The translations under genes and the position numbers were made by a program. Shown piece after piece: positions 1-64,000 of a stretch of 64,000 bases of DNA. Position 1 is the first letter of the stretch; every line of letters begins with the position of its first letter. The notes beneath the pieces are model-generated. The model made no database searches. It was not told where the DNA came from and saw only the letters and a program-made list of their open reading frames with translations. The stretch lies in contig NZ_MTQO01000049.1 of the NCBI RefSeq assembly GCF_001984155.1, forward strand, positions 1 to 64,000. Direction: 5' to 3'. Origin of the DNA: Actinosynnema sp. ALI-1.44. GTDB lineage: Bacteria; Actinomycetota; Actinomycetes; Mycobacteriales; Pseudonocardiaceae.

Positions 1-252
1 GTCGCTGGGGCTCTTTTGGAGGCCGACCTCTTGACAGCCCGTGGTTGGCTTCGCCCAGGCCGACGGGCAGGAGACACCCCCGAAGCACCACTCTGCGCTA
101 GCGCGCACGCCGCCTGCTCTGCGCTTACGTGCAAGCCCGTTGTGGGCTGACGCAACGCGCGAGCCGCGAACTTCTGCGCTGTCGTTGCGGCTACACCCGC
201 AGGACGCGCTGGGCGTCTCGCCGACTGCCTACCGCGCCGCGTTCAGGGACCG
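1..252. other. no gene recognised
   Basis: This left-edge stretch lies downstream of the small membrane protein gene that ends at 253. Frames open here show arginine/serine-rich low-complexity translations with no recognisable domain and no convincing ribosome binding site. I see no clear terminator hairpin. It may contain the 3' end of something beyond the window, but nothing supports that. Confidence 0.4.
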
Positions 253-585
253 TCAGGCCTTGGCGCCGTTCTTCTCTTCTTCCGACTCCGCGTCCGATTT
301 CGATGTCGTCGATTTCGACTCCGGCTTCGAGTCCGGCGCTGTGTCCGGCTCGGCTGATGCCTCTGGGGTCTCGGTGGCGTCGGTGGCTTCCGCGTCGGGC
401 TTGTCGAAGCTCTTCGGGACCCGCTTGAGGTGCTTGGTCATCGAGCGGGCCAGGAACACCACCGCGACCAGGAACACGAGCAGGACGAGCAGCCCCACCG
501 GTGAGGACTTGCCGAAGTCCTCACCTCGGCCACCCGGGTCGTCGGGCATGGGCGGCGGCTGTGCCACCAGTGCCGTGAAGGTCAT
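253..585 (-). CDS. small single-pass membrane protein downstream of mca
   Basis: A 110-residue protein of unknown function. Residues 1-25 are a short Pro/Gly-rich head. Residues about 27-46 ([19 protein letters not shown]) are one strong membrane helix followed by a basic stretch ([10 protein letters not shown]). The remainder is a highly acidic, Asp/Ser/Glu/Lys-rich disordered tail, presumably cytoplasmic by the positive-inside rule. The ATG at 585 overlaps the mca stop codon (ATGA), so the two are translationally coupled. M. tuberculosis has a small membrane-protein gene (Rv1083) in the same position after mca (Rv1082), which supports a conserved two-gene unit. The function is not known to me. 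Confidence 0.8.
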
Positions 586-1463
586 GCGGTCACCTTCTCG
601 TTGATGCCGGCGAACAGGTCGTTCTCCGGCAGCGTCGTGTCCACCAGCGAGCGGGCCAGCTCGTACTCCTCGAACGGCCAGATCTCCCTCTGCAGCTCCA
701 GGGGTATGGCGAACCAGCGGCTGTTGGGGTCGATCTGGGTCGCGTGCGCCCGCAACGCATCGTCCCTGATGTGGAAGTACTCGCCGCACTCGACCCTGGT
801 TGTGACGCGGTCGGCGGTGTCCGCCTTGTCGTCAGTCCACCTCTTCAGCCACTCCTCGTAGGGCGACTCCATGCCCCTCGCGATCATCGCGTCGTGCATC
901 GTCTGCAGGCGCTTACGGGAGAAGCCGTGCGAGTAGTACAGCTTCAGCGGTGTCCACGGCTCGCCTGCCTGCGGGTACCGGTCCGGGTCGCCTGCCGCGT
1001 CGAACGCCGCCACGGAGACCTCGTGGCACTTGATGTGGTCCGGGTGCGGGTAGCCGCCGTTCTCGTCGTAGGTGACGATCACGTGCGGGCGGAACTCGCG
1101 CACCGCCTCGACCAGCTTGCCCGCCGCTTCTTCCGTCGGGACCAGCGCGAAGCAGCCTTCCGGCAGCGGCGGCAGCGGGTCGCCCTCCGGCAGGCCCGAG
1201 TCGACGTAGCCCAGCCAGCGGTGCTTGATGCCCAGGATGCGCGCGGCCTCGGCCATCTCGGCACGTCTGATCTCGGTCATGTTGTCGAGCACGTCCGGCC
1301 GTTCCATGGCCGGGTTGAGGATGCTGCCCCGCTCACCACCGGTGAGCGTGACCACCATGACCTCGTGCCCATCAGCCACGTACTTGGCCATGGTCGCGGC
1401 ACCCTTGCTCGACTCGTCGTCCGGGTGCGCGTGGACTGCCATCAAACGCAGCTTCTCAGCCAT
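582..1463 (-). CDS. mca: mycothiol S-conjugate amidase Mca
   Basis: A 293-residue zinc amidase of the LmbE/PIG-L family. Mca cleaves mycothiol S-conjugates of toxins into a mercapturic acid, which is exported, and GlcN-Ins, which is recycled. The N-terminal metal motif [10 protein letters not shown] is present, as is the second histidine motif GYPHPDH. The length and the opening match actinobacterial Mca. The ATG at 1463 was chosen because homology starts at [16 protein letters not shown]; a longer in-frame extension to 1511 has no family resemblance. A purine-rich GAGAGAGG element lies upstream. The gene is divergent from the DUF4307 gene and overlaps the following small membrane protein by 4 nt. 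MshB is the closest alternative, but order next to DUF4307 and greA favours Mca. Confidence 0.93.
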
Positions 1464-1580
1464 GGGTTCCTCTCTCCCTGTACCCCGCGTGCCAACGCCC
1501 CAGGCCCCCACGGATACTCGACAAGTACGTGACCCACATTGTTCCCGTGGGCGCGAGTCCAGTTGTCGGGAGACCCCGTT

Positions 1581-2015
1581 TTGGAGAGCCGCGTCACCTT
1601 GCCCGAGGGCCGCTACGGCTCACGCGCCCGGCCGCCGATGAGCCGTACACGGAAGTGGGCGCTGACCGGAGTGGGCTTGATACTCGCCGGGGGGATCGCG
1701 TTCGTCGCTTACAGCAACCTCGGCAGTGCGCCGATCGACGCGGAGCGGACGGCGTTCAGCCCAGCGGGCCCGGACACGGTCAAGATCACGTTCACCGTGA
1801 CGCGTGACGAACCTGGCAAACCGGCCGTGTGCGTCGTGCGGGCCCGAGTGCGGGACGGCTCGGAGGGCGGCCGGAAGGAAGTGCTCATACCGCCTGGTGA
1901 GAGTACAGTTTCGACTGTGATCAAGAGCTCCGGCGAGCCCGTCACAGCCGACGTGTACGGGTGCTCGTACCAGGTGCCGTCCTACCTGTCCACGGAGGCG
2001 CGGCCAACGGAGTGA
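1581..2015 (+). CDS. DUF4307 membrane protein
   Basis: About 144 residues. The opening [13 protein letters not shown] is typical of DUF4307 proteins. It is followed by a single helix ([20 protein letters not shown]) and a roughly 90-residue predicted extracytoplasmic beta-rich domain starting [13 protein letters not shown], with two cysteines (VCVVRA and VYGCSY) that could pair. I prefer the TTG at 1581 because GGGAGA sits 7-8 nt upstream and it keeps the conserved RYG segment; ATG 1638 would remove it, and a TTG at 1539 would add an unrelated head. The gene lies between mca and greA, as Rv1081c does in M. tuberculosis. Function is unknown. Confidence 0.82.
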
Positions 2016-2091
2016 AACCTAAGCCGGAAGGCGATAAATCGGACATTTCGGAAACATGGTCGCTACTGATCGTGTTATCCTCTTATACCGG

Positions 2092-2116
2092 CACGGCCCC
2101 TGGCGGGCCGTGTTTT
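2092..2116 (+). terminator. rho-independent terminator between DUF4307 gene and greA
   Basis: A perfect 8-bp stem, CACGGCCC / GGGCCGTG, with a 5-nt loop is followed directly by TTTT. It lies 77 nt after the DUF4307 stop and about 80 nt before the greA start, so it probably ends the upstream transcript. A second inverted repeat (GTTCCGG 2120-2126 / CCGGAAC 2139-2145) follows in the greA leader. Confidence 0.65.
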
Positions 2117-2196
2117 GACGTTCCGGGACCGCGGGGTTCCGGAACACACCGCCCCGCATCCGCGGGTTCCGGGAGCAAGACGAGGAGTTGGTGACC

Positions 2197-2685
2197 GTGA
2201 GCGATAGCAAGGTGACCTGGCTGACGCAGGAAGCCTACAACCGCCTCAAGCAGGAGCTTGACGAGGCGATCGAGAACCGCCCGGTCATCGCCGCGAAGAT
2301 CAACGCCAGCCGTGAAGAGGGCGACCTCAAGGAAAACGGTGGCTACCACGCGGCACGCGAGGAGCAGGGGCAGGCAGAGGCGCGGATCCGGCACCTGCAG
2401 GAGCTGCTGCGCAACGCCAAGGTGGGCGAGGCGCCCGCGAACGACGGCCTGGCCGAGCCGGGCAAGGTGCTCACGATCCGTTACGACGGCGACGACGACA
2501 CCGAGCAGTTCCTGCTCGCCACCCGCGAGGAGGGCGCCGAAGGCGACCTCGACGTGTTCTCCCCCGAATCCCCGCTCGGCCGCGCCCTGCTGGGCGCGAA
2601 GGAAGGCGAGACCCGCGAGTACGAGCTGCCCAGCGGCGCGTCCCAGAAGGTCACCCTGATCAAGGCGGTTCCGTACAACGGCTGA
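2197..2685 (+). CDS. greA: transcription elongation factor GreA
   Basis: A 162-residue GreA. It binds in the RNA polymerase secondary channel and stimulates cleavage of backtracked transcripts. The N-terminal coiled coil carries the acidic tip motif [19 protein letters not shown], and the C-terminal FKBP-like domain ends [23 protein letters not shown] 2197 is chosen because GAGGAG (2182-2187) lies 9 nt upstream and the product then begins [12 protein letters not shown], aligning with the mycobacterial start MTDTQVTWLTQE. In-frame TTG 2188 and GTG 2191 are too close to the ribosome site. The gene is preceded by a terminator and a GC-rich inverted repeat, so it is probably transcribed alone. 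Confidence 0.96.
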
Positions 2686-2735
2686 AACGTCTCACCCGGC
2701 GGGAGCGGCGCGCGGACGGGCAGACCGGCCGGTTC

Positions 2736-3227
2736 CTAGTCGGTGACTTCGGTGGTTCTCGCCACGCGCTCGAGCAGTGGGCGTGAGCGCAGTGGGATGG
2801 GCGTCGACAGCGCGATGGAGGTGGACATCCGCTGCACGCCCGCGACGTTGACGACCTCGTCGATCACTCGTTGCAGGTCTTCGTTGGACTGGGCGACCAT
2901 CCTGACAAGGAGGTCGCCCTGTCCTGTCGTCGCGTGCACTTCGCACACCTCGTCGATCGACGCCAGGCCCTCGGTCACCGGACCGCGGTATCCCTGCGCG
3001 ATCTCCACGACCGCGAACGCGGTCAGGCCGTAGCCCATCGCCTCGAGGTTCAGCGCTGGCGGGAAACCCGTCAGCACCCCGGTCCTGATCAACCTGTCCA
3101 ACCTGGCCTGGACGGTGCCTCTGGCGACGCCGAGGCGCCGGGAACACTCCAGGACGCCCAGCCGCGGCTCGTCGGTGAGCAACAGCAGCAGCCGGGCGTC
3201 CAGTGCGTCGATCGGGGTTACTTCCAC
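2736..3227 (-). CDS. Lrp/AsnC family transcriptional regulator
   Basis: 163 residues: an N-terminal winged helix-turn-helix (IDALDARLLLLLTDEPRLG through GTVQARLDRLIRTGVL) followed by a RAM effector-binding domain (residues about 70-150, including HATTGQGDLLVRMVA). Lrp proteins sense amino acids or related metabolites. The GTG at 3227 lies inside the 3' end of the exporter gene (10-nt overlap), making it the last gene of a MarR-exporter-Lrp unit. In many actinomycetes an AsnC-type gene stands divergent to hppD, and a remnant of hppD lies on the opposite strand at 6426, so this regulator may once have controlled tyrosine catabolism. Its present target is unknown. Confidence 0.92.
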   Translation of the reverse strand: MEVTPIDALDARLLLLLTDEPRLGVLECSRRLGVARGTVQARLDRLIRTGVLTGFPPALNLEAMGYGLTAFAVVEIAQGYRGPVTEGLASIDEVCEVHATTGQGDLLVRMVAQSNEDLQRVIDEVVNVAGVQRMSTSIALSTPIPLRSRPLLERVARTTEVTD

Positions 3228-5737
3228 TCCTCAAACCCTAGAACCACGTCGTGGTCCATGTGTTCCCCGTCGCCGAGACGGACGTGGTCCACCGTCGGCG
3301 CGTACCCGCTGGCGATGACCGTGTACTCGCCCGGCCCGAGTTCCGTGATGCGGTACCGGCCGTTGTCGTCGGTCGTGGACACGCTGACCACCGAACCGTC
3401 CTTGTCGATGATCGTGATCCGCGCTTCGGCGACCGGCACGCCCCGGTGGTTGCGGGCGATGCCGCACAACGCGGCTCCGCTGGTCAACTGCACGTCCTGG
3501 CGGACCTCGCCGACCTCGGGCACGGCCAGCGGCACGGCGGCGGGGCGGTACCCGTCGGCGTTCACCACCAGCGTGTACGCGCCCGCGCCAACGCTCGTGA
3601 ACCGGTAGCTGCCGTCGGACGCGCTCGGGTGTGACCCGATGACGTGCCCTTCGCGGTCGGTCAACGTCACGGTCGCGGCCTGCACGGGATTGCCCATCCG
3701 CTCGGTGCGGATGACCCCGGCGACCTCGCCCGCGCCGACCAGCGTCAGGTCGAGCACCAGCGGCTGGGAGGCGACTGTCAGCGGCGACGCGGAGGGCTGG
3801 TGCCCCGGCGCCGACGCGATCAGCACGTACGCGCCCTGTCCCGGCGTCTGCAACTGGTAGCGGCCGAACGCGTCCGTGTTGCCGCGGGCCACCTGCTGTC
3901 CCGTGTGGTCGATCAGGGTCAGGCCCGCACCGCCGACCGCCGAGCCGTCGCCGTTCTGCACCGCGCCCATCAACGGCTGGTGTCCGTTGAGGGACAACGG
4001 AGCCGTCACGGCCTCCGGCTTGACGTGCTTGCCGCGCGGCTGCTCGGGTTCCGGCTCGGGCGCGGGGTCGGGCAGCATCGCCTCGCCGCCCTCGACCATC
4101 GCCGACTGGATGGCGTTGCCGGTCCGCAACGGGATCTCCTTGATGAACAGGGAGACGATGAACGCCAGCACCATCACGAACATCCCGGCGAGGAACACCA
4201 TCTGGATCGAGTCGGTGAAGCCCTCGAGGAACGGCCGCGCCAGCCGTGGATCGATCTGCTGCAGGAACGACGAGTCCTGCAGCACGTTGCCGACGCCGCC
4301 GCCCTGCAGTCCCTTGATCACCTGGGCGTTCTGGGGGTTGGCCAGCACCGCGGGATCGGTCAGCGCCTGCTGGAACGAACTCGTCGGCGCGATCCGCTCG
4401 AACGCCTCCCTGATCTTGTCGCCGACCGTGCTGAACAGCACCGACAGGAACACCGCGACACCGATCGTGCCACCCATCTGCCGGAAGAACGTGGCCGACG
4501 CGGTCGACACGCCCATGTCACGCGGTGGCGCCGCGTTCTGCGCGGCGATGGTCAGCGTCTGCATCGACAGGCCGAGACCGAGTCCGAACACGCCCATGTA
4601 GAGCATCGGCTGCCACAGTGGACTGTCCACTTCGATGGTGTGGAACAGGCCCATCCCCGCCACGAGCAGCGCGCTGCCGATGATCGGGAAGATCTTGTAG
4701 CGCCCGGTTTTCGCGGTGATCCGGCCGGACGTGAACGACGCGATCATGATGCCGACCATCAGCGGCAGCATCAGCAGGCCGGCCGACGTCGGCGTCTCGC
4801 CCTTCACGATCTGCAGGTACTGCGGCACCATCGTGATCCCGCCGAACATGCCGACACCGAGGATCACCCCGGCGAGGATCACCATCGAGAACGTCGAGTT
4901 CTTGAACAGCCGCAACGGGATCAGCGCCGCGTCCTGCATCTTGGCCTCGACCATGACGAACGCGATCAGCCCGACCACGCCGATGGCGTAGCAGAGGATC
5001 GACCGCTGCGACGTCCACCCCCACTCGCGGCCCTGCTCGGCGATGATCAGCAGCGGCACGACCCCGACGACCAGCGTCAACGCGCCGAACCAGTCGATCT
5101 TGTGGTCGTGCCGCTCGTGCGGCACGTTCAGCACGCGCGCCACGACGAACAGCGCCAGGACGCCGATCGGCACGTTCACCAGGAACACCCAGCGCCAGCC
5201 GTCGATGCCCAGGATGTCCTTCTGACCGGCGAGGAACCCGCCGAGGACCGGGCCGAGCACGCTGGACGTGCCGAACACGGCCATGAAGTAGCCCTGGTAC
5301 TTGGCGCGCTCCCGCGGGGAGACGATGTCCGCGATGATCGTGAACGCCAGCGACATCAGGCCGCCCGCACCGAGTCCCTGCAGCGCGCGGAAGGCCGCGA
5401 GTTGGTACATCGACTGGGAGAACGTGCAGGCCAGCGAGCCGATGACGAACAACGAGATCGCGAGCAGGTAGAACGGCTTGCGGCCGTAGATGTCGGACAG
5501 CTTGCCGTAGATCGGCGTGGTGATCGTCGACGTGATCAGGTACGCCGTGGTGGCCCATGCCTGCAGGCTCAACCCGTCGAGGTCGTCGGCGATCGTCCTG
5601 ATCGACGTGCCGACGATGGTCTGGTCCAGCGCGGCCAGGAACATGCCGAGCATCAGGCCGCTGAGGATCACCAGGATCTGGCGGTGCGAGAGCTGTGCCG
5701 GCAGCGCCCTCGGCGGCGCGACGGCGGTTTCGGTCAT
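3218..5737 (-). CDS. DHA2-type MFS drug exporter with three C-terminal beta-sandwich repeats
   Basis: 839 residues. Residues about 20-545 form a 14-helix EmrB/QacA-type proton antiporter: motif A-like GKLSDIYGRKPFY, motif C-like GTSSVLGPVLGG, and FLAALDQTIVGTSIRTI in helix 1. A Pro/Glu-rich linker (near residue 552, PDPAPEPEPEQP) leads to three tandem repeats of about 80 residues, each with a D-x-x-G-x-Y-x-[FIL] strand (DAFGRYQLQT, SDGSYRFTSV, DNGRYRITEL) and a GAY/GEY-TV strand, as in carboxypeptidase-regulatory-like domains. The ATG overlaps the MarR stop by 4 nt, so MarR probably controls it. With 14 helices the tail should be cytoplasmic, which is odd for this fold. The substrate is unknown. 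Confidence 0.93.
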   Translation of the reverse strand: MTETAVAPPRALPAQLSHRQILVILSGLMLGMFLAALDQTIVGTSIRTIADDLDGLSLQAWATTAYLITSTITTPIYGKLSDIYGRKPFYLLAISLFVIGSLACTFSQSMYQLAAFRALQGLGAGGLMSLAFTIIADIVSPRERAKYQGYFMAVFGTSSVLGPVLGGFLAGQKDILGIDGWRWVFLVNVPIGVLALFVVARVLNVPHERHDHKIDWFGALTLVVGVVPLLIIAEQGREWGWTSQRSILCYAIGVVGLIAFVMVEAKMQDAALIPLRLFKNSTFSMVILAGVILGVGMFGGITMVPQYLQIVKGETPTSAGLLMLPLMVGIMIASFTSGRITAKTGRYKIFPIIGSALLVAGMGLFHTIEVDSPLWQPMLYMGVFGLGLGLSMQTLTIAAQNAAPPRDMGVSTASATFFRQMGGTIGVAVFLSVLFSTVGDKIREAFERIAPTSSFQQALTDPAVLANPQNAQVIKGLQGGGVGNVLQDSSFLQQIDPRLARPFLEGFTDSIQMVFLAGMFVMVLAFIVSLFIKEIPLRTGNAIQSAMVEGGEAMLPDPAPEPEPEQPRGKHVKPEAVTAPLSLNGHQPLMGAVQNGDGSAVGGAGLTLIDHTGQQVARGNTDAFGRYQLQTPGQGAYVLIASAPGHQPSASPLTVASQPLVLDLTLVGAGEVAGVIRTERMGNPVQAATVTLTDREGHVIGSHPSASDGSYRFTSVGAGAYTLVVNADGYRPAAVPLAVPEVGEVRQDVQLTSGAALCGIARNHRGVPVAEARITIIDKDGSVVSVSTTDDNGRYRITELGPGEYTVIASGYAPTVDHVRLGDGEHMDHDVVLGFEEWK

Positions 5738-6207
5738 CGGGCTTCCCCCACTGGGTGGTAGTTCTCGAAATCGGTGTTCAGGCGGTCGAGCAACATCACC
5801 AACGTGCGCCGTTCACCCGACGGCCACTCGGCCAGCACGGCGGCGATGTGCCTGGTCCGCTCGGCTCGCGCCCGGTCGAAGGTGCCGCGCCCCTCGTCGG
5901 TGGCCACCAGCAGGCAGGCTCTGCCGTCCACCGGGTCGGCGGTCCGTTCGACCAGTCCGTGGGCCACCAGCGCGCTGGTCTGTCTGGACACCGTGGACGT
6001 GTCGGAGTGGACGGCGTCGGCCAGTGCGGTGATCCTCTTCGGCCCTTCTTTCACCAGGTGCGCGAGCAGCGCGTACGCCGCTCGCTCGATGCCGTCTCCT
6101 GTCGCCTGCGTGAACTGGGCCTTGGCCCTGCCGACCATGGTCAGCAGCCGCACCAACTGGTTCCCGAGTTCTTCCGCGACGGGGAGCTCCTGTGCTTGGT
6201 CAGCCAT
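5734..6207 (-). CDS. MarR family transcriptional regulator
   Basis: 157 residues with a central winged helix-turn-helix: AYALLAHLVKEGPKRITALADAV, the recognition helix SDTSTVSRQTSALVAHGLVER and the wing DPVDGRACLLVATDEG. MarR proteins usually repress an adjacent efflux gene until a small ligand releases them. The ATG at 6207 has GGAG 9 nt upstream; an extension to 6261 would run through the operator region. It is the first gene of the MarR-exporter-Lrp unit and overlaps the exporter start (ATGA). A perfect palindrome 35 nt upstream is a plausible autoregulatory operator. Confidence 0.92.
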   Translation of the reverse strand: MADQAQELPVAEELGNQLVRLLTMVGRAKAQFTQATGDGIERAAYALLAHLVKEGPKRITALADAVHSDTSTVSRQTSALVAHGLVERTADPVDGRACLLVATDEGRGTFDRARAERTRHIAAVLAEWPSGERRTLVMLLDRLNTDFENYHPVGEAR

Positions 6208-6241
6208 GACCCGCGCTCCGCCAAAAGATACTTGGTTCCTA

Positions 6242-6251
6242 CAACTAGTTG
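6242..6251. promoter_or_regulatory. candidate MarR operator
   Basis: A perfect 10-bp palindrome CAACTAGTTG lies 35 bp upstream of the MarR start codon. MarR-type operators are often short palindromes with GTTG/CAAC half-sites that overlap the promoter of their own operon. The assignment is inferred from position and symmetry only. Confidence 0.4.
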
Positions 6252-6425
6252 CCTGACCCAAGCATTCGCTTGTTGTGAGCGCTATGCAAGTAGTAAAAGC
6301 GTGACGCTGGTCTTATTGCACGAACTCGCCGTCGCGGACTAGACCGCTTTGGGCAGATTGTCCAGCTGAACCACGAACACTTGCTCATTCTGCGGCCTTG
6401 AGCTGATCCTGGCGTCCGGTCAAGT

Positions 6426-8005
<1,580 letters not shown>

Positions 8006-8140
8006 ACATCTGGGACGCTTCAGCGGGCCGTCTCGAAACACCGATGCGCCGTGTTCGCCGGAAGGCGTTAACCACTCCACTGACGGGTGGCAGTTCCGAC
8101 TACGGTCCGTCACCGCAAGTCGGTCGATAGCCTGGTGGAC

Positions 8141-9223
8141 ATGTTCCTGTGGGGCGTCGCCGGTGCCGGGTACCAGTCCGAGGGGTCGGCGCCTGCCAGC
8201 AACTGGTCGGCCTTCGCCACCGGCTACCGCGATTCCGCGGACTTCCTGCACCGCTACCCGCAGGACATCGAACTGGCCGCGGACCTCGGCGTCCAGGTTT
8301 TCCGGCTGTGCGTGGAGTGGGCGCGCGTGCAGCGGATCCCCGGTGAATGGGACTTCGAGTTCTACGACGACGTCGTCGCCAAGGTCCGCGCGACCGGGAT
8401 GCGCCCGATGATCACGCTCGACCACTGGGTCTACCCGGGTTGGACGGGCGGCTGGCGCAACCCGCGGATGACCGAGTTGTGGCTGACGAACGCCGACCGC
8501 GTCGTCAAGCGCTACGCGGGCAACGGAACCATCTGGATTACGTTCAACGAACCGACTGTCTACATGGCACACGAGATCCGGATGCGCCGGTTCAGCCCGA
8601 TGATGCCGGGCCGGATGGCGCGGGCGCACAAGGCGGCGTACCGGCTGATCCACGAAACCGACCCGGAAGCGTTGGTGTCGAGCAACGTCGCGTACATCCC
8701 GGTGGTGAACCGGTTGGTGGACTTGGGTTTCCTCGACCGGATCGCCGGAAGCATCGATTTCGTCGGCATCGACTACTACTACGACGTCACCCCGGGCAAC
8801 CTCACCGCGCTGCACGGCGCGACCGGCAAGCCGTACCGGATCGACCCGGAACCGAAGGGCATCTACCGCGCCCTCAAGCACTACGCCCGACGGTCTCCGC
8901 AATTGCCGTTGTACGTCGTGGAAAACGGGATGCCCACCGACGACGGACAGCCGCGACCTGACGGGTACACCCGCACCGACCACCTGCGCGACCACGTGTA
9001 CTGGATGCACAGGGCACAGTCGGAGGGGGTGACCGTGCTCGGCTACAACTACTGGAGCCTGACCGACAACTTCGAGTGGGGCACCTACCGGCCGAGGTTC
9101 GGTCTGTACACAGTGGACGTGGAGCGCGACCCGGCGCTCGTCCGGCAGCCGACCGACGCGGTGGACGCGTACCGCGACATCGTCATGCACGGCCTGCCGG
9201 CCGGATACCGACCGAAGAAGTAG
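8141..9223 (+). CDS. GH1 family beta-glycosidase
   Basis: About 360 residues of glycoside hydrolase family 1, a retaining (beta/alpha)8 beta-glucosidase-type enzyme. It opens with the family strand FLWGVAGAGYQSEG, carries the acid/base motif TFNEP (Glu about 137) and the nucleophile motif VVENGMP (Glu about 261), and ends with the substrate-loop signature YWSLTDNFEWGTYRPRFGL. No signal peptide is seen, so it is probably cytoplasmic. ATG 8141 puts the start at the first barrel strand; a GTG at 8087 would add 18 unremarkable residues. It is divergent from the sigma-fusion gene over about 135 bp, so co-regulation is plausible. It is shorter than typical GH1 (about 440-460 residues), so some loops are trimmed. 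Confidence 0.9.
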   Translation: MFLWGVAGAGYQSEGSAPASNWSAFATGYRDSADFLHRYPQDIELAADLGVQVFRLCVEWARVQRIPGEWDFEFYDDVVAKVRATGMRPMITLDHWVYPGWTGGWRNPRMTELWLTNADRVVKRYAGNGTIWITFNEPTVYMAHEIRMRRFSPMMPGRMARAHKAAYRLIHETDPEALVSSNVAYIPVVNRLVDLGFLDRIAGSIDFVGIDYYYDVTPGNLTALHGATGKPYRIDPEPKGIYRALKHYARRSPQLPLYVVENGMPTDDGQPRPDGYTRTDHLRDHVYWMHRAQSEGVTVLGYNYWSLTDNFEWGTYRPRFGLYTVDVERDPALVRQPTDAVDAYRDIVMHGLPAGYRPKK

Positions 9224-9245
9224 GCCATTCAGCCGGTACACCACC

Positions 9246-9263
9246 GGAAACGGCGGCGTTTCC
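9246..9263 (+). terminator. small hairpin after the GH1 gene
   Basis: A perfect 7-bp stem GGAAACG / CGTTTCC with a GCGG loop lies 22 nt after the GH1 stop. The context (ACGGCGGCGTTT then CCCTTA) resembles one arm of the hairpin at 6618, which ends the divergent sigma gene. Confidence 0.4.
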
Positions 9264-9364
9264 CTTAAAGAATCCTGTCATTGTCGCCGCCGCGGCTCAT
9301 CCGTGCACGAAGGCAGGTATCCTCGGCGGCAAGGAGTAGTCGCCGACAAGGGGCAGAGTAAGCA

Positions 9365-9607
9365 ATGGCACGTGCAACCCGGGCCGCTGGAATGGTGCCA
9401 CTGGTCGGTGCGTTGGCCGCTGCCACAGCTCTGGCGGGCGTCGCTGTGTTCAGCGCGTCCAGTGCCGGGTGTGCCAGCCCAGGCCAGTACGTCCAGCGCG
9501 ACGGCTACGTCGAACTGGTCGGCGGATGCATCGACGCACGCGACCTCCCACCAGCACCGATCGCCCCACCGCAGCACGAGGGCGAACCAGCGGGCTACCA
9601 GCAATAA
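9365..9607 (+). CDS. small secreted or membrane-anchored protein, unknown function
   Basis: 80 residues. A basic start (MARATRAAG) is followed by a hydrophobic segment of about 25 residues (MVPLVGALAAATALAGVAVF) that could be a signal peptide or anchor. The short tail contains two cysteines (AGCASPGQYVQRDG and LVGGCIDARDL), possibly a disulfide, and ends Pro/Gln-rich. ATG 9365 is preceded by a purine-rich AAGGGGCAGAG. It is convergent with metB, with a strong hairpin between. I do not recognise the family. Confidence 0.6.
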   Translation: MARATRAAGMVPLVGALAAATALAGVAVFSASSAGCASPGQYVQRDGYVELVGGCIDARDLPPAPIAPPQHEGEPAGYQQ

Positions 9608-9610
9608 CAT

Positions 9611-9652
9611 CGTGAGTGTTGTGGCCGGTTCTGACCGGCCACAACACTCACG
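9611..9652. terminator. bidirectional hairpin terminator between convergent genes
   Basis: 19-bp perfect arms (CGTGAGTGTTGTGGCCGGT 9611-9629 and its complement 9634-9652) with a 4-nt loop are followed on the plus strand by AGGGTTTT. It fills the gap between the small plus-strand gene (stop 9607) and metB on the minus strand (stop 9660). Its core matches the hairpin at 51200. Confidence 0.8.
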
Positions 9653-9659
9653 AGGGTTT

Positions 9660-10817
9660 TCAGGCCAGGGCTTGGAGGAGGTCCTGGACCAGGTCTGTGC
9701 CGTCCTCGATGCCCACTGACAGGCGCACCAGGTTGTCCGGCACTTCCAGCTCCGAACCCGCCACGCTCGCGTGCGTCATCTTGTGGGGGTGCTCGATCAG
9801 GGACTCGACGCCGCCGAGCGACTCGGCCAGGATGAACAGCTCCGCCTTCGACGTCACGTCCAGCGCGGCCTGCTCGCCACCGGCCACCGTGAACGACACC
9901 ATGCCGCCGAACCGGCGCATCTGCTTGGCCGCGATCTCGTGGCCCGGGTGTTCCCGCAGGCCCGGGTAGTAGACGCGCTCGACGCGCGAGTGCCCGAGCA
10001 GCGCTTCGACGACGCGCTCGGCGTTGTCCGAGTGGCGCTCCATGCGCACCGCGAGCGTCTTCACGCCACGCAGCGTCAGCCAGGCGTCGAACGGGCCGGG
10101 CACCGAGCCCGAAGCGTTGCGCAGGAAGGCGAACTCCTCGTTCAACGCGTCGTCCGACGTGATCAGCGCACCGCCGACGACGTCGGAGTGGCCGCCGAGG
10201 TACTTCGTCGTCGAGTGCAGCACCACGTCCGCGCCCAGCCCCAGCGGGGACTGCAGGTACGGCGTGGCGAACGTGTTGTCCACGACCAGCCGCGCGCCCG
10301 CCTCGGCCGCGATCTGGGCCAGTCCGGCCAGGTCGGAGATGGCCAGCAGCGGGTTGGTCGGCGTCTCACACCAGATCACCTTGGTGTTCGGGCGGATCGC
10401 CGCCCTGACCGCGGCCAGGTCCGGCTGGTGCACCGGCGTGTGCTCGATGCCCCACTGCTTGAGCACCTTGTCGACCAGGCGGAACGTGCCGCCGTACGCG
10501 TCGTCCGGGATCACCACGTGGTCGCCGGGGCGCAGCAACGTCCGCAGCGCCACGTCGCTCGCGGCCATTCCGGACGGGAACGCCAGCGCGTGCCGTCCGC
10601 CCTCGAGCGACGCCAGACACTCCTCCAGCGCCGTCCTCGTGGGATTGCGGGTACGGGAGTACTCGTAACCGCCTTCACGCAGGCCACCGACGCCGTCCTG
10701 AGCGAAAGTGGAGGTCGCGTAGATTGGCGGGATGACCGCGCCGGTACGCGGATCCGGCTGCTGTCCCACGTGGATCGCCCGGGTCTCAAACCCCAGCGTG
10801 GAGTCCCCTTCTGACAT
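9660..10817 (-). CDS. metB: cystathionine gamma-synthase/lyase family enzyme (MetB)
   Basis: 385 residues of the Cys/Met-metabolism PLP enzyme family. Cystathionine gamma-synthase joins an activated homoserine ester with cysteine; the actinobacterial enzyme can also act as a lyase. Visible motifs are YSRTRNPTRTALEECLASLE near the start and the PLP lysine in STTKYLGGHSDVVGG (Lys about 205). The end reads VRLSVGIEDGTDLVQDL, typical of MetB. The ATG at 10817 matches the family start. With cbs (14082-15452) on the same strand 3 kb upstream it suggests a transsulfuration locus split by three membrane-protein genes. Substrate direction cannot be told from sequence. Confidence 0.92.
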   Translation of the reverse strand: MSEGDSTLGFETRAIHVGQQPDPRTGAVIPPIYATSTFAQDGVGGLREGGYEYSRTRNPTRTALEECLASLEGGRHALAFPSGMAASDVALRTLLRPGDHVVIPDDAYGGTFRLVDKVLKQWGIEHTPVHQPDLAAVRAAIRPNTKVIWCETPTNPLLAISDLAGLAQIAAEAGARLVVDNTFATPYLQSPLGLGADVVLHSTTKYLGGHSDVVGGALITSDDALNEEFAFLRNASGSVPGPFDAWLTLRGVKTLAVRMERHSDNAERVVEALLGHSRVERVYYPGLREHPGHEIAAKQMRRFGGMVSFTVAGGEQAALDVTSKAELFILAESLGGVESLIEHPHKMTHASVAGSELEVPDNLVRLSVGIEDGTDLVQDLLQALA

Positions 10818-10885
10818 AGCGCAATCCTACGTGGATCCAGTCGAGTGACCAGATGGTGGGACGATCCATCCGGACGGGTGACCGC

Positions 10886-11545
10886 TCACCAACCGGGCTG
10901 CTGGGGGTAACCGCCACCTTGCTGTTGCTGGGGGTAACCACCTTGCTGCGGGTAGCCCTGTTGGGGGAACCCGCCGGAATTCGGGTCGACCGGGTAGCCG
11001 GGCTGCTGCGGGTAGGCGCCATAACCCGCGTAGTCGCCGTTGCGGTTGCCGCGCAGGTACTTGAAGGTCGGCGGCAGCACGGCGAAGATCAGCGCCAACG
11101 GCGCGACGATCACGATCAGGGCCCGGCACGTGGCCTCGGCCTGACCGAACTCGAAGATCGTCTCGTAGAACAGGCCGAGGTTCTTGCTGCCGCCCGGCAG
11201 CATCAGCGGTTCGGTCAGCACACTGGCGACACCGAGCAGCGCGCCGATCAGGATCAGCACCGCTCCCGCGGTCTTGCGGGCGAACGTCACGATCGAGCCG
11301 ATCAGCATCACCAGGCCGACGATCAGCTGGCCGACGAGGATCGTGACGATCCCGCCCGGCAGCTTGCTGAGGTTCTCGATCAGGGTGGACTCGTTGACCA
11401 GCAACACGACCTCGAAGCCGGCGATCGCGAGCGCGAGGACGGCCGCGATGATCGCCGTCGCCGGGCTGCCGCCGGACGGCGCCGCCGGGTACGGCTGCTG
11501 CGGGTAAGGCTGCTGCGGATACCCGCCCTGCTGTGGATAGCTCAC
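10886..11545 (-). CDS. Pro/Gln/Gly/Tyr-rich four-helix membrane protein
   Basis: 219 residues. The N-terminal about 30 are repeats of YPQQP/GGYPQQ. Four hydrophobic segments follow (ATAIIAAVLALAIAGFEVVL; VTILVGQLIVGLVMLIGSIV; GAVLILIGALLGVASVL; ALIVIVAPLALIFAVL), then a C-terminal tail of PQQ-G-Y-P repeats. GTG 11545 is chosen because GGGGAG lies about 8 nt upstream; the upstream in-frame region has no such pattern. It is the first of three neighbouring genes with the same composition (see 11722 and 13036). Function is unknown; the tails look like disordered interaction segments. Confidence 0.85.
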   Translation of the reverse strand: MSYPQQGGYPQQPYPQQPYPAAPSGGSPATAIIAAVLALAIAGFEVVLLVNESTLIENLSKLPGGIVTILVGQLIVGLVMLIGSIVTFARKTAGAVLILIGALLGVASVLTEPLMLPGGSKNLGLFYETIFEFGQAEATCRALIVIVAPLALIFAVLPPTFKYLRGNRNGDYAGYGAYPQQPGYPVDPNSGGFPQQGYPQQGGYPQQQQGGGYPQQPGW

Positions 11546-11677
11546 GACTGTTCTCCCCGAACCGCTAGGCCGGTTGGCCTCTAGTGGCCACGACCATAGA
11601 CCAGTTCTCCGCAGATCAGGCCGGTTTTCCGAAACGCGTCCTGAACAGTCGTCCCCATCGTGCAGGCGCCAGGTGGC

Positions 11678-11709
11678 AAATGGGGCGCCCCGCGTGGGAC
11701 GCCCCATTT
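11678..11709 (-). terminator. hairpin terminator after the 384-aa PQ-rich gene
   Basis: Arms AAATGGGGCG (11678-11687) and CGCCCCATTT (11700-11709) pair perfectly. On the minus strand the stem extends inward with a G-T pair to a 4-nt loop. It lies just after the minus-strand stop at 11722 and upstream of the next gene start (11545). Confidence 0.7.
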
Positions 11710-11721
11710 TCCGTCATTCGA

Positions 11722-12876
11722 TCACCACTGCTGCGGCGGCTGCTGACCGTAGCCGGGCGGCGGCTGGCCGTAACCCGGCGGCGGCTGCTGACCGGGCTGG
11801 GGCGGCGGCTGCTGACCGTAGCCGGGAGGCGGCTGCTGCTGGCCATATCCGGGCGGAGGCTGCTGGCCGTACGGCGCCGGTCCGAAGCCGGGCGGCGGCG
11901 GCTGCTGGAACCCGCCGACGACCGGGGCCGGTCCCGCACCGACGAACGCCTTGGTGCCCGGGAAGAACTGCAACGCACCGAGACCGGCGACGATGATGCC
12001 CGCAATCAGGCTGAGGATGACCCAGCCGCTGATCGGCGAGTCCAGCTCGAGCTTCCCCTTGAGGATGATGAACAGCAGGGAACCCACGAACATCAGGCCA
12101 CCGCCGACGAGCAGCAGCATGGCGCCGAGCTTGTTCTTCAGGAAGATCATCACACCCGCGCCGACCGCGGCGAGCCCACCGAGCACCGCCAGGATGGACG
12201 TGACCCACACCATGGGCCCCGGGATGATGTCGATGTTCTCCTTCATCGCGTCGGACGCCTGGGACCAGCCCTTGGCGTAGTCGGAGATGTCACCCATGTC
12301 GACGAACACCAGGATCGCGGCGACCAGACCGAGGATCGCGGCCACACCGGCGATGGCCCAGCTGATGATCTGCGTGTTGCCACCACCGGGCGGGCCGTAC
12401 TGGCCGTATCCGGGTTGCCCGTAAGGCTGGCCGTACGCGCCGGGCTGTTGGTAACCGGGCTGTTGGTAACCGGGCGGCGGGGCGAACCCCGGCGGCGGCT
12501 GCTGGCCCGGTGCCGGCTGGCCGAACTGCGACGGCTGGCCGTATCCGCCGATCGCCTGCGTCTGCTGCTGGCTCTGCGGCGGCGGGAACCCCCCGGGCGG
12601 TGACGGCGGCTGGTCGGCCGCGCTGGGCGGCGGCTCGTACTGCGGCATCGGCGGCGGCATCGACCCGGGCGGCACCATCTGGGTGGATTCGCCCTGTTGC
12701 GGCGGCTGCCCCGGCTGGCCAGGCTGGACCATCTGGGTCACCTCGGGTGACTGGTCCGGCTGCTGCTGACCAGGCTTGAGCACCTGGGTGCTCTCCGGCA
12801 CCTGCAGCGCGCCTTCCTGCTCCTGAGGTGGCTGACCGCCCTGGTTCGGATCGTGCGGCGGCTGCGGAGCACTCAT
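11722..12876 (-). CDS. Pro/Gln-rich four-helix membrane protein with TQ-V repeats
   Basis: 384 residues. The first about 165 are disordered and Pro/Gln/Gly-rich and contain three copies of an acidic-x-TQ motif (PESTQVLKPG, PEVTQMVQPG, GESTQMVPPG). Four membrane segments follow (SWAIAGVAAILGLVAAILVF; VWVTSILAVLGGLAAVGAGV; MLLLVGGGLMFVGSLLFIIL; WVILSLIAGIIVAGLGAL), then a long PPPGYGQQ tail. The repeated Thr context resembles Ser/Thr-kinase acceptor sites, which is inference. ATG 12876 gives MSAPQPPHDPNQ, matching the start of the RDD neighbour (MSAPQNPNQ). Function is unknown. Confidence 0.85.
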   Translation of the reverse strand: MSAPQPPHDPNQGGQPPQEQEGALQVPESTQVLKPGQQQPDQSPEVTQMVQPGQPGQPPQQGESTQMVPPGSMPPPMPQYEPPPSAADQPPSPPGGFPPPQSQQQTQAIGGYGQPSQFGQPAPGQQPPPGFAPPPGYQQPGYQQPGAYGQPYGQPGYGQYGPPGGGNTQIISWAIAGVAAILGLVAAILVFVDMGDISDYAKGWSQASDAMKENIDIIPGPMVWVTSILAVLGGLAAVGAGVMIFLKNKLGAMLLLVGGGLMFVGSLLFIILKGKLELDSPISGWVILSLIAGIIVAGLGALQFFPGTKAFVGAGPAPVVGGFQQPPPPGFGPAPYGQQPPPGYGQQQPPPGYGQQPPPQPGQQPPPGYGQPPPGYGQQPPQQW

Positions 12877-12984
12877 TGTGCTTAACAACTCCCTCGGCCT
12901 GAATCGTCCACTTTCGGTGTAACGCTAGTCCAGATCAAGACGATCGCCTTGTAATGACCCCGAGTGTCCCACGGGCATGAAAAC

Positions 12985-13015
12985 GGGGCCCGCCGGTGTC
13001 ACCGAACAGGGCCCC
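12985..13015 (-). terminator. rho-independent terminator after the RDD gene
   Basis: A 7-bp GGGGCCC / GGGCCCC stem with a 17-nt loop is followed on the minus strand by G-TTTT. It lies 20 nt after the RDD protein stop at 13036. Confidence 0.7.
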
Positions 13016-13035
13016 GAAGGCTTGTCGACGCAGGG

Positions 13036-14010
13036 TCACCACTGCTGTGGCGGCTGCCCGTACGGTTGTTGCTGCTGCGGCTGACCGTACGCCGCGTACC
13101 CCTGCTGCGCAGACGGCGCCTCGATCACGATGGTGTTCACGATCTTGTCGGCGAACGTCTGCCGCTTGGCGTCCCACAACGGGGCGAAGAAACCGATGTA
13201 GATCGGCAACACGTCGATGATGTGCAGGATGTGGCGGCCGAACGCCAGGCCGAAGCCGATCACCTGGCCGCTGTCCTCCCGGACCACCTTGATGCCCGCG
13301 ACCTTCTTGCCCCACGACTGCCCTTTGGTCCCGCCGAGGTAGCAGGTGTTGTAGAAGAGGAAGACCAGGCCGATGAGGCTGCCGAGGCCGGTCAGCGCGT
13401 ACACCTCCGCGCCGAACGCGATACCCAGGATGATGCCGTTGAGCACGGCGAGCGAGCCGTAGTCGATCAGGCCGCCGACGAACCGCTGTCCCCAGCTCGC
13501 GTACTGGTACCCACCGCCGTACTGGTACGGCGCACCGCCGGGCGCGGGCGGGTAACCCGGCTGCTGCGGGTAGCCGGGCTGCTGTGGCGGATACCCGGGC
13601 GGGGGCTGCTGACCGAGTTGCTGGCCGAAGCCGGGCTGCTGCGGCTGCTGCTGCGGGTAGCCGGGCTGGGGATACCCCGGCTGCTGCTGGGGGTAGCCGG
13701 GCGGCGGCTCCTGGCCCGGCTGGGGCTGGCCGTAGCCCTGCTGCGGTTGGGGAGCCTGGGGTTGCTGCTGCACCGGCTGCGGCCCGGACGGCTGGGCACC
13801 GGCACCGACCTGGCCGGGGCGGACGACCTGGGTCGCTTCGGGCTGGTCGTCGTCCTGCGGCCGCACCACCTGGGTGGCGTCCGGATTCGGGTTCTGCCCC
13901 TGGCCTTGCGCCGGGTTGCCGGGACCGCCGATCGCGATCGTCGGCTCCGGGTTGGCCAGCGCGCCGGGCGGCTGCTGCGGTGGCTGATTCGGGTTCTGAG
14001 GAGCACTCAT
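13036..14010 (-). CDS. RDD family membrane protein with long PQ-rich head
   Basis: 324 residues. Residues 1-175 are disordered and rich in Pro, Gln, Gly and Tyr ([20 protein letters not shown] style), with two TQVVRP motifs ([22 protein letters not shown]). An RDD domain of about 120 residues follows: [15 protein letters not shown] with the Arg-Asp pair, then [18 protein letters not shown] and [17 protein letters not shown], with three helices. RDD proteins are integral membrane proteins; a few act in ion exchange, most are uncharacterised. A short PQQQQPYGQ tail closes it. ATG 14010 is used. It is upstream of the two related proteins, with a terminator between each gene. Confidence 0.9.
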
Positions 14011-14081
14011 TTCGGACGTATCCCCCCTGCGGGTCGGCTACTCGCGCCACACGCTAACGGATTGGGGAAAGGCCCTCACAT

Positions 14082-15452
14082 TCAGCTCCTGGCGAGGTAG
14101 CCGAGCAGATCCTGGCGGGTCACGACCCCCGCGGGCTTGCCGTCGATCAGCACCAACGCGCCGTCGGCACCGGCGAGCGCCTTCATCGCGACGTTGATCT
14201 GCTCGCCCGCGCCGATCGTCGGCAACGGTGCGGTCATGTGCTTGTCCAGCCGGTCGGCCAGCGCGGCCTTGCCGGTGAACAACGCGTCCAGCAGGTCGCG
14301 CTCGTTCACCGCGCCGACCACCTCGGCGGCCATCACCGGCGGCTCAGCGCTGACCACAGGCATCTGGCTGACGGAGAACTCGCGCAGGTAGGCGACGGCG
14401 TCCGCGACCGTCTCGGTCGGGTGCGCGTGCACGAGTTCCGGGATCCGGCCGTCCTTGCGGCGCAGCACGTCACCGACTGTCGCGCCGCTGTGCTCGGGCG
14501 GCAGGAAGCCGTACGAGGCCATCCAGCGGTCGTTGAAGACCTTGGACAGGTAACCGCGGCCACCGTCGGGCAGCAGGACGACGATCACGTCGTCCGGGCC
14601 GCACCGCTCGGCCAGCTTGAGCGCCGCCGCCGCGGCCATCCCGCACGAGCCGCCGACCAGCAGCGCCTCCTCGCGGGCCAGCCGCCGGGTCATGGTGAAC
14701 GAGTCGGCGTCGGAGACCTCGATGATCTCGTCGGCGATGTCGCGGTCGTACGTGTCCGGCCAGAAGTCCTCGCCGACCCCCTCGACCAGGTACGGGCGGC
14801 CGCTGCCGCCGGAGTACACCGAACCCTCAGGGTCCGCGCCGATGATCTTGACCTTGCCGCCGGAGACCTCCTTGAGGTACCGGCCGGTGCCGGAGATCGT
14901 GCCGCCCGTGCCGACACCGGCGACGAAGTGCGTGATCCGGCCTTCGGTCTGCTTCCACAGCTCGGGCCCGGTCGACTCGTAGTGGCTCACCGGGTTCTGC
15001 GGGTTGGCGTACTGGTTGGGCTTCCAGGCGCCGTCGATCTCCTGGACCAGGCGATCCGAGGTGTTGTAGTACGAGTCCGGGTGCTCGGGCGGGACCGCCG
15101 TCGGGCACACCACGACACGAGCGCCGTACGCCTTGAGCACGTTGCGCTTGTCCTCGCTGACCTTGTCGGGGCAGACGAAGACGCAGTTGTAGCCCTTGCG
15201 CTGGGCGACCATGGCCAGCCCGACACCGGTGTTGCCCGACGTCGGCTCGACGATCGTGCCGCCCGGCCTGAGCTCGCCGGACTTCTCGGCCGCCTCGATC
15301 ATCCGCTCGGCGATGCGGTCCTTCACGCTGCCGCCGGGGTTGACGTACTCCACCTTGGCCAGCACCAGCGGCGCGAGGCCGTCGGCGACCGAGTTCAGCC
15401 GGACCAGCGGTGTGTTACCGATCAGGTCGACGACGTGTTCGACGTACTCCAC
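14082..15452 (-). CDS. cbs: cystathionine beta-synthase with CBS-domain pair
   Basis: 456 residues. It condenses serine with homocysteine to cystathionine in a PLP-dependent reaction. The catalytic domain (1-about 320) has the PLP lysine in NPGGSVKDRIAER (Lys about 44), the substrate loop PTSGNTGVGLA and the phosphate-binding GVGTGGTISGTG. Two CBS domains follow (about 330-456, SGATVGDVLRRKDG and TIGAGEQINVAMKAL). GTG 15452 has GAGGAG 7 nt upstream, and homology starts at EYVEHVVDLIGNTPLVRL. It follows the M20 amidohydrolase on the same strand (50-nt gap). The length and CBS pair match mycobacterial Cbs (Rv1077), which in M. tuberculosis lies near greA and mca. Confidence 0.95.
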   Translation of the reverse strand: MEYVEHVVDLIGNTPLVRLNSVADGLAPLVLAKVEYVNPGGSVKDRIAERMIEAAEKSGELRPGGTIVEPTSGNTGVGLAMVAQRKGYNCVFVCPDKVSEDKRNVLKAYGARVVVCPTAVPPEHPDSYYNTSDRLVQEIDGAWKPNQYANPQNPVSHYESTGPELWKQTEGRITHFVAGVGTGGTISGTGRYLKEVSGGKVKIIGADPEGSVYSGGSGRPYLVEGVGEDFWPDTYDRDIADEIIEVSDADSFTMTRRLAREEALLVGGSCGMAAAAALKLAERCGPDDVIVVLLPDGGRGYLSKVFNDRWMASYGFLPPEHSGATVGDVLRRKDGRIPELVHAHPTETVADAVAYLREFSVSQMPVVSAEPPVMAAEVVGAVNERDLLDALFTGKAALADRLDKHMTAPLPTIGAGEQINVAMKALAGADGALVLIDGKPAGVVTRQDLLGYLARS

Positions 15453-15502
15453 CGCTGTTCTCCTCGTGAGGCGCCCGTTTCCCGCCAGCCTAGCTCGCCG
15501 CG

Positions 15503-16708
15503 CTAACCCCGCTGACCGAGCCAGGTGAGGGCGGCGACGCACAACGCGTCGACGCCGGTCGACAGCGTCGGCTCGATCAGAGGTGCGAACACCGGCGAGT
15601 GGTTGCTCGGCAACGCCTCGATGCCGCCTTCCTGGATCGCCTTGACCACCACGTCGAACTCCAGGCCGCCCCAGAACCAGAAAACCGTCGGCACACCGGC
15701 GGCGTCGCCGAAGATGCCGATGTCCTCGCTGCCGGTGACCACCGGCAGCACCATCAGCTTGTCGGCGCCGAAGTGCCCGGTGAACGCCTCGACCGTCCGC
15801 GTGGTGCTGTCCGGGTCGCTGACGAGCACCGGCGCGCTGTTGTGCCAGTCGATCTCGGGGTCCTTCGGCGCGCCGCTCGCCGCGGCCTCCGCCCGGACGA
15901 TCCGCTCGATCGCGGCACGGACCAGGTCCCGGGTCTGCCTGGTGTACGTGCGCATGTTGATGTCCAGCTCGGCCGTCTCCGGGATGATGTTGTCCTTCGT
16001 GCCCGCGTGCAGCTTGCCGACCGTGACGACCGCGGTCTCGGCCGGCGGGACCTCGCGGGCGACGATGCCCTGCAGCCGCACGACGACGTTGGCGGCCATC
16101 AGCACCGGGTCGACCGTGGTCTCCGGGCGTGATCCGTGCCCACCGCGGCCGTGCAGCGTGACCCGGACGGAGTCCGAGCCCGCCATCACCGGGCCGGTGC
16201 CGTAGCCGAGCATCCCGGCGGGCAGCGGGCAGACGTGCTGGCCGAGGACGATGTCCGGCTTGCCGAACCGCTCGAACAGCCCGTCGGCGACCATCGCACG
16301 CGCCCCCGTGGTGGTCTCCTCGGCGGGCTGGCACACGAGCATCAGCGTCCCGGTCCAGGAATCCTTGTCCGCCAACAGTTTCTCCGCGGCGCCAACCAGA
16401 CACGTGACGTGCATGTCGTGTCCACACGCGTGCATCACGCCAGGCACTTTGCTGGTGTACGACAGACCTGTCTGTTCCTCGATCGGCAGCGCGTCCATGT
16501 CGGCGCGCAGCATGACCGTTGGCCCGTCACCGTTGCGGAGCAACGCGACGACACCCGTTCCGCCCACGCCGGTGGTCACTTCGTAGCCAAGCGAAGCGAG
16601 CGCCTCGGCGAGCTTCCCGGCCGTCCGGTGCTCCTGCCGGGACAGCTCCGGGTGCTCGTGCAGATCGCGGTAGAAATCAGCCAGGTTCACACCCGCGAGC
16701 GTACTCAA
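15503..16708 (-). CDS. M20 family amidohydrolase
   Basis: 401 residues of the M20D amidohydrolase/hippurate hydrolase type, cytoplasmic dinuclear-metal enzymes that release N-acyl or N-acetyl groups from amino acids. Metal ligands are seen in HACGHDMHVT, PAEETTTGA and the late histidine of ALPSNHSPVFAP; the lid domain carries GRGGHGSRPETTVDP. The start is uncertain: TTG 16708 includes the full N-terminal segment, and GTG 16690 would begin at VNLADFYRDLHEHPEL. The product is divergent from the 310-aa gene at 16786. The substrate cannot be told from sequence. Confidence 0.9.
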   Translation of the reverse strand: MSTLAGVNLADFYRDLHEHPELSRQEHRTAGKLAEALASLGYEVTTGVGGTGVVALLRNGDGPTVMLRADMDALPIEEQTGLSYTSKVPGVMHACGHDMHVTCLVGAAEKLLADKDSWTGTLMLVCQPAEETTTGARAMVADGLFERFGKPDIVLGQHVCPLPAGMLGYGTGPVMAGSDSVRVTLHGRGGHGSRPETTVDPVLMAANVVVRLQGIVAREVPPAETAVVTVGKLHAGTKDNIIPETAELDINMRTYTRQTRDLVRAAIERIVRAEAAASGAPKDPEIDWHNSAPVLVSDPDSTTRTVEAFTGHFGADKLMVLPVVTGSEDIGIFGDAAGVPTVFWFWGGLEFDVVVKAIQEGGIEALPSNHSPVFAPLIEPTLSTGVDALCVAALTWLGQRG

Positions 16709-16785
16709 CCTGCGGTTTCACTCTTCCGGATCTTCACGCGAGTCACCCGGGGAACGTACAGTTTCAACTACAGGGGGTGTTTCGC

Positions 16786-17718
16786 ATGAAACTGAGCGTA
16801 CACCTGTTGATGGACAAAACCGACGAGTCGGACACCCACGTGATCGACGGCAGGCGGTTCGTGGTGGGTACCACACCCCCACGGGAATCGCTCGTCCCCG
16901 ATTTCGGCATCAGAGTCGCTGCCAATTCCACCTACCTGCCCGCGATCGGACTCGACCCGGAGTGGTCCCGCGCGCTGGCCCACGACGGGCTCGTGCGCGG
17001 CATGACGGGCTCGCACGTCCTGCACGTCGAACCGCGACAGCCGTTGCCGGAGCTGCTCGCGGAACTCCTCGCGCGGTACACGTCGGCCAGGTACCGCGCG
17101 GACTCGCCGCTGCTCGACATCATCAACGCGGTGCCGTCGAAGTCGAATGTGGTCGCACAACTCGACCTGACGCTGGAACACCGCGTCCGCGCCGGGTTGA
17201 ACGTCGGCCTGCAGGAGCCGGAACTGCGCCACCGCGGCGAGTTCTACGTGTTCGCCGAGAACCACTGGTTCCTCGTCGACCGCCAGCTGCTCGCCGGGCT
17301 GGAGGGCAAGCTGGCCGCGATCCCCGACGTGACAGGGGAAATCGCGTTGCAACCGTGCATTCCCCTTGCGCACCACGCTGATCTGCTGACCAGGGACATG
17401 GACCTGGTGTTCACCACGCAGAGCTTCGCCAGGGCGAGCGCGACCGCCAAGCGGTACCGGGAATGGCCGCACTGCCGCGAGGAACTGACCAGCCTGCACG
17501 ACGCCAACTGGCCAGGCTGGACGACCGGTGAGCCGCGGTTCGTCTACGCGCTCGACCCGCCCGGCGCGCTGCCGTTCCTGATGAAGGTGAACCTGCTGCA
17601 CCACGTGACCAGGATCCGGCGCAGGGGCTTCGAGGTGGGTTTCGCCCGCAGGCCCATCCCGACGTGCACGTTGCCGTCACCGCGGACCGAAGGTCTGCCC
17701 CTACGGAACCCCCATTAG
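16786..17718 (+). CDS. unrecognised 310-aa soluble protein
   Basis: 310 residues with no signal peptide or membrane helix. The opening is MKLSVHLLMDKTDESDTHVI; later segments include SNVVAQLDLTLEHRV, GEFYVFAENHWFLVDRQLL and DMDLVFTTQSFARASATAKR. The ENHWFLVD strand faintly recalls the sporadically distributed DUF6119/TIGR04141-type proteins, but I cannot confirm this. ATG 16786 has AGGGGG 8 nt upstream. It is flanked by the divergent M20 gene and by an SGNH hydrolase gene on the same strand after 70 bp. Codon use matches its neighbours. Function is unknown. Confidence 0.8.
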   Translation: MKLSVHLLMDKTDESDTHVIDGRRFVVGTTPPRESLVPDFGIRVAANSTYLPAIGLDPEWSRALAHDGLVRGMTGSHVLHVEPRQPLPELLAELLARYTSARYRADSPLLDIINAVPSKSNVVAQLDLTLEHRVRAGLNVGLQEPELRHRGEFYVFAENHWFLVDRQLLAGLEGKLAAIPDVTGEIALQPCIPLAHHADLLTRDMDLVFTTQSFARASATAKRYREWPHCREELTSLHDANWPGWTTGEPRFVYALDPPGALPFLMKVNLLHHVTRIRRRGFEVGFARRPIPTCTLPSPRTEGLPLRNPH

Positions 17719-17788
17719 GGGACAATTCGGGTGCCTCGCACGTCATGATCCGTGTATTAGTGGGGTCAGGGCGTGAGGGGAGGCCGCG

Positions 17789-18559
17789 ATGGGGGCGTTG
17801 CGGGGTGTTCGAGTCGCCGCGGTGGCTCTTTGCGGTGTGGGCGGACTGTCCGGTGCCATGTACGGACTGCTCACCGGACAGGGCAAGCGGGCGCGGACCT
17901 TGATCGGGCAGTCCACAGGCGACCCGCACCGCGCGGACGGCGTGTACGCGGGATCCGGTGCGGGAGAACTGAAGTTCGCCGTACTCGGTGATTCGCTCGC
18001 CGCGGGCTACGGCGCGGAGAACGCCGACCTGCTGCCGGGTGTGCTGCTCGCGCGTGGGCTGGCGGAGGAGACCGGGCGCTCGGTGCGGCTGACGACCTAC
18101 GCCCGGGTCGGCGCGAACACCAGGACTTTCGTCTCGCAGGTCGACAAGGCGGTGACGGACCCGCCGGACCTGGCGTTGGTGATCATCGGCGGCAACGACG
18201 TGACGGGCAAGATGCGTGTCAGCACGTCGGCCGCGCTCCTCGGCGTCGAAGTGGCCCGGCTGCGTTCGGCCGGGGCAGCCGTCGTGGTCGCGACGTGCCC
18301 CGATCTCGGTACGGTCAGGCCGATTCCGCAGCCGCTGCGCTGGGTCGTGCGGCGGTGGGCGCGGATGCTGGCCAGGGCACAACGCAACGCCGTGCTGCGG
18401 GCGGGTGGTGTGCCGGTGCCGATGGGCGAGCTGGTCTCATCGGAGTTCCACGTGCGGTACTCGGAGCTGTTCAGCCCGGACAGGTTCCACCCGAACGGGG
18501 CGGGCTACCGGCACGCTTCGGACATCCTGCTCGCACCCCTGTGCCGTGCAGTGACCTAA
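17789..18559 (+). CDS. SGNH/GDSL-family hydrolase with N-terminal anchor
   Basis: 256 residues. An N-terminal hydrophobic segment (VRVAAVALCGVGGLSGAMYG) looks like a membrane anchor or signal sequence, so the enzyme should act outside the membrane. The SGNH fold is shown by block I VLGDSLAAGYG (Ser about 69), block III-like IIGGNDVT (the Asn) and block V SPDRFHPNGAGY with the Asp-x-x-His pair. Such esterases often deacylate lipids or cell-wall polymers; the substrate is unknown. ATG 17789 follows GGGGAGG. The last Cys near the C terminus (LCRAV) is unpaired. Confidence 0.88.
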   Translation: MGALRGVRVAAVALCGVGGLSGAMYGLLTGQGKRARTLIGQSTGDPHRADGVYAGSGAGELKFAVLGDSLAAGYGAENADLLPGVLLARGLAEETGRSVRLTTYARVGANTRTFVSQVDKAVTDPPDLALVIIGGNDVTGKMRVSTSAALLGVEVARLRSAGAAVVVATCPDLGTVRPIPQPLRWVVRRWARMLARAQRNAVLRAGGVPVPMGELVSSEFHVRYSELFSPDRFHPNGAGYRHASDILLAPLCRAVT

Positions 18560-18638
18560 CTCCCGTGGCGAGTTCGGCCCCAGGCCCTAGGCTGACCGGT
18601 GAGTAACTTCCGTGTCGCCGGAGCAAAGGAGCTGCGCC

Positions 18639-19859
18639 ATGCCCGAGGCCGTCATCGTCTCGGCCGCCCGATCGCCGATCGGACGCGCCGGCAAAGGATC
18701 ACTGGTCAGCATCCGGCCGGACGACCTCGCCGCCCAGATCGTGCGCGCGGCGCTGGACAAGGTGCCCCAGCTCGACCCGAAGCAGATCGACGACCTGATC
18801 CTCGGCTGCGGCCTGCCCGGCGGCGAGCAGGGCTTCAACATGGGCCGCGTGCTCGCGGTGGAACTGGGCTACGACCACCTGCCGGGCTGCACGGTGACGC
18901 GGTACTGCGCGTCGAGCCTCCAGTCGACCCGGATGGCCTTCCACGCGATCAAGGCGGGCGAGGGCGACGTGTTCATCAGCGCGGGCGTGGAAACCGTGTC
19001 GCGCTTCGCCAAGGGCAGCTCGGACTCGTGGCCGGACACGCACAACCCGTTGTTCGCGGACGCCGAAGCCAGGACGGTGTCGACAGCCGAGGCCGGCGCC
19101 GAGTCGTGGCACGACCCCCGCGAGGACGGGCTGATCCCGGACGCCTACATCGCGATGGGCCAGACCGCGGAGAACCTGGCGCTGCTGAAGGACGTGTCCC
19201 GCGAGGACATGGACCGCTTCGGCGTGCGGTCGCAGAACCTGGCGGAGAAGGCGATCGCGGACGGCTTCTGGGCCAAGGAGATCACCCCGGTGACGTTGCC
19301 GGACGGCACGGTCGTCTCGGCGGACGACGGGCCACGGCCGGGTATCACCTACGAGAAGACGGCGACGCTCAAGCCGGTCTTCCGCCCGAACGGCCGTGTG
19401 ACGGCCGGCAACTGCTGCCCGTTGAACGACGGCGCGGCGGCACTGGTGATCATGAGCTCGGACAAGGCCAAGGAGCTGGGCGTCACACCGCTCGCGCGGA
19501 TCGTGTCCACGGGCGTCTCCGGCCTGTCCCCGGAGATCATGGGCCTCGGCCCGGTCGAGGCGTCCAACCGGGCACTGGCCAGGGCGGGCATGGCGATCGG
19601 GGACATCGACCTCGTCGAGATCAACGAAGCCTTTGCCGCGCAGGTGATCCCGTCCTACCGCGACCTCGGCGTCGACATCGACCGGCTGAACGTCAACGGC
19701 GGCGCGATCGCGGTCGGCCACCCGTTCGGCATGACCGGGGCCCGGATCACCACCACCCTGATCAACTCCCTGCAGCACCACGACAAGCAGTTCGGTCTCG
19801 AGACCATGTGCGTCGGCGGTGGCCAGGGCATGGCGATGGTCATCGAGCGCCTGGCCTGA
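18639..19859 (+). CDS. acetyl-CoA acetyltransferase / 3-ketoacyl-CoA thiolase
   Basis: 406 residues. Thiolases cleave 3-ketoacyl-CoA or condense acetyl-CoA. The nucleophilic cysteine is in [10 protein letters not shown] (Cys about 90), the histidine in [10 protein letters not shown] (about 361) and the second cysteine in [10 protein letters not shown] (about 391). The NEAFAAQ motif is also present. ATG 18639 has AAGGAG 7 nt upstream. It resembles mycobacterial FadA, but no FadB-like partner is adjacent here; the next gene (19869) converges after 9 nt. It is likely used in fatty-acid degradation. Confidence 0.93.
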
Positions 19860-19868
19860 CCGACCGCG

Positions 19869-20360
19869 TCAGGACTCCTCGAGTTCCTTCTCCTCGCCGC
19901 GGCGGCGCAGGTAGCCGAAGCCGGGGATGCCCTGGATCGCCTGCCGGACGTCCTTGGCGACGTCGAGCAGTTCGTGGATGTCCGGTCCGACGCGGTCGAG
20001 GGTGCCGAGGATCGGCATGATGTCCTCGGCCATGTGCTCGGCGAGTTTGGGCAGTTCGTCGACCAGGCGGATGGCCGCTTCCACCTCGTGCGCGGACATC
20101 TCGGCCGCGAAGCGGACCATCGGCTTGGTCGCCTCGATGACCTCCTCCGCGGCGACGGCGACGCGCCTGGCGTGCTCGACGGCCGCCTCCGCCGACGTCA
20201 CCACGTCGTCGGTGCGGCCGACGAGCTCGTTCGCCCGGCTGACCGCCCGCTCGGCTGCCGTGAGCAGGCCGAGCACCCGGCCGGGGATCGAGACGACCTC
20301 TGCCGCGGTCCGCACTGCCCAGCCGAACACCGTACGCGGGCCCGGGATGTTGAACGCCAT
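19869..20360 (-). CDS. coiled-coil protein of unknown function
   Basis: 163 residues with no membrane helix. Most of the length is alpha-helical heptad-like sequence ([20 protein letters not shown] to [16 protein letters not shown]), then an amphipathic region ([20 protein letters not shown]) and a charged end [18 protein letters not shown] 20360 begins [20 protein letters not shown]. The opening could bind membranes peripherally. It converges with the thiolase gene 9 nt away and follows the GNAT gene on the same strand by 26 nt, so those two may be co-transcribed. I do not recognise a family. Confidence 0.8.
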
Positions 20361-20386
20361 GTCACGATTCTGCCGGAGAATCACGG

Positions 20387-20893
20387 TCAGCCGGTGACAG
20401 CGCGGGTGTCCACCCAGTAGCGGCGCACCTGACCGAACCTGGTGTCGCCGATCCCTTCCAGGACACCACCGTTGCGTTCGATCGTCCGCGCGGACGTGGC
20501 ATTGCCGAGCGCGCAGACCACCAGCACCCGGTCGAGGCCGAGTTCCCGCGCCGCGCCGAGCATCCGGCCCAGCGCCCACGTCGCCAGCCCCTTGCCCCGG
20601 GCCGACGGCCGGATCCCGTAGCCGATGTGCCCGGCCCAGTTCACGTAGTCGCTGTGCTCGTGCCGCAGTGCGATCCCACCGAGGACCTGGTCGCCGTCGA
20701 CGATCCACCGGTACGTGCACGTCGCGTGCTCGGCGGCCAGCCGGGCGACCCACGCCGCGAACCCCGGCGCCGAGCGCACCTCGTCGGATGCCAGGAGCCC
20801 GAACCCGTCCTCGTGGCGGCCTTCGCCCCATTCGGCATGCGCTTCGAGCCATGCGGCGTGCAGCCGGGCGTCCGGCGCGATCAGCTCAGGCAC
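20387..20893 (-). CDS. GNAT family N-acetyltransferase
   Basis: 168 residues. The acetyl-CoA-binding motif A is YGIRPSARGKGLATWALGRM (R-x-x-G-x-G/A), followed by the beta5 bulge and helix LVVCALGNATSARTIERNGG typical of RimJ/RimL-like GNATs. The substrate is unknown. GTG 20893 is the start that gives MPELIAPDARLHAAW. It sits just downstream of the terminator that ends the Bax-inhibitor-like gene, so it has its own promoter in the interval or depends on read-through. Confidence 0.9.
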   Translation of the reverse strand: MPELIAPDARLHAAWLEAHAEWGEGRHEDGFGLLASDEVRSAPGFAAWVARLAAEHATCTYRWIVDGDQVLGGIALRHEHSDYVNWAGHIGYGIRPSARGKGLATWALGRMLGAARELGLDRVLVVCALGNATSARTIERNGGVLEGIGDTRFGQVRRYWVDTRAVTG

Positions 20894-20938
20894 ACCACCA
20901 CCCTATCGATTCTCCGATCTTGGACGAGCGCACAAAAA

Positions 20939-20969
20939 ACCGGACCCCGGCACGGGGCCGGGGTCCGGT
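20939..20969 (-). terminator. canonical rho-independent terminator
   Basis: A 13-bp perfect stem (ACCGGACCCCGGC 20939-20951 / 20957-20969) with a 5-nt loop is followed on the minus strand by six Ts. It sits 20 nt after the stop of the Bax-inhibitor-like gene. This is the clearest intrinsic terminator in the window. Confidence 0.9.
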
Positions 20970-20990
20970 GGATGGGAGCTGAACCGATCG

Positions 20991-21803
20991 CTAATCGCTG
21001 TTGAGTGCCCAGAGCAGTCGCAGGATCTCGACGTACAGCCAGACCAGCGTGGTCATCAGGCCGAAGGCGGCGTACCACGCCCACTTCGACGGCAGACCTT
21101 CGCGGATCATCTGGTCGGCCAGGTCGAAGTCGAGCAGCAGCATGAACGCGGCGATACCGATCACCACGAGGCTGAAGATGATCGCCATCGGGCCGTTGCC
21201 CCTGATGCCCATGTTCACACCGAACATGCTGAGCACGAGGTTCACCAGGATCAGCAGGAACGCGCCACCGGCGGCGGCGATGACCCACTTGGTCAGCTTC
21301 GGCGTCACCTTGACCGCGCCGGTGCGGTAGACCACCAGCATCACGCCGAACACCAGCGCGGTGCCCAGCAGCGCCTGCAGACCGATGCCCTTGGGCACCA
21401 GGCTGGTCAACGCGCCGAGCGCGACGCCCTCCGCGGCCGAGTACGTCAAGATCAGCGCGGGGTTCGGGGTCTGCTTGAAGATGACGATCAGCGAGACGAC
21501 CAAGCCGACCAGGAAACCGATGATCAGCGGCGGCCACGGGCTGATCGACCCGCCAAGGACGAGGACGGACGTGATGATGCCGGTCAGCAGGGCCACGCCC
21601 AGCGTCGTAGCGGTCTTCATCACGACGTCGTCGACGGTGATCGGGCGGTCCGCCTCACGTGGCGGCGCCTGGTCAACGCCATATCCGGGCACCCCGCCGT
21701 GCGGGGAGCCCTGCGGGCTGCCGAAGCCCGCATAGCCAACGTTGCCGCGGGCCGCGAGGTTGCGGAACGCGGGGTTGCTCGAAGAACGCACCTGATCCTC
21801 CAT
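20991..21803 (-). CDS. Bax inhibitor-1 / YccA family membrane protein
   Basis: 270 residues. After a 75-residue Gly/Pro/Ser-rich cytoplasmic head (MEDQVRSSSNPAFRNLA) come seven hydrophobic helices: TTLGVALLTGIITSVLVLGG, PPLIIGFLVGLVVSLIVIF, LILTYSAAEGVALGALTSL, LGTALVFGVMLVVY, WVIAAAGGAFLLILVNLVL, MAIIFSLVVIGIAAFMLLLD and WYAAFGLMTTLVWLYVEI. The FDLAD and C-terminal YVEILRLL segments fit bacterial BI-1/UPF0005 proteins, pH-sensitive calcium-leak-type proteins. ATG 21803 was chosen; longer reading has no family likeness. It is divergent from the deacetylase gene over about 215 bp. Confidence 0.9.
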   Translation of the reverse strand: MEDQVRSSSNPAFRNLAARGNVGYAGFGSPQGSPHGGVPGYGVDQAPPREADRPITVDDVVMKTATTLGVALLTGIITSVLVLGGSISPWPPLIIGFLVGLVVSLIVIFKQTPNPALILTYSAAEGVALGALTSLVPKGIGLQALLGTALVFGVMLVVYRTGAVKVTPKLTKWVIAAAGGAFLLILVNLVLSMFGVNMGIRGNGPMAIIFSLVVIGIAAFMLLLDFDLADQMIREGLPSKWAWYAAFGLMTTLVWLYVEILRLLWALNSD

Positions 21804-22018
21804 GGGCCTGTTGTGGCCTTCACCGGGTCCAACGGCCGAACGTGCCCGTGTGTTCCCGTCGGGTAAAGCGGATTTTACCCAGATCGATCCGGCCAAATCG
21901 ATCAGGTCATACGGCAGCCTAACGCGTCCCCTTGGGGCGGTGTGTTCCGTTCGTAACCTTCACCCGCGGTTTTCGCCCAGGTGTAACGTCACCACACCGT
22001 GCGTCTACCTTGTGGGTG

Positions 22019-23104
22019 ATGGGTGCACGCGGAGCGAGGAACTGGCAGCCGATCACGCTGGGCGTCGCGCTGATCGTGACCTTCGTGATCCTGCTGGTCA
22101 TCGGCATGCGCAACCCGGACGCGACCGAGCCGCAGCCGGTCGCGGCGGCCACGCCCGGCGACTGGATGCGCAAGATCACACCGGGCGAGCGGCCACCGCA
22201 GTTCGTGCTGTTCTCCTACGACGGCGCGGGCGCGCACGACCAATGGCGGCGACTGCTCGACCTGGCGGGCAAGTCGAACGCGCGGTTCACCGCGTTCCTG
22301 TCCGGCGTGTACCTGCTGGCCGACGACCAGCGCAGGCAGTACACCGCGCCAGGGCACCCGCAGGGCCAGTCGTCGATCTCTTTCGGGGGTTCACTCGATC
22401 AGGTCAGGACCAGGATCAACGACCTGAACACGGCCGCACAGCGCGGCATCGAGATCGGCACCCACTACAACGGCCACTTCTGCAGCCCGAAGTGGACGAC
22501 GCAGCAGTGGCAGACCGAACTCCAGCAGTTCGTGCAGTTCGTCGACCAGGCGGGCGTCCAGGGCCTGAAGGTCGACGCCACGGCCATCAGGGGCGGCAGG
22601 CTGCCGTGCCTCGAGGGCAAGTTCGACGCGGTCTTCGACGCGATGCGCAGCCGCGGCCTGAGCTACGACTCCAGCCAGGTCTCCGACGGCGTGTTGTGGC
22701 CGGTCAAGGAGAAGGACATCTGGGAGTTCGCCATGCCGATGGTGCGCATGCCCGCGGTGAACAACAAAAAGGTCACAATGGTGGACTACCAGCTCTGGGA
22801 CGCGCTCAACCGCTCGAAGGACGACAAGTCCAAGCGCGACGAGTTCGCCAGGGCGACACTGGAGGTCTACCGCGCCGCCTACGACGCCACCCTGCGCGGC
22901 AACCGGGCGCCGCTGCCGATCGGCAACCACTTCACCGACTGGGCGGGCGGCGGCTTCGGCGTGGCCGCCGAGCAGTTCATGGGCGAGGTCTGCACGAAGC
23001 CGGAGACCGTGTGCACCACGTTCTCCGAAGTGATCAAGTGGATGGAACTGCAGGACCCCGCCGTCCTCGACCAGCTGCGCAAACTCCCCGCCGCCCAGAC
23101 CTGA
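22019..23104 (+). CDS. membrane-anchored polysaccharide deacetylase-like protein
   Basis: 361 residues. One N-terminal helix (ITLGVALIVTFVILLVIGM) anchors an extracytoplasmic domain. NodB-like features are the opening strand FVLFSYDGAG with Asp and the zinc-type H-x3-H in IGTHYNGHFC. Homologues in actinobacteria are large secreted polysaccharide deacetylases. Several Cys (GHFCSPKW, RLPCLEG, EVCTKPETVC) suggest disulfides. ATG 22019 or the adjacent GTG 22016 starts it; the ribosome site is weak. The target could be peptidoglycan or an exopolymer; NodB motifs are only partly typical, so activity is uncertain. Confidence 0.82.
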   Translation: MGARGARNWQPITLGVALIVTFVILLVIGMRNPDATEPQPVAAATPGDWMRKITPGERPPQFVLFSYDGAGAHDQWRRLLDLAGKSNARFTAFLSGVYLLADDQRRQYTAPGHPQGQSSISFGGSLDQVRTRINDLNTAAQRGIEIGTHYNGHFCSPKWTTQQWQTELQQFVQFVDQAGVQGLKVDATAIRGGRLPCLEGKFDAVFDAMRSRGLSYDSSQVSDGVLWPVKEKDIWEFAMPMVRMPAVNNKKVTMVDYQLWDALNRSKDDKSKRDEFARATLEVYRAAYDATLRGNRAPLPIGNHFTDWAGGGFGVAAEQFMGEVCTKPETVCTTFSEVIKWMELQDPAVLDQLRKLPAAQT

Positions 23105-23111
23105 CTTTTTG

Positions 23112-23164
23112 GCAACCAATGTGGCCTTCGTTGCGCTTCACGCAACGAAGGCCACATTGGTTGC
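23112..23164. terminator. 24-bp perfect hairpin after the deacetylase gene
   Basis: Arms at 23112-23135 and 23141-23164 are perfectly complementary over 24 bp (outer part GCAACCAATGTGG) with a 5-nt loop CTTCA. TTTTT precedes the left arm on the plus strand, that is, it follows the stem on the minus strand. It lies 8 nt after the deacetylase stop and 52 nt before the CooC-like start. Confidence 0.7.
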
Positions 23165-23215
23165 ACGCAACGGTCTCGAGTGGGTGAACCGGCGAACCCG
23201 ACTTGCGCTCGGATA

Positions 23216-24217
23216 ATGAAAACCGATATCAATGTCGGGGTGAAGATCGCCTTCGTCGGGAAGGGCGGCAGCGGCAAGACCACGCTCGCTTCCCTCTTCC
23301 TCCGCCACCTCGGCGCCGCCGAGCAGCCGGTTCTGGCTGTGGACGCCGACATCAACCAGCACCTGGCAGGCGCGTTGGGCGCCTCGGAGCCGGAAACGCT
23401 CGCCCTGCCGACGCTCGGTGAGCACCTGCCGCTGATCAAGGACTACCTGCGCGGCGACAACCCACGGATCTCCTCGACCGCCGAGATGGTCAAGACGACC
23501 CCGGCCGGACGCGGCTCACGCGTGCTGCGCGTGATCGAGGACAACCCGATCTACGCGGCCTGTGTGCGCGAGATCGACGGTGTGCGGTTGGCCGTGACAG
23601 GTCCGTTCGGCGAGGACGACCTCGGCGTCGCCTGCTACCACTCCAAGGTCGGCGCGGTCGAGCTGATGCTCAACCACATGGTCGACGCCGCCGGTGAGTA
23701 CGTCGTCGTCGACATGACCGCGGGCGCGGACTCGTTCGCCTCCGGCCTGTTCACCCGGTTCGACGTGACGTTCCTGGTCTGCGAGCCGACCGTGCGCAGC
23801 ATCGGCGTGTACCGGCAGTACCTCGGCTACGCCAAGGACTTCGGCGTCAGGGTCGCCGTCGTCGGCAACAAGATCTCCGACGACGAGGACCTGGCCTTCC
23901 TGCGTGACCACGTCGGCGACGACCTGCTGACGTGGGTGTCGCGGTCGGCGCACGTGCGTGCGGCCGAGCGCGGCGAGGTCCGCCCGATCGACGCCTTCGA
24001 ACCGGCCAACCGCCAGGCGCTGCGCACCATGCAGGCCCTGGTCGACTCGACGGCGAAGGACTGGGGTCGCTACCAGGACCAGGCCGTCCAGTTCCACCTG
24101 CGCAACGCGAAGGCGTGGGCCAACGAACGCACCGGCAGGGACCTCGCCGAGCAGATCGACCCGGAGTTCACTCTTGGGGCGGTCCCGCTGGCGGGCTCGG
24201 CCGTCAACGCTGGATAA
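23216..24217 (+). CDS. CooC/MinD-type P-loop ATPase
   Basis: 333 residues. A deviant Walker A motif at the N terminus (KIAFVGKGGSGKTTLASLFL), an LAVDADINQH segment (switch I-type Asp) and VVVDMTAGADSFASG (Walker B-type) place it in the SIMIBI/ParA-MinD group, nearest to CooC-like nickel-insertion ATPases. The roles of such ATPases range from metal-cofactor loading to protein positioning; the partner is not identified. ATG 23216 gives an 8-residue lead before VKIAFVGKGG; GTG 23240 is a possible alternative. The SCO5389-like gene follows after 28 nt with a strong ribosome site, so they are probably co-transcribed. Confidence 0.88.
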   Translation: MKTDINVGVKIAFVGKGGSGKTTLASLFLRHLGAAEQPVLAVDADINQHLAGALGASEPETLALPTLGEHLPLIKDYLRGDNPRISSTAEMVKTTPAGRGSRVLRVIEDNPIYAACVREIDGVRLAVTGPFGEDDLGVACYHSKVGAVELMLNHMVDAAGEYVVVDMTAGADSFASGLFTRFDVTFLVCEPTVRSIGVYRQYLGYAKDFGVRVAVVGNKISDDEDLAFLRDHVGDDLLTWVSRSAHVRAAERGEVRPIDAFEPANRQALRTMQALVDSTAKDWGRYQDQAVQFHLRNAKAWANERTGRDLAEQIDPEFTLGAVPLAGSAVNAG

Positions 24218-24245
24218 CACCAACCCGCAGAACACGGAGGTATTC

Positions 24246-24638
24246 ATGTCCTTGGACGTGCCAACCGCGTTGCTCGAAAAGGCTGAACGTGGCGACGTCA
24301 CCGACGCCGAGTTCGTCGACTGCGTCCGTGTGTCCCTGCCCTACGCGTGGAATCTGATCAGCGACGTGGCCGCGAGGGCCAAGGAGGGCACCGCGGAGTT
24401 CGCCGACAACCAGACGCCGCCGCCCAGTGAGAAGGAGCGTGGCCAGTTGCTGCGCGCGCTGGCGTCGGACGCGATCCGCGGCGGCCTGGAGCGTCACTTC
24501 GGCGTGAAGCTCAGCTTCCAGAACTGCCACCGGGTCGCGGCGTTCCTGCCGTCCGCTGTGGACGGTGACCGTTACCGCAAGTTCATCTCACCGCGTGGCC
24601 AGCTGCTCAACCAGAGCCCGGAGTTGCGCGACTGCTGA
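24246..24638 (+). CDS. SCO5389-family small conserved protein
   Basis: 130 residues, soluble, with no signal sequence. Key segments are EKAERGDVTDAEFVDCVR, SLPYAWNLISDVAAR, FADNQTPPPSEKERGQLLRA, LERHFGVKLSFQNCHRVAAF and the end LLNQSPELRDC. From memory these match a Streptomyces conserved family named after SCO5389, whose function is unknown. The conserved His-Cys pattern (QNCHR and the C-terminal DC) is notable and could bind metal or heme. ATG 24246 has GGAGG about 6 nt upstream. It is likely in one transcript with the preceding ATPase. Confidence 0.82.
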   Translation: MSLDVPTALLEKAERGDVTDAEFVDCVRVSLPYAWNLISDVAARAKEGTAEFADNQTPPPSEKERGQLLRALASDAIRGGLERHFGVKLSFQNCHRVAAFLPSAVDGDRYRKFISPRGQLLNQSPELRDC

Positions 24639-24643
24639 TGCAC

Positions 24644-24681
24644 GCCTCCTATGCGGCTGCCGGCACAGCCGCATAGGAGGC
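24644..24681. terminator. 16-bp hairpin overlapping the next ribosome site
   Basis: Arms GCCTCCTATGCGGCTG (24644-24659) and its complement (24666-24681) pair perfectly with a 6-nt loop. It follows the SCO5389-like stop by 5 nt. The right arm contains AGGAGG, which is also the only strong Shine-Dalgarno sequence before the reductase start at 24695 (14-nt spacing), so the structure could both terminate and limit translation. Confidence 0.6.
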
Positions 24682-24694
24682 AGAATCACCGGTC

Positions 24695-26683
24695 ATGGCG
24701 ACCTATCTGGTGACGGGTGCGACCGGGCTGATCGGCAGGCACTTCACGCGCCGCCTGCTGGAAACGGCCGAAGTCGAGCGGGTCTGGCTGGTCGTGCGGG
24801 CCTCGTCGCAGGACAGACTGGCCGAGCTGGTCCGGTCATGGCCGACACCCGACCGGGTGACTGTGCTCCTCGGCGACATCTCCGAACCCGGCCTGGGCAT
24901 CTCAGAACGTGAGCTGACCACGCTGCGCGGACGCGTGGACAACGTCGTGCACCTCGCCGCGCTCTACGACATGACGGCCGACGACGAGGAAAGCACCACC
25001 GCCAACGTCGACGGCACCCAGCACGTGATCGACCTGGCCGAGGACGTCGAAGCGGGGTGCCTGCACCACGTGTCGTCCGTCGCGGTCGCCGGTGACCACG
25101 AGGGCGAGTTCACCGAGGACATGTTCGACGTCGGGCAACGCCTGGTCACGCCGTACCACCGGACGAAGTTCGAATCCGAACGACTGGTGCGCGAGCAGGA
25201 AGCCGTGCCGTGGCGCGTGTACCGGCCCGCAGTCGTCGTCGGGCATTCGCAGACCGGCGAAATGGACAAGGTCGACGGTCCGTACTACTTCTTCCCCGCG
25301 CTGTCCCGGCTGGCCGGTCTGCCGAGCGTGCCGGTCGTCGCGCCCGACATCGGGGACACCAACATCGTCCCGGTCGACTACGTGGCCGACGCGCTGGCCC
25401 ACCTCGTCGCGGCTCCCGGACTGGACGGGCGGACGTTCCACCTGGTCAACCCGTCGCCGCAGTCGGCGAAGTCCGTGTACAACGCGCTCGCGCGGGCCGC
25501 TGGCGCGCCGACGGTCACCTTCGAGCTCGGCGAGACCCTGAGCAAGCCCTTGGTCGAACTGGCGAGGCTCAGCGACTACGTGCCCGGGTTCACGCTCGCC
25601 AGGGACGCGGTGCTCGACCGGTTGGGCGTCCCGCCCGCCGTGCTGTCCGCTTTGACGTTCCCGTCGGCTTTCTCGTCGGCGGCCACCCGTGCCGAACTGC
25701 CCGGTTTCGCGGTGCCGGACCTGGATTCGTACGCGGACGTGCTGTGGCGTTACTGGCGGGAGCACCTCGACCCGTTCCGCGCGCGCCGCGGCGGGCGCGG
25801 CGGGAAGCTGGACGGCAGGCGGATCGTGATCACCGGGGCGTCGTCGGGGATCGGCCGGGCGACGGCGTTGAAGGTCGCCGCAGCAGGCGGGATCCCGCTG
25901 CTGGTGGCCAGGCGCGCGACCGAACTGTCCGAGCTGCGTGCGGAGATCGTCGCCGCGGGCGGGCAGGCGTACGCGTACCCGTGCGATCTCACCGACAACG
26001 AGTCGGTGACCAAGACGGTGGCGCTGATGCTCGAAGAGCAGCCGGGCGTAGACATGCTCGTGAACAACGCCGGACGGTCGATCAGGCGGTCGATCAGGTT
26101 GTCGTACGACCGTTTCCACGACTACGAGCGTGCGATGGCCGTGAACTACTTCGGGGCGGTGCGGCTGATCCTGGCGTTGCTGCCGCACATGACCGAACGG
26201 CGCTTCGGGCACATCGTGAACGTGTCGTCGATCGGTGTGCAGGGAATCGCGCCCCGCTTCTCGGCCTATGTGGCGTCCAAGGCCGCATTGGACTACTTCA
26301 GCAAGATCGCCGCTACCGAAACCCACGGCGCCGGTGTCACGTTCACGACTGTGCACATGCCTTTGGTGCGTACCCCGATGATCCGGCCGACCAAGCTCTA
26401 CGACGCCTTCCCGGCGAAATCACCCGATCAGGCGGCGGACATGGTGATGGACGCGTTGCGTGACCGTCCCAAGCACATCGGCACCCCGACGGGCCTGATG
26501 ATCCAGACCGCCTACGCACTGGCTCCCGACCTGGTCGACGCCATCGCGTACCAGGGATACCGGGTGTTCCCGGACTCGACGGCGGCGGGCGGCGCGGGGC
26601 GTGTCAAGTTCGGCAAGGGTGAACGAAAACTGTCGGCAGCGGCGGCGGCACTGGTCAGATTGACCAGAGGGTTCCACTGGTAG
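24695..26683 (+). CDS. two-domain fatty acyl-CoA reductase (SDR fusion)
   Basis: 662 residues. The N-terminal extended SDR/thioester-reductase domain has TGATGLIGRHFTRRLLE at residues 7-23 and the catalytic YHRTKFESE. The C-terminal classical SDR domain (from about residue 370) has ITGASSGIGRA, NNAGRSI and the catalytic YVASKAALDYF. This layout matches mycobacterial FcrA/AcrA1 (Rv3391), which reduce long-chain acyl-CoA through aldehyde to fatty alcohol with NADPH. ATG 24695 starts directly at the nucleotide-binding strand. The DivIVA-like gene follows after 28 nt. The product could feed wax esters or alcohol-containing lipids; that use is inferred. Confidence 0.9.
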   Translation: MATYLVTGATGLIGRHFTRRLLETAEVERVWLVVRASSQDRLAELVRSWPTPDRVTVLLGDISEPGLGISERELTTLRGRVDNVVHLAALYDMTADDEESTTANVDGTQHVIDLAEDVEAGCLHHVSSVAVAGDHEGEFTEDMFDVGQRLVTPYHRTKFESERLVREQEAVPWRVYRPAVVVGHSQTGEMDKVDGPYYFFPALSRLAGLPSVPVVAPDIGDTNIVPVDYVADALAHLVAAPGLDGRTFHLVNPSPQSAKSVYNALARAAGAPTVTFELGETLSKPLVELARLSDYVPGFTLARDAVLDRLGVPPAVLSALTFPSAFSSAATRAELPGFAVPDLDSYADVLWRYWREHLDPFRARRGGRGGKLDGRRIVITGASSGIGRATALKVAAAGGIPLLVARRATELSELRAEIVAAGGQAYAYPCDLTDNESVTKTVALMLEEQPGVDMLVNNAGRSIRRSIRLSYDRFHDYERAMAVNYFGAVRLILALLPHMTERRFGHIVNVSSIGVQGIAPRFSAYVASKAALDYFSKIAATETHGAGVTFTTVHMPLVRTPMIRPTKLYDAFPAKSPDQAADMVMDALRDRPKHIGTPTGLMIQTAYALAPDLVDAIAYQGYRVFPDSTAAGGAGRVKFGKGERKLSAAAAALVRLTRGFHW

Positions 26684-26711
26684 ACCTGGACACGACGGGT
26701 AATCTCGCCGC

Positions 26712-27542
26712 ATGGCCCCCGCCGATGCCCCACTACCGCTCGGTTTCGACGTGGTCCGCCACGGATACGACCGCGCGCAAGTGCAACAGCACGTTGCCAA
26801 TCTGGAGTCCAACCTCCGCAGGCTCACCGCGGACCGCGACAACGCCCGCGCCCAGGCCGCGGAGCAGACCAGGCAGATAGACGCGATGCACGCGGAACTG
26901 ACCAAGCTGCGCGATCAGGTCAACGGCTCGACGCAGCCGATCAAAGCGACCGACGAAGTCCACAAGCAGCTGCGCGTGATGCTCGAGGTGACCAAAGCGG
27001 AAGCGCTGGAGATCACCGCACGAGCCCAAGCCGCGGCGGACAAGACCTTCGAGACGGCCCAGCAGGCTACGGCGGCGTTGCGAAGCCGATACGAGTTCCT
27101 GCTCGCAGACCTGGAAGCACAGCAGAACCAGCTGCAGGCGGAACACAAGGCAGCACTGGAACGGGCCCGCGCGGACCTGACCCGGATGTCCACGGACGCG
27201 GAGGACCGCCGGAGCAAGTTCGGCGAACAGGCAGACGCCCAGCACCGCCAGGTGGAACAGGAATTCGAGTCGGCGATGGCGGCCCGCCGAGCGGCGCTGG
27301 ACCAGGAAACGGCGGACCGCAGGATCACCAGCCAGCGAGAAGCGGAAAAACTGGTGGCGGACGCGACAGCCGAAGCCCACCGCAGGACAACCGAAGCCCA
27401 GCGGAAGATAGACCAGCTGGCGAGCCTGCGACAGCGGGTGTCGGAGCGCCTGAGGGAAACCAGCCAACTGCTGACCCAGAGCTCAACCCTGCTGGAACCC
27501 CTGGACAACGAAGCCGACGTGATCTCGGGCAAACACCCGTAA
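26712..27542 (+). CDS. DivIVA-like coiled-coil protein
   Basis: 276 residues. The N terminus (LPLGFDVVRHGYDRAQVQQH) resembles the DivIVA/Wag31 membrane-binding head (GF-x-x-V-x-x-GYD-x-x-QV). The rest is one long coiled coil rich in Ala, Gln, Glu and Arg (about 30-265). DivIVA-type proteins mark curved membrane at poles and septa and recruit growth or secretion machinery; this one lacks a typical full-length Wag31 structure and is probably a paralogue. ATG 26712 follows the reductase closely. Codon use leans to A-ending triplets compared with neighbours. It converges with the hydrolase gene at 27636. Confidence 0.85.
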   Translation: MAPADAPLPLGFDVVRHGYDRAQVQQHVANLESNLRRLTADRDNARAQAAEQTRQIDAMHAELTKLRDQVNGSTQPIKATDEVHKQLRVMLEVTKAEALEITARAQAAADKTFETAQQATAALRSRYEFLLADLEAQQNQLQAEHKAALERARADLTRMSTDAEDRRSKFGEQADAQHRQVEQEFESAMAARRAALDQETADRRITSQREAEKLVADATAEAHRRTTEAQRKIDQLASLRQRVSERLRETSQLLTQSSTLLEPLDNEADVISGKHP

Positions 27543-27604
27543 CCAGACGGAAGCGACGGCAAAACCGCAGCTGCGCCTGACAGGGGCGACGCATTGACGC
27601 CGCC

Positions 27605-27628
27605 CAGAGGTCAGCCACCCGGCGAGGG
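27605..27628. repeat. 24-bp dispersed repeat, copy 1
   Basis: A 24-bp sequence beginning CAGAGGTCAGCCACCC is identical to 39529-39552. It lies between the convergent DivIVA-like and alpha/beta hydrolase genes, 62 nt after the DivIVA-like stop. It is not a palindrome. Confidence 0.7.
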
Positions 27629-27635
27629 AAATCTG

Positions 27636-28451
27636 TCAAGCAGGCCGAGCAGCCCCCTCACCAGCAGCAGCCTCAGCCCGAGCACAAGTCTCAAGAATCG
27701 TGCGAGCGACGAGCTCAGGCTCGTCGTACATCGGAACATGCCCACATGCGGGCAGCGAGACCTGAAGAGCCAGCGGCAACAACTCCGCCGCCCGCTTCGC
27801 CTGCACAGGCCACAGAATCCGGTCCCGCGTCCCCCAGGCGATGGTCACCGGAACCTGCGGCGCCACGCTCCCGAAGAAGTAGTCCCTGCCCGCGCGAGCC
27901 ACCTCGTCGAAGCCCGGTGCGGCCGCCATCGCGGCCAGGTCATCCAGCATCGCGTCCAACGGCACCCTGGACGGGTGCCCGAACAGCAGGCTTCCGCTGG
28001 CCAGCCGGAACGGCTTGATCGACATGACTGTGCGCTGCGCGCGGGGCGACAACCGGCCGGTGGTGCGGATCATGCCGAGCACGCGCAGTGCCCACGCGCG
28101 CCCACGCGCCGTCCGCCAGAATCCCGCCGGCGACAGTGCTGTCACCGAACTGGCGTGCCCCGCGGACGCCAGTTCCAGTGCCAGCATGCCGCCGAGCGAG
28201 TTACCCGCGATGTGTGGCCTGGTGATGCCCATGGACCTCAGGCTGTCCACTGTAGCCTCAAGTGCCGCTTCGACGCTATACGGTGACGGCAGCGAAGGCG
28301 AATTCCCGAACCCCGGCAGGTCGACGGCGATCACGTCGTGCGCCTCGGCCAGCCGGTCGAGCACCGGTTCCCATGCCTGCCAGCGGTGTCCGATGCCGTG
28401 CAGCAACAGCAGTGGACTTCCCGAGCCGCGCCGTTCCAACGAGATGTTCAC
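27636..28451 (-). CDS. alpha/beta hydrolase
   Basis: 271 residues. The fold is shown by the oxyanion strand LLLLHGIGHRWQAW, the nucleophile elbow GNSLGGMLA (Ser), the late Asp in WGTRDRILWP and the histidine in PACGHVPMYDEPE. No signal peptide is present. GTG 28451 overlaps the stop of the EphD-like gene (GTGA), so the two are translationally coupled and probably act in the same lipid or xenobiotic pathway. The exact substrate (ester, lactone or C-C bond) is not evident. Confidence 0.9.
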   Translation of the reverse strand: MNISLERRGSGSPLLLLHGIGHRWQAWEPVLDRLAEAHDVIAVDLPGFGNSPSLPSPYSVEAALEATVDSLRSMGITRPHIAGNSLGGMLALELASAGHASSVTALSPAGFWRTARGRAWALRVLGMIRTTGRLSPRAQRTVMSIKPFRLASGSLLFGHPSRVPLDAMLDDLAAMAAAPGFDEVARAGRDYFFGSVAPQVPVTIAWGTRDRILWPVQAKRAAELLPLALQVSLPACGHVPMYDEPELVARTILETCARAEAAAGEGAARPA

Positions 28452-30136
28452 TTGTCCACCTTGATTCGTGCGAGGCGCCGCATGATTCCCGGCGCGAACC
28501 GTGAAAGCTGGAGTCCCACTTTGGCTTCGATGGTCACCGGAACTACAGCGGTGTTGTTCCGCACCGCGTCGACGATCGCCGTCGCGACCTTGGACGGCGG
28601 GAAGTTGCGCCGCCCGTAGGCCTTGGCGGCCTTGGTCCGCAACGCATCCTGTTTGGACGCGTCGACGCCGACGAACGTGGTCGCACGCGTGATCGGCGTG
28701 TCCACGATTCCCGGGCAGATCGCCGAGACGCCGATCCCGGACGACGCGAAGTCCGCCCGCAGCGACTCGGACAACGACAGGACAGCCGCCTTCGTCGCGG
28801 CGTAGGCAGGCAGCGAACGGGACGGGGTGTACGCGGCGGCGGAAGCGATGTTCACGATGTGCCCGCCCAGGCCGGATTCGGCCATCATCGCGCCGAAGAT
28901 CCGGCACCCGTACGCGACGCCGAGCAGGTTCACGTCCACGATCCGTTGCAGTTGCTTCGCCGACATCTCCAGGAAAGGGCCTGCCATCGCGATGCCCGCG
29001 TTGTTCACCACCACGTCCGGCACGCCATGGTCGGATTCGACTTTCTCGGCGAGCAGCCGCATCGCCGACTCGTTGGTCACGTCCAACTGGTACGCCGACG
29101 CCGACGGGCCGATCAGCGCCGCCGTTTCCCGCGCCGCTGCCGGATCGATGTCCGTGACGATCACGTCGGCGCCTTCACGGGCGAACGCGAGCGCCGTCTC
29201 CCGGCCGATTCCGCTGCCCGCGCCGGTGATGAACACCAGGCGGTGCGCGACGGAGCCGGGCGGGCTGGCCGCGCGCCGCAGACCGCGCGTCACCGGGCCG
29301 CCCTCCACGTGCGACACGAACTCCGAGACCATCCGGGCGATCGCGTTCGGCTTGGCCGACGCCACCCAGTGCCCGCCGATGATCTTGCGGCGCCACAGGT
29401 TCGGCGCCCAGTCCGCCAGGTCGGCGTACACGTCGGGCGACAGGTAGCGGTCACCGGTCGGCACGATCAGCTGCACCGGCACCGAGGTGGCGCGCCGTTC
29501 CGGCGAGCCGACGCGCTGGAAGATGTTCGCCCGGTAGAGCTTCATCCCGTGCAGCGCGTCCGCAGTGGACGGCACGCGGTCCAGCCCTTCGACGGCGGCG
29601 ATCAGCTTGGTCGCCCCGAGCCGCCACACCAGCTTCGGCAGGACCGGCAGGTGGAAGGCCACGATGTACCAGGAGTGCAGCTGTTGCCTGGCGAGTTGGA
29701 CGAGGTTGCGCGGAGTCGGCCTGGCCAGCCGCCGTCGCACCCATTGTCCCATGTGGTCGAGAGACGGGCCGGAAATCGTCGTGTACGAGGCGATCCGGGG
29801 GTCATCGGCGGTCACGGCGTGCCAGGCCTGCACCGAACCCCAGTCGTGCGCGACCACGTGCACCGGTCGGTCGGGGCTGACCACGTCGACGACCGCGAAC
29901 AGGTCCGCTGCCAGTTTGGAGATCTCGTAGTCGGCGACCGCGCGTGGCTTGGTGGAGTCACCGGCGCCTCGAACGTCGTAGGTCACGACGTGGAACTGCG
30001 AGGACAGCCGCGCCGCGACGCCATCCCACATCGTGTGGTTGTCCGGGTAGCCGTGCACGAGCAACACAGTCGGGTTCTTCCGGTCCCCCTGCTCGAACAC
30101 CGCAAGGGACACGTCACCAGATCTGACCGTCCGCAT
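28448..30136 (-). CDS. EphD-like epoxide hydrolase / short-chain dehydrogenase fusion
   Basis: 562 residues. Residues 1-about 290 are an alpha/beta hydrolase of epoxide-hydrolase type: LLVHGYPDNHTMWDG, the nucleophile elbow VAHDWGSVQAWH (Asp) and a late GGHWVASAKP histidine. Residues about 300-562 are a classical SDR: VFITGAGSGIGRETALAF, NNAGIAMAG and the catalytic YAATKAAVLSLSE. This order is that of M. tuberculosis EphD (Rv2214c), linked there to oxygenated lipid metabolism. ATG 30136 (MRTVRSGDVSL) is preferred over ATG 30154. It is the first gene of a two-gene unit and is divergent from the methyltransferase. Confidence 0.92.
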   Translation of the reverse strand: MRTVRSGDVSLAVFEQGDRKNPTVLLVHGYPDNHTMWDGVAARLSSQFHVVTYDVRGAGDSTKPRAVADYEISKLAADLFAVVDVVSPDRPVHVVAHDWGSVQAWHAVTADDPRIASYTTISGPSLDHMGQWVRRRLARPTPRNLVQLARQQLHSWYIVAFHLPVLPKLVWRLGATKLIAAVEGLDRVPSTADALHGMKLYRANIFQRVGSPERRATSVPVQLIVPTGDRYLSPDVYADLADWAPNLWRRKIIGGHWVASAKPNAIARMVSEFVSHVEGGPVTRGLRRAASPPGSVAHRLVFITGAGSGIGRETALAFAREGADVIVTDIDPAAARETAALIGPSASAYQLDVTNESAMRLLAEKVESDHGVPDVVVNNAGIAMAGPFLEMSAKQLQRIVDVNLLGVAYGCRIFGAMMAESGLGGHIVNIASAAAYTPSRSLPAYAATKAAVLSLSESLRADFASSGIGVSAICPGIVDTPITRATTFVGVDASKQDALRTKAAKAYGRRNFPPSKVATAIVDAVRNNTAVVPVTIEAKVGLQLSRFAPGIMRRLARIKVDK

Positions 30137-30282
30137 GGTCGCTCCCGTCCTCACCGACTGCCCCAGAACGTTACAACGCCCATTGACACCATCGCAATGG
30201 CGAACCCATGTCTTCGCAGGTCAAATAGGGTTACCGGGAGTAGATTTCCGGCTCCGGACGCACCGTGGTGAATGCTGGACGG

Positions 30283-30969
30283 GTGAGCACTCCCGATGCC
30301 GTGCCTTTCGACTACGACACCAACCCGGACCGCTACCTCATCGGCTCACGGCTGACCAAGGCGTACTCCCAGGCCAACCTGTACGTGTGGGTGGCGACCC
30401 TGCTGGAGCGGGCCGACCTGGTGCTGGACGTCGGCTGCGCCGAGGGTGTCCTGCGCGAGGCGATGCCTGGCAGACGTGTGATCGGCCTCGACATGGCCAT
30501 GGCGTTCCTGCGCAATCACCCCGCGCCACGCGTGCGGGCCAGCGCGGCGGCGCTTCCGTTCCGCAGCAACAGCGTCGACGCCGTCACCGCGCTGAACATG
30601 CTGTACCACCTGGCTGACCCGGCCCAGGCGTTACGAGAAGCCAGGAGGGTGCTGAAACCCGGTGGTGTCCTGATCGCCTCGACGGTCGCGCGCACCGACT
30701 CCCCCGAGATCTCGGCGTACCGCGTGCGTCTGCCGAGTCCGTTCGACGCCGAGGAAGCGCCGGACATCGTCCGGGCGGTTTTCGGCGACGTCGAGGTGCA
30801 CACGTGGGACGCGCCGCTGGTCACCCTGCCGACCAAGGAGTCCATCAGGGAGTACCTGCGCGCCAGGATGGCAGGCGAGGAGGGTGCCGAGCGGGGCGCA
30901 CGCGAGCTGACGACCCCGTTGACCGTGACCAAGCGCGGCGCGCTAGTGGTCGCCCGTCTGCCTGCTTGA
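30283..30969 (+). CDS. class I SAM-dependent methyltransferase
   Basis: About 228 residues of the Methyltransf_11 type. Motif I is VLDVGCAEGVLREAM, then VIGLDMAMAFLRNH, a motif near AAALPFRSNSVDAVTAL and LREARRVLKPGGVLIAST. Substrate unknown. GTG 30283 (MSTPDAVPFDYD) is preferred; GTG 30265 and 30268 are in frame upstream. The gene contains a UUA leucine codon at 30631-30633, rare in such GC-rich DNA. Its 3' end overlaps the convergent MerR gene by 27 nt. Confidence 0.88.
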   Translation: MSTPDAVPFDYDTNPDRYLIGSRLTKAYSQANLYVWVATLLERADLVLDVGCAEGVLREAMPGRRVIGLDMAMAFLRNHPAPRVRASAAALPFRSNSVDAVTALNMLYHLADPAQALREARRVLKPGGVLIASTVARTDSPEISAYRVRLPSPFDAEEAPDIVRAVFGDVEVHTWDAPLVTLPTKESIREYLRARMAGEEGAERGARELTTPLTVTKRGALVVARLPA

Positions 30970-31695
30970 CCTGAGCAGGGCCTCCAGCCGGTCGCCGACC
31001 ATGTCGGGGATGACGCGCTCGGTCGAGCGGGCCACCGCCGCGGTCAGCGCGGACATCACGACAGTCGGCAGACGGCGCAGCACGTCGGCGTAGTGCCCCA
31101 CCTCGTCGCCGCTGGGCAGCCAGTCCTCACCCTTGGGGTCGAGGACGTACCTGCGCACGAGGCTGACCATCAGCCCGGCGACGTGGTCGACCTCCTGCTG
31201 GAGCACCCCGGCGAGGTCGATCACCTCGTCCAGCGGAACACCGAGCTTGACCAGCTCGTACCCGGCTTCCAGCAGCTGAGGGCTCGGCACGACCAGCCCG
31301 GCGCCCTGCCGCCGGAGCAGGCCGAGCTGCAGGGCCTTGCGGGTGTTGCCCGGGGTGAGCTGGGTGCCGAACATCCGCCGGAGCTCGCGGACCGTGATCG
31401 GCACCGGCAGCTCGGACGACCACCGGACACCCATCGCCTCCTCCAGTCCGAGCACGTCGGCGAGGCTGCGCCCGGACTCCCACGCCGCGATCATCTCGGC
31501 GATCTGCGCGAACGCGTAGCCACGGCCGAGCATGTTGATCACCAGCCGGAGCCGGGACAGGTGCGCGTCGGTGTAGATCGCGGTCCGGCCGCGGCGGATC
31601 GGCGGTGGCAGCAGGCCACGATCCTGGTACACCCGGATGTTGCGCGCGGTCGCACCGCTCACCCTGGCCAGGTCGTCGATCCGGTACTCCGCCAC
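30943..31695 (-). CDS. MerR family transcriptional regulator
   Basis: 250 residues. An N-terminal MerR winged helix (YRIDDLARVSGATARNIRVY, then RGRTAIYTDAHLSRLRLVIN) is followed by a dimerisation helix and a roughly 150-residue C-terminal domain without metal-binding cysteines, so it probably senses an organic ligand or none. GTG 31695 lies only 19 nt from the divergent start of the small membrane protein at 31715, so its operator probably controls both genes. The 3' end overlaps the methyltransferase gene by 27 nt tail to tail. Confidence 0.92.
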   Translation of the reverse strand: MAEYRIDDLARVSGATARNIRVYQDRGLLPPPIRRGRTAIYTDAHLSRLRLVINMLGRGYAFAQIAEMIAAWESGRSLADVLGLEEAMGVRWSSELPVPITVRELRRMFGTQLTPGNTRKALQLGLLRRQGAGLVVPSPQLLEAGYELVKLGVPLDEVIDLAGVLQQEVDHVAGLMVSLVRRYVLDPKGEDWLPSGDEVGHYADVLRRLPTVVMSALTAAVARSTERVIPDMVGDRLEALLRSSRQTGDH

Positions 31696-31714
31696 GCTGG
31701 CATGCTAGGTCCTC

Positions 31715-32116
31715 ATGCGGATGGTGATCGCGACAGTGGCCATCGTGGCGGGTAGCGCCGCGGTCGGATACAGCACGTTCCTGCCCTGGTACCGCGAGCG
31801 CCAGGGCAGGCAGATCCCGATCAACGAACTGTGGAACGGGGTCACGGCGACCACGACCGACATGGCCAACTCGCTGTTCGTACCGTTGGCGCTCGCGGTC
31901 GTGCTGTGCCTGGCGGGATTGGTCATCGGGCGGCGGTGGCTGATGGCGCTCGGTGCTTTCCTCGCGGTCGCCGTGTTCGCGGTGTTCCTCGGCCAGCAGT
32001 TGCAGGTCGAGGCGCTGGCGTCGCAGTTCAAGCAGGGGTTCTGGAACACCGCCGGTGGCTGTGTGTTGCTGCTCGTCGGCGCAATCACCCGTCCGGCCCA
32101 GCGAAAAGTCGGGTAG
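31715..32116 (+). CDS. small four-helix membrane protein
   Basis: 133 residues with four predicted helices: MVIATVAIVAGSAAVGYSTF, SLFVPLALAVVLCLAGLVIG, WLMALGAFLAVAVFAVFLG and FWNTAGGCVLLLVGAI. A short TFLPWYRERQGRQ segment follows the first helix. The layout resembles Trp-associated/DUF-type actinobacterial membrane proteins. The gene is divergent from the MerR gene with a 19-nt gap and is its likely target. Function unknown. Confidence 0.78.
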   Translation: MRMVIATVAIVAGSAAVGYSTFLPWYRERQGRQIPINELWNGVTATTTDMANSLFVPLALAVVLCLAGLVIGRRWLMALGAFLAVAVFAVFLGQQLQVEALASQFKQGFWNTAGGCVLLLVGAITRPAQRKVG

Positions 32117-32197
32117 TTCCGCCAACTCCGTACCCCTCCTACGGCGTATTAACAGTGCTGGGAAATTTCCGACACCACGTCAGAGGGGCACCTCACT

Positions 32198-35100
32198 GTG
32201 CGCGGAACCATCTACACGGCTGCTCTGGCCGTGCTCATCAGCGGGGTGGCCGGGCTGCCGGCGACCGCTGACCCTGCCAAGAACCCGTCGGCGGCAAGAC
32301 CCGAACCCGCCAGGACAGTCACCCTGATCACCGACGACAAGGTGACTGTCACCAAGCGCGGCGACACCTGGGACGCCACCGTGACTCCCGCCGAACGGAT
32401 CGGCGGGTCGACCGGCTTCGTCAAGGCCGTCGGGCCCGAAGGCGTCACGGTCATCCCCGAGGACGCCGTCCGGCTGGTCGCCGACGGCAGGCTCGACAAG
32501 GCGTTGTTCGACGTGACCGGTCTGATCAAGCTCGGCTACGACGACGCCCGTACACCGGAGATCCCGCTGCTCGTGGAGTCCGGGTCGGCGCAGTTGCGGC
32601 AAAGCGCCGCCACGCTCGGCAAGGTCACCCGCGACCTGCCCGCAGCGAAGATGACGGCCGTCTCGACGCCCAAGCAGCGGGCCGCCGCCCTGTTCGCGAC
32701 GGCGAAGAACCACAAGGTCTGGCTCAACGGCAAGATGTATCCGACGCTCGACCAGAGCGTCCCGCAGGTCGGCGCACCGGTCGCGTGGCAGGCCGGGCAG
32801 ACCGGCGCGGGCGCCAAGATCGCCGTGCTGGACAGCGGTTACGACAAGGGCCACCCCGACCTGGCCGGGATCGTCAAGGCCGAGAAGGACTTCACGCCCG
32901 AAGGGATCCAGGACGTCGTCGGCCACGGCACGCACGTCGCCGCGACCGCCGCCGGGCGCGGCACAGCGTCCGGCGGGAAGTACACCGGCGTCGCCAAAGG
33001 CGCGGACCTGGTGATCGGCAAAGTGTGCGAGGCCGGTGGCTGTCGGTTCGACGCGATCCTCGACGGCATGCAATGGGCCGCGGACAGCGGCGCCAAGGTC
33101 GTCAACATGAGCCTCGGCGGCGGACCAGGCGACGGCACCGACCCCATCGAAACCGCCGTCAACCGCATCTCCACCGAAAAAGGCACCCTGTTCGTGATCG
33201 CCGCGGGCAACTCCGGTCCGCGCAACAAGGTCTCCACCCCGGCCGCGGCCGACGCCGCACTCGCGGTGGCCAGCGTCGACAAGCAGGACAAGCCCAGCGG
33301 ATTCTCCAGCCCCGGTCCCCGGATCAACGACAGGGCCGTCAAGCCGGACATCGCCGCTCCCGGCGAGGACATCGTCGCCGCACGCGCCAAGGAAACGCTC
33401 GACCAGTACGCCGTCGACGAGTTCCACGCCAAGGTCAGCGGCACATCAATGGCCACACCCCACGTCGCTGGCGCCGCCGCGATCGTGGCCGCACAACACC
33501 CGGACTGGACCGGCCAGCAGATCAAAACCGCACTGATGAGCACCGCACACCCCGTCTCCGCGTCGATCTACCAGCAGGGCGCTGGGCGGCTGGACGTCGG
33601 CCGCGCGGTCACCCAGACCGTCACGTCGCCGACCGGCAGCCTGAGCATGGGTTTCGTCAAGTGGCCGTACCCCAACGAGAAGGTGACCAAGCCGGTCACG
33701 TACAGGAACTCCGGCGGCGCTCCGGTCACGCTCACGCTGGACCTGCAGGACGCCGGTGTCTTCAGCACCGACGTCAAGGAGATCACCGTGCCCGCGCAGG
33801 GCGAGGCGAAGGTCAACGTCACGTTCGCCCCGACCGGCCCGGTCGGGGACTACAACGGCAGGCTGACCGCCCGTAGCGGTGACGTCGTCGTGCAGACCGC
33901 CGTCGGCGGGTCCAAGGAGCCGGAGAGCTACGCGCTGACTCCGAAGCTGATCGACCGCAACGGCGCGGAAAGCACTGGCATGGTGGTCTGGAAGCGGATC
34001 GACGGGACCGAGTACGACATCGCGGCGGGCAACCAGCCGGTGCGCCTGCCCGCAGGGCGCTACGCCTTGTTCAGCGCCGTGCGTACGCCTGCCGGGAGCC
34101 GGCCCGAGTCGACGACCATGCTGGCCGAGCCGGAGGTCGACCTGCGCAAGGACACCACAGTGACACTGGACGCGCGGCCAGGCGTCCGGGTCAGCGCACA
34201 GGTCGAGGAGAAGGACGCGCGCATAGTCGCCGGTGTCACTGCTATCACGGTCAGCGGCGGCCCCGGCGGCTACGACGTGGGGTACCTGAGCGGACTGAAC
34301 GACGAAACCTACGCGGTGCCGACGAAGGGCAACCACAGCCACCTGCGGTACTACAACCGCGCCCAGATGGAGCGGCCGTTGGTCAGGTTGTCCGCGACCA
34401 AGCCGGAATCCTTCGACATCCCGGTCGCCTGGGCGCCGCGTTCGCCGGACTTCGTCGGTGTCAAGGACCTCGCCGCTGTCGACACCGGGCACGCCACGCC
34501 CGAGGAGATCGCGGCGAAGGACGTCAAGGGCGAACTCGCGGCGTTCACGCTGGGGCAGGGCGAGGAAGAAACGTACGACACCAGGGTCAAGGCACTCGTC
34601 GACGCCGGTGCGGCCGCGGTGCTGTTCTACTTCTCCGACTCCGGGTCGATCTCTGCCAAGGACAAGCCCGCCGTGCCGGTGGCGTACACGCTGGACCCGT
34701 CCGGTGCGCGCCTTGCCAAGCTCGGCAACGCCACCGTGCGGCTGGTCGGTCAGACCGCGAGCCCGTACCGCTACGAGTTGGCGTTCCCGCACTTCGGTGG
34801 TGTTCCGGCGGATCTCGCCTACCGGCCACGCAACACCGACCTGGCCACGGTCAAAGCCAAGTACCACAGCATGATCGACAACGGCATCGCGTACGTCGAC
34901 TACCGCACCTGGTCCGGTGACCTGGACATGGGTTCGTGGCTGTGGTCGACAGTGGTTCCGCTGCCGTTGGAGCGGACCGAGTACTACTCGCCCGTCTCGT
35001 GGCAGAACTCGGTGCGGACCTCACCGAGCCTGGACGGCGGGAACGAACACGGCTACCGGGTCGGCGAGCGGACGTACCGCCCGGGTGAGCGGCTCACGGC

Positions 35101-35797
35101 CGAATGGAACAAGTCGGTGGTCGGGCCGGGGCTGTCGGTGTCGCAGGAGGCGTACACCGGCCTGCCGCACCTGGTCTTCCGTGAGGCGGACAAGATCACC
35201 GCTTCGCTGCCGTTGTTCTCCGACGCGGCACGGCACTCCGGGTTCCCCAGGCCGGAGGAGTACAGCTTCGCCGACAAGGGCGACACCGTGCTTTACGCCA
35301 ACGGCAAGGAGATCGGCCGCAGCGGCCAGCCGGGGGACGGCAGCTTCCCGGTCGCGGCCGGAGCAGCGGACTACCGGCTCACCTCGGACGTGACCAGGAC
35401 GAGCCCGATCTGGCCGCTGTCCACAAAGGTCAGTTCGGAGTGGACTTTCCGGTCCGGTCACACGGACAAGGCGACGCCGCTGCCGTTGCTGACGGTCGGC
35501 TTCGACCCGAAGGTCGACATCACCAACCACGCACGGGCCAACACCCTGTTCGCGATACCCGTGCGCGTCGACCGGCAGCCGGGTACTGAAGGTGGTGCGG
35601 CGTCCGTGCGCGCGGTCGAGACGTCGACGGATGACGGCAAGACCTGGCACAGCGCACCGGTTGTGCACATCAACGGCCAGACCTGGGCGTTGGTACACAA
35701 CCCGGCGAGCGGGTTCGTGTCGTTGCGTACCAGTGCTTCCGACAAGGCCGGGAACACGGTCAGTCAGACCGTGATCCGCGCTTACCGTGTGAAATAA
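32198..35797 (+). CDS. large secreted S8 subtilase (first of tandem pair)
   Basis: 1199 residues. Signal peptide 1-about 24 (AALAVLISGVAGLPATA), a propeptide region to about 190, then the subtilisin domain with Asp212 (AVLDSGYDKGHPDL), His243 (VGHGTHVAAT), the oxyanion-region AAGNSG and Ser417 (SGTSMATPHVAGAAA). The remaining about 700 residues are beta-rich: a fibronectin-III-like segment (YRNSGGAPVTLTLDL), a PA-like region (VKALVDAGAAAVLFYFSDSG) and a C-terminal sandwich. GTG 32198 has GAGGGG upstream. It should degrade extracellular protein. The paralogue at 35919 shares long nearly identical DNA patches. Confidence 0.94.
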   Translation: MRGTIYTAALAVLISGVAGLPATADPAKNPSAARPEPARTVTLITDDKVTVTKRGDTWDATVTPAERIGGSTGFVKAVGPEGVTVIPEDAVRLVADGRLDKALFDVTGLIKLGYDDARTPEIPLLVESGSAQLRQSAATLGKVTRDLPAAKMTAVSTPKQRAAALFATAKNHKVWLNGKMYPTLDQSVPQVGAPVAWQAGQTGAGAKIAVLDSGYDKGHPDLAGIVKAEKDFTPEGIQDVVGHGTHVAATAAGRGTASGGKYTGVAKGADLVIGKVCEAGGCRFDAILDGMQWAADSGAKVVNMSLGGGPGDGTDPIETAVNRISTEKGTLFVIAAGNSGPRNKVSTPAAADAALAVASVDKQDKPSGFSSPGPRINDRAVKPDIAAPGEDIVAARAKETLDQYAVDEFHAKVSGTSMATPHVAGAAAIVAAQHPDWTGQQIKTALMSTAHPVSASIYQQGAGRLDVGRAVTQTVTSPTGSLSMGFVKWPYPNEKVTKPVTYRNSGGAPVTLTLDLQDAGVFSTDVKEITVPAQGEAKVNVTFAPTGPVGDYNGRLTARSGDVVVQTAVGGSKEPESYALTPKLIDRNGAESTGMVVWKRIDGTEYDIAAGNQPVRLPAGRYALFSAVRTPAGSRPESTTMLAEPEVDLRKDTTVTLDARPGVRVSAQVEEKDARIVAGVTAITVSGGPGGYDVGYLSGLNDETYAVPTKGNHSHLRYYNRAQMERPLVRLSATKPESFDIPVAWAPRSPDFVGVKDLAAVDTGHATPEEIAAKDVKGELAAFTLGQGEEETYDTRVKALVDAGAAAVLFYFSDSGSISAKDKPAVPVAYTLDPSGARLAKLGNATVRLVGQTASPYRYELAFPHFGGVPADLAYRPRNTDLATVKAKYHSMIDNGIAYVDYRTWSGDLDMGSWLWSTVVPLPLERTEYYSPVSWQNSVRTSPSLDGGNEHGYRVGERTYRPGERLTAEWNKSVVGPGLSVSQEAYTGLPHLVFREADKITASLPLFSDAARHSGFPRPEEYSFADKGDTVLYANGKEIGRSGQPGDGSFPVAAGAADYRLTSDVTRTSPIWPLSTKVSSEWTFRSGHTDKATPLPLLTVGFDPKVDITNHARANTLFAIPVRVDRQPGTEGGAASVRAVETSTDDGKTWHSAPVVHINGQTWALVHNPASGFVSLRTSASDKAGNTVSQTVIRAYRVK

Positions 35798-35818
35798 CGT
35801 GAAGCAAAACTGAAAAAG

Positions 35819-35916
35819 AAAAGAACTCCCCTCGGGGGTGACGCCGCATGATCAACCCGGTACGGTGGGTGACGGGTCGACAGCTGGGGGCGGCTGACCT
35901 CGAGGGGAGTTCTTTT
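35819..35916 (+). promoter_or_regulatory. long-range inverted repeat covering the ribosome site of the second subtilase
   Basis: Sixteen bases AAAAGAACTCCCCTCG (35819-35834) are perfectly complementary to 35901-35916, with 66 nt between. The right arm contains GAGGGGAG, the ribosome binding site for ATG 35919. A transcript starting before 35819 could fold so that the ribosome site is paired; one starting inside the loop would not. A local CCCC/GGGG stem at 35828-35838 may compete. Confidence 0.55.
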
Positions 35917-35918
35917 CC

Positions 35919-38900
35919 ATGCGCGTGCTCACACACGCGGCGATTCTTGCCGTGCTCACAAGCGGATTGACAGTCGCCCCCGCGACTGCGCAACCGCGAA
36001 CGGCTGCCGCACAAGGCAAATCCACAGCAACCGAAACCACAGTCACACTCATCACCGGTGACCAGGTGTCCGTCGCGAGACGGGGTCCCGGCTGGGATGT
36101 GCGGATCCGGCCCGCGGCGCGCCTCGGCGCCCCGGACAGCTTCCTGCACCACGCCGGGGCCGACGGCGTGACGGTCATCCCCGCGTCCGTCGCGCCGCTC
36201 GTCCGGTCCGGTCAGCTGGACCGCGCGTTGTTCGACGTCACCAGCCTGATCAGGCTCGGCTACGACGACGAGCACACGCCGGACATCCCGCTGCTCGTGG
36301 AATCCGGTTCCGACCAAGCGAGAAGCAGCCTCGCCGCGCTCGGCAAGGTCACCCGTGACCTGCCCGCGGTGAAGATGACGGCGGTCTCCACGCCCAAGCG
36401 CGACGCGGCGAAGGTCTTCCAGACCGCGAAGAACCACAAGATCTGGCTCAACGGCAAGGCGTTCCCCACGCTGGACCAGAGCGTCCCGCAGGTGGGCGCC
36501 CCTGGTGCGTGGCAGCAGGGCCATACCGGCGCGGGTGCGACCATCGCCGTGCTGGACACCGGGTACGACAAGGGCCACCCCGACCTGGCCGGGATCGTCA
36601 AGAGCGAGAAGGACTTCACCGGCGAGGGCATCCAGGACGTCGTCGGCCACGGCACGCACGTCGCCGCGACCGCCGCCGGGCGCGGCACGGCGTCCGGCGG
36701 GAAGTACACCGGCGTCGCCAAAGGCGCGAACCTGGTGATCGGCAAGGTCTGCGTGACGTTCGGCTGCCCGTTCGACGCCATCCTCGACGGCATGCAATGG
36801 GCCGCGGACAGCGGCGCCAAGGTCGTCAACATGAGCCTCGGCGGCGGACCAGGAGACGGCACCGACCCCATCGAAACCGCCGTCAACCGCATCTCCGCCG
36901 AAAAAGGCACTCTGTTCGTGATCGCCGCGGGCAACGGCGGGAGCTCGAAGGTTTCCTCACCGGCCGCTGCCGACGCCGCACTGGCCGTCGGCAGCGTGAA
37001 CAAGCAGGATGTGCGCAGCCCGTTCTCGTCACAGGGGCCGAGGTCCAAGGACTACGCGGTCAAGCCGGACATCGCCGCGCCTGGTGAGGACATCGTGGCG
37101 GCACGGGCCAAGGGAACGCTGGACGACGTTGCCGTGGACGAGTTCCACGCCAAGATCAGCGGCACCTCGATGGCCACACCCCACGTCGCTGGCGCCGCCG
37201 CGATCGTGGCCGCACAACACCCGGACTGGACCGGCCAGCAGATCAAAACCGCGCTCATGGGCAGCGCGCACCCGGTCGCGAACGCCACGATCTACCACCA
37301 GGGCAACGGTCGCCTTGACGTGAACCGCGCGGTCAGCCAGACCGTCACCACGACTGTCGGCAACCTGAGCCTCGGCTACATCAAGTGGCCGAACCCCGGG
37401 ACTGTGCTGAGCAAGCCGTTGACGTACAAGAACTTCGGCACGGCACCGATCACGCTTTCCCTGTCCGCCAGCGACGCGGCCTTCAAACTGAGCGCCGCCG
37501 AGGTGACCGTGCCCGCCGGTGGCGAGGCCACGGTGACGGTCTCGTTCGACGGACCGCAGGCCGCTCCCGCTTCGTACGGCGGTCTGGTGCTGGCCAAGGG
37601 CGGGACGACCGAGGTGCGCACGGCGGTCGGTGCGACCAAGGAGCCGGAGAGCTACGACCTCACGCTGCGGTCGGTCGACCGCGACGGAGGCGTGAACGGC
37701 CCCAGCCTCATCGTGGTGCAGAACCTCGACAAACCGGAGGTTTACTTCGTCCCGGTGTTCGGCGGTGACACGATCCGGGTGCCCGCGGGTCGCTACGCGG
37801 TGATGTCGTTCATCCTCACCCCGACCGTACCGGTGGGCTCGACCACCCAGATCGCCAAGCCCGAGCTCGTGGTCAAGAGCGACACGACAGTCGAACTCGA
37901 CGCGCGTCCCGGCGTCCGGGTAAGCACGTCGATCGACCAGCCGGACGCCCAGCTGCACCGCACCCTGTCCGGGCAGATGATCAAGGTCGGCGACGCCATG
38001 GCAGGCGGCTTCGGGCCTGGCGACAACCTCTACGCCGTGCCGACGACAGGCAAGTTCGACCACTTCATGTACTTCGACAGCGCGTCGTACGAGCAGCCGC
38101 TGATCAAGCTCACAGTCACGAAACCGGAGCAGTTCCAGCCGGTGGTCGACTGGGTTCCCGATTCGCCGCGGATCACCGACACCCGCGAGCTGGCCACAGT
38201 GGACGTCGTCAGGGCCAGGCCGGAAGACCTGGCGCAGCGCGATGTCCGCGGCAAGATCGCGGTGTTCACGATCGGGGCGGGTGAGGAACAGGAGTTCATC
38301 CCACGGCTCAAGGCGTTGCACAGCGCGGGCGCCACGGCCGCGTTCTTCTACTTCACCGACAGCAACGGCGTGGCACTCGCCGAGGCACCAGCGCTGCCAA
38401 CGATGTACGCGGTGGACGACTCCGGCCCACGGCTGGCAAAGCTGGGCACCGCGACCGTGAAGGTCGAGGGGATTGCCGCGAGCCCGTACCACTACAAGCT
38501 CACCTTCCCGAGCCACGGCGCCATCCCGGCCAACCTGACCCACCAGGCCCGGATCAGGGACCTCGCCGAGATCCGCGCCACCTACCGCGCGGTCGGGCCG
38601 CAAGCGAACGTGTACGCCAACCCGAGCGCGAACGGCTTCCCGTTGGTCGGGCCCGGCGGCGCGCCGATTCCACTGCCGACCAGCCGAGTCGAGCGCTACA
38701 CGCCGGAGACGGTCAGCTGGCAGCACTCGTCACGCATCGATCGGCAGTACATCAACACCAGTGATGAGAAGGTCTATCCACGCGGGTCGAAGTCCACAGC
38801 GGACTGGTACAAGGCCGTGCTCGGCCCCGGCCGGGCCCAGCTGACCCGCACAGGCGCCAAGCTCACCGCAGACCTCCCCCTGTTCACAGATGCCGGACAG

Positions 38901-39413
38901 CACACAGGCCGCGCCGGAGGAACCGACAAAGGCACCACCGTGCTGTACGCCAACGGCAAGGAGATCGGCCGCAGCGGCAGGCCGGGATCCGGCGAGTTCA
39001 CCGTGGGCAACGACCCAGCGAAATACCGCCTCATCACCGAGGCAACCAGGGAAAACCCGGCATGGCAACTATCCACAAAGGTCACAGCGGAGTGGGACCT
39101 CCCCCACGTCAGGACCGGCCCCCTGCCCACGATCACACTCGACCCCAAGGTGGACAGCACCAACACCACCAAAGGCGGAACATACACAGCCATCCCACTC
39201 CAACCAGGCAAGGGCGGCACAGTCCAAGCAGTCGACGTATCCACCGACGACGGCACAACCTGGCACAAGGCACCACTGGTACAAGCCCACAACCAATGGT
39301 GGGCAGTCGTATGGAACCCATCTAACGGGTTCGTGTCATTACGCGCCCAGGCGTCCTACCCAGACGGCAGCGCAGTCGCCCAGACAGTCATCCGCGCCTA
39401 CCGAGTGAAGTAA
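35919..39413 (+). CDS. large secreted S8 subtilase (second of tandem pair)
   Basis: 1164 residues with the same layout as the gene before it: signal peptide ending near VAPATA, a propeptide, Asp213 (AVLDTGYDKGHPDL), His244 (VGHGTHVAAT), Ser417 (SGTSMATPHVAGAAA), then about 700 residues of beta-sandwich and PA-like sequence (LKALHSAGATAAFFYFTDSN). ATG 35919 lies 3 nt after the inverted repeat. The last about 400 nt use many A-ending codons (aca, cca, caa) unlike the rest, and a UUA leucine codon occurs at 39339-39341 where the first copy has TTG. A terminator hairpin follows at 39430. Confidence 0.94.
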   Translation: MRVLTHAAILAVLTSGLTVAPATAQPRTAAAQGKSTATETTVTLITGDQVSVARRGPGWDVRIRPAARLGAPDSFLHHAGADGVTVIPASVAPLVRSGQLDRALFDVTSLIRLGYDDEHTPDIPLLVESGSDQARSSLAALGKVTRDLPAVKMTAVSTPKRDAAKVFQTAKNHKIWLNGKAFPTLDQSVPQVGAPGAWQQGHTGAGATIAVLDTGYDKGHPDLAGIVKSEKDFTGEGIQDVVGHGTHVAATAAGRGTASGGKYTGVAKGANLVIGKVCVTFGCPFDAILDGMQWAADSGAKVVNMSLGGGPGDGTDPIETAVNRISAEKGTLFVIAAGNGGSSKVSSPAAADAALAVGSVNKQDVRSPFSSQGPRSKDYAVKPDIAAPGEDIVAARAKGTLDDVAVDEFHAKISGTSMATPHVAGAAAIVAAQHPDWTGQQIKTALMGSAHPVANATIYHQGNGRLDVNRAVSQTVTTTVGNLSLGYIKWPNPGTVLSKPLTYKNFGTAPITLSLSASDAAFKLSAAEVTVPAGGEATVTVSFDGPQAAPASYGGLVLAKGGTTEVRTAVGATKEPESYDLTLRSVDRDGGVNGPSLIVVQNLDKPEVYFVPVFGGDTIRVPAGRYAVMSFILTPTVPVGSTTQIAKPELVVKSDTTVELDARPGVRVSTSIDQPDAQLHRTLSGQMIKVGDAMAGGFGPGDNLYAVPTTGKFDHFMYFDSASYEQPLIKLTVTKPEQFQPVVDWVPDSPRITDTRELATVDVVRARPEDLAQRDVRGKIAVFTIGAGEEQEFIPRLKALHSAGATAAFFYFTDSNGVALAEAPALPTMYAVDDSGPRLAKLGTATVKVEGIAASPYHYKLTFPSHGAIPANLTHQARIRDLAEIRATYRAVGPQANVYANPSANGFPLVGPGGAPIPLPTSRVERYTPETVSWQHSSRIDRQYINTSDEKVYPRGSKSTADWYKAVLGPGRAQLTRTGAKLTADLPLFTDAGQHTGRAGGTDKGTTVLYANGKEIGRSGRPGSGEFTVGNDPAKYRLITEATRENPAWQLSTKVTAEWDLPHVRTGPLPTITLDPKVDSTNTTKGGTYTAIPLQPGKGGTVQAVDVSTDDGTTWHKAPLVQAHNQWWAVVWNPSNGFVSLRAQASYPDGSAVAQTVIRAYRVK

Positions 39414-39429
39414 CAGCCGTCGCCATCAC

Positions 39430-39472
39430 AGCGGGGGATCGGCCCAACAGAAAAACGGGCCGATCCCCCGCT
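39430..39472 (+). terminator. 16-bp hairpin terminator after the subtilase pair
   Basis: Arms AGCGGGGGATCGGCCC (39430-39445) and its complement (39457-39472) are perfect, with an A-rich 11-nt loop. It lies 17 nt after the second subtilase stop. There is no T-run after it, as is usual for actinomycete hairpin terminators. Confidence 0.75.
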
Positions 39473-39528
39473 CAGACCAGGTCAGCCTGTGCCCAAGCGC
39501 AGCCCAATGGGCGGCCTGCGCGCCAGCG

Positions 39529-39552
39529 CAGAGGTCAGCCACCCGGCGAGGG
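39529..39552. repeat. 24-bp dispersed repeat, copy 2
   Basis: Identical over 24 bp to 27605-27628. It lies in the 287-bp gap between the second subtilase and the P-type ATPase gene, 116 nt after the subtilase stop. Apart from this and the hairpin at 39430 I see nothing else in that gap. Confidence 0.7.
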
Positions 39553-39700
39553 GGCAATCATCGAACCAGAGCGCAACGCAAACGTCCACAAAGGGTGAAA
39601 CGGGCACCGACCGTCCAGCAGGGACCCAAATGTCCCCCTACGGGCTGGTCCCACCCTGGGATGACGCGCGTCAACGGCGGATGGGCCTAATGTCGGACGC

Positions 39701-42067
39701 ATGTCGATTGACAACACGGCCGGTGACACGGCACTCGACACCGTCGACGGCGGGCTGAGCTCTGCCGAGGTCGCCGAACGGGTCGCGGCGGGCAAGACCA
39801 ACGACGTACCCGCGCGGGCGAGCCGCACGGTCGGGCAGATCGTCCGTGCCAACGTCCTCACCCGGATCAACGCGATCTACGGTGTGCTGTTCGCGATCAT
39901 CATGTCCACCGGGTACTTCCTGGACGGCATGTTCGGCTTGTTGATCATCTTCAACAGCGGGATCGGCATGATCCAGGAGCTGCGGGCCAAACGCACCTTG
40001 GAGAAGCTGGCCATCGTCGGCCAGGCCCGGCCCACGGTCCGGCGTGACGGCACCGCCGTCGAGATCCCGCCGAACGAGATCGTGCTCGACGACGTGATCG
40101 AGCTCGGCCCCGGCGACAAGATCGTCGTCGACGGGCTGGTCCTGGCCGCGGACGCGCTCGAGATCGACGAGTCCCTGCTGACCGGTGAGTCCGACCCGGT
40201 TGTGAAACACCGCGGTGACCAGGTGTTGTCAGGCAGTTTCGTGGTCGCCGGGGGCGGTGCCTACCGGGCCACCAAGGTCGGCGGCGACGCGTACGCGGCC
40301 AAGCTGGCCGAGGAGGCCAGCAAGTTCACCCTGGTCAAGTCCGAGCTGCGGTCCGGCATCGACAAGATCCTCAAGTTCATCACGTACCTGCTGATCCCGG
40401 CGGGCGCGCTAACGATCTACAACCAGCTCTTCAACGTCAACAAGCCGCTCGCCGACGCTCTGCGCGGCATGGTTGCCGCGCTCGTGCCGATGGTGCCTGA
40501 GGGGCTCATCCTGATGACGAGCATCGCGTTCGCCGTCGGCGTGATCCGGCTCGGCCAGCGCCAGTGCCTCGTGCAGGAGTTGCCCGCGATCGAGGGTCTC
40601 GCCCGTGTTGACGTGGTGTGTGCGGACAAGACCGGGACGCTGACCGAGAACGGTATGCGGCTCGCCGAGGTGCGCAACGAGAACGGCGACGACTCGGTGA
40701 ACCTGGCGTTGGCCGCGCTGGCGCGTACCGAGGCGCGACCGAACGCGAGCCTCCAGGCGATCCTGGAGGCGTTCCCGGACGACCCGCGCTGGCACGCCAC
40801 GGCCGTCGCGCCGTTCTCGTCGGCCCGCAAGTGGAGCGGCGCGAGCTTCACCGACCACGGCAACTGGGTTCTCGGCGCGCCGGACGTGCTGCTGCCCGCC
40901 GGGGACGCGGCCCGTGCCGAGGCCGAGCGGATCGGCTCGCAGGGCCTGCGTGTCCTGCTGCTCGGCAAGGCCGACCTGTCCGTGGACTCGGCCGACGCGC
41001 CCGGTGCCGTCCGCCCCGCCGCTCTCGTCGTGCTGGAGCAGAAGGTCCGCCCGGACGCCAAGGACACCCTCGACTACTTCGCCTCGCAGAACGTGACGGT
41101 GAAGGTCATCTCCGGCGACAACGCGCTGTCGGTCGGCGCGGTCGCGTCCTCGCTCGGCCTGCCGAACTCGGCGGACCCGCTCGACGCCCGCAACCTGCCG
41201 GAGGACAGGGAACAACTCGCGTCCGTGCTGGAGGAGCGCGCGGTCTTCGGCCGGGTCACTCCCGCGCAGAAACGCTCGATGGTCGGCGCGTTGCAGTCGC
41301 GCAAACACACGGTCGCGATGACCGGTGACGGCGTGAACGACGTGCTGGCGCTCAAGGACGCCGACATCGGCGTGGCGATGGGCTCCGGCAGCCCGGCGAC
41401 CCGCGCGGTCGCCCAGATCGTCCTGCTGGACAACAAGTTCGCCACCCTGCCGCACGTGGTCGGCGAGGGCCGCCGGGTGATCGGCAACATCGAGCGCGTC
41501 TCGAACCTGTTCCTGACCAAGACGGTCTACTCGGTGATCCTCGCCCTGATGGTCGGGATCGCGCAGGTCAACTACCCGTTCCTGCCACGGCACGTGACCG
41601 TGATCGCCTGGTTCACCATCGGTATTCCCGCGTTCGTGCTGTCCTTGGCCCCCAACAACGAACGCGCCCGCACCGGCTTCGTCGCGAGGGTGATGCGGAT
41701 GGCCATCCCGGCGGGCGCGATCATCGCGACCGCGACATTCGTCTCGTACATGCTCGTGCGCACCGAGGCCACCGACGAGCAGTCGGGCACCACCGCCTTG
41801 ATCACCTTGATGATCGTGGCGCTGTGGGTGCTGGCGATCGTGGCGCGGCCGTACAAGTGGTGGAAGATCGGCCTGATCACGCTGATGTCGGTGGCGTCGC
41901 TGCTGCTGTTCGTACTGCCGTTCACCCAGCGGTTCTTCCTGCTGGACCCCAGCAACACCGGCTTCACGACGCAGGCCATCTGGATCGCGGCGATCGGGGT
42001 GGTCCTCGTCGAGATCGTGTGGTGGATCCAGCGGAAGCTGACCGCACCGGCCGAGACCGGCGACTGA
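39701..42067 (+). CDS. ctpE: P-type cation ATPase, CtpE-like
   Basis: 788 residues. The HAD-type P-ATPase shows the actuator motif [12 protein letters not shown], the phosphorylation site [12 protein letters not shown] (Asp about 309) and the hinge [18 protein letters not shown]. The M4 motif is PMVPEGL as in mycobacterial CtpE (Rv0908), a calcium-uptake pump, and the length is close to CtpE. About ten helices are present, including a C-terminal cluster. ATG 39701 begins a short acidic head. No heavy-metal binding N-domain is seen. The ion is inferred from family, not from sequence. The following minus-strand gene ends 6 nt away. Confidence 0.92.
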
Positions 42068-42073
42068 CGGGCG

Positions 42074-42784
42074 CTAGGCGGCGCGACGATCGTGACTGGC
42101 GGGGCGCAGCCACGGACGGCTGGGTCCCGCCCGGCGATCGTCGTCGGGCTTCGCTGTGGCCTGCACCACAGTCTCGTCCTCACGTGCCGTGGGAGTCGGG
42201 TCGCCGCCGCGCTTGTGCTCCCGCTGCACGATGTACAGCAACGCGACGCCTGCCAGCAGCGGCACGTGCGACAGCAGCCGGGAGGTCGGAACGCCCACGG
42301 TCGCCAGGTCGACCACCGAGAACACGACCAGCGCTGCCACGAACACGCCGACCGCGGGCAGCAACCCGCTGGCCCGCCTGGTCTGCCACGCGGCCGCGAG
42401 CATCGCGAGGCCCAGCGCCAGGTTCCACGCCGCGCCTTCGCTGATCAGGTGCGGCGTCAGCGTTACGCCGTGCGACGAGTGCGCGTCCGACCCGAACAGT
42501 TGCCCGACCGCGAGCAACAGTTGGATCAGCCCGACGCCTGCCAGCGCCATCCGTGCCAGCGGGCGGCGTCGTGGCCTTGCTTCCTCGAGCACCGCGTCGA
42601 CCAGGTCGGGTGTCGCCACGAACTCACGCACCCGCACCCGGCGGTTGAGCGCCGCCGCCGCGTCGTACCAGTCCTGGCAGGCCGCGCACGTCTCCAGGTG
42701 CGCGTCCACCTCGGCTGCCGGTACCGGCTCCTGCTCGCCGTCCAGCCGGGCGGACAGGGCCTCCGTGCACGTCCCACAGTCCAT
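42074..42784 (-). CDS. zinc-finger (zf-HC2) membrane protein, anti-sigma-like
   Basis: 236 residues. The N terminus has a zinc-ribbon/ZAS-like pattern: CGTCTEALSARLDGEQEPVP, then VDAHLETCAACQDWYD (H-x3-C-x2-C). Five or so hydrophobic segments follow (MALAGVGLIQLLLAVGQLF; EGAAWNLALGLAMLAAAW; LLPAVGVFVAALVVFSVVDL; LLSHVPLLAGVALLYIV), and a charged tail ends the protein. ZAS-type proteins often hold ECF sigma factors at the membrane. No ECF sigma gene is adjacent, so its partner is unknown. ATG 42784 puts the Cys motif at the start. Confidence 0.85.
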   Translation of the reverse strand: MDCGTCTEALSARLDGEQEPVPAAEVDAHLETCAACQDWYDAAAALNRRVRVREFVATPDLVDAVLEEARPRRRPLARMALAGVGLIQLLLAVGQLFGSDAHSSHGVTLTPHLISEGAAWNLALGLAMLAAAWQTRRASGLLPAVGVFVAALVVFSVVDLATVGVPTSRLLSHVPLLAGVALLYIVQREHKRGGDPTPTAREDETVVQATAKPDDDRRAGPSRPWLRPASHDRRAA

Positions 42785-42821
42785 GCCTACATAGTCGCTC
42801 GTGATACCCGTGTAGTTCCCA

Positions 42822-43208
42822 TCAGCCCTTGCGCTCGAACAGGGCCAGCAACTCCAGGCGGCCGAACATCCTCGCCGTGTCCACCGCCGACGGTGTGCCC
42901 GTGAACGGGTCCGCTCCGCCGTCGAGCAAGGCCTTGACGACCTCGTCCTGCCCCTTGAACACCGCGCCCGCGAGCGGGGTCTGGCCCTTGTCGTTCGCCC
43001 TGTTGACGTCCGCGCCACGGCCTACCAGCACGGCCACGGCGGGCGCGTGGCCGTGGTACGCCGCCAGCATGACCAGGGTGTCGCCTACTTCGTTGTGGAG
43101 GTTCACCGGTACACCCTGGTTGATCAGGGCTGCCAGGTCTTCCGCCGCGCCCGCGCGGGCAGCGGCGAACGCGCGGTGGGCCAGGTCGATCAGCTCGTCG
43201 TCCGACAC
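42822..43208 (-). CDS. ankyrin-repeat protein
   Basis: About 128 residues. Three ankyrin repeats are visible: LAALINQGVPVNLHNEVGDT, LVMLAAYHGHAPAVAVLVGR and GADVNRANDKGQTPLAGAVF with a further partial repeat (VKALLDGGADPFTG). Ankyrin proteins act by protein binding. GTG 43208 (MSDDELIDLAHRAFAAAR) is the best start; upstream in-frame sequence is not family-like. The gene follows the tRNA at a distance of about 250 bp in which I see only a possible promoter. It lies 37 nt before the zf-HC2 gene start on the same strand. Confidence 0.85.
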   Translation of the reverse strand: MSDDELIDLAHRAFAAARAGAAEDLAALINQGVPVNLHNEVGDTLVMLAAYHGHAPAVAVLVGRGADVNRANDKGQTPLAGAVFKGQDEVVKALLDGGADPFTGTPSAVDTARMFGRLELLALFERKG

Positions 43209-43458
43209 GTCGTCAAGGGTCGCACAGACGGTCCCACCTGGCCCGTCGGTCCGATCATCGGGCCACTCAATCCGTCTATAACGTTTTGGAAATGTTTTGT
43301 ACCCGATGAATACGACCAGTCGCCGATTGACCGCCGTAAGTGATATCAATACGGAGCGTTTTCGGTTGATCGCCTGGCGTGAATGCGAGTCGGTCCGGAC
43401 ATGAGAACGGGTAGTCCACGTCCATCGCGTTTCATGGACATGAACTACCCGGTCAGCG

Positions 43459-43532
43459 TGCCCCCGACCGGATTCGAACCGGCACTCCAACCCTTTTAAG
43501 GGGCTTGCCTCTGCCTGTTGGGCTACGGGGGC
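43459..43532 (-). tRNA. tRNA with UAA anticodon and short variable loop
   Basis: Read on the minus strand from 43532: acceptor GCCCCCG pairs with CGGGGGC, discriminator A at 43459, no encoded CCA. The T arm is GCCGG-TTCGAAT-CCGGT. The anticodon stem is AGCCC/GGGTT with loop CTTAAAA, giving anticodon UAA (reads UUA, Leu). The variable region is only 5 nt (GGAGT), whereas bacterial tRNA-Leu normally has a long variable arm. The D stem is 3 bp plus a C-A mismatch. It may be a rare class I tRNA or a decayed gene. Confidence 0.85.
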
Positions 43533-43613
43533 GCGTGAAGCCTAAACGCTCCGGCGCTCCCTTTGGAGCCACTTTGCTCGAACTCATCCGGCTGGCCTAT
43601 TCAATTGGTCCGG

Positions 43614-44942
43614 TCAGCTCTTGGCCGCGCGGGTGAATTCAGTCTTCGGGTCCTGGATCTGTCCCATCGAGATGACCTCGCGCCGGAAGACGAATGCGCC
43701 GAGCCAGTCGAACATGATCCGGACCTTGCGGTTGAAGGTGGGCATCCGCGACAGGTGGTAGGCCCGGTGCAGCCCCCACGCGAGGAAGCCCTTCAGCCGG
43801 ATCACGCCGAGCACGTCCGTCACACCCTTGTACAGGCCCAGTGACGCCACAGAGCCCTGGTACTTGTGCACGTAGGGCTTCTGCTTCTTGCCGCGCAGCG
43901 CGGCCAGCACGTTGGGCACCAGCCGCTTGGCCTGACGGACGGCGTGCTGCGCCGAGGGGCTGCACGTCGCCGTCGGGTCCTCGGACGTCCGCGACAGGTC
44001 CGGGACGGCGGCGTTGTCACCGGCCGCCCAGGCGTCCGCGAGGCCCTCGATCTGCAGCTCGGCCGTGCACCGGACGCGGCCGCGTTGGTCGAGCGGCAGG
44101 TCCGTGTTGGCGAGGACCGGGTTGGCCTTCACACCCGCGGTCCAGATGATCGTGTCGGCGTCGAACTCGGTGCCGTCGTCGAGCACGACGTGCCCGCCTT
44201 CCAGCGACTTCGCCCGGGTGTCCAGGAAGACCTGGATACCGCGCTTCTCGAGCACCTTGACGGTGTAGACGCCCATCTTGGCGCTGACCTCGGGCATGAT
44301 CCGGTTGGACGCCTCGACGAGCACCCAGCGCATGTCCTTCGCGCTGAGGCCCTCGTAGTACCTGATCGCGTAACGGGCCATGTCCTCGAGCTCGGCGAGC
44401 GCCTCGACGCCCGCGTACCCGCCGCCGATGACCACGAAGCTGAGCATCTTGCGGCGCAGCTCCGGGTCGGCGGTCGTCGCGGCCTGGTCAAGACGCGAAA
44501 GCACGTGGTTGCGGAGGTAGATCGCCTCACCGACGGTCTTGAACCCGATGCCGCGCTCCTCAAGGCCCGGGATCGGCAGCAGCCGCGACACGGACCCGAG
44601 CGCACTGATCAGCAGGTCGTACTCGACCAGCTCGGTGTGCCCGTCCAGCGACTCCACGGTGGCCGTCTTGGTCGCGTGGTCGATCTTGGTCACACGGCCG
44701 GTCAGGACGTGGCAGCGGCGAAGCACGTTGCGCAGCGGCACGACCACGTGCCGCGGCTCGATGGATCCGGCTGCCGCCTCCGGGAGGAACGGCTGGTACG
44801 TCATGTGCGGCTGCGGGTCGACCACTGTCACCGACGCTTCGAGCGACCGCAGTTTCTTCTGCAGGCCCAACGCGGTGTACAGCCCGACATAGCCACCGCC
44901 GACGATGAGGATCCGCTTCGGCTGTTTCTTGCCCTTGGCCAT
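43614..44942 (-). CDS. ndh: type II NADH dehydrogenase (NDH-2)
   Basis: 442 residues. A monotopic flavoenzyme that passes electrons from NADH to menaquinone without proton pumping. Two Rossmann motifs are seen: ILIVGGGYVGLYTALGLQ (FAD) and FVVIGGGYAGVEALAELE (NADH). The quinone-site-type segment SAQHAVRQAKRL and the C-terminal amphipathic region (GFLAWGLHRAYHLSRMP, then VRIMFDWLGAFVF) fit membrane docking. ATG 44942 gives MAKGKKQPKRILIVGGG. The length is close to mycobacterial Ndh. The gene ends 81 nt upstream of the tRNA on the same strand. Confidence 0.94.
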   Translation of the reverse strand: MAKGKKQPKRILIVGGGYVGLYTALGLQKKLRSLEASVTVVDPQPHMTYQPFLPEAAAGSIEPRHVVVPLRNVLRRCHVLTGRVTKIDHATKTATVESLDGHTELVEYDLLISALGSVSRLLPIPGLEERGIGFKTVGEAIYLRNHVLSRLDQAATTADPELRRKMLSFVVIGGGYAGVEALAELEDMARYAIRYYEGLSAKDMRWVLVEASNRIMPEVSAKMGVYTVKVLEKRGIQVFLDTRAKSLEGGHVVLDDGTEFDADTIIWTAGVKANPVLANTDLPLDQRGRVRCTAELQIEGLADAWAAGDNAAVPDLSRTSEDPTATCSPSAQHAVRQAKRLVPNVLAALRGKKQKPYVHKYQGSVASLGLYKGVTDVLGVIRLKGFLAWGLHRAYHLSRMPTFNRKVRIMFDWLGAFVFRREVISMGQIQDPKTEFTRAAKS

Positions 44943-45023
44943 GGACCTATGGTCGCACCATTCACCCGGCGGCGCGCGTCACCCCTGGTCAGGTGTGACC
45001 CCGGTCGCGAACCGCTCACCGGT

Positions 45024-45542
45024 TCACTTAGGACGCTTCATGATCAACCGGGTCGCCAGGACCGCGAGTGTCGTCGCGGCAAGCAGTGCGAGTACTTCCA
45101 ATGCCGCTGGTGTAACGGTTTCGGGCACCAGTGACGCGACGGCCGCCAGTGCGGCGACGGCCAGCTGAACCAGCACGAATCGGACAGCGGCCGGGCGCAG
45201 CGCGCTGACGTGCACCCGCGCAGTGCCGGGGATCACAGCGGTCAGCGCGCATCCGATGTGGACCAGGTGGATCAGCGGAACCAGTGCCAGGACGCGGATG
45301 TCGAACGCGTCGTCGCTGACCACGGCCACTGCGACCGCCGTCGCGACGATCAGGAACGCGGGTGCGGGCGTGGCGGGCGCAGTGACGGACAACACGCCGA
45401 GCAGGGCGACGATCCCCAGCGGGAACACCCCGACTCCCTGTGCCGCCAGTGAGATCAGGATCAACGCGACCGCACACGCCACCCCGCCGCGCAAGGTCCA
45501 CGCGGGCATCCCCGCGGTGAGATTCATCGCGGGGAGATTCAT
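45024..45542 (-). CDS. membrane protein at the end of the MoxR/DUF58 operon
   Basis: 172 residues, nearly all hydrophobic: about five helices (GVACAVALILISLAAQGVGV; LGIVALLGVLSVTAPATPA; FLIVATAVAVAVVSDDAFDI; VLALVPLIHLVHIGCALTAV; VLVQLAVAALAAVASLV; ALEVLALLAATTLAVLATR). ATG 45542 overlaps the DUF58 stop (ATGA), so it is coupled to that gene; a second ATG at 45527 is in frame. It is the last of five overlapping genes. Function unknown, presumably with the DUF58/MoxR complex. Confidence 0.82.
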   Translation of the reverse strand: MNLPAMNLTAGMPAWTLRGGVACAVALILISLAAQGVGVFPLGIVALLGVLSVTAPATPAPAFLIVATAVAVAVVSDDAFDIRVLALVPLIHLVHIGCALTAVIPGTARVHVSALRPAAVRFVLVQLAVAALAAVASLVPETVTPAALEVLALLAATTLAVLATRLIMKRPK

Positions 45543-46879
45543 CGCCGCCCCCTGGCCAGCACCCGCAGTGCCGCCGATGCCTCGTCGCCCCACTTCAGGA
45601 CGGGGATCCCGTGTTCCCGCAACGTTTCCACCCGCGTGGCGTGTTCGGCTCGCAGCACCTTCAACACGGCTTCGCCCCAGGGGTCCCGCGCGGCCGCGAC
45701 CAGCGGGTCGGGCAACAGATCCACTGCCAGCACTCGGGTTCCCCGTCTGGCGACGGTCGCTGTGAGCTGCACCATGGCGTCGTCGATGAACGGTGAGAGC
45801 ACCATCACCAACGACCCGGCGGGCGCCTGCCTCGGGCGCAGCACGGGCTTCGGCGCCCACCCGGCCGACCGGGAACAGACCACCAGCTGGTGCCGCATCT
45901 TCTCGAGCTGCCGGTGCCCCGAGCGGGGTGCGAGGCTCAGCTGGGGTCTGCCGAGGTCGACCAGGCCCACGCGGTCCCCTTGCCGCAGGTAGCCGGCGGC
46001 CAGCGAGCACGCGGCCAGCACAGCCGTGTCGAGCGAACCACCAGGGCGGACGCCGTTGCCGACCGCGACGGTCGCCCAGTCCCCCAGTTCCGCTGACACG
46101 TCGACACGGGTGTCGATCGCGAGGACCAGTGACGCGTCCGCGTCCGCGTGCCGTTCACGGACGTGCAGCATGCTCGGCGACATCACGCCGCCGGTGGCCG
46201 CCGAGGCGCGCAGCGACACCCGCCAGTCGACGCGTCGCAGCCGGTCACCGGGCTGGAACACGCGGATGTCCCGCAGCTCCGTGCTGTCGCCGGGACGCGG
46301 CGAGCGGTGCACGCCGACCAGGCCGGACGGTCGTGGTGGCAGCGGTCCCGCGGGCAACGGCAGGATCGGCGGCAGGATCGTGCGGCGGCCCTCCCTGCCG
46401 ACGATCGGGCCGTACACCCGCAGCGCGTCCGGCCCGGCGAAGAGCCGGTCGAGCCGAAGGTCGACGCCTTCGCCCCAGCCGCCGTGCCCGAGCGTCGTGC
46501 GGACCTGCGTGACGGAGCCCGCGATCAGGTGCACCGGTCCCGCACCTCTGCGCTTGCCGTGTGGCACCCGCAGCGCCGTCAGTTCGACGCCGGGGTTCGT
46601 GTCGATCTCGAAGACGGCCTCGGCCAGCTGGGACTGTTCCAACGCCCGCGGCAGCCGCGGCTGGTGGACGTCCGGTCGGCCCGGCTGCGGGCGTGCCATC
46701 GCGAGCAACGCGCTGATCAGCAGCGGCGCGCCGAACAACACGAGTGCGAGCTGGTGCACCAGGACACCGGCCGCGACCAGGCCAACGCCGACGACTACCG
46801 CGCGGTACATGGCGTCGGTGTTGCGCCAGTGGCCGGTGTCCCGTTGGGTGTGGATCCAGCGCAGGACGCGGTTGCTCAC
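45539..46879 (-). CDS. DUF58 (vWA-like) membrane protein
   Basis: 446 residues. Two N-terminal helices (YRAVVVGVGLVAAGVLVHQL; LVLFGAPLLISALLAMAR) are followed by an external segment and the DUF58 domain with the signature ELRDIRVFQPGDRLRRVDWR and a vWA-like fold starting SLVLAIDTRVDVS. DUF58 proteins commonly work with MoxR ATPases in assembly or activation of envelope or metal-dependent complexes. GTG 46879 overlaps the MoxR stop (GTGA). Longer reading upstream is antisense-type noise within the MoxR gene. Confidence 0.9.
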   Translation of the reverse strand: MSNRVLRWIHTQRDTGHWRNTDAMYRAVVVGVGLVAAGVLVHQLALVLFGAPLLISALLAMARPQPGRPDVHQPRLPRALEQSQLAEAVFEIDTNPGVELTALRVPHGKRRGAGPVHLIAGSVTQVRTTLGHGGWGEGVDLRLDRLFAGPDALRVYGPIVGREGRRTILPPILPLPAGPLPPRPSGLVGVHRSPRPGDSTELRDIRVFQPGDRLRRVDWRVSLRASAATGGVMSPSMLHVRERHADADASLVLAIDTRVDVSAELGDWATVAVGNGVRPGGSLDTAVLAACSLAAGYLRQGDRVGLVDLGRPQLSLAPRSGHRQLEKMRHQLVVCSRSAGWAPKPVLRPRQAPAGSLVMVLSPFIDDAMVQLTATVARRGTRVLAVDLLPDPLVAAARDPWGEAVLKVLRAEHATRVETLREHGIPVLKWGDEASAALRVLARGRR

Positions 46880-47856
46880 CTCGTGCTCGCCGGCCCGGGC
46901 ACTGTGCCGAGCAGTTCGGTGACGACCTGTACGGCCGTCGTGCCCGTGCTCCAGGTCTCGGCGCGGAGCGTCAACCGATGTGCCAACGCGGCGACGGCGC
47001 ATTCCTTGACGTCCTCCGGCAGCACGAACTCCCGGCCGTCCAGGACCGCGAGACACCGGGAGACCAGCAGCAACGCCTGCGACCCGCGTGGGGACGCGCC
47101 GATCTCGACCGCCGCGTGCCGCCGGGTCGCGGCGGCCAGGTCCACGCAGTAGCGCAGCACACCCGGGTCGACGTCCACGAGTTCGACGCCCTCCTGCAGC
47201 GCACGCAGCCGGTCGGCGTCGACGACGGGCTTGACCTCGGTCTCCTCCTTGCGACGGGCCAGCCTGCGCCGGAGCACCTCGGCCTCCTCGTCCGCGGGCG
47301 GGTAACCGACGTCCAGTCGCAGCAGGAACCGGTCCAGCTGCGCCTCGGGCAACGGGTACGTGCCTTCGTACTCGACGGGGTTCGCGGTCGCGAGGACGTG
47401 GAAGGGGCGCCGCAGCGGGTGCGTGTGGCCTTCGACCGTGACCTGGCGTTCCTGCATGGCTTCCAGCAACGCGGACTGGGTTTTCGGTGGCGTGCGGTTG
47501 ATCTCGTCGGCCAGCAGCAGGCCGGTGAACACCGGGCCCGGCCGGAAGGCGAACTCGCGCTCGGTCGGGTCGTAGAGGTACGAGCCGGTCACGTCGGCGG
47601 GCAGCAGGTCCGGGGTGCACTGCAGCCGCCGGAATTCGAGGCCGAGCGCCTGCGCCAGCGTCCGGGCCAGCAGCGTCTTCCCCAGTCCCGGCACGTCTTC
47701 GAGCAACACGTGGCCGCCTGCCAGCACGGCCGCGAGCGCGAGCCGCGCGGTCCGCTTGCCGCCGACGACCACGGTGCCGACGGTGTCGAGGACCGACTGG
47801 CACCCGGCCGCGATCCCGGCCACATTTGGTCCTTTTCGGACGTCCGATGTGGTCAC
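46876..47856 (-). CDS. MoxR-family AAA ATPase
   Basis: 326 residues. Walker A is LLEDVPGLGKTLLARTLAQA, Walker B is LLADEINRTPPKTQSALLEA, sensor 1 is LATANPVEYEGTYPLPEAQL and the arginine finger region is LDRFLLRLDVGYP. It ends with the MoxR lid (ASPRGSQALLLVSRCLAVL). MoxR AAA proteins act as chaperone-like ATPases together with vWA/DUF58 partners. GTG 47856 has GAGGAG upstream and overlaps the stop of the preceding gene (4 nt). Confidence 0.93.
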   Translation of the reverse strand: MTTSDVRKGPNVAGIAAGCQSVLDTVGTVVVGGKRTARLALAAVLAGGHVLLEDVPGLGKTLLARTLAQALGLEFRRLQCTPDLLPADVTGSYLYDPTEREFAFRPGPVFTGLLLADEINRTPPKTQSALLEAMQERQVTVEGHTHPLRRPFHVLATANPVEYEGTYPLPEAQLDRFLLRLDVGYPPADEEAEVLRRRLARRKEETEVKPVVDADRLRALQEGVELVDVDPGVLRYCVDLAAATRRHAAVEIGASPRGSQALLLVSRCLAVLDGREFVLPEDVKECAVAALAHRLTLRAETWSTGTTAVQVVTELLGTVPGPASTR

Positions 47857-48311
47857 TTCTCCTCCAGTCGGCCGAGCAGTTCGCTCAGCCGTCGCGGGGA
47901 CGGCAGCCGCGCGTCCCGGTCGGTGATCAGGGTGTGGAGCTCGTCGCCCAGCACCAGCCGGGCCCTTTCGTCCGAGAGGCTGATTCCCCTGTGCCGCAGC
48001 GTGTCGGCGGCCAGTTTGCGCAGCCGGGGCTGGACCCTGGTGCGGAACCGGCCCGGATCCTTCGCGGCTTCCGCGAATCGCGACGACAGCGCGCTCGCCT
48101 GATGCGTGGTCAGTGCTTCGTCCGGCGCGGGCAACGCCGCCCACATCGGCGCCGCCACACCGGTGACCACCACGGCCATCGTGGTGACCGCGGCGATCGG
48201 GATCGCGACTGCGACCGCCCAGAACACGGGCATCACCATCAGCCAGCCGGCGAGCACGGCCGTGAGCACTCCCGCGGCGGCACCGACGAGGATGGCGGGC
48301 AACGGCTTCAT
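47853..48311 (-). CDS. two-helix membrane protein in the MoxR operon
   Basis: 152 residues. Two helices near the N terminus (LPAILVGAAAGVLTAVLAGW; PVFWAVAVAIPIAAVTTMAV) are followed by a cytoplasmic helical domain (DEALTTHQASALSSRFAEAA; RLVLGDELHTLITDRDARLP) and an acidic end ELLGRLEEK. ATG 48311 overlaps the DUF4129 gene stop, and its own stop overlaps the MoxR GTG. The position between DUF4129 and MoxR is typical for actinobacteria. Function unknown. Confidence 0.82.
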   Translation of the reverse strand: MKPLPAILVGAAAGVLTAVLAGWLMVMPVFWAVAVAIPIAAVTTMAVVVTGVAAPMWAALPAPDEALTTHQASALSSRFAEAAKDPGRFRTRVQPRLRKLAADTLRHRGISLSDERARLVLGDELHTLITDRDARLPSPRRLSELLGRLEEK

Positions 48312-48946
48312 GTGATCTGCTCCAATGCTTGCCGCGCACGTCTCGCGTCGTCGTCGGTGATGCCACCCGGCTTGCCGAACCTGGCCCGGTGGTACAGCGT
48401 TCGCAGTGTCGCCAACGCTTCCTCGTCCGCGTTCTGTTCGGTCAGGACGGCGGCGGTGAACTCGGTCGGCGTCTGGTGCGGCTGTCGTTCGACGCCCGTC
48501 TCGGCCGCGGACCGCTCCAGTTGGACCCAGGCCGCGATGACCGCGTCCGACGGCGGGCCGCCGATCTTGCGGTCCAGTTCGAGCAACGCCCGCTTCCCGG
48601 CCGCCGCGAGCCACGATTCACCGTCGACCGCGTCGTCGGCGAGGATCGCCCGTTGCCGGATCCGCTTGTGGCGGCGTGCCCTCATCCCGCCCAACGACGC
48701 GAGGACAAGGGCGAATCCGAGGAGTGCGACGACGAGCACCAGAACGACCAGCACACCCGCGCCGTATCCGAAGAACTCGTCCGGGACCGGCGGCGAATCG
48801 GGCGGGACGCCCCCGCTGCCCTGCGATCCGGACTGCGAACCGGGATCGACGACGCCGGTCGGGATCGCCGAGGTCCCCCGGGACACCACCACGGCCAGCA
48901 CCAGGCAGGCAGCGACCGCGAGCAACACCGGCAGTCGGACTCTCAT
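48308..48946 (-). CDS. DUF4129 membrane protein
   Basis: 212 residues. An N-terminal signal/anchor (VLLAVAACLVLAVVV), a Ser/Pro/Gly-rich external loop, a second helix (GVLVVLVLVVALLGFALVLA) and a cytoplasmic C-terminal DUF4129 domain (IAAWVQLERSAAETG, then HQTPTEFTAAVL and LYHRARFGKPGG). DUF4129 usually forms the tail of transglutaminase-like membrane proteins partnered with DUF58/MoxR; here it is free-standing. ATG 48946 starts at the signal segment. It opens a five-gene overlapping operon. Confidence 0.85.
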   Translation of the reverse strand: MRVRLPVLLAVAACLVLAVVVSRGTSAIPTGVVDPGSQSGSQGSGGVPPDSPPVPDEFFGYGAGVLVVLVLVVALLGFALVLASLGGMRARRHKRIRQRAILADDAVDGESWLAAAGKRALLELDRKIGGPPSDAVIAAWVQLERSAAETGVERQPHQTPTEFTAAVLTEQNADEEALATLRTLYHRARFGKPGGITDDDARRARQALEQIT

Positions 48947-49026
48947 CCCGAGAGCATCCCAAACTCCACTGCCAAACCACACCGTGTTTCCCATTCACAC
49001 ACCCCGCGCTGGAGGGTGGGACCGCG

Positions 49027-49722
49027 CTAGGGGATGTGGGCGGCTTTCCTCGCCTTGGTCAGGATCTCGGCCATCATCGCCTGCGTGAGCTTGCCGGTGA
49101 ACGTGTTCTGCTGGCTGACGTGGTAGCAGCCGATCAGCGTCAGGTCAGGGCCGTCGTCGGTGGCGGGCAACGTGACCGTGGCGCCGTGGCCGAACTTCGG
49201 CCGTGGCGAGGGCAGTTTCCAGTACGCCAGCGCGGGCATGAGGGCCTGCCAGCCGAACGCGCCGAGCACCACGACGCTGCGCAGCGTGGGCCGCAGCAGC
49301 GCGAACTCCTCGACCAGCCACGGGCGACAGGTGTCCCGCTCGGCCGGTGTCGGCTTGTTCTCCGGTGGCGCGCACTTCACCGGCGCGGTGATGCGCACTC
49401 CGTGCAGGGTCAGGCCGTCGTCGACGCTCGTGGAGGTCGGTTGGGACGCCAGGCCGGCGGCGTGCAGGGCCGCGTAGAGGAAGTCGCCGGAGCGGTCACC
49501 GGTGAACATGCGGCCGGTTCGGTTCGCGCCGTGCGCCGCCGGGGCCAGGCCGACGATCGCCATCCGGGCGTCCGCCGGGCCGAAGCCGGGGACCGCGCGG
49601 CCCCAGTAGGTCTGGTCGCGGAACGCCGCCCGCTTCTCCCGCGCCACCCGCTCACGCCAGTCGACCAGTCGTGGGCAGGCGCGGCACTCGGTCACCGCGT
49701 GGTCCAGGTCGGCGATGGTCAC
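49027..49722 (-). CDS. uracil-DNA glycosylase, family 5 (UdgB)
   Basis: About 231 residues. It removes uracil and other deaminated bases from DNA. Four cysteines that would bind a 4Fe-4S cluster are seen: ECRACPRL, VKCAPPENK and RDTCRPWL. The catalytic-pocket motif GLAPAAHGANRTGRMFTGDR and the late HVSQQNTFTG fit UdgB. GTG 49722 has GGAG 9 nt upstream and begins at the family start. An ATG at 49755 would overlap the start codon of the divergent peptidase gene. Both starts are close, so promoters must lie inside coding sequence. Confidence 0.9.
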   Translation of the reverse strand: MTIADLDHAVTECRACPRLVDWRERVAREKRAAFRDQTYWGRAVPGFGPADARMAIVGLAPAAHGANRTGRMFTGDRSGDFLYAALHAAGLASQPTSTSVDDGLTLHGVRITAPVKCAPPENKPTPAERDTCRPWLVEEFALLRPTLRSVVVLGAFGWQALMPALAYWKLPSPRPKFGHGATVTLPATDDGPDLTLIGCYHVSQQNTFTGKLTQAMMAEILTKARKAAHIP

Positions 49723-49753
49723 TTCATGATTCTCCACCACATAGGGTTCAGGC

Positions 49754-51193
49754 ATGGCAGACAACGACGAGCAGCCCAAGCCCGCCGACCCGACCGACGA
49801 CCTTGTCACGACCAGTCACGTCATCGGTGACCTCGCGTACACGGCGACCGCCGGGCGTGTGGTCCTGCGTCGCGAGGTGCTCACTGACGGCAAGGTCGAC
49901 GGCCACATCGCCAAGGCCGAGGTCTTCATGACCAGCTACACCGCCGACGGCGCCGACCCGGCCACCCGGCCGGTCACGTTCGCGTTCAACGGCGGTCCCG
50001 GGTCGTCGAGCGTGTGGCTGCACCTCGGTGTCTTCGGCCCCCGGCGGGTGGTCTCCGGGGACGCGGGCGACATGGCGAAGCCGCCGTACCAGCTCGTCGA
50101 CAACCACGAGACGCTGCTCAGGCACAGCGACCTGGTCTTCGTCGACCCGGTGTCCACCGGCTACTCGCGGGCCACGAAGGGCGAGAAGCCGGGCGACTTC
50201 CACGGTTTCTCCGCGGACATCGAGTCGGTCGGCGAGATCATCCGGCTGTGGACGTCCCGCAACCAGCGGTGGCTGTCGCCGAAGTTCCTGGCCGGTGAGT
50301 CCTACGGCACGCTGCGCGCGGCCGGTCTGGCCGAGCACCTGCAGTCGCGGCACGGCATGTACCTCAACGGGGTCATGCTCATCTCGTCCGTCCTCGACTT
50401 CGGCACGATCGACTTCACCGAGGGCAACGACCTGCCGTACGTTCTGTTCCTGCCGACGTACGCGGCGATCGCGCACTACCACGGCCTGCACGGCGACCGC
50501 TCGCTCGAGGACGTGCTCGCCGAGGCCGAGGAGTTCGCGTCCCGCGACTACCCGTGGGCGCTGGCGCAGGGCTCGCGTCTGGCCGACCGGCAGTCCATCG
50601 TGGACAAGGTCGCGGCGCTGACCGGGCTCGAGCCGGACTACGTCGACCGGGTCAACCTGCGCGTCGAGCACGTCCGGTTCTACACCGAGGTGCTGCGCGA
50701 CCAGCGGAAGGTGACCGGGCGCCTGGACGCGCGGTTCGTCGGCTGGGACGCCGACTACGGCCGCGAGCTGTTCAGCGAGGATCCGTCGTACGCCGCCATT
50801 CTCGGCCCGTACACCGCCGCGCTGAACCACTACCTCCGCGCGGAACTGGAGTACGCCAACGACCTGCCGTACGAGATCCTCACCGGCAACGTGCACCCGT
50901 GGTCCTACAAGGAGTTCGAGAACGCCTCGGTCACCGTGGCGAACAAGCTCGCCGCGGCCATCCGGTCGAACAACAGCCTGAAGGTGCACGTGGCGTCCGG
51001 CTACCACGACGGCGCGACGCCGTACTACGCCGCCGAGCACGTGTTGGCGCACCTGGCGATTCCGGCGGAGCTCCGGGGCAACATCGAGACGAAGTACTAC
51101 CCGGCCGGGCACATGATGTACGTCCACGAGCCCAGCAGGCTGCAGCAGTCGGCGGATCTGGCCGCGTTCGTCCGAAACGCCTCGAACCGCTGA
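49754..51193 (+). CDS. S10 serine carboxypeptidase-like peptidase
   Basis: 479 residues with no signal peptide, so probably cytoplasmic. S10 signatures are FNGGPGSSSVWLHLGVFGPR (oxyanion), VDPVSTGYS, AGESYGTLRAAGLAEH with Ser183 as nucleophile, the Asp in SGYHDGATPY and the His in YPAGHMMYVHEPS. These enzymes remove C-terminal residues from peptides. ATG 49754 has AGGG about 7 nt upstream. A long hairpin follows between it and the convergent subtilase. It may process peptides imported by the Opp system next door; this is inference from position. Confidence 0.92.
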   Translation: MADNDEQPKPADPTDDLVTTSHVIGDLAYTATAGRVVLRREVLTDGKVDGHIAKAEVFMTSYTADGADPATRPVTFAFNGGPGSSSVWLHLGVFGPRRVVSGDAGDMAKPPYQLVDNHETLLRHSDLVFVDPVSTGYSRATKGEKPGDFHGFSADIESVGEIIRLWTSRNQRWLSPKFLAGESYGTLRAAGLAEHLQSRHGMYLNGVMLISSVLDFGTIDFTEGNDLPYVLFLPTYAAIAHYHGLHGDRSLEDVLAEAEEFASRDYPWALAQGSRLADRQSIVDKVAALTGLEPDYVDRVNLRVEHVRFYTEVLRDQRKVTGRLDARFVGWDADYGRELFSEDPSYAAILGPYTAALNHYLRAELEYANDLPYEILTGNVHPWSYKEFENASVTVANKLAAAIRSNNSLKVHVASGYHDGATPYYAAEHVLAHLAIPAELRGNIETKYYPAGHMMYVHEPSRLQQSADLAAFVRNASNR

Positions 51194-51199
51194 AAAGCC

Positions 51200-51245
51200 C
51201 TCGTGAGTGTTCGGCCCGGTTGGAACCGGACCGAACACTCACGAG
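51200..51245. terminator. bidirectional hairpin terminator between convergent genes
   Basis: 22-bp arms (51200-51221 and 51224-51245; outer part CTCGTGAGTGTTCGG) with one mismatch and only 2 nt between arms. It separates the S10 peptidase (stop 51193) from the convergent subtilase (stop 51254). The outer CTCGTGAGTGTT with AAAAGCC before it matches the hairpin at 9611 read on the minus strand. Confidence 0.8.
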
Positions 51246-51253
51246 ATTTCTTG

Positions 51254-52957
51254 CTACTTGGCGAACTTCGCGCCGCCGACGAGCGCCTGGTAGGCGTCGA
51301 TCTGGCCGTGGCCGTAGAAGCCGTTGAAGTTCAGGTCGCCCTCACAGGTCGCCGTCCAGTCGGCCGGGCGGCTGATCTGGGTGTAGTCGACCGTGCGCGG
51401 TGTCGGGCATGGTGTCTTCGTCGCCGTGTTCTCCAGCACTCGCCGCACCTTGCTCGGGTCAAGGGCGACGTGGCCGCCGCGGAACTTGCCGAACTGGCTG
51501 ACGATCAGCGCCGCGACACCGGCCGCGTGCGGGGCCGCCATCGAGGTGCCCTGCAACGGCCGGTAGTACGCGCCCGGCCGGTCGAGCTTGACCACACCGA
51601 CGGCGACGCCGTCCGGGGTGACGTTGCCCGCCGCGTCCACGAAGCCCTCGGTGACCAGCACGTTCTGCGGGTACGTCGAGAGGATCATGTTGTCGAGGCT
51701 GTTGTACCAGGGCGTACCGAAGTAGTCCCGGCGGAAGCCACCCGGCGCGGACACCGAGATCTGCTCGAGGCCGTAGGACGAGAAGTCCGACTTGGCACCG
51801 GACGGGCCGTAGGACGACACGTTGATGACGTTCGGGTCCTCCGACGGCATCGACTGGCAGGTCGCGTTGTCGATCGTGCGGGGGTGCTCGGTGCCCGCCG
51901 GGAAGTCCGGGCTGGACGTGTCCGGCTTCGGCTTGCCCGCGTCCGTGGCGTTGTTGCCGTACGCCGAGATCAACGTGACGCCCTTGTTGCGGGCGTAACG
52001 CAGGGCACGGCTCACGGCCGTCTTGACGGTCCGCTGCTGTGCCTGCTGTTCCGGCGTGTCAGCCGGGTTGTTGTCGCAGTTGTACAGCCACGGGTCGACG
52101 TAGAACGACATGTTGACCACGTCGAGGCCGACGTCACCCGCGTAGGTCAACGCGTTGACCACCGGCTGCAGGAAGAAGAACCCGGAGTCCTGGCCACCTC
52201 GGATGTTCACAATGGACACACCGGGGGCCACACCGGACAGGCCGAAGCCGTTGGCCGCGGCGGCGACGGTACCCGCGACGTGTGTGCCGTGACCGCCGTT
52301 GTCCACGTCCGCCGGGTCCATGCAGCCGCGGAACTCGCACGGCCCGTCGACCTCCTGGCCGAGCTCGTCGAACGGGATGTCCTTGGCGAAGTTGCGCGAC
52401 AGCGCGCGGTCGAAGTTCGGCGCGATGTCCGGGTGCCTGCCGTCCACCCCCGTGTCCAGAATGCCGACCTTGACCCGCCGGTCACCGATCGTCTTGTCCC
52501 GCGCCAGGTCCGCGCGGATGGACTTCAAGCCCCACAGCTGCTCGTCCAGCGGGTCGAGCCCGACCGGGGTCCTGGCCTGGTTCTGCGCCTTGTTGCCGTT
52601 GCCGCGGTCCTTCTCGATCGCGTCGGCCTTGCGCTTCTTGGCGGCACGGTCCGGTGCGTGGCCGATCGACTGGACCTTGGCCGCCGACAGCACCGAGCCG
52701 TTCGTGGCCAGGCGCTCGCGGAAGCCGTTCACCGGTGCCTTGGCGGTGATCAGGCCGACGGCGTCGTTGCGCTCGACGACCGTGCCGCCGGCGGCCTGCA
52801 CGGCCCGCTCGACGGTCGCCGCCGAGGCACCGTCCTTCGCCAGCACGTTGAACTCGACCGGTGTGCCGGAGAGCTCGGGCTGCGCCGACACAGTCGGCGC
52901 GGCGACGAGTGTCACCAGCAGCGGCAGAGCCGAGATGGCGATGACTGTCTTTCTCAT
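51254..52957 (-). CDS. secreted S8 subtilase, last gene of the opp operon
   Basis: 567 residues. The signal peptide is residues 1-25 (ISALPLLVTLVAAPTVSA), with an inhibitor-I9-like prodomain to about 100. The catalytic domain has Asp168 ([13 protein letters not shown]), His223 ([12 protein letters not shown]) and Ser472 (QGTSMAAPHAAGV). Cysteines in [27 protein letters not shown] and the C-terminal TPCPTPR/ATCEGD suggest disulfides. The domain ends in GHGQIDAYQALVGG. ATG 52957 overlaps the stop of the preceding subtilase (4 nt). It is about 65-70 percent similar by eye to its neighbour. Confidence 0.94.
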   Translation of the reverse strand: MRKTVIAISALPLLVTLVAAPTVSAQPELSGTPVEFNVLAKDGASAATVERAVQAAGGTVVERNDAVGLITAKAPVNGFRERLATNGSVLSAAKVQSIGHAPDRAAKKRKADAIEKDRGNGNKAQNQARTPVGLDPLDEQLWGLKSIRADLARDKTIGDRRVKVGILDTGVDGRHPDIAPNFDRALSRNFAKDIPFDELGQEVDGPCEFRGCMDPADVDNGGHGTHVAGTVAAAANGFGLSGVAPGVSIVNIRGGQDSGFFFLQPVVNALTYAGDVGLDVVNMSFYVDPWLYNCDNNPADTPEQQAQQRTVKTAVSRALRYARNKGVTLISAYGNNATDAGKPKPDTSSPDFPAGTEHPRTIDNATCQSMPSEDPNVINVSSYGPSGAKSDFSSYGLEQISVSAPGGFRRDYFGTPWYNSLDNMILSTYPQNVLVTEGFVDAAGNVTPDGVAVGVVKLDRPGAYYRPLQGTSMAAPHAAGVAALIVSQFGKFRGGHVALDPSKVRRVLENTATKTPCPTPRTVDYTQISRPADWTATCEGDLNFNGFYGHGQIDAYQALVGGAKFAK

Positions 52958-54735
52958 AGGAAGTCCGCTCCGCTCACCAGTGCCTGGAGGGCATCGACCT
53001 GACCGGCACCGTGGAAGCCGTTGAACTCCAGGCCACCCAGGCAGGTCGCGGTGTACGAGTCGTCACGGCCTTCCTTGAGGTAGTCGACGGTCCGCGGTGT
53101 CGGGCATGGCGTCTTCGTCGCGGTGCCCTGCAGCACGCGCTCGACCCGGTCCGGGTTCAGCGTGACGCCGCCACGGGCGTCGTAGTTGCCGTACTGGCTG
53201 ACGATCAGCGCGGCGACACCGGCGGCGTGCGGCGAGGCCATCGAGGTGCCCTGCAGCCACTGGTAGTAGGCGGCCGTGCCGTCCGGCTTGACCTGCTTCT
53301 GGATCTTGAGTCCCGCACCGGTCGGCGTGATGTTGCCCGCCGCGTCGATGTGACCGTTGGCCAGCGCGACGTTGCGCGGGTACGTCGACAGAACGGCGTT
53401 CTCCCGTGCGCCGAACCACGGCGTACCGAAGTAGTCGCGGATGTAGCCACCGGGTGCCGACACCGAGATCTGCTCGGTGCCCCAGTTGGAGTAGTCGGCC
53501 TTCGCACCCGACGGACCGTACGAGGCGACACCGACGGTGTGCGGGCCCTCGACCGGCAGCGACAGGCAGGAGGCGTTGTCGATCGTGCGCTTGTGCGCCG
53601 TGCCTGCCGGGTAGTTCGGGCTCTCGGCGTCCGGGTTCGGGTTGCCGAGGTCGGTGTGCTGGTTGCCCAGCGAGACGACCTGGGTCACACCCTTGCGGTA
53701 CGCGTAGTCCAACGCGCGGGAGATCGCGGTCTTGATGGTCCGCTGCTGCGCCTGCTGCTCGGGGGTGTCGGCTGCGTTGTTGTCGCAGTTGTACAGCCAC
53801 GGGTCGACGAAGAAGGACATGTTGACCACGTCGAGCCCGGCGTCACCGGAGTACGTGATCGCGTTGACGACCGGCTGCAGGAAGAACGAGCCGGAGTCCT
53901 GCGCGCCGCGGATGTTGACGATCGAGACACCGGGTGCGACGCCGGACAGGCCGAAGCCGTCCGCGGCGGCCGCGATGGTGCCCGCGACGTGCGTGCCGTG
54001 GCCGTGGTCGTCCCAGTCCGACGGGTCCATGCAGCCGCGGAACTCACAGGGCCCGTCCACGACCTGGCCCAGCTCGTCGAACGGGATGTCCTTGGCGAAG
54101 TTGCGCGACAGCGCGCGGTCGAAGTTCGGTGCGATGTCCGGGTGCTTGCCGTCCACACCGGTGTCCAGGATGCCGACCTTGACCCGCCGGTCACCGATCG
54201 ACCTGTCCCGCGCCAGGTCCGCGCGGATCGAGGTCAGACCCCACAGGTTGCCGTCGAGCGGGTCCATGGCGACCGACTGGGTGGCACCCAGCGACCGCGG
54301 CTGCGCCTGTTCCTTGGTTTCCTTCGCCTTCGCGGCTTTCTGCGTCGCCGGGCTCGGCGACGGCGCGAGGCCCGCGGCTTCCTTCTCCACGTCGTCCGGC
54401 TTCGGCGCGCTCTCGGTCTTCGGCGCGTGGCCGACGACGCGGCTGCGTGCCGCCGCCGTCACACCTCGTGCCCTGCTGACACGCTCGGTGAAGCCCTGTT
54501 CCGGCGCGGTGACCGTGATCAGTCCGACCGCGGCGTTGCTCGACACGACCTGGCCCCCAGCCGCCCGTGCGGCCGCCTCGATCGTCTCGACGCCCGCGCC
54601 CGGCGCGGCGAGAACGTTGTAGTCGACGCTCTTTCCTTGCAGCCGCGGTAACGCCGACGCTGTCGGCGCCGTCACGGCGGTCAGTGCGGCGAACAGCGGC
54701 AACGCCGCCACCGCCAACACAGTTCTGCGTCTCAC
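52954..54735 (-). CDS. secreted S8 subtilase, coupled to oppF
   Basis: 593 residues. Signal peptide 1-about 28 ([18 protein letters not shown]), a prodomain, and an Ala/Lys-rich linker ([13 protein letters not shown]). The catalytic domain has Asp191 ([13 protein letters not shown]), His246 ([11 protein letters not shown]) and Ser498 ([13 protein letters not shown]). The same cysteines as in the next gene are present. ATG 54735 overlaps the oppF stop (ATGA), so its translation is coupled to the transporter ATPase. This ties extracellular proteolysis to peptide import in one operon. Confidence 0.94.
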
Positions 54736-55748
54736 GAATTCTCCCTTTCTGCCCCTACTACGACGTGCGCCTCAGCGAAATGACAGGCGCTCGGGTGCCC
54801 CGCCACCCGGGTGATGAGCTCCGGTTCCTCCTCTGCGCAGACATCCTGCGCCTTCCAGCACCGCGTGCGGAACCGACATCCGGAGGGTGGATCAACCGGG
54901 CTCGGCACGTCACCGGCCAACCGGATCACTTCCCTTCGGCCACGCAGCAGCGGATCCGGCACCGGAACGGCCGAAAGCAGCGCCTGCGTGTACGGATGCG
55001 ACGGCTGGCCGTAAATTTCCTCCTCGGTACCGATTTCGACAACTTTGCCCAGGTACATCACGGCGACGCGGTCGGAAAGGTGCCGGACCACCGACAGATC
55101 GTGTGCGATGAACACATAGGACAGTCCGAGGTCGCGCTGCAGCTCGCCGAGCAGGTTCATCACCTGCGCCTGGATCGACACGTCCAATGCGGACACCGGC
55201 TCGTCGCAGATGATCACCTTCGGGCGCAGCGCGAGCGCGCGGGCGATGCCGATGCGCTGCCGCTGGCCGCCGGAGAACTGGTGCGGATAGCGGTTGATGT
55301 GCTCGGGATTCAGCCCGACCACGTTGAGCAGCTCGCGGACTTCGCCCTCACGCGAGCCCTTCGGCGCGACCTCCGGGTGAATTTCGAACGGCTCACCGAT
55401 GATGTCACCCACGGTCATCCTGGGGTTGAGCGAGGTGTACGGGTCCTGCAACACGATCTGCACGTTCCTGCGCAGCCGCCGCAGTTCCGCGCCGCGCAAC
55501 GCGAACATGTCCTTGCCCTCGAACGACGCCGTTCCGCTCGTCGGCGGTTCGAGGCGCATCAGCACCTGGGCCAGTGTGGACTTGCCGCAGCCGGATTCGC
55601 CGACGATGCCGAGCGTCTCGCCCCTGCGCAGCTCGAACGACACGCCGTCGACCGCCTTGACGTGCCCCACCGTGCGCTTGAACAGCACGCCGACGCGCAC
55701 CGGGAAGTGCTTGACGAGGTCGCGGACCTCGAGGATCGCCTCAGCCAC
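54732..55748 (-). CDS. oppF: oligopeptide ABC transporter ATP-binding protein OppF
   Basis: 338 residues. Walker [19 protein letters not shown]-loop [14 protein letters not shown], signature [15 protein letters not shown], Walker [15 protein letters not shown] and H-loop FIAHDLSVV. The C-terminal oligopeptide-transporter domain has the Cys cluster [14 protein letters not shown], which in Opp/Dpp ATPases often binds a 4Fe-4S cluster. ATG 55748 overlaps the oppD stop by 8 nt, and its own stop overlaps the subtilase start. It pairs with OppD to energise peptide uptake. Confidence 0.95.
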
Positions 55749-56781
55749 GGGGGATCAACTCCTCGGCGAAGTGGCACGCGGAGAACCGGCCGTCCGCCAC
55801 TCGGCGGTACGCGGGCACCTCTTGGGAGCACCGGGCGGCCACTCGTGGGCAGCGCGGGTGGAACGGGCAGCCGGACGGGATGTGCGCGAGGCTGGGCGGC
55901 AGCCCCTTGATCGCCTTGAGCTCCTGCCCCTTGAGGTCCAGGCGCGGCAGGGACTGCAACAGCGCTTCGGTGTACGGATGTGCCGGTGTCCGGAACAGCG
56001 AGTACACGTCCGCCTGTTCGACGATCCGCCCGGCGTACATCACCGCGATCCGGTCGGCCACCTCGGCGACCACGCCGAGGTCGTGCGTGATCAGGATCAG
56101 GCCCATGTCGCGTTCTCGCTGGATGTCCCGCAACAGGTCCATGATCTGGGCCTGCACGGTCACGTCCAGCGCGGTCGTCGGCTCGTCGGCGATCAGCAGT
56201 TCCGGGTCGAGTGCCAGCGACATCGCGATCATGGCCCGCTGCCGCATCCCGCCGGAGAACTCGTGCGGGTAGCTGCGGAAGCGTTGTCCGGCGTGCGGGA
56301 TCCGCACCAGGTCGAGCAGGTCGATCGCGCCCTTGCGGGCCTCGGCCTTGGTCAGCCCGCGCCGCACGCGCAACTGCTCGGCGATCTGGAACCCCACGGT
56401 GAAGACCGGGTTCAGCGCCGACAACGCGTCCTGGAAGATCATCGCGATGCCCGCGCCGCGGACCTCCATCCGGCGCGTCGGCCTGGCGGCGAGGAGGTCC
56501 TCACCGTGGAACCGGACGTGGCCGCCGAGCACGACCGCGGGCGGCGTGTCCAGGATGCCCATCACGGTCTGCGCGGTGACGCTCTTGCCGGAACCCGATT
56601 CGCCGAGCACCGCGAGGGTCTCCCCGGCGTTGACGTGGTACGACACACCGTTGAGGACCTTGGCGACACCGTCGTTCGTCCGGAACTCCACGCGCAGGTC
56701 CTCGACTTCGAGCAGCGGCGCGGTCGCCTGTTCCTCGCCCGCCACGAACTCGCCCCGCTCCCCGTCGTACACTGTGGACAT
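55741..56781 (-). CDS. oppD: oligopeptide ABC transporter ATP-binding protein OppD
   Basis: 346 residues. Walker [21 protein letters not shown]-loop [13 protein letters not shown], signature [15 protein letters not shown], Walker [15 protein letters not shown] and H-loop LITHDLGVV. The Opp C-terminal region has [15 protein letters not shown] 20-residue acidic head precedes the ABC domain. ATG 56781 lies 9 nt after the oppC stop. It forms the ATPase heterodimer with OppF. Confidence 0.95.
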
Positions 56782-56790
56782 TGAAGGCTC

Positions 56791-57744
56791 CTACCGTGAC
56801 TTGGGGTCGAGTGCGTCGCGCACCGCGTCGCCGAGCATGACGAAGGCCAGCACGGTGATCGTCACCAGACCGGCGGGGAACAGCAGTTCGTGCGGCGAGT
56901 TCTGCACGTAGTCCTTGCCGTCGTTGATCATCACGCCCCACGACACCACCGGCGGCCGCACACCGATGCCCAGGTACGCCAGGGTCGCCTCCACGGCGAT
57001 GAACGCGCCGAGCGCGATCGTGGCGTACACCAGGACGGGCGCGACCGTGTTGGGCAGCATGTGCCGGAAGATGATCCGCCGGGTGCTCGCGCCGAGCGCC
57101 CGCGCGGCTTTGACGTAGTCCAGCTGCTTGGCCACGATCGTCGCCGACCGCATGATCCGCATGGACACCGGCCAGGACAGCACTGAGATCGACAGGATCA
57201 CCTGCACCAGGATCGCCGTGCCGCTGGGTTCCGAACCGGGCGGGTTGAACGTGGTCAGGATGACGATCGCGCCGAGCACGAACGGCAACCCGGCGAAGAT
57301 GTCGCCGAACCGGGAGAGGAACGCGTCGACGAACCGGCCGTAGAACCCGGCGATGATGCCCATCAACGAGCCGATCAGCACGGTGATCAGCGTCGCGAAG
57401 ATCCCGACGAGCAACGTGGCGCGGGCGCCGTGCACCGCTCGCGCCCAGATGTCGTAGCCCTGGAAGGAATACCCGAACCAGGCCGACGCGGACGGCGGCT
57501 GGCTGGCGAAGTCCAGGTTGTTGAAGTCCGCCGGGCGCGAGGTGAACAGGTCGGGCACCGCGGCCATCAGCGCGACGACGACGATGATCACGCCGGAGAT
57601 GTAGAACATCGGCTTGCGGCGCAACTGGATCCACGCGTCGCCCCACAGGCTGCGCGGTTTTCGCTGCCGCTCGCCGGTTTCGGTCGTGGCCAGGTCGGCG
57701 GCGTCCGCGCCGGAGAAGGTGTCGAGCGCCTGCGGGTCACTCAT
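56791..57744 (-). CDS. oppC: oligopeptide ABC transporter permease OppC
   Basis: 317 residues with six helices: an N-terminal helix (MFYISGVIIVVVALMAAVPD), then the binding-protein-dependent transport domain (ATLLVGIFATLITVLIGSLM onward). The EAA loop is AARALGASTRRIIFRHMLPN. A 45-residue cytoplasmic head contains many acidic residues. ATG 57744 is used rather than the longer in-frame start at 57762; the chosen start overlaps the oppB stop by 8 nt. Confidence 0.94.
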   Translation of the reverse strand: MSDPQALDTFSGADAADLATTETGERQRKPRSLWGDAWIQLRRKPMFYISGVIIVVVALMAAVPDLFTSRPADFNNLDFASQPPSASAWFGYSFQGYDIWARAVHGARATLLVGIFATLITVLIGSLMGIIAGFYGRFVDAFLSRFGDIFAGLPFVLGAIVILTTFNPPGSEPSGTAILVQVILSISVLSWPVSMRIMRSATIVAKQLDYVKAARALGASTRRIIFRHMLPNTVAPVLVYATIALGAFIAVEATLAYLGIGVRPPVVSWGVMINDGKDYVQNSPHELLFPAGLVTITVLAFVMLGDAVRDALDPKSR

Positions 57745-58663
57745 AGCGGATCCTCGGGTCAAGGACGGCGTACAGCAGGTCGACGGCCAGGCTCATCAGC
57801 AGGTAGACCAGCACGAGCAGGGTCACGATGGTGGTCACCATGACGCCCTCCTTCTCGGCGATGTTGCGGAAGATCAACCCGCCGATGCCGTTGATGTTGA
57901 ACACGCCTTCGGTGACGATCGCGCCGCCCATCAACGAACCGAGGTCCGTGCCGAGGAACGTGACCACCGGGATCGCCGAGTTGCGCAGCAGGTGCACGAA
58001 CACCACGCGCCGGGTCGGCTGGCCCTTGGCGATCGCGGTCCTGACGTAGTCGGCACGCCTGTTCTCCGCGATGCTGGTGCGCGTCAGCCTTGTCACGTAG
58101 GCCATCGAGATGGCACCGAGAACGAACCCCGGAACGATCAGCTCACCCCAGGTGGCCTCGGGCGACACCGTCGGGTCGATGATCCCCCACTCCACGCCGA
58201 GCAGGATCTGCAGCACCGAACCGGTGACGAACGTCGGCAGCGAGATCAGCAACAGCGTCGAGACCAGCACGAGGTTGTCGAGGAAGCCCCGGCCGCGGAT
58301 CCCGGTCATGACACCGGCGACCACACCGATGACGATCTGGATCAGCAGTGCGACGATCGCCAGCCGGACCGTGATCGGCGCCGAGTTCAGCAGCTGCTCC
58401 GAAATGGACACACCGCTGAAGGTCTCGCCGAGGTTGCCGGACACGACCTTGCCCAGGTAGGTGAAGTACTGCACGACCAACGGGTCGTTGAGCCCGTACC
58501 GGTCGGTCATCAGCGAGATGAACGTCTCGGGGCACTGCCGCTCGCCGCACTTGCCCGCGAACGGATCGCCGGGCACCGCCCAGACCAGCGTGTAGACGAT
58601 GAAGGTCGTTCCAAGGAAGACCGGGACGAACTGCAGCAACCGCCGCAGCAGATATCGACCCAT
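57737..58663 (-). CDS. oppB: oligopeptide ABC transporter permease OppB
   Basis: 308 residues. The typical OppB opening is MGRYLLRRLLQFVPVFLGTT followed by VYTLVWAVPGDPF. The EAA loop is RTAIAKGQPTRRVVFVHLLRN. An external loop contains a CGERQC pair. ATG 58663 has AGGAG 6 nt upstream; the adjacent GTG 58666 is too close. It is separated from oppA by 65 nt that contain a hairpin. Confidence 0.94.
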   Translation of the reverse strand: MGRYLLRRLLQFVPVFLGTTFIVYTLVWAVPGDPFAGKCGERQCPETFISLMTDRYGLNDPLVVQYFTYLGKVVSGNLGETFSGVSISEQLLNSAPITVRLAIVALLIQIVIGVVAGVMTGIRGRGFLDNLVLVSTLLLISLPTFVTGSVLQILLGVEWGIIDPTVSPEATWGELIVPGFVLGAISMAYVTRLTRTSIAENRRADYVRTAIAKGQPTRRVVFVHLLRNSAIPVVTFLGTDLGSLMGGAIVTEGVFNINGIGGLIFRNIAEKEGVMVTTIVTLLVLVYLLMSLAVDLLYAVLDPRIRYE

Positions 58664-58683
58664 CACATGCTCCTATGAACAGG

Positions 58684-58720
58684 ACACCGGGCCGGGGTCA
58701 GTCGAACCCGGCCCGGGTGT
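58684..58720 (-). terminator. hairpin between oppA and oppB (attenuator-like)
   Basis: ACACCGGGCCGGG (from 58684) pairs with CCCGGCCCGGGTGT (to 58720) with one bulged base and about 10 nt of loop. Lying after oppA and before oppB, it could end part of the transcripts and protect the oppA mRNA end, which is common for binding-protein genes. No T-run follows. Confidence 0.55.
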
Positions 58721-58731
58721 GCTGGATCGCC

Positions 58732-60384
58732 TCAGCCCTTGGCCTTCACGACGACGGACGCGTACTCCAGCCGCCGCTTGAAGTTCAACTGTGCGGCTTC
58801 GAGGTTGGTGGACTTCGCGCCGACTCCCCGTTCCATCCAGACCGGGATGGACGGGAAGTACGTCGGCAGCAGGTGGTGCGCCTGCTGGTAGAGCTTGATC
58901 GCGTCGGCGCGCTGCGCGGTCGCGTCCGCCTGCGCCAGCAGCGAGTCGAGCTGGGGGTTCGAGGTCTTGGAGTCGTTGGACGAGCCGCCGGTGCGGTACA
59001 GCGGGTTGAGGAAGTTCTCGATCTCCGCGTAGTCCGCGCCCCAGTCCGAGCGGCCTAGCCCGGTCAGCTTCCGGCCGTCGATCAGGTTGCGGAAGTCACC
59101 GAAGTTGGTCGCGCCGACGAACGTGCACTCGACACCGATCGCGTTCTTGATGCTGTTGCACGCCGCCTCCAGCGGCTCCTTGCGGCCACCGTCCGCATTG
59201 GACTGGATGGTGATCTTGCCCGTGTGCCCCGATCGCTGGTAGTACTCCCTGGCCTTGACCGCGTCGTACTGGCAGAACTCGCCGCAGACACCCTTCTCGT
59301 AGCCTTCGATGTTGTCGTTCACCCAGCCGTCGGCGGGCACGTAGGTGTCGGCGAGCACGGTCTTGGTGATCTGGTCCCGGTTGATCGCCAGTGCGATCGC
59401 CTTGCGCAGGTCGAGGTTCTTGTACTCGGGCAGGTACTCGGGAACCGTCAGCGTCGAGATCGACAGCAGCCGCGCGGTCAGCAGCCGGTCACCGAGTTCC
59501 GTCTTGTACTTGCTGCCCGCCTTGGCCGACGGCGGCAGCGCCTCCATGAAGTCGAGCTGCCCGGACAGCAGATCCTTGTACGCCGCCTCCTGCTGGGAGT
59601 AGATCTTGATGGTCAGGTTCTTGAACTTGACCTTCTTCTGCTCGAGCGGGAAGTCGTCGTTGCGGGTGAGCTTGATGTCCACGTTCGGCGTGAACGACAC
59701 GAACTTCAGCGGGCCGTTGCCGACCGGCGCCTTGGCGAACGCCACCGGGTCGGCGAAGAACTTGTCCGGCAGCGGCGCGAACGGGGTGTAGCCGATGAGC
59801 GTGGTGAACACCGAGAACGGCGCTTTCAGCGCGATCTCGAACTCGTGCTCGCCGATGACCTTGAGGCCCTTCATGGTCTTCGACGACGGCGTGGCCGGTT
59901 TCTGCGGGCCGGACGGGCCGTCGGGGTCCTTGGTGTACACGTCGTCGAAGCCGTCGATCTGCTTGAACCAGGTCGCGCTCAGCTGCGCGTTCGGGCCGTA
60001 GGCGCCCCAGTTCCACGCGTCGACGAAGTTCTTGGCCTTGACCTCGGTGCCGTCGTGGAACTTCCAGCCCTTGCGGAGTTTGACGTTGTACACCTTGGAG
60101 TCGGTCGTCGTGATCGACTCGGCGACCTGGTTGAAGGGCTTGCCGTCGGTCGGCGCGTACCCGATCAGCTGGGAGTACACGCCTTCCTGCATCTTGGCCG
60201 ACCCGGCGTCGGTCGCGTTGGCGGGCAACATGTTGCCCGGCGGGTTGGTGCCGTAGATCGTGATCGTGGCGTCGGCGGTCGCGTTGTTGCCCGTTGGCGC
60301 CCCGCCACCACCACCGCCACAACCGCTGAGAACCAAGACCAAAGCTAACGGCGCAGCCGTCAGCGCACCCGCCCTTGTGCCCAT
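58732..60384 (-). CDS. oppA: oligopeptide-binding lipoprotein OppA
   Basis: 550 residues of solute-binding protein family 5. The lipobox is LVLVLSGCGGG (Cys about 22), so it is lipid-anchored outside the membrane. The domain shows GVYSQLIGYAP, the SBP5 signature-like WKFHDGTEVKAKNFVDAWNW, VGNGPLKFVSF and LDLRKAIALAINRDQITKTV. Peptides bound here are passed to OppBC. ATG 60384 begins the signal peptide. It is the first gene of the seven-gene unit; its promoter should lie in 60385-60518, where a CRP-like palindrome occurs. Confidence 0.94.
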   Translation of the reverse strand: MGTRAGALTAAPLALVLVLSGCGGGGGGAPTGNNATADATITIYGTNPPGNMLPANATDAGSAKMQEGVYSQLIGYAPTDGKPFNQVAESITTTDSKVYNVKLRKGWKFHDGTEVKAKNFVDAWNWGAYGPNAQLSATWFKQIDGFDDVYTKDPDGPSGPQKPATPSSKTMKGLKVIGEHEFEIALKAPFSVFTTLIGYTPFAPLPDKFFADPVAFAKAPVGNGPLKFVSFTPNVDIKLTRNDDFPLEQKKVKFKNLTIKIYSQQEAAYKDLLSGQLDFMEALPPSAKAGSKYKTELGDRLLTARLLSISTLTVPEYLPEYKNLDLRKAIALAINRDQITKTVLADTYVPADGWVNDNIEGYEKGVCGEFCQYDAVKAREYYQRSGHTGKITIQSNADGGRKEPLEAACNSIKNAIGVECTFVGATNFGDFRNLIDGRKLTGLGRSDWGADYAEIENFLNPLYRTGGSSNDSKTSNPQLDSLLAQADATAQRADAIKLYQQAHHLLPTYFPSIPVWMERGVGAKSTNLEAAQLNFKRRLEYASVVVKAKG

Positions 60385-60470
60385 GAAGTCCTCCGTCCCG
60401 AAGTGTGAGAGGACGTTAACTTGGGCATCGAGTGGCTTTCAGGGCACGAGGCGTCACAAAATCATGACGA

Positions 60471-60486
60471 TGTGACCGCCGTCACC
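60471..60486. promoter_or_regulatory. candidate CRP-family site upstream of oppA
   Basis: TGTGACCGCCGTCACC fits the cAMP-receptor-type pattern TGTGA-N6-TCACA except for the last base. It is 87 bp upstream of the oppA start in the 134-bp gap after ppx. Actinobacterial CRP/GlxR proteins use this palindrome. Site function is inferred. Confidence 0.4.
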
Positions 60487-60518
60487 CACTTGGCTCAGTT
60501 CGAAAGTGGTGAACAGTG

Positions 60519-61463
60519 TCACAACTGAGCGAGGGCTATCCCGTCCAGGATGTCGTGCTCGCTCACGACCAGTTCGTCGACGCTGGTCAGCCGCTCGGCG
60601 AGCACCTGGAAGATCAAACTGCCGCCGCCGAGCACGTCGACGCGGCCGGGGTGGATGACCGGGTTCGCGGCGCGCTGGTCGTGGTCGAGCTTCAGCAGGT
60701 CCTCGCTCGTGGCGACCAGCTTCTGCTTGGCGATCCGGGAAAGGTGGATCGCGTCGGAGTCGTACTCCGGCAGCCCCAGTGCGATCGCGGCCATCGTGGT
60801 CGCGGTGCCCGCGACCCCGATCCACGTCCTGGCCTCGTGCACCGGGACGACGTCGAACGCGGCCTGCAGCACCTGCCCGGCCAGTTCACGCGCCTGCGCG
60901 ATCTCGTCGGCGGTCGGCGGGTCGCTGCGCAGGCACCGCTCGGTGATGCGGACACAGCCGATGTCGGTCGAGCGCGCGGCCTTCGGCGTGGCCTTGACAC
61001 CGTCCCACGTGCCGAGGACGAGTTCGGTCGAGCCACCGCCGACGTCGACGACCAGGAACGGCCCGTCCTCCGGGTCGAGATCGCCGACCGCGCCGGTGAA
61101 CGCCAGCGCGGCCTCCTCGTCACCGGAGATCACCTCGGCCGGGACACCGAGCACGGCTTCGGTCATGCCGAAGAAGTCGTCCCGGTTGCTCGCGTCCCGC
61201 GTCGCGGAGGTCGCCACCATCCGGACGCTCTCGGCACCCTTGCGGCGCAGGATCGCGGTGTAGTCCACCAAGGCTGCCCTGGTGCGCTCCAACGCCTCCG
61301 GGTTCAGCGTGCCGGTCGCGTCGACGCCCTGGCCGAGCCGGACCACCCGCTGCTCGCGGTGGACGTCACGCAGCCAGGACGTGCCATCGTCCCGTGTGGT
61401 CACGTCCGCGACGAGCAGACGAATCGAGTTAGTCCCGCAGTCGATGGCAGCAACCCTTGGCAT
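60519..61463 (-). CDS. ppx: exopolyphosphatase / guanosine pentaphosphatase (Ppx/GppA)
   Basis: 314 residues of the ASKHA sugar-kinase-like fold. The first phosphate motif is VAAIDCGTNSIRLLVADV, the middle motif is GPFLVVDVGGGSTELVLG and the later GVAGTATTMAAIALGL is the second phosphate loop; the conserved Glu region is ISGDEEAALAF. It hydrolyses polyphosphate or pppGpp. The length fits the short mycobacterial type (Rv1026). It ends the cluster FtsB-like / DUF501 / lytic transglycosylase / ppx; in M. tuberculosis the same families lie at Rv1022-Rv1026. The transglycosylase gene ends 20 nt upstream. Confidence 0.93.
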   Translation of the reverse strand: MPRVAAIDCGTNSIRLLVADVTTRDDGTSWLRDVHREQRVVRLGQGVDATGTLNPEALERTRAALVDYTAILRRKGAESVRMVATSATRDASNRDDFFGMTEAVLGVPAEVISGDEEAALAFTGAVGDLDPEDGPFLVVDVGGGSTELVLGTWDGVKATPKAARSTDIGCVRITERCLRSDPPTADEIAQARELAGQVLQAAFDVVPVHEARTWIGVAGTATTMAAIALGLPEYDSDAIHLSRIAKQKLVATSEDLLKLDHDQRAANPVIHPGRVDVLGGGSLIFQVLAERLTSVDELVVSEHDILDGIALAQL

Positions 61464-61483
61464 GCCACCAACCTACTCGGTGC

Positions 61484-62704
61484 CTACTGGGTGGCTGAGC
61501 TCTTGCTCGCCGATGCCTGCTGGCTCGTCTCCGCCGGAGCGCTCGTGGACGACGAGGTCGTCTCCGCGGGCTTCGCCGACGAGGTCGTCGTCGGCGGGGT
61601 CGTCGTGGTGGGCGGAGTTGTCGTCGGCGGAGTCGATGGCGGGGTCGACGGCGGGTTCGACACCGAGCCTGTCGGCGGCTTCGGCGTGATCGTCGTGTCG
61701 TGGCTGGGCGGCGGCTTCGACGTGCCCGGGTTGCCCGGCGTGGGCGCAGGCGTCGGCTGCGGGGTGGTCGCGATCGGCGTCTGCGCGGGCGCGGCCTGCG
61801 CGTTCGGGTTGGTGTTCGTGCTCGTCGACGACGTGCCCAGGCCGTCCGGCATGGGCGTGACACCCGACTCGTACGCCTTCGCCCAGATCAGCACGGTCCG
61901 GACGTAGCTCTCCGAGTGGTTGTAGCGGAACACCGCGATGCCACGCTGCTGGTCGTTGCTCATGTCGAGCCCGCCGGAGCACAGGTACTTCCCGGCCGCG
62001 AGGGCGGCGTCGTAGAAGTTGTGCGGGCTCTTGACGCCGTCGCCGTTGCCGTCGGCGGCGTAGCCGCTCCAGGTGGACGGGATGAACTGCATCGGGCCGA
62101 CCGCACGGTCCCACTGCCCGTCGCCGTCGAGCGCGCCGCCGTCGGTGTCCTGGATCGCGGCGAAGCCGACACCGTTGAGCACCGGGCCGAGGATCTTCTC
62201 GATCGTGGTGCCCTTGGCGTCCACCGCGCCGCCCCGGCCGTGGTTGGACTCGATCCGGCCGATGCTGGCCAGCAGCGACCAGTGCATCTTGCAGGTCGGC
62301 TGCTGCGCGGCGAGCAGCGACTCGGCCTTCTGGTAGGCCCTCAGCGCGCTGCTGGGGATGTTGAGCGGGCCGTTCGGGGTGTTGATCGGGTCGCCCGCGG
62401 TGGCGAGCGCGTTCGGGTCGCCGACGACGCGCATCAGCTCGTCGGACAGGCCGTCCACCTCGGGCAGCTGACCGCTGGCGCCCAGGTCCTCCAGGTCGAT
62501 CCCGAAGAAGCCACGACCGAGGCCGTTGGCCAACGGCGTGATGGAACGGTCCTCGACGCCCCACCCGTTGACCGCGTCGCCCGCCAGTGCGGCAGGCACG
62601 AGCAGCAGCGCCGCTGTCACGGCGGCCACCCCACGCTGGCGGCGCAGGTAACGCATCAGTTTCCGTCGGGCAGCCCTATTCGCAGGCGCTGGCACGAACG
62701 ACAC
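61484..62704 (-). CDS. secreted lytic transglycosylase, LpqU/MltB-like
   Basis: 406 residues. A basic start then a signal segment (GVAAVTAALLLVPAALAG), no lipobox cysteine. The SLT-type domain (about 110-290) has the catalytic Glu in LASIGRIESNHGRGG, then GPMQFIPSTWSGYAADGNGD and VFRYNHSESYVRTVL. The last about 120 residues are a Pro/Thr/Ser-rich disordered tail. The enzyme cleaves peptidoglycan with 1,6-anhydro ends. GTG 62704 has GGGGAGG 7 nt upstream; ATG 62656 is an in-frame alternative that would also keep the signal peptide. No eno gene intervenes here, unlike in mycobacteria. Confidence 0.92.
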   Translation of the reverse strand: MSFVPAPANRAARRKLMRYLRRQRGVAAVTAALLLVPAALAGDAVNGWGVEDRSITPLANGLGRGFFGIDLEDLGASGQLPEVDGLSDELMRVVGDPNALATAGDPINTPNGPLNIPSSALRAYQKAESLLAAQQPTCKMHWSLLASIGRIESNHGRGGAVDAKGTTIEKILGPVLNGVGFAAIQDTDGGALDGDGQWDRAVGPMQFIPSTWSGYAADGNGDGVKSPHNFYDAALAAGKYLCSGGLDMSNDQQRGIAVFRYNHSESYVRTVLIWAKAYESGVTPMPDGLGTSSTSTNTNPNAQAAPAQTPIATTPQPTPAPTPGNPGTSKPPPSHDTTITPKPPTGSVSNPPSTPPSTPPTTTPPTTTTPPTTTSSAKPAETTSSSTSAPAETSQQASASKSSATQ

Positions 62705-62746
62705 GGACCGGCCTCCCCGGTTTCGCTTCTCCTGTGGCTCCGGTCC
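62705..62746 (-). promoter_or_regulatory. hairpin carrying the transglycosylase ribosome site
   Basis: GGACCGG (62705-62711) and CCGGTCC (62740-62746) form a 7-bp stem whose 28-nt loop contains GGGGAGG, the ribosome binding site for GTG 62704. The leader from the DUF501 stop is about 185 nt and G/C-structured. A cyclic-di-AMP type leader was considered but I cannot match its conserved core. Confidence 0.45.
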
Positions 62747-62889
62747 CTAGAGTGCCTCATCCGAGCGAAGTTTTCACCGGTCTTTGGTCTGATCGGCCCA
62801 ATGTGACTTGTATCGACAGTTACCAGACACCTCTTGTTAGCGGCACGTGAGTAATTCAGGTTCTTCCACCCGCGCGGACGTGCCATATG

Positions 62890-63393
62890 TCAACCGGCGC
62901 CGTTCACCGCCGCGCAGTCACCGGACGGCCATTGGTCCTCGATCATGCGCAGCGTCTCGTCGCCGAACGGGTTCACGCCGGGGCCGCTGGCCAGCGCGTG
63001 GGCCACGTGGACGTGCAGGCACTTCACCCGCCCCGGCATCCCACCCGCGCTGACCTGCGTGCCGAGCGATTCGATCGCGTCCCGCTGGGCGAGGTACGAC
63101 TGGTGCGCGCGCTCGTAGTGGCCGGCCAGTTCTTCGTCGTCGGCGAGCCGCTCGGTCATCTCCTTCATCACGCCGGAGGCCTCCAGCGTGCTGCACAGCG
63201 ACGTCAGCCGCGGGCAGGTCAGGTAGTACAACGTGGGGAACGGCGTGCCGTCCTCCAGGCGGGGATTGGTCTGGACGACGGCGACGTGACCGCTGGGGCA
63301 CCTGGCCGCGACGGCACGCAACGCGCGCGGCGCCCGGCCGAGCTGGGCCGCGACGACCGCGCGATCCGCCTCGGTGACTGGCTCGAACTGCAC
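62890..63393 (-). CDS. DUF501 family protein
   Basis: 167 residues, soluble. Family features are PSGHVAVVQTNPRLEDGTPF, PTLYYLTCPRL, GGMPGRVKCLHVHVAHAL and the end GDETLRMIEDQWP with two Cys (TCPRL and VKCLH). DUF501 proteins stand between the FtsB-like gene and ppx in many actinobacteria (Rv1025) and their function is unknown. GTG 63393 (MQFEPVTEADRAVVAAQLGR) has AAGGA upstream and lies 4 nt after the FtsB-like stop. Confidence 0.9.
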   Translation of the reverse strand: MQFEPVTEADRAVVAAQLGRAPRALRAVAARCPSGHVAVVQTNPRLEDGTPFPTLYYLTCPRLTSLCSTLEASGVMKEMTERLADDEELAGHYERAHQSYLAQRDAIESLGTQVSAGGMPGRVKCLHVHVAHALASGPGVNPFGDETLRMIEDQWPSGDCAAVNGAG

Positions 63394-63397
63394 CTGG

Positions 63398-64000
63398 CTA
63401 TCTTTCCTTGATCTGGTCCCAGAGCTGCTGGAACCACGGCTGCTGCGGTCCTGGGACGGGCGCGGGCGGCTGACCTGGCTGGACACCGGCGTCACCGGGC
63501 AGTTGGACCATGTACGGGGTCTCGCCGGGCATGACGTAGCGCAAACGCTTGCGCGCCTCGGCCAGGATCTGGGTCGGGTCGGACAGCTGGGCCTTGCGGG
63601 CCTCGAGCTCCTGCACCTTGACCCGCAGCTCGTCCTGGCGACGCTCCTGCGCCGCGACCTCGTCACGCTGCGACAGGTACGTCCGGAGCGGCACGGCGAT
63701 GGACAGGGCCAGCGCACAGACCACTGTCGCGACGATGGCCGCGCGGCGTGTGGTCGCCTGCCCCATCAGGGTCTTGGCGAACCGCGAGCGCTGCTTGGGC
63801 GCCGGACGCCTGCGCGGCGGCGGGCCGTCGCCGTCCGCCCTGGCCTGGGCCCGTGACGACGAGTACCGCGACCGTCTCGGCTCGGCGAGCGGTGGTTTCT
63901 CGTCCTGGGGCTTCGCCCCGGCCGACGGGGACTTCGACCCAGCCGACTTCGATCCGGCCGACTTCGACGAGCCGGGGCGGCGCCCGAACCGGCCACGCCG
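63398..64000 (-). CDS. FtsB/DivIC-like septum formation initiator (5' end beyond window)
   Basis: At least 200 codons are open to the window edge, so the start lies outside. The visible N-terminal about 78 residues are disordered and basic, with repeated SKSAG units (SSKSAGSKSAGSKSPSAG) and a run of arginines. One membrane helix follows (AAIVATVVCALALSIAVPLR), then the short coiled coil (QRDEVAAQERRQDELRVKVQ) and the DivIC end PTQILAEARKRLRYVMPGE. The Pro/Gln-rich tail ends DQIKER. FtsB-like proteins join FtsL and FtsQ in the divisome. The long disordered head is typical of the actinobacterial type (Rv1024). ATG 63766 would remove it. Confidence 0.88.
   Translation of the reverse strand, partial: RRGRFGRRPGSSKSAGSKSAGSKSPSAGAKPQDEKPPLAEPRRSRYSSSRAQARADGDGPPPRRRPAPKQRSRFAKTLMGQATTRRAAIVATVVCALALSIAVPLRTYLSQRDEVAAQERRQDELRVKVQELEARKAQLSDPTQILAEARKRLRYVMPGETPYMVQLPGDAGVQPGQPPAPVPGPQQPWFQQLWDQIKER

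Follow-up and report, generated by a model that had tools for sequence, protein, structure and literature searches.

The window analysed here is a stretch of 64,000 nucleotides from Actinosynnema sp. ALI-1.44, and the sole tRNA called in it by ARAGORN is a tRNA-Leu(taa) at 43458-43532 on the minus strand. The same gene spans the full Rfam RF00005 model at 55.9 bits, against a cut-off of 29. The tRNA and its immediate surroundings comprise the following features.

43408..43451, minus strand: hairpin directly downstream of the tRNA (18-bp stem, -34 kcal/mol, z -5.15)
43459..43532, minus strand: class I tRNA-Leu(UAA) (ARAGORN, RF00005 and structural slices)
43496..43498, minus strand: anticodon UAA (ARAGORN and sequence)
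43539..43544, minus strand: -10-like box TAGGCT, 12 to 7 nt upstream of the tRNA
43614..44942, minus strand: type II NADH dehydrogenase-like gene, directly upstream of the tRNA on the same strand (Pfam PF07992; NDH2_C just under its cut-off)

The tRNA measures 74 nt up to the discriminator A73, and CCA is absent from the gene. A preliminary description of this DNA had proposed a minus-strand cloverleaf with a UAA anticodon; ARAGORN and RF00005 agree on this fold, with the anticodon loop aligned as CUUAAAA and no other triplet in the anticodon. The class I shape proposed there was likewise borne out by the structural slices, which give a variable loop of 5 nt (GGAGU; GGAGT in the DNA), short of the 10 nt or more that define a class II arm. 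The acceptor/T arrangement is 7/5 rather than the 8/4 or 9/3 of Allo-tRNA and tRNA-Sec-like molecules. The leucine-identity features that we looked for are all present: A14, A15-U48, G18G19, A20a, a 3-bp D stem and A73, with U48 and A73 read from the structural slices. The D arm consists of the 3-bp stem 10-12/23-25, followed by A14 A15, G18 G19, A20a, G21 and A22. C13 does face A22, as the D-stem mismatch of the preliminary description implied, and the same apposition is found in all five class I leucine tRNAs of the genome. It belongs to the leucine-type D arm, and its use as a sign of decay is not supported.

Sequence conservation was examined among relatives, as had been recommended. The tRNA is identical in seven of the eight genomes of the genus, the eighth (G035) differing at two positions, and a class I UAA gene occurs in 60 of 60 sampled genomes of the family, 51 by the strict pattern and nine by a wider one. 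Assignment of this family to the Pseudonocardiaceae is supported by Sciscionella sediminilitoris (G011) and the family member G076, whose matches fall at identical coordinates. Covariation was scored on 106 distinct class I Leu(UAA) sequences. Of their 2120 stem cells, 2080 are paired, and double changes are numerous; when the 3' halves were shuffled, the mean was 1569 paired cells and the maximum 1629. The sequences come from all fetched loci, which include phage loci and a few others besides those of actinomycetes. Ten of 116 distinct sequences were left unparsed: nine are intact-looking but have a T loop, or a loop length, that the expression used did not cover, and one is a truncated copy in genome G121. 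All 106 carry U48, and their variable loops are 5 or 6 nt long (the parse allowed 5-7 nt); A73 is found in 100, G73 in five and T73 in one. The G73 sequences, unusual for a leucine tRNA, are L057, L069, L085 and L086, all four from Phycicoccus, and L101. The D-arm columns belonged to the search pattern, and uniformity of the D arm across this wide set is therefore circular; the only unselected test of the D-arm core is the tRNA set of the Actinosynnema genome itself, considered below.

These data bear on whether the gene might be a decayed or silent relic. The cloverleaf of the naked RNA is not favoured by energy alone (z -1.68), and the relative G121 holds the truncated copy, both of which could be taken to favour decay. 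Unmodified tRNAs commonly miss the cloverleaf when only energy is considered. The near-invariance of the sequence within the genus, the paired stems with their double changes, and the use of UUA by a genome in which no other UAA tRNA was found all argue against a relic. Because C13/A22 is common to the five class I leucine tRNAs and the stems covary, decay is unsupported; we consider it very unlikely and rejected it on these grounds. In G121, the copy broken off in the anticodon arm lies 78 kb from a second match (L305 and L184; C1:2666663 and 2744541) and looks like an integration site. Two class I Leu(UAA) matches 22-31 kb apart were also seen in G459, G475 and G396.

A strict sigma-70 scan and a terminator scan at the tRNA locus found no site. 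A TAnnnT motif like that of the TAGGCT box lies within -22 to -3 of 60 of 90 class I Leu(UAA) loci compared to 18 of 628 control spans, the loci being related and thus not independent. The downstream hairpin is present in the other genomes of the genus, and in the loci L293 and L294 the corresponding stretch has changed in sequence with the pairing kept, as judged by eye; it is perhaps a terminator lacking a T run. The NADH dehydrogenase-like gene lies upstream of the tRNA in 22 of the 61 loci with enough sequence (eight of the 22 belong to the genus) and is absent in 39. The loci that have it include Sciscionella, Blastococcus, Microbacterium, Pseudoclavibacter and Naasia, and its occurrence in such distant genera points, in our reading, to old vertical descent.

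We also surveyed the leucine tRNAs of the 11.7-Mb genome, for which RF00005 gave 63 matches. Five are class I: UAA (the window gene), CAA and UAG as single genes, and CAG and GAG within an array. Three are class II: CAG, GAG and, within another array, CAA. All eight were named by ARAGORN on the fetched stretches. A class II leucine D-arm pattern matched exactly these three class II genes. The first array (L036; G000:C36:207610-208176) contains seven tRNAs, including a Cys tRNA of 72 nt and the class I Leu(CAG) and Leu(GAG) genes; of the eight genomes of the genus, seven have class I CAG and six have class I GAG. The second (L040; G000:C37:102826-103186) contains Gly, Gln, class II Leu(CAA) and Ser, and class II Leu(CAA) is found in seven of the eight genomes.

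The preliminary description had suggested that the class I tRNA would provide a second way to read UUA, and had advised a check for a separate class II tRNA-Leu(UAA). Neither a class II Leu(UAA) nor a class II Leu(UAG) was found in the genome by RF00005, by ARAGORN on the fetched stretches or by the class II D-arm pattern, and no class II body in which the D arm GGAA..GNAGACNC precedes a UAA anticodon was matched by pattern. The idea of a second way is thus not upheld, on the basis of patterns and RF00005 for this genome and of patterns for the 60 genomes of the family, in none of which was a class II Leu(UAA) matched. As the only UAA-anticodon tRNA found in the genome, the class I tRNA is therefore taken as the reader of UUA, and the preliminary description is supported in that a class I-shaped tRNA with a UAA anticodon very probably reads this codon.

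The leucine-type core is found in all eight leucine tRNAs of the genome and in none of 57 other distinct tRNA predictions. The eight share A14, A15-U48, G18 G19, A20a, G21, A22, A73 and the three-pair D stem; the class I and class II members differ at position 9 (A versus G), pair 12-23 (C-G versus G-C), position 13 (C versus G) and in the variable region. One protein of the genome lies above the leucyl-tRNA synthetase (LeuRS) family cut-off, its best solved matches being leucyl-tRNA synthetases, and the weaker matches resemble related synthetases.

We also examined how the two kinds of Leu(UAA) are distributed, using patterns that leave the variable loop unconstrained. Among 100 relatives, the strict patterns matched class I Leu(UAA) in 67, class II in eight and both in none. 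Across 394 genomes of the class, class I was matched in 156 and the class II bldA type in 58, one of the latter (G376) looking like chance; no genome had both, against approximately 23 expected under independence. A family that we take to be Streptomyces-like (f33) has the bldA-like class II gene in 39 of 39 genomes and the class I gene in none. When the wider pattern was applied to 79 genomes negative with both strict patterns, 36 matched, 34 of them with loops of 5-6 nt, one with 8 nt and one with 13 nt. A last search of the remaining 43 silent genomes yielded eight class II, seven class I, one 8-nt (G177) and two 9-nt (G172 and G302) candidates and 25 genomes without a class. The Leu(UAA) candidates L429 and L444 (G302 and G172), L431 and L206 have variable regions of 8-9 nt and may be intermediate between the two classes. 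A Deinococcales metagenome-assembled locus (L090) holds an array with short leucine tRNAs (CAA, TAG and GAG) whose D arms are of another type, perhaps an independent class I leucine design.

The distribution speaks to the possibility that the window gene is an accessory, recently gained mobile tRNA standing beside a class II Leu(UAA) that the pattern and Rfam searches overlooked. The assembly is in 54 contigs, and class I leucine tRNAs are known from phage tRNA arrays. A pattern spaced for a 6-nt variable loop recovered 57 viral loci with the anticodons UAA, CAA, UAG, GAG, CAG and AAG (49 of these loci hold one or more additional tRNAs) and 53 loci in named genomes, all Leu(UAA); these counts are no measure of prevalence, because the pattern misses genes with a 5-nt loop such as that of the window. 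The phage and mobile-array tRNAs have the same D-arm signature as the window tRNA, but with the 6-nt loop, and they are extra genes, mostly arrayed, whereas the window gene stands alone on the chromosome with no class II counterpart found. Its place behind the same NADH dehydrogenase-like gene in several genera also weighs against recent gain. RF00005 was sensitive enough to catch a class II Ser tRNA of this genome at 47.7 bits, and by pattern the class I gene never accompanies class II Leu(UAA) in the 394 genomes. We rejected the accessory origin on these grounds and regard it as very unlikely.

The meaning of UUA was assessed from codon alignments of 554 ORFs from 124 loci, selected by a crude GC-frame filter, in which the codons were masked and the homologues taken from other loci. 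UUA stood opposite leucine at a weighted 0.70, based on 23 positions with at least two homologues each, some of which represent one gene in several species. The corresponding values were 0.69 for UUG (409 positions), 0.59 for CUA (40) and 0.56 for CUG (3542), and the codons AUA and UUU stood opposite Ile at 0.58 and Phe at 0.70, respectively. Seven UUA positions with a single homologue, three opposite Leu and four opposite Pro, were dropped, and nine loci (arrays or those with non-actinomycete titles) were left out. A locus from a genome with a 13-nt class II-like arm (L207 in G160) was kept and contributed no UUA position. In a noisier alignment of all six-frame ORFs, UUA was assigned to leucine at 0.56 over 40 positions.

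Within the window, UUA accounts for nine of 19145 codons under a crude choice of ORFs. The two UUA codons listed in the preliminary description, at 30631-30633 and 39339-39341, are both in frame, in the ORFs 30265-30969 and 35919-39413. The second of these ORFs is one of two large neighbours (window 32198-39413, plus strand) of 1199 and 1164 amino acids, and UUA is codon 1141 of the second, which the preliminary description calls a subtilase. CUG, CUC and CUU, mainly the codons of the remaining class II tRNAs, make up 1442 of 1665 leucine codons in the window ORFs, again by the crude choice. We saw no sign in this genome of UUA serving as a developmental switch.

These results also address charging by a synthetase other than LeuRS, which the preliminary description had entertained. 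An active tRNA carrying another amino acid, with UUA recoded, would fit the class I body and the G73 found in a few relatives. The window gene has A73, its core is exclusive to leucine tRNAs within the genome, and apart from the long arm the gene carries every leucine determinant that was tested. With these determinants in place and leucine still opposite UUA in the alignments, another synthetase is unsupported; recoding was rejected on these grounds, and we judge it very unlikely.

Taken together, the data are best explained if the window gene encodes a working, leucine-charged class I tRNA that is the sole reader of UUA in the genome and an old chromosomal replacement of a class II (bldA-type) tRNA, a reading to which we assign a probability of about 0.87. 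The gene, its fold, conservation and covariation, the exclusion of class II by pattern and the leucine meaning of UUA are direct observations; that the tRNA is transcribed, charged by LeuRS and used on the ribosome, and that replacement ran from class II to class I, we infer. The single bacterial-type LeuRS would charge the tRNA with leucine by way of A73 and the corner of the D and T loops (A14, A15-U48, G18G19 and A20a), such that leucylation would need no long variable arm, and the charged tRNA would then read UUA. On the chromosome, the class I tRNA would have supplanted the class II bldA-type tRNA-Leu(UAA) long ago, the single CAA and UAG genes being class I as well in the genus.

In E. 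coli tRNA-Leu, A73, A15-U48, G18G19 and A20a matter for charging; neither how the long arm folds nor its sequence correlates with charging, and armless variants remain active (PMC9976931). The same source describes charging of animal mitochondrial tRNA-Leu(UUR) by LeuRS through A73 and A14 (PMC9976931); that tRNA lacks the long arm like the window tRNA, but is mitochondrial and partly unfolded. A review of non-canonical tRNAs classes tRNA-Leu as class II (PMC7609411). Streptomyces bldA shares with the window tRNA the UAA anticodon and the rare codon, but belongs to class II: its variable arm is long, and its D arm reads GGAA..AGAC. The bldA tRNA also has a leucine-type D loop and A73.

Short-loop leucine tRNAs are already known incidentally in print and in phage annotation. 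A cluster-borne short-loop tRNA-Leu(TAG) is noted in mycobacteria (PMC6582537). Another report names tRNA-Leu-2, -3 and -5 of Mycobacterium tuberculosis as those with long variable loops, which suggests that the other tRNA-Leu of this species are short-looped (PMC11541572). Mycobacterium phage Bonray has annotated tRNA-Leu(caa) and tRNA-Leu(gag) of 75 and 74 nt, with D arms outside the pattern used here. A literature search with little reach into subscription journals returned no report of a class I tRNA-Leu(UAA) gene that has taken the place of the class II one on the chromosome.

To gain information on the other isoacceptors, we probed 43 genomes, 19 chosen by kinship and 24 named through loci of the 6-nt-loop pattern. 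Class I UAA was present in 43 of 43 (G035 and G312 through the wider pattern), by construction, because the named genomes and most of the others were picked as carriers. Class I CAA was found in 23 and class I UAG in 17, all 17 lying within the 23. By pattern, class II UAA was matched in none of the 43 genomes, and class II UAG in none of the 17 with class I UAG. Class I UAA occurs alone in Janibacter, Phycicoccus, Microbacterium and Mumia, with CAA in Gordonia and Lolliginicoccus, and with CAA and UAG in Umezawaea, Sciscionella and all eight genomes of the genus. The patterns miss some isoacceptors: neither a class I nor a class II CAA gene was matched in Actinomadura (G008) or in a Mycobacterium sp. 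(G009). Among genomes with class I UAA, the nesting suggests an order in which UAA would have come first, then CAA and then UAG. It is a tentative and rather doubtful extension that actinomycete leucine tRNAs passed stepwise from class II to class I by adopting the class I leucine tRNAs of phage arrays, perhaps because armless tRNAs evade toxins or defence nucleases that take hold of the class II type; phages as donors and this selective advantage are both conjecture.

The long arm is thus missing, with the leucine core retained, from the only UUA-reading tRNA found across a family. An armless Leu(UAA) provides a natural test of what LeuRS requires, and tools that classify tRNAs by arm length may be misled by it. 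The wider developmental role of bldA may not extend beyond the Streptomycineae, as stated in one study (PMC4255298). The actinomycetes divide into bldA-type and class I groups, and given this split it can be asked whether developmental control through UUA depends on the kind of tRNA that reads it.
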